A DNA stretch of 6,494 nt, from positions 1-6,494 of the forward strand of contig JAGQHH010000096.1 of NCBI GenBank assembly GCA_020431945.1, in the 5' to 3' direction. The stretch comes from Cyanobacteria bacterium HKST-UBA02. Its GTDB lineage: Bacteria > Cyanobacteriota > Vampirovibrionia > Obscuribacterales > Obscuribacteraceae. Positions 1 to 6,494 of this stretch are shown here, piece by piece. A program made the translations under genes and the position numbers. The notes below the pieces were generated by a model. The model was not told the origin of the DNA and did not search any database. It worked only from the letters and a program-made list of their open reading frames with translations. The stretch's first letter is position 1. The number at the start of each line of letters is the position of its first letter.

Positions 1-85
1 CTTCGGCGGGCTGGGCTGTAACCGGCGAGAACAGAAGAGCGAAGGCGGGCATGAGAGCGAGAGTAACGAGGAGTTTGTTTTTCAT
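1..85 (-). CDS. Secreted or exported protein, N-terminal signal peptide only (cut by window edge)
   Basis: Only the first 28 codons are in the window; the gene continues past the left edge. The start ATG is at 85..83. The protein begins MKNKLLVTLALMPAF and continues ALLFSPVTAQPAE: a positively charged N-terminus (K2, K4), a hydrophobic core of about 15 residues, and a VTA-Q site fitting signal peptidase I (cleavage after about residue 24). It is therefore probably exported by the Sec route; the absence of a Cys after the core argues against a lipoprotein. The mature protein is unseen, so no function can be given. It lies 66 bases downstream of the YgfZ-TPR gene on the same strand. No good Shine-Dalgarno sequence is visible before the ATG. 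An upstream ATG at 96..94 is followed at once by TAA and cannot be the start. Confidence 0.75.
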   Translation of the reverse strand, partial: MKNKLLVTLALMPAFALLFSPVTAQPAE

Positions 86-151
86 AGTAATTACATTTAT
101 TCCCGGTTGTGTCCGGGGGATCTCGCCGGCCAGCCCGGTTTAACGATTACT
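86..151 (-). other. Intergenic gap between YgfZ-TPR and secreted protein genes
   Basis: This 66-base gap separates the YgfZ-TPR stop from the next start. It holds GC-rich short self-complementary words (GGCCGG, CCGG) without a long stem or T-run, so I see no convincing terminator. AACCGGG occurs twice as a direct repeat on the minus strand (140..134 and 108..102). The 3' end is AT-rich and contains the 8-base palindrome GTAATTAC (87..94) directly before the start codon. A weak promoter could lie here, but no clear -35/-10 pair stands out. Confidence 0.4.
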
Positions 152-1876
152 TCAACTTTCTACGGAAGCCAGATGAGCCTGCATTTTCTTGAGGGGCTCC
201 ATGTCTCCTCGTCTGGCTGCTACTTCCACGCCAAGACTCCAGGCATCGGCAGCGTCTTTGCGCTTGTCCAGAGCCAGGAGAGCCCTGCCCAGGTCGAGAT
301 AAGCGACAGTGTGGCTGGGTTTGATCTCGATGGCTCTGCGCAGATAGTCGAGTGCCCGCTCCGCTTCGTCGAGATCGAGAAGACAGCTACCCATTCCGTA
401 GTTAGCCAGGAGGTCTTGACTGTCGATTTCCAGGACCTGCTCGAACATTTTCATTCTCGAGACTGTCTCTTCTCGTCTTGCTTTCGTCTCGTCGTCTCGT
501 TTTTTCTCTTCCATAGCCAGTCTTGCCGCTTCGCGCATGCGTATGCTCATCGATTCTGCTTTATGCTCTTCGGCTTTTTCCTTGTCGCCTTTTTCGAGCC
601 AGAATACCGAGAGATTGGTGTGAGCCATGGCCGAGTTTGGATTGAGGCGTCTGAGCAATTCCATGGTCTCGATGGCCTCGTCGAGGCTGGAGCGTTTGGA
701 TAGTATCACCCCCAGTGCTTCAAGAGCATCCTCGAAGACCGGATCGAGAACAAGTGACTGGCGCAAGAGGGCGATGGACCGTGAACCTTCCACGGAGAGC
801 TCGGCGGGCTCCCGGGCATATTCTTGAAGTGCTTCCTCATAGAGGCTGCGGGCTTGCTCGCCCAGATCCGGGCGCTCATAAAAGGGTAGAAGCCTGACGG
901 TGAGCCTCGCCTGATTACCGTCTATAGTTACCTCCAGCTCGCGATCCGGGGTCCGGTAGTCACGCTTGATCATCACAAGAGCCAGATATCTACCGAGGAA
1001 TTCGGATGGACAATTGGATCTGATATAGCCGATCTTTTCCGTGTCTCTGAGTACCGGACTGCCCGGGGTCAATTCAGAACCAGGCGCCGGCTCAATCTCG
1101 GCTCCCACCAGGGCCCGGCTGGGAGCCCCCTGGCTGCGTATCCGGGCAAGCACCTCCTGTCCCTGGAAACAACCTTTCTCATAGCTCACAGCCGTCTCCG
1201 CATAAGGTGTTTCGGCGATCAGGTTGTCCTGGTCGAAATCGACGCCGAAGACCGCAATACCCGCCTCGATTCTGGCGGTACGGGCCAGATCGTCGTCGAG
1301 TTCCACCAGACCCCTTCTGGAGACCTCTTTCTCGATTGCTTTTCGCGGTTCTGCAGATCCCCGGGCAGAGCAGATTAGAAAGCCTTCTTCACCGGTATTG
1401 CTCACCGAGAAAACGGTTACTTCTTTTTCGAAAAGCCGGCCTTTCCAGATGTCCTGACTGAACAGCCTGGCATCGGGCTGGTCGAGTCCGGTCAGTAGAA
1501 TCAGCCGGCTCTGCCGTCCTTCCAGCAGATGAGCTGAAAAGGAGCCGGTGATCTCTTCGATTGCCACCCTGTCGTTGAATATGAAGCGTTCCAGGTGCTC
1601 GATGATCGGTGCTGCCCCGGGGGCGAGGAGGTAATAGGAGGGCTCTTTCTCGTCAGCGTCCGGGTCGAGATAGATATGGAAAACGCTCACCACATGAGCC
1701 TTCCTGCTTACCAGAGCGGAGAGCTGGCTGCCCCCGGGCTCGAGCCTGGAGATATCGCTGGTGACCTGGGATTGCAGGAAACGTCGGCTGTCTTTGCCGC
1801 TTATCCGAACGATCGCGGTCCGATTTTCGAAGCCGTGTTTGTAACAGCCTTTCTCTCTTATTGTCCTGGTGTTCAT
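152..1876 (-). CDS. YgfZ/GcvT-like folate-binding protein fused to C-terminal TPR domain
   Basis: This is a 574-residue two-part protein. Residues 1 to about 330 match a complete YgfZ (usual length about 325): a GcvT-like N-terminal segment (VRISGKDSRRFLQSQVTSDI, residues 23-42) and the family signature KGCFQGQE at 234-241 with the conserved cysteine C236. YgfZ proteins bind folate and support assembly or repair of Fe-S enzymes, with this cysteine important in E. coli. Residues about 340-574 are helical TPR-like repeats. The clearest are at about 383-416 (EALGVILSKRSSLDEAIETM) and 487-555 (ALDYLRRAIEIKP and AYLDLGRALLALDKRKDAAD). A highly charged helix or coiled coil at about 445-475 lies between them. 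TAA lies directly upstream in frame, so ATG 1876 is the first possible start; its Shine-Dalgarno sequence is weak. The A-type Fe-S carrier gene sits 71 bases upstream. The YgfZ half is secure and the repeat count approximate. The TPR part probably mediates partner binding (inference). Confidence 0.9.
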   Translation of the reverse strand: MNTRTIREKGCYKHGFENRTAIVRISGKDSRRFLQSQVTSDISRLEPGGSQLSALVSRKAHVVSVFHIYLDPDADEKEPSYYLLAPGAAPIIEHLERFIFNDRVAIEEITGSFSAHLLEGRQSRLILLTGLDQPDARLFSQDIWKGRLFEKEVTVFSVSNTGEEGFLICSARGSAEPRKAIEKEVSRRGLVELDDDLARTARIEAGIAVFGVDFDQDNLIAETPYAETAVSYEKGCFQGQEVLARIRSQGAPSRALVGAEIEPAPGSELTPGSPVLRDTEKIGYIRSNCPSEFLGRYLALVMIKRDYRTPDRELEVTIDGNQARLTVRLLPFYERPDLGEQARSLYEEALQEYAREPAELSVEGSRSIALLRQSLVLDPVFEDALEALGVILSKRSSLDEAIETMELLRRLNPNSAMAHTNLSVFWLEKGDKEKAEEHKAESMSIRMREAARLAMEEKKRDDETKARREETVSRMKMFEQVLEIDSQDLLANYGMGSCLLDLDEAERALDYLRRAIEIKPSHTVAYLDLGRALLALDKRKDAADAWSLGVEVAARRGDMEPLKKMQAHLASVES

Positions 1877-1897
1877 TTATTTTCTGCTCGAAAGTGG

Positions 1898-1927
1898 CGA
1901 CCCGTGCCGGTCAGCCGGCACGGGTCG
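1898..1927 (-). promoter_or_regulatory. Perfect 13-bp hairpin between the Fe-S carrier and YgfZ-TPR genes
   Basis: The arms CGACCCGTGCCGG (1898-1910) and CCGGCACGGGTCG (1915-1927) are exact reverse complements around the 4-base loop TCAG, giving a very stable GC-rich stem. It starts 20 bases after the carrier stop codon and ends 21 bases before the YgfZ-TPR start. Downstream on the minus strand there is only TTT, not a U-run, so it is not a textbook intrinsic terminator. It may be an imperfect terminator, an attenuator, or a stem that stabilises or processes mRNA and sets different expression levels for the two genes. Confidence 0.6.
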
Positions 1928-1947
1928 AGGATAGTCCTGATTTTTCT

Positions 1948-2298
1948 CTAAACAGAGAAAGACTCGCCGCAGCCGCAGGTCCCTTTGGCTTGCGGATTCT
2001 TGATTACGAAGCCTTTGCCTTGCAGACCGCTCTGGAAGTCCAGGACGGTGCCTTTGAGATAGATGGCGCTCTTGGGATCGATGAAGACCTTGACGCCATG
2101 TTGCTCGATGACATGGTCTTTCTCCTGGGCGCTATCGAAGCTCAGCCCGTAAGACATACCTGAGCAGCCTCCGCCGCGAATCTCGAGCCTCAGCCCTTCT
2201 TTGCCTTGCTCTTCCTTGAGCAGCTCTTTCACCTGTTCGGCAGCAGCCTCGGTCAGCGTGACCACGGCAGTGCTTTCCTGGGTAGTGGATTCGGTCAT
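1948..2298 (-). CDS. A-type iron-sulfur carrier protein (IscA/SufA/ErpA family)
   Basis: This 116-residue protein is of typical length for A-type carriers, which bind Fe-S clusters or iron and pass them to target enzymes in the cytoplasm. All three ligand cysteines are present in the family arrangement: C45 in GGGCSGMSY and C108/C110 in TCGCGESF near the C-terminus. The segment KSAIYLKGTVLDF followed by GLQGKGFVIKNP is also typical. I cannot assign IscA, SufA or ErpA by sequence alone, so no symbol is given. ATG 2298 was chosen because GAGGTGG lies 6 bases upstream. The alternative ATG at 2313 would add MRWQS and overlap the NUDIX stop as ATGA, with a weaker AGGA 8 bases upstream. No isc or suf scaffold or desulfurase gene is in the window. 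The neighbouring YgfZ-TPR gene fits a shared Fe-S role. Confidence 0.93.
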   Translation of the reverse strand: MTESTTQESTAVVTLTEAAAEQVKELLKEEQGKEGLRLEIRGGGCSGMSYGLSFDSAQEKDHVIEQHGVKVFIDPKSAIYLKGTVLDFQSGLQGKGFVIKNPQAKGTCGCGESFSV

Positions 2299-2304
2299 TG
2301 ATTG

Positions 2305-2311
2305 CCACCTC
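2305..2311 (-). promoter_or_regulatory. Ribosome binding site deciding the Fe-S carrier start
   Basis: GAGGTGG on the minus strand lies 6 bases before ATG 2298 and agrees with the 16S rRNA-complementary GGAGGTG. It overlaps the NUDIX stop codon (2310-2312). This favours the 116-residue form and suggests translational coupling to the gene before it. Confidence 0.6.
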
Positions 2312-2933
2312 ATATCGTTCGTCCTGATAATTTACCATATTCTCCCAGTTTCGAGGCTACTCTCGCCAGTTTGGGCTCCGGGCTCTTAATAAGCTCGGCA
2401 AGTTGGACGAATTTGTAATTGATGAGCTCGTCCTTTTTGATGTTTATATCCGCTTTCTCAGGTTGATCCGCCACCAGGACATAGAGAAAATCGTGGTGGT
2501 AATGGCTTTCCTCGTCCCTTTTAGCATTGGCAGGGATGAAATGAGTGTCTATATCGAGAGGAATCTCATGGTCCCGGTGCCAGTCTGCAGCCCGGACCCC
2601 GCTGATGCCTGTTTCTTCGGTAAATTCTCGGAAGGCGCCCCTTTCGGGTAGCTCGTCGGGATCGAGATGACCGCCGGGCTGGATCCAGATGTCCAGGCTT
2701 CTGTGGTGGACCAATAGAGCGGTACTGGCGATGGTATCAACGAACAGGGCGCTGGCGGTGAGGTGCCCGCGGAAATTGCGGCGCTGGCAGATGCTCGGTC
2801 CTTCCTCCCGGAGCTGGCTTGCAAGAGCCGTAAGAGCCTCTGTCTCCGCCGGGAAGGTGTTCAGATAACGCTGCAAGATTCCGCTCACCGCTTCCAGATA
2901 GGCGGGGCTGTTCTCAATCAGCTCAGTCTTCAT
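2310..2933 (-). CDS. NUDIX hydrolase
   Basis: This 207-residue protein has a perfect Nudix box, G-x5-E-x7-R-E-U-x-E-E-x-G-U, at residues 88-110. It starts GHLDPDE and ends REFTEETGI; R102, E103, E106 and E107 form the metal-binding core. The box is preceded by LLVHHRSLDIWIQPGGH, a common form in the family. NUDIX enzymes hydrolyse nucleoside diphosphates linked to another group, such as damaged dNTPs, NADH or sugar nucleotides; the substrate cannot be read from this sequence. The roughly 55-residue helical extension before the catalytic fold carries NFRGHLTASA, which recurs in NUDIX proteins of this kind. ATG 2933 has GGAG 10 bases upstream. ATG 2939 (adding MP) has it only 4 bases upstream and is possible. 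The start overlaps the upstream thioredoxin-like gene by 11 or 17 bases, so the two are co-transcribed. The stop overlaps the carrier's ribosome binding site. Confidence 0.93.
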   Translation of the reverse strand: MKTELIENSPAYLEAVSGILQRYLNTFPAETEALTALASQLREEGPSICQRRNFRGHLTASALFVDTIASTALLVHHRSLDIWIQPGGHLDPDELPERGAFREFTEETGISGVRAADWHRDHEIPLDIDTHFIPANAKRDEESHYHHDFLYVLVADQPEKADINIKKDELINYKFVQLAELIKSPEPKLARVASKLGEYGKLSGRTI

Positions 2934-3540
2934 CGGCATCTTTCTCCATGTACTTGCGGTACTCTCGTTTCAAATCTTTGTATAGCTCGGTGGCGTTGCG
3001 GTAGCCGCCCATGTTGCCGACCACGGTGCCGTCCGGGGAGACCACCTCCACATGAGGCACCATGATGCAGGAATATTTTCGATAGATGGCATATTCGGTC
3101 TCATTGAGAGTCTTGTCGAAAGCGATTTTGACCGGAAAGAAATCTCTCTCGATCAGCTCTCTGACATCGGGATTGTAGACCGAGAGCCTGGCCATACGCT
3201 GGCAGAGAATATTGTTCTCGTCCGTGTAGAAGATCAGGACAGGACGCCGGTCCTTATTGGAAGAGAACAATCTGCTGAAATCCATTGGCCGGTTTGCGGT
3301 TTTCTTTCCGGGCTCTTTCTCTTTGTCTTCTTTCTCCTCTTTCTTTTTGTTCTTCAAGAAATAGTCTTTCACTTCGTCTTTGCTCACCGCCGGAACCGCC
3401 TGCCAGGCTATCTTCGCCGAGGACGGGATAGCCGCTCCGGTTTCGAGTCGGTCGACACAGACTCTGGTGCCGGTGGCTATAAAGGCGGCGGTGAGAAGAA
3501 GGGAGACATTGCCCCTGGTATTGCCTTTCTTAGTCAGCAT
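2923..3540 (-). CDS. Membrane-anchored thioredoxin-fold protein with degenerate NxxC active site
   Basis: This is a 205-residue protein. A hydrophobic stretch at about 12-29 (VSLLLTAAFIATGTRVCV) after a basic start suggests an N-terminal membrane anchor or uncleaved signal. A linker rich in Lys and Glu follows at 63-80. From about 98 the sequence follows the Thioredoxin_7-like pattern: RRPVLIFYTDENNILCQRM, then DVRELIERDFFPVKIAFD, then the cis-proline motif MVPHVEVVSPDG (P162) and a C-terminal helix. Where active thioredoxins have CxxC, this protein has N110-I-L-C113, so the nucleophilic cysteine is missing and only the second remains. It is probably not a normal disulfide reductase. ATG 3540 is preferred because GGGAG lies 10 bases upstream. 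ATG 3561 would add seven residues, lengthen the permease overlap to 32 bases, and has no Shine-Dalgarno sequence. With the chosen start it overlaps the permease gene by 11 bases. The fold is likely; the role is unknown. Confidence 0.8.
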   Translation of the reverse strand: MLTKKGNTRGNVSLLLTAAFIATGTRVCVDRLETGAAIPSSAKIAWQAVPAVSKDEVKDYFLKNKKKEEKEDKEKEPGKKTANRPMDFSRLFSSNKDRRPVLIFYTDENNILCQRMARLSVYNPDVRELIERDFFPVKIAFDKTLNETEYAIYRKYSCIMVPHVEVVSPDGTVVGNMGGYRNATELYKDLKREYRKYMEKDADED

Positions 3541-4393
3541 CGTAGTGGTACTCCCGGGCATTTACTATGGCCGTGGCGCCGGCCAGGGCGATGAGAGTAT
3601 TGCTCACGGTCTCGAGAATCGGAGTGAAATAGAAAGGTCTGGCTGTGAACAGATCGTAGGTGTCTACTTTGGGAGCCAGGAAATTGGCCCCCTGGTAGAG
3701 CAGGCTCATATAGCTCTCGAATCCCTGCAGGGCCGAGCCGCCGAAGAGCACCGGGATTATCTCCCGGGTGAGCCAGTCGAGGATGCCCATGATCTGGAGC
3801 TCCATCAAGGTGATATCGGCATTGGAGCCGCTCTGGGGAAAAACCATGGATGCCGGCACCATGCGAATACCGATGGCCAGCTCGAAGGCGACGATGCCGA
3901 CCAGGATGCAGCTTTGATTGGGAAGGAGATAGATGAATGTGAAGATGCTCGAGATGGTAAGCGCTGCTACGATCCTATCGAAAAATTCAGCGGCGATCAT
4001 AAGAGGGGTCAGTCCGCTGTGGCTGAAGTTTCCGGCCAGAAGAAGAATGGTTGCCTGGGTGAGGGTGACGGCAGCGATTACCGTGGCGAGGGCGAGCCAT
4101 TTGGCTACTACATACTGGAAGCGATGCAGGGGTCTGGTGACGATTAGGGGCATATAGTCGCTGCGGCCGCCCAGAGTGAGGGAGCCCACGCAACTGGTGA
4201 TGGTGACCACGAAAAAGCCCAGGAGAATCGAGACGGTATTGGGATCTACCGGGCTCACTGTGGGCATCATCGGGGCGATTTCTCGGTTTCGATCGAGAAT
4301 CGGTCCGGCAATCGCGATCAGAAAAAGAGAGACCATGACGAATTTGTGCCGGCAGATCTTCAAGATTGTTTCTGAATAGATAGTACGGTTCAT
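3530..4393 (-). CDS. ABC-2 type transporter permease
   Basis: This 287-residue integral membrane protein has about six hydrophobic segments, near residues 17-33, 54-75, 97-120, 139-157, 161-177 and 262-277. After the second segment comes GGRSDYMPLIVTRPLHRFQY, then VVAKWLA. This matches the cytoplasmic loop of ABC-2 permeases, which usually reads like SDE..G....L..P..R..Y...K. A long loop at about 178-261, predicted outside the helices, separates segments 5 and 6 and contains amphipathic stretches. It is the membrane half of an exporter or other ABC-2 system whose ATPase is the gene just upstream; ATPase stop and permease start overlap as ATGA (4390-4393). No second permease is visible, so the unit may work as a homodimer. 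The substrate cannot be inferred; drug, lipid, polysaccharide and gliding-type systems all use this family. The Shine-Dalgarno sequence is weak, so translation is probably coupled. Confidence 0.88.
   Translation of the reverse strand: MNRTIYSETILKICRHKFVMVSLFLIAIAGPILDRNREIAPMMPTVSPVDPNTVSILLGFFVVTITSCVGSLTLGGRSDYMPLIVTRPLHRFQYVVAKWLALATVIAAVTLTQATILLLAGNFSHSGLTPLMIAAEFFDRIVAALTISSIFTFIYLLPNQSCILVGIVAFELAIGIRMVPASMVFPQSGSNADITLMELQIMGILDWLTREIIPVLFGGSALQGFESYMSLLYQGANFLAPKVDTYDLFTARPFYFTPILETVSNTLIALAGATAIVNAREYHYDAD
3551..3555 (-). promoter_or_regulatory. Ribosome binding site of the thioredoxin-fold gene
   Basis: GGGAG on the minus strand lies 10 bases before ATG 3540, inside the end of the permease gene. 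It supports ATG 3540 over ATG 3561, which has no purine-rich site in front of it. Confidence 0.45.
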
Positions 4394-5307
4394 TGTTTCT
4401 TGTCGAAAAGCCTTTCCAGAGGAGTCGATTCGGGGCTGGCCGACTGGATTTCGATGCCGGCATCCACCATGGCTTTGAGGGCGGCGGCGGCCACCGCCGA
4501 GCGCTCCACCGATATCCTGGCACCGCTTTCGGTGAGCTCCATGAGAGCTGTCCCGGGAGGAAGGATCTCGTTGATAAGCCGTTGTTCGAGATCTTCTTCC
4601 TTATCTCTTGCCAGCCATTTGATCCTCAGGATATGGGGGAGATCGTCACCGTCGGCTATGGCTTTGATACTGTCGATCTCGCCGTTGCGTATAAAGGCGA
4701 CCCGATCGCAAACACGCTCCATCTCGTCGAGATGGTGCGAATTGAGGATTATGGTCACTCCCTTCTGCTTGAGCTCGAGAAGCAGCTCACGAAGCAGGGC
4801 TACCCCCGGGGGATCCATGCCGGAGCCGGGCTCATCGAGAAAGAGAATGGCAGGATCGCCGATGAGAGCCTGAGCAAGACCGAGACGTTGCAACATGCCC
4901 CGGGAGAATTTGTTGATCCGCCTGTCCCAGGTATCGCGCTCGAGACGGACCATATCGAGGACGGCTTCGACTCTTTCCTGACGTGATTTCCGATCCCCTC
5001 CGGACAGGGCATGGTGATAAGCGATGAAACGCCGGGCTGTGAACCATGATTCGAAAAATGGACGCTCGGGGAGGAAGCCCAGAGTCTCACGCACTGCCAG
5101 ATCGTTTGGGTCGAGACCATCTATGCGGACAGTGCCACCATCCGGATGAAGAAGCCCGAGCATGCAGCCCATGAGGGTGGTCTTACCGGCACCGTTGGGA
5201 CCGAGCAGACCGAAACATTCTCCCCGGGCGACATCCAGATCGATACCCTTGAGGGCGAGGTCCTTTCTGCCCTCGTAGGCTTTGACTAGCTCTCTGACTT
5301 CGATCAA
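4390..5307 (-). CDS. ABC transporter ATP-binding protein (ABC-2 export type)
   Basis: This 305-residue cytoplasmic ATPase powers the permease downstream. Visible motifs in order: Walker A GPNGAGKTT (36-44); Q-loop region LGFLPERPFF, with Glu81 in place of the usual Gln, as often seen in this subfamily; signature FSRGMLQRLGLAQAL (134-148), a variant of LSGGQ; Walker B ILFLDEP (154-160) with E159; D-loop SGMD (162-165); and switch histidine H191 in NSHHLDE. Residues from about 220 form the accessory C-terminal domain, ending in SASPESTPLERLFDKKQ, which resembles the SLE..F ending common in CcmA/NatA-like ATPases. The start codon is TTG at 5307..5305. The in-frame TAA at 5322..5320 is the only upstream boundary and no ATG or GTG lies between, so TTG is well supported. 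CGGA lies about 8 bases upstream. The gene follows the unknown 193-residue gene after 12 bases. Confidence 0.94.
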   Translation of the reverse strand: MIEVRELVKAYEGRKDLALKGIDLDVARGECFGLLGPNGAGKTTLMGCMLGLLHPDGGTVRIDGLDPNDLAVRETLGFLPERPFFESWFTARRFIAYHHALSGGDRKSRQERVEAVLDMVRLERDTWDRRINKFSRGMLQRLGLAQALIGDPAILFLDEPGSGMDPPGVALLRELLLELKQKGVTIILNSHHLDEMERVCDRVAFIRNGEIDSIKAIADGDDLPHILRIKWLARDKEEDLEQRLINEILPPGTALMELTESGARISVERSAVAAAALKAMVDAGIEIQSASPESTPLERLFDKKQ

Positions 5308-5319
5308 GCGATTGATCCG

Positions 5320-5901
5320 TTATGCTCTGACGTCTGGCGAGAAGGCGTCGAAGACTACCTGCCCTAGTTCGCCCAGAAGCCGGAAGGCTTCCCTGCAAAC
5401 ATCGAGATCGAGCTGGTTGAAAGACTTGGGCTGGGACAGATAGACGCCGTAGCCGGCACGCACCACCAGCTCGTTGAAGCCCGTATATTTCTGGAGGTCC
5501 TCGATGCGGTCTTTGACTCCTGGATAATGCACGAAGCGCTCTGCCTGTTCGGAGCTGTTATGGTTGAATACATAACGTCCTTCGAAATGCTTGTCCCCCA
5601 CCGACTGACCCCGGGACTCGAAAAGAAAGATCCGGGACAGGACAGAGACTATGCCGGTGGCGAACCTGGGCACCAGAGATATATAGAAGACCTGATCCGC
5701 GGGCGGGCGACTTTTCGCATCAGGCTCGGTCTCCACGAAATAAGAGACGCCGAAAGGAAATCCCGAACGAATAGCCTCCAGGGTCGCCGGGAAGCCCAGC
5801 AGGGTTCCCTTGATACAGACTTCGACGCGCTTCGAGTCGTCCACAACCTTGCCTTCGATAATCTCGGCTATGGCTTTTTGTTTTGCCAGATCTGCGGTCA
5901 T
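5320..5901 (-). CDS. Conserved-looking protein of unknown function, 193 residues
   Basis: I do not recognise this protein. It has no signal peptide or convincing membrane helix and few cysteines (C29 and C169). The N-terminal half looks beta-rich (RVEVCIKGTLLGFPATLEAI and QVFYISLVPRF), followed by VSVLSRIFLFESRGQSVGDKH. A middle motif FEGRYVFNHNSSEQAERFVHYPG leads to KDRIEDLQKY, then NELVVRAGYGVYLSQPKSF, and the C-terminus is helical (LDVCREAFRLLGELGQVVFDAF). The second half loosely recalls proteins with an F...FVF..N....A..F......V...L..L layout, but I can name no family. The start overlaps the stop of the TPR gene as TGATG, so the two are translated together. No Shine-Dalgarno sequence is seen. 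It precedes the ABC ATPase by 12 bases. It could be an accessory or regulator of the ABC unit (inference). Confidence 0.85.
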   Translation of the reverse strand: MTADLAKQKAIAEIIEGKVVDDSKRVEVCIKGTLLGFPATLEAIRSGFPFGVSYFVETEPDAKSRPPADQVFYISLVPRFATGIVSVLSRIFLFESRGQSVGDKHFEGRYVFNHNSSEQAERFVHYPGVKDRIEDLQKYTGFNELVVRAGYGVYLSQPKSFNQLDLDVCREAFRLLGELGQVVFDAFSPDVRA

Positions 5902-6494
5902 CAGTTCGTTTCGCTTGGTTTGGCCTGCAAGTCCTCGGCAGAGGACGGCGGCTGGATGAACATGTCGACTTCTTTGCCGTTCTCTTTCTTGATTTTGAGC
6001 TTATTGCCGAAGAGCTTCTTGAGACCGCCACCGTCTTTCTTGTCACGGCTTTTCGTGCTCGGCTCCTGACGCCGGGCTGTGCGCAGACCGCTTTCGCTCT
6101 TGTCGCCGCCGGAAGAAACGCCGCTTGCCGTATTACCCTGCTTGCTCTCTTCTTCTCTCTGGCTGGTCAGCACTTTGTCTATATCCGATATCTGTTTGCG
6201 GGCGTGACGGACGAACTTGCCGCCGGGCTCCAGGGCTATGCCGCGCTCGAGCAGCACCCGGGCTGGAGCCAGATGCTCGTTCTGTTTGAGCAGCGAGCCG
6301 GCGCAATAGTAGGCATCAGCCATACGGGGATCGATAGCGATGGCCCGGGCGTAATATTTCAGAGACTCGTCGAGCTTTTTCTCGGATTCGAGAAGCTGGC
6401 CGATATTGTAATAAGCCGACGCGAATCCCGGATCGAGCTCGATGGCTCGTTTCCACTTGGCCAGGGCTTCATCGTTCTTCTTGAGCTGGAAAAG
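5901..6494 (-). CDS. TPR-repeat protein, C-terminal part (5' end beyond window)
   Basis: The frame is open to the right edge, so the gene is 5'-truncated here; the ATG at 6323 is internal and falls inside a repeat. The 197 visible residues begin LFQLKKNDEALAKWKRAIEL. They hold about three TPRs, with the usual landmarks in EALAKWKRAIELDPGFASAY, then YYNIGQLLESEKKLDESLKY, then YARAIAIDPRMADAYYCAGS and LLERGIALEPGG. From about residue 100 a low-complexity, charged tail begins, rich in S, K, E, G and R, with a basic patch GLKKLFGNKLKIKKENGKE before the C-terminus. TPR regions mediate protein-protein contacts; the basic tail could bind membrane or nucleic acid (inference). The stop overlaps the next start as TGATG. 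The function and full length cannot be read from this window. Confidence 0.88.
   Translation of the reverse strand, partial: LFQLKKNDEALAKWKRAIELDPGFASAYYNIGQLLESEKKLDESLKYYARAIAIDPRMADAYYCAGSLLKQNEHLAPARVLLERGIALEPGGKFVRHARKQISDIDKVLTSQREEESKQGNTASGVSSGGDKSESGLRTARRQEPSTKSRDKKDGGGLKKLFGNKLKIKKENGKEVDMFIQPPSSAEDLQAKPSETN

Follow-up and report, generated by a model that had tools for sequence, protein, structure and literature searches.

A YgfZ-TPR fusion frequently encoded next to an A-type iron-sulfur carrier in Obscuribacterales and distant bacterial groups

The locus analyzed here raises the question of which partner a bacterial YgfZ works with. In the window, by which we mean the whole stretch of 6,494 nucleotides that was analyzed, a YgfZ protein continues in one reading frame into a tetratricopeptide repeat (TPR) arm, and its gene lies next to that of an A-type Fe-S carrier. 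In mitochondria, the carrier that IBA57 works with is known, and the [4Fe-4S] cluster is believed to form on ISCA with IBA57 assisting. Going by the title of one paper, IBA57 reportedly may act without folate. An excerpt on the human ISCA2-IBA57 complex describes a [2Fe-2S] cluster shared by the complex (PMC6908724). According to passages of a 2023 paper, IBA57 genes rescue growth phenotypes of an Escherichia coli ygfZ mutant, and what exactly YgfZ does in bacterial Fe-S metabolism is described as uncharacterised (PMC10002905). COG0354 genes cluster with Fe/S genes, as stated in a section of a further paper (PMC3223725). The fusion makes the partner question directly testable for bacterial YgfZ.

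The fusion gene (152..1876, minus strand) is one ORF of 574 aa with an ATG start, assigned from domain profiles, homologues and genome loci. The frame is open across the YgfZ/TPR junction, and stops occur there in both other frames. Residues 22 to 333 (878..1813, minus strand) make up the YgfZ/IBA57 half, in which Pfam GCV_T matches residues 22-217 (61.6 bits; cut-off 25.6) and GCV_T_C matches residues 254-333 (49.3 bits; cut-off 25.9). The signature KGCFQGQE, identified from the sequence and an alignment of 22 fusions, occupies residues 234-241 (1154..1177, minus strand). It is followed by the TPR arm, residues 338-573 (158..865, minus strand), where several Pfam TPR models score above cut-off. 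An AlphaFold model of the 574-aa protein (pLDDT 89.9) predicts that the arm folds as a TPR solenoid, an alpha-solenoid with 11 helices. The TPR-like helices noticed in the sequence-only reading are thereby supported; the charged coiled coil described there falls at the same place as a single 53-residue helix in the model (residues 432-484; 425..583, minus strand), which lies between two TPR blocks. The Lys/Asn/Lys set expected of an Hsp70/Hsp90 carboxylate clamp, on the A helices of three consecutive repeats, was not seen when the repeats were inspected by eye with an assumed numbering.

A homologue search (7999 candidates scored) returned at least 477 homologues at E <= 0.001. Among the best 120 of these, nearly all were full-length fusions; apart from P0004 (partial, 387 aa) and P0068 (without a GCV_T_C call), those inspected have GCV_T, GCV_T_C and TPR together in 543-649 aa. 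The organism names are those of Candidatus Obscuribacterales and Melainabacteria, and the database names of the proteins include 'folate-binding protein YgfZ' and 'tetratricopeptide repeat protein'. YgfZ-TPR proteins are therefore named in databases and, as far as we have seen, apparently not discussed in the literature; no description of the fusion was found in the titles and abstract starts of the open-licence papers listed, and the available part of a review on YgfZ makes no mention of a TPR form (PMC8593673).

We scanned genomes with an Obscuribacterales query and used the best 79 loci, out of 306 relatives among 343 pattern matches. A single-frame ORF holds the fusion in 78/79 loci, two loci (L035 and L076) running off the contig start; together with the full-length homologues, this rules out to practical certainty that a sequencing error joined two genes, a possibility raised in the sequence-only reading and echoed by an Obscuribacter locus (L050:9869-11646) in which the fusion is divided between two ORFs of different frame, through either an assembly error or a real break. 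The taxonomic survey proposed in that reading places the 79 loci in Obscuribacterales and other Melainabacteria, Hydrogenedentota, Bacteriovoracia and a few Acidobacteriota, with some source names doubtful. We also counted the fusion, from tables and with the seeds included, in draws of genomes whose phylum names were taken from the seed loci and which partly overlap the set of 79, G303 for instance having a contig as long as that of L051. It was present in 8/194 genomes around G001 (Cyanobacteriota; the G056 copy, which is counted, contains stops), 24/114 around G002 (Bdellovibrionota; G298 split over two contigs), 1/119 around G003 (Acidobacteriota) and 30/60 around G004 (Hydrogenedentota; a few truncated at contig ends). 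Of the N-half matches listed for the remaining genomes, most were frames about 290-460 aa long, some of them stand-alone YgfZ and others probably GcvT. A scan of viral contigs with the fusion alignment A2 gave one weak YgfZ-like locus only (L215).

In 21/21 fusion genomes chosen from the scan and draw sets, whose completeness is not stated, the NCBIfam YgfZ domain model TIGR03317 matched once per genome and always in the fusion frame. Moreover, no second YgfZ match outside the fusion was detected at E <= 1e-14 in the 24 fusion genomes of the Bdellovibrionota draw. In these 21 genomes, stand-alone YgfZ is thus replaced by the fused form.

The N-terminal half belongs to the YgfZ/IBA57 family (COG0354), with which it has in common GCV_T plus GCV_T_C, the KGCxxGQE signature and an Fe-S gene context. 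The window protein scored 55.9 bits with TIGR03317 (cut-off 49). With the E. coli-type YgfZ equivalog NF007110 (PRK09559) it scored 42 bits, far below the cut-off of 219, and because of this we file it in the broad family only. What it adds to stand-alone YgfZ is a C-terminal TPR arm of about 235 aa. K234, G235, C236, G239, Q240 and E241 are invariant over 22 fusions (alignment A2). The TIGR03317 cut-off was passed by the fusions of 14/21 genomes; the 7/21 below it, six members of the Bdellovibrionota group and G003, would therefore be missed by automatic naming. A structure search found T-proteins as the closest fold matches of the N-terminal half, in addition to YgfZ (1nrk) and IBA57, and the GCV_T Pfam match is common to both families, as would suit a GcvT-like folate enzyme. 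However, the GcvT equivalog TIGR00528 gave 55.6 bits against a cut-off of 235.85, and the YgfZ domain model was above its cut-off; we rejected a GcvT identity on these profile cut-offs, although the fold match favours it. KGCxxGQ is present in 79/79 fusion loci, the TPR arm likewise sets the protein apart from GcvT, and several of nine genomes hold a separate match of 361-416 aa that is probably the GcvT. A GcvT-like enzyme is therefore very improbable.

Variants of the YgfZ half were seen in some groups. Members from Bacteriovoracia and Acidobacteriota have a shortened middle, so that this half mostly aligns in two pieces, and a full arm. An Acidobacteriota YgfZ of 783 aa (L112:5012-7360, minus strand) has about 420 N-terminal residues without a Pfam match, which may reflect a wrong start. 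A Hydrogenedentota ygfZ-tpr ORF of 966 aa (L200:154-3051, minus strand) carries an in-frame insert of about 380 aa in the barrel part; from its look, with repeated RGMGVSPM segments, we take the insert to resemble a REP-associated transposase.

The gene upstream of the fusion (1948..2313, minus strand; 71 bp away) encodes an A-type carrier of 121 aa, as the sequence-only reading had noted. The protein matches PF01521 (Fe-S_biosyn) with 77.3 bits (cut-off 26.3) and the ErpA equivalog NF010147 with 123.6 bits (cut-off 117), and its three conserved cysteines, C...CxC, are C50, C113 and C115. We defined adjacency as an A-type carrier on the same strand, from 100 bp of overlap to 1000 bp upstream. 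By this criterion, the carrier was upstream in 72/77 loci with upstream sequence, the two loci cut by the contig end (L035 and L076) being left out. The count is 74/77 with L059 and L060, at which the first possible start gives an overlap longer than the criterion; the carrier is missing at L042, L053 and L067. Since the scan had selected the 79 loci as those most similar to an Obscuribacterales query, the count was redone on the phylum draws without the seed genomes. The carrier was upstream in 44/54 loci overall: 23/23 in the Bdellovibrionota draw, 20/25 in the Hydrogenedentota draw (misses L177, L182, L186, L200 and L211) and 1/6 in the Cyanobacteriota-phylum draw (L207; misses L201, L202, L203, L205 and L206). 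This count leaves out L179, L190, L204, L212 and L214, with less than 500 bp upstream, and L210, which is not a fusion locus.

As controls, we used 20 stand-alone ygfZ genes from each of three phyla, picked non-randomly near the top of each draw's stand-alone matches. KGCxxGQ was present in 59/60 (L115 without), and some had only about 1 kb upstream (L123). The same criterion found a carrier upstream in 0/60, and a carrier anywhere in the fetched flank in 8/60, three of them convergent and adjacent. The Fisher p value for this linkage is too small because the loci are related and the samples partly overlap; the contrast between fusion and stand-alone genes is large in itself. The linkage of the fusion to erpA is far stronger than the single adjacency first noticed, and it is frequent, not universal. 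At L116, L117 and L121 of the Bdellovibrionota draw, a stand-alone ygfZ adjoins an A-type carrier in convergent orientation.

Fe-S gene content was examined in the 21 fusion genomes. A single PF01521 carrier was found in 17/21, and in 13 of those 17 the lone carrier adjoins the fusion. SufB/D was present in 20/21 and an IscU/SufU-type scaffold in 8/21. In G435, the carrier lies away from the fusion, about 2.4 kb from a scaffold gene near sufB/D; in G004, it is also away from the fusion, with carrier and suf genes on different contigs. A fusion gene that often adjoins the genome's only A-type carrier gene, in distant groups, offers a simple system for studying whether YgfZ acts on ErpA.

In sequence, the arm is more conserved than the YgfZ half of the fusion. 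Over 124 fusions (effective number 92), the mean column information was 1.44 bits for residues 22-333 versus 2.05 bits for residues 341-570. Between-group identity in four groups, based on 5, 5, 4 and 3 chosen proteins, was 35-43% for the arm versus 23-31% for the YgfZ half. The top conserved columns were C236 of the YgfZ motif, then M417, M477, H419, M405, M565, Q240 and N421.

A search with the arm led to P0140, a protein of 242 aa from Candidatus Omnitrophica that is 33% identical over 95% of the query. As a query, P0140 matched 228 proteins at E <= 0.001, itself among them; the best 120 of these were mostly 223-248 aa long, and the nine rows among them with named organisms were all Omnitrophica. 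These free-standing proteins of about 238 aa lack the YgfZ half. Comparison of the P0140 family profile with that of the arm aligned 231 columns (probability 100; E 5.8e-65), among them those of the TNLSxFY and RGDxxPLxxM stretches. This full-length match defines the arm as a protein family that is joined to YgfZ in some lineages and occurs unfused in another. The P0140-type family was not found in the scan of viral contigs with alignment A3. In the structure search, the VIA-align rows may hide other TPR relatives, and absence there carries no weight.

Small TPR proteins of Acidobacteriota resemble parts of the arm: L081, L082 and L086 its N block, and L083-L085 and L087-L090, as well as part of an L080 ORF, its C block. 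No A-type carrier was found in the stretches fetched around them, and a scan of ten neighbours detected no Fe-S gene. These neighbours matched a two-component kinase and regulator, peptidases, MgtC, YdjC and an acyltransferase, one being without a match, and they carry no information on function. TPR matches at L093 and L094 were rejected as relatives of the arm, as they look by eye like generic TPR proteins.

We built a quick maximum-likelihood tree from 67 chosen rows (39 fusions and 28 stand-alones), using columns up to the barrel end only. The fusions form their own side of this YgfZ-only tree, split from the stand-alones at one branch with an SH-aLRT of 99. The underlying alignment is one of whole proteins, the tree is unrooted and covers the sampled phyla only, the fusion L198 sits on a long branch, and the letter composition of many rows is unusual. 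The topology fits a single fusion origin, with ancient divergence or transfer afterwards, and the 67-row tree gives no indication that the fusion arose repeatedly. As the fusions may derive from one event, the locus counts are not independent. Such an origin, and the loss of the erpA linkage in some lineages, would accord with the arm being a passive dimerisation or stability element and the linkage being inherited synteny only. Against this stand the stronger conservation of the arm compared with the YgfZ half and its existence as a separate protein family, and we regard this explanation as improbable. As the fused form also replaces stand-alone YgfZ in the 21 genomes, the arm is more than an optional addition.

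The simplest reading, by analogy, is that fusion and carrier would correspond in bacteria to mitochondrial ISCA-IBA57, a docking arm being fused on in addition. As described in the excerpt cited above for human ISCA2-IBA57, an IBA57-type protein is paired with an A-type carrier (PMC6908724). The present system differs in being bacterial, often encoded side by side and equipped with a putative docking arm, and its complex is a putative one. We consider it reasonably likely that this YgfZ/IBA57-type factor works with its neighbour ErpA on [4Fe-4S] clusters, the arm holding one conserved partner. YgfZ-TPR and ErpA would complete and insert [4Fe-4S] clusters, as IBA57 and ISCA proteins do in mitochondria, with clusters coming from the SUF system in most of these bacteria. 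The reactive residue of the YgfZ half would be C236, the invariant cysteine of KGCFQGQE, and the C-terminal arm would be a conserved docking module. Because the arm is so uniform, we would guess that its partner is on the donor side (ErpA or SUF) and not a set of many different clients. The conserved arm is a possible bait for the missing partner of YgfZ.

Alternatively, the arm could be a client-side adaptor for apo-proteins such as radical-SAM enzymes with two [4Fe-4S] clusters, binding them and handing them to the YgfZ half, with ErpA meeting YgfZ unaided by the arm. TPRs commonly bind peptides. Furthermore, a ygfZ knockout strongly affects RimO and MiaB in E. coli, according to a passage of the 2023 paper (PMC10002905). 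Conservation of the arm across groups nevertheless suits one conserved partner better than many clients and, apart from the carrier, no ORF family (families named in part) keeps a constant position across the majority of the 79 loci. We therefore hold the client-side arrangement to be rather unlikely. A more far-reaching reading is that the arm itself may be a dedicated and so far unrecognised Fe-S biogenesis factor, which occurs unfused in Omnitrophota and joined to YgfZ in four or more further lineages. In bacteria that rely mainly on SUF, it would tie the single A-type carrier to YgfZ and would be the core, not an accessory, of the unit; we offer this as a possibility, with less confidence than the docking role.

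All named genes of the window are on the minus strand, and the order of transcription runs from a TPR protein incomplete at the window edge (5901-6494) to ygfZ-tpr. Between them and upstream of erpA are genes for a 193-aa protein without a Pfam or NCBIfam match (5320-5901), an ABC ATPase (4390-5307), an ABC-2 type membrane protein (3530-4393; Pfam matches below cut-off), a thioredoxin-like protein (2923-3561) and a NUDIX protein (2310-2939). The gap between erpA and ygfZ-tpr contains a hairpin with a perfect 13-bp stem (1898..1927), without a T-run after it in the coding direction, and the entire 71 nt fold at -32 kcal/mol. Perfect stems of at least 8 bp were found in only 6/40 relatives' intergenic stretches of 30-250 nt, and the hairpin is therefore not a conserved element; in the window, it may set different expression of erpA and ygfZ-tpr. 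Upstream of erpA and on the same strand, two gene families recur in 20 loci each among L049-L079, Bacteriovoracia where inspected; from the look of their sequences, we take them to be acyl-CoA mutase-like and cobalamin adenosyltransferase-like. An ORF family similar by eye to the 193-aa protein, a conserved family without an assigned role, occurs in 31/79 fusion loci and lies upstream of the fusion at its commonest places.
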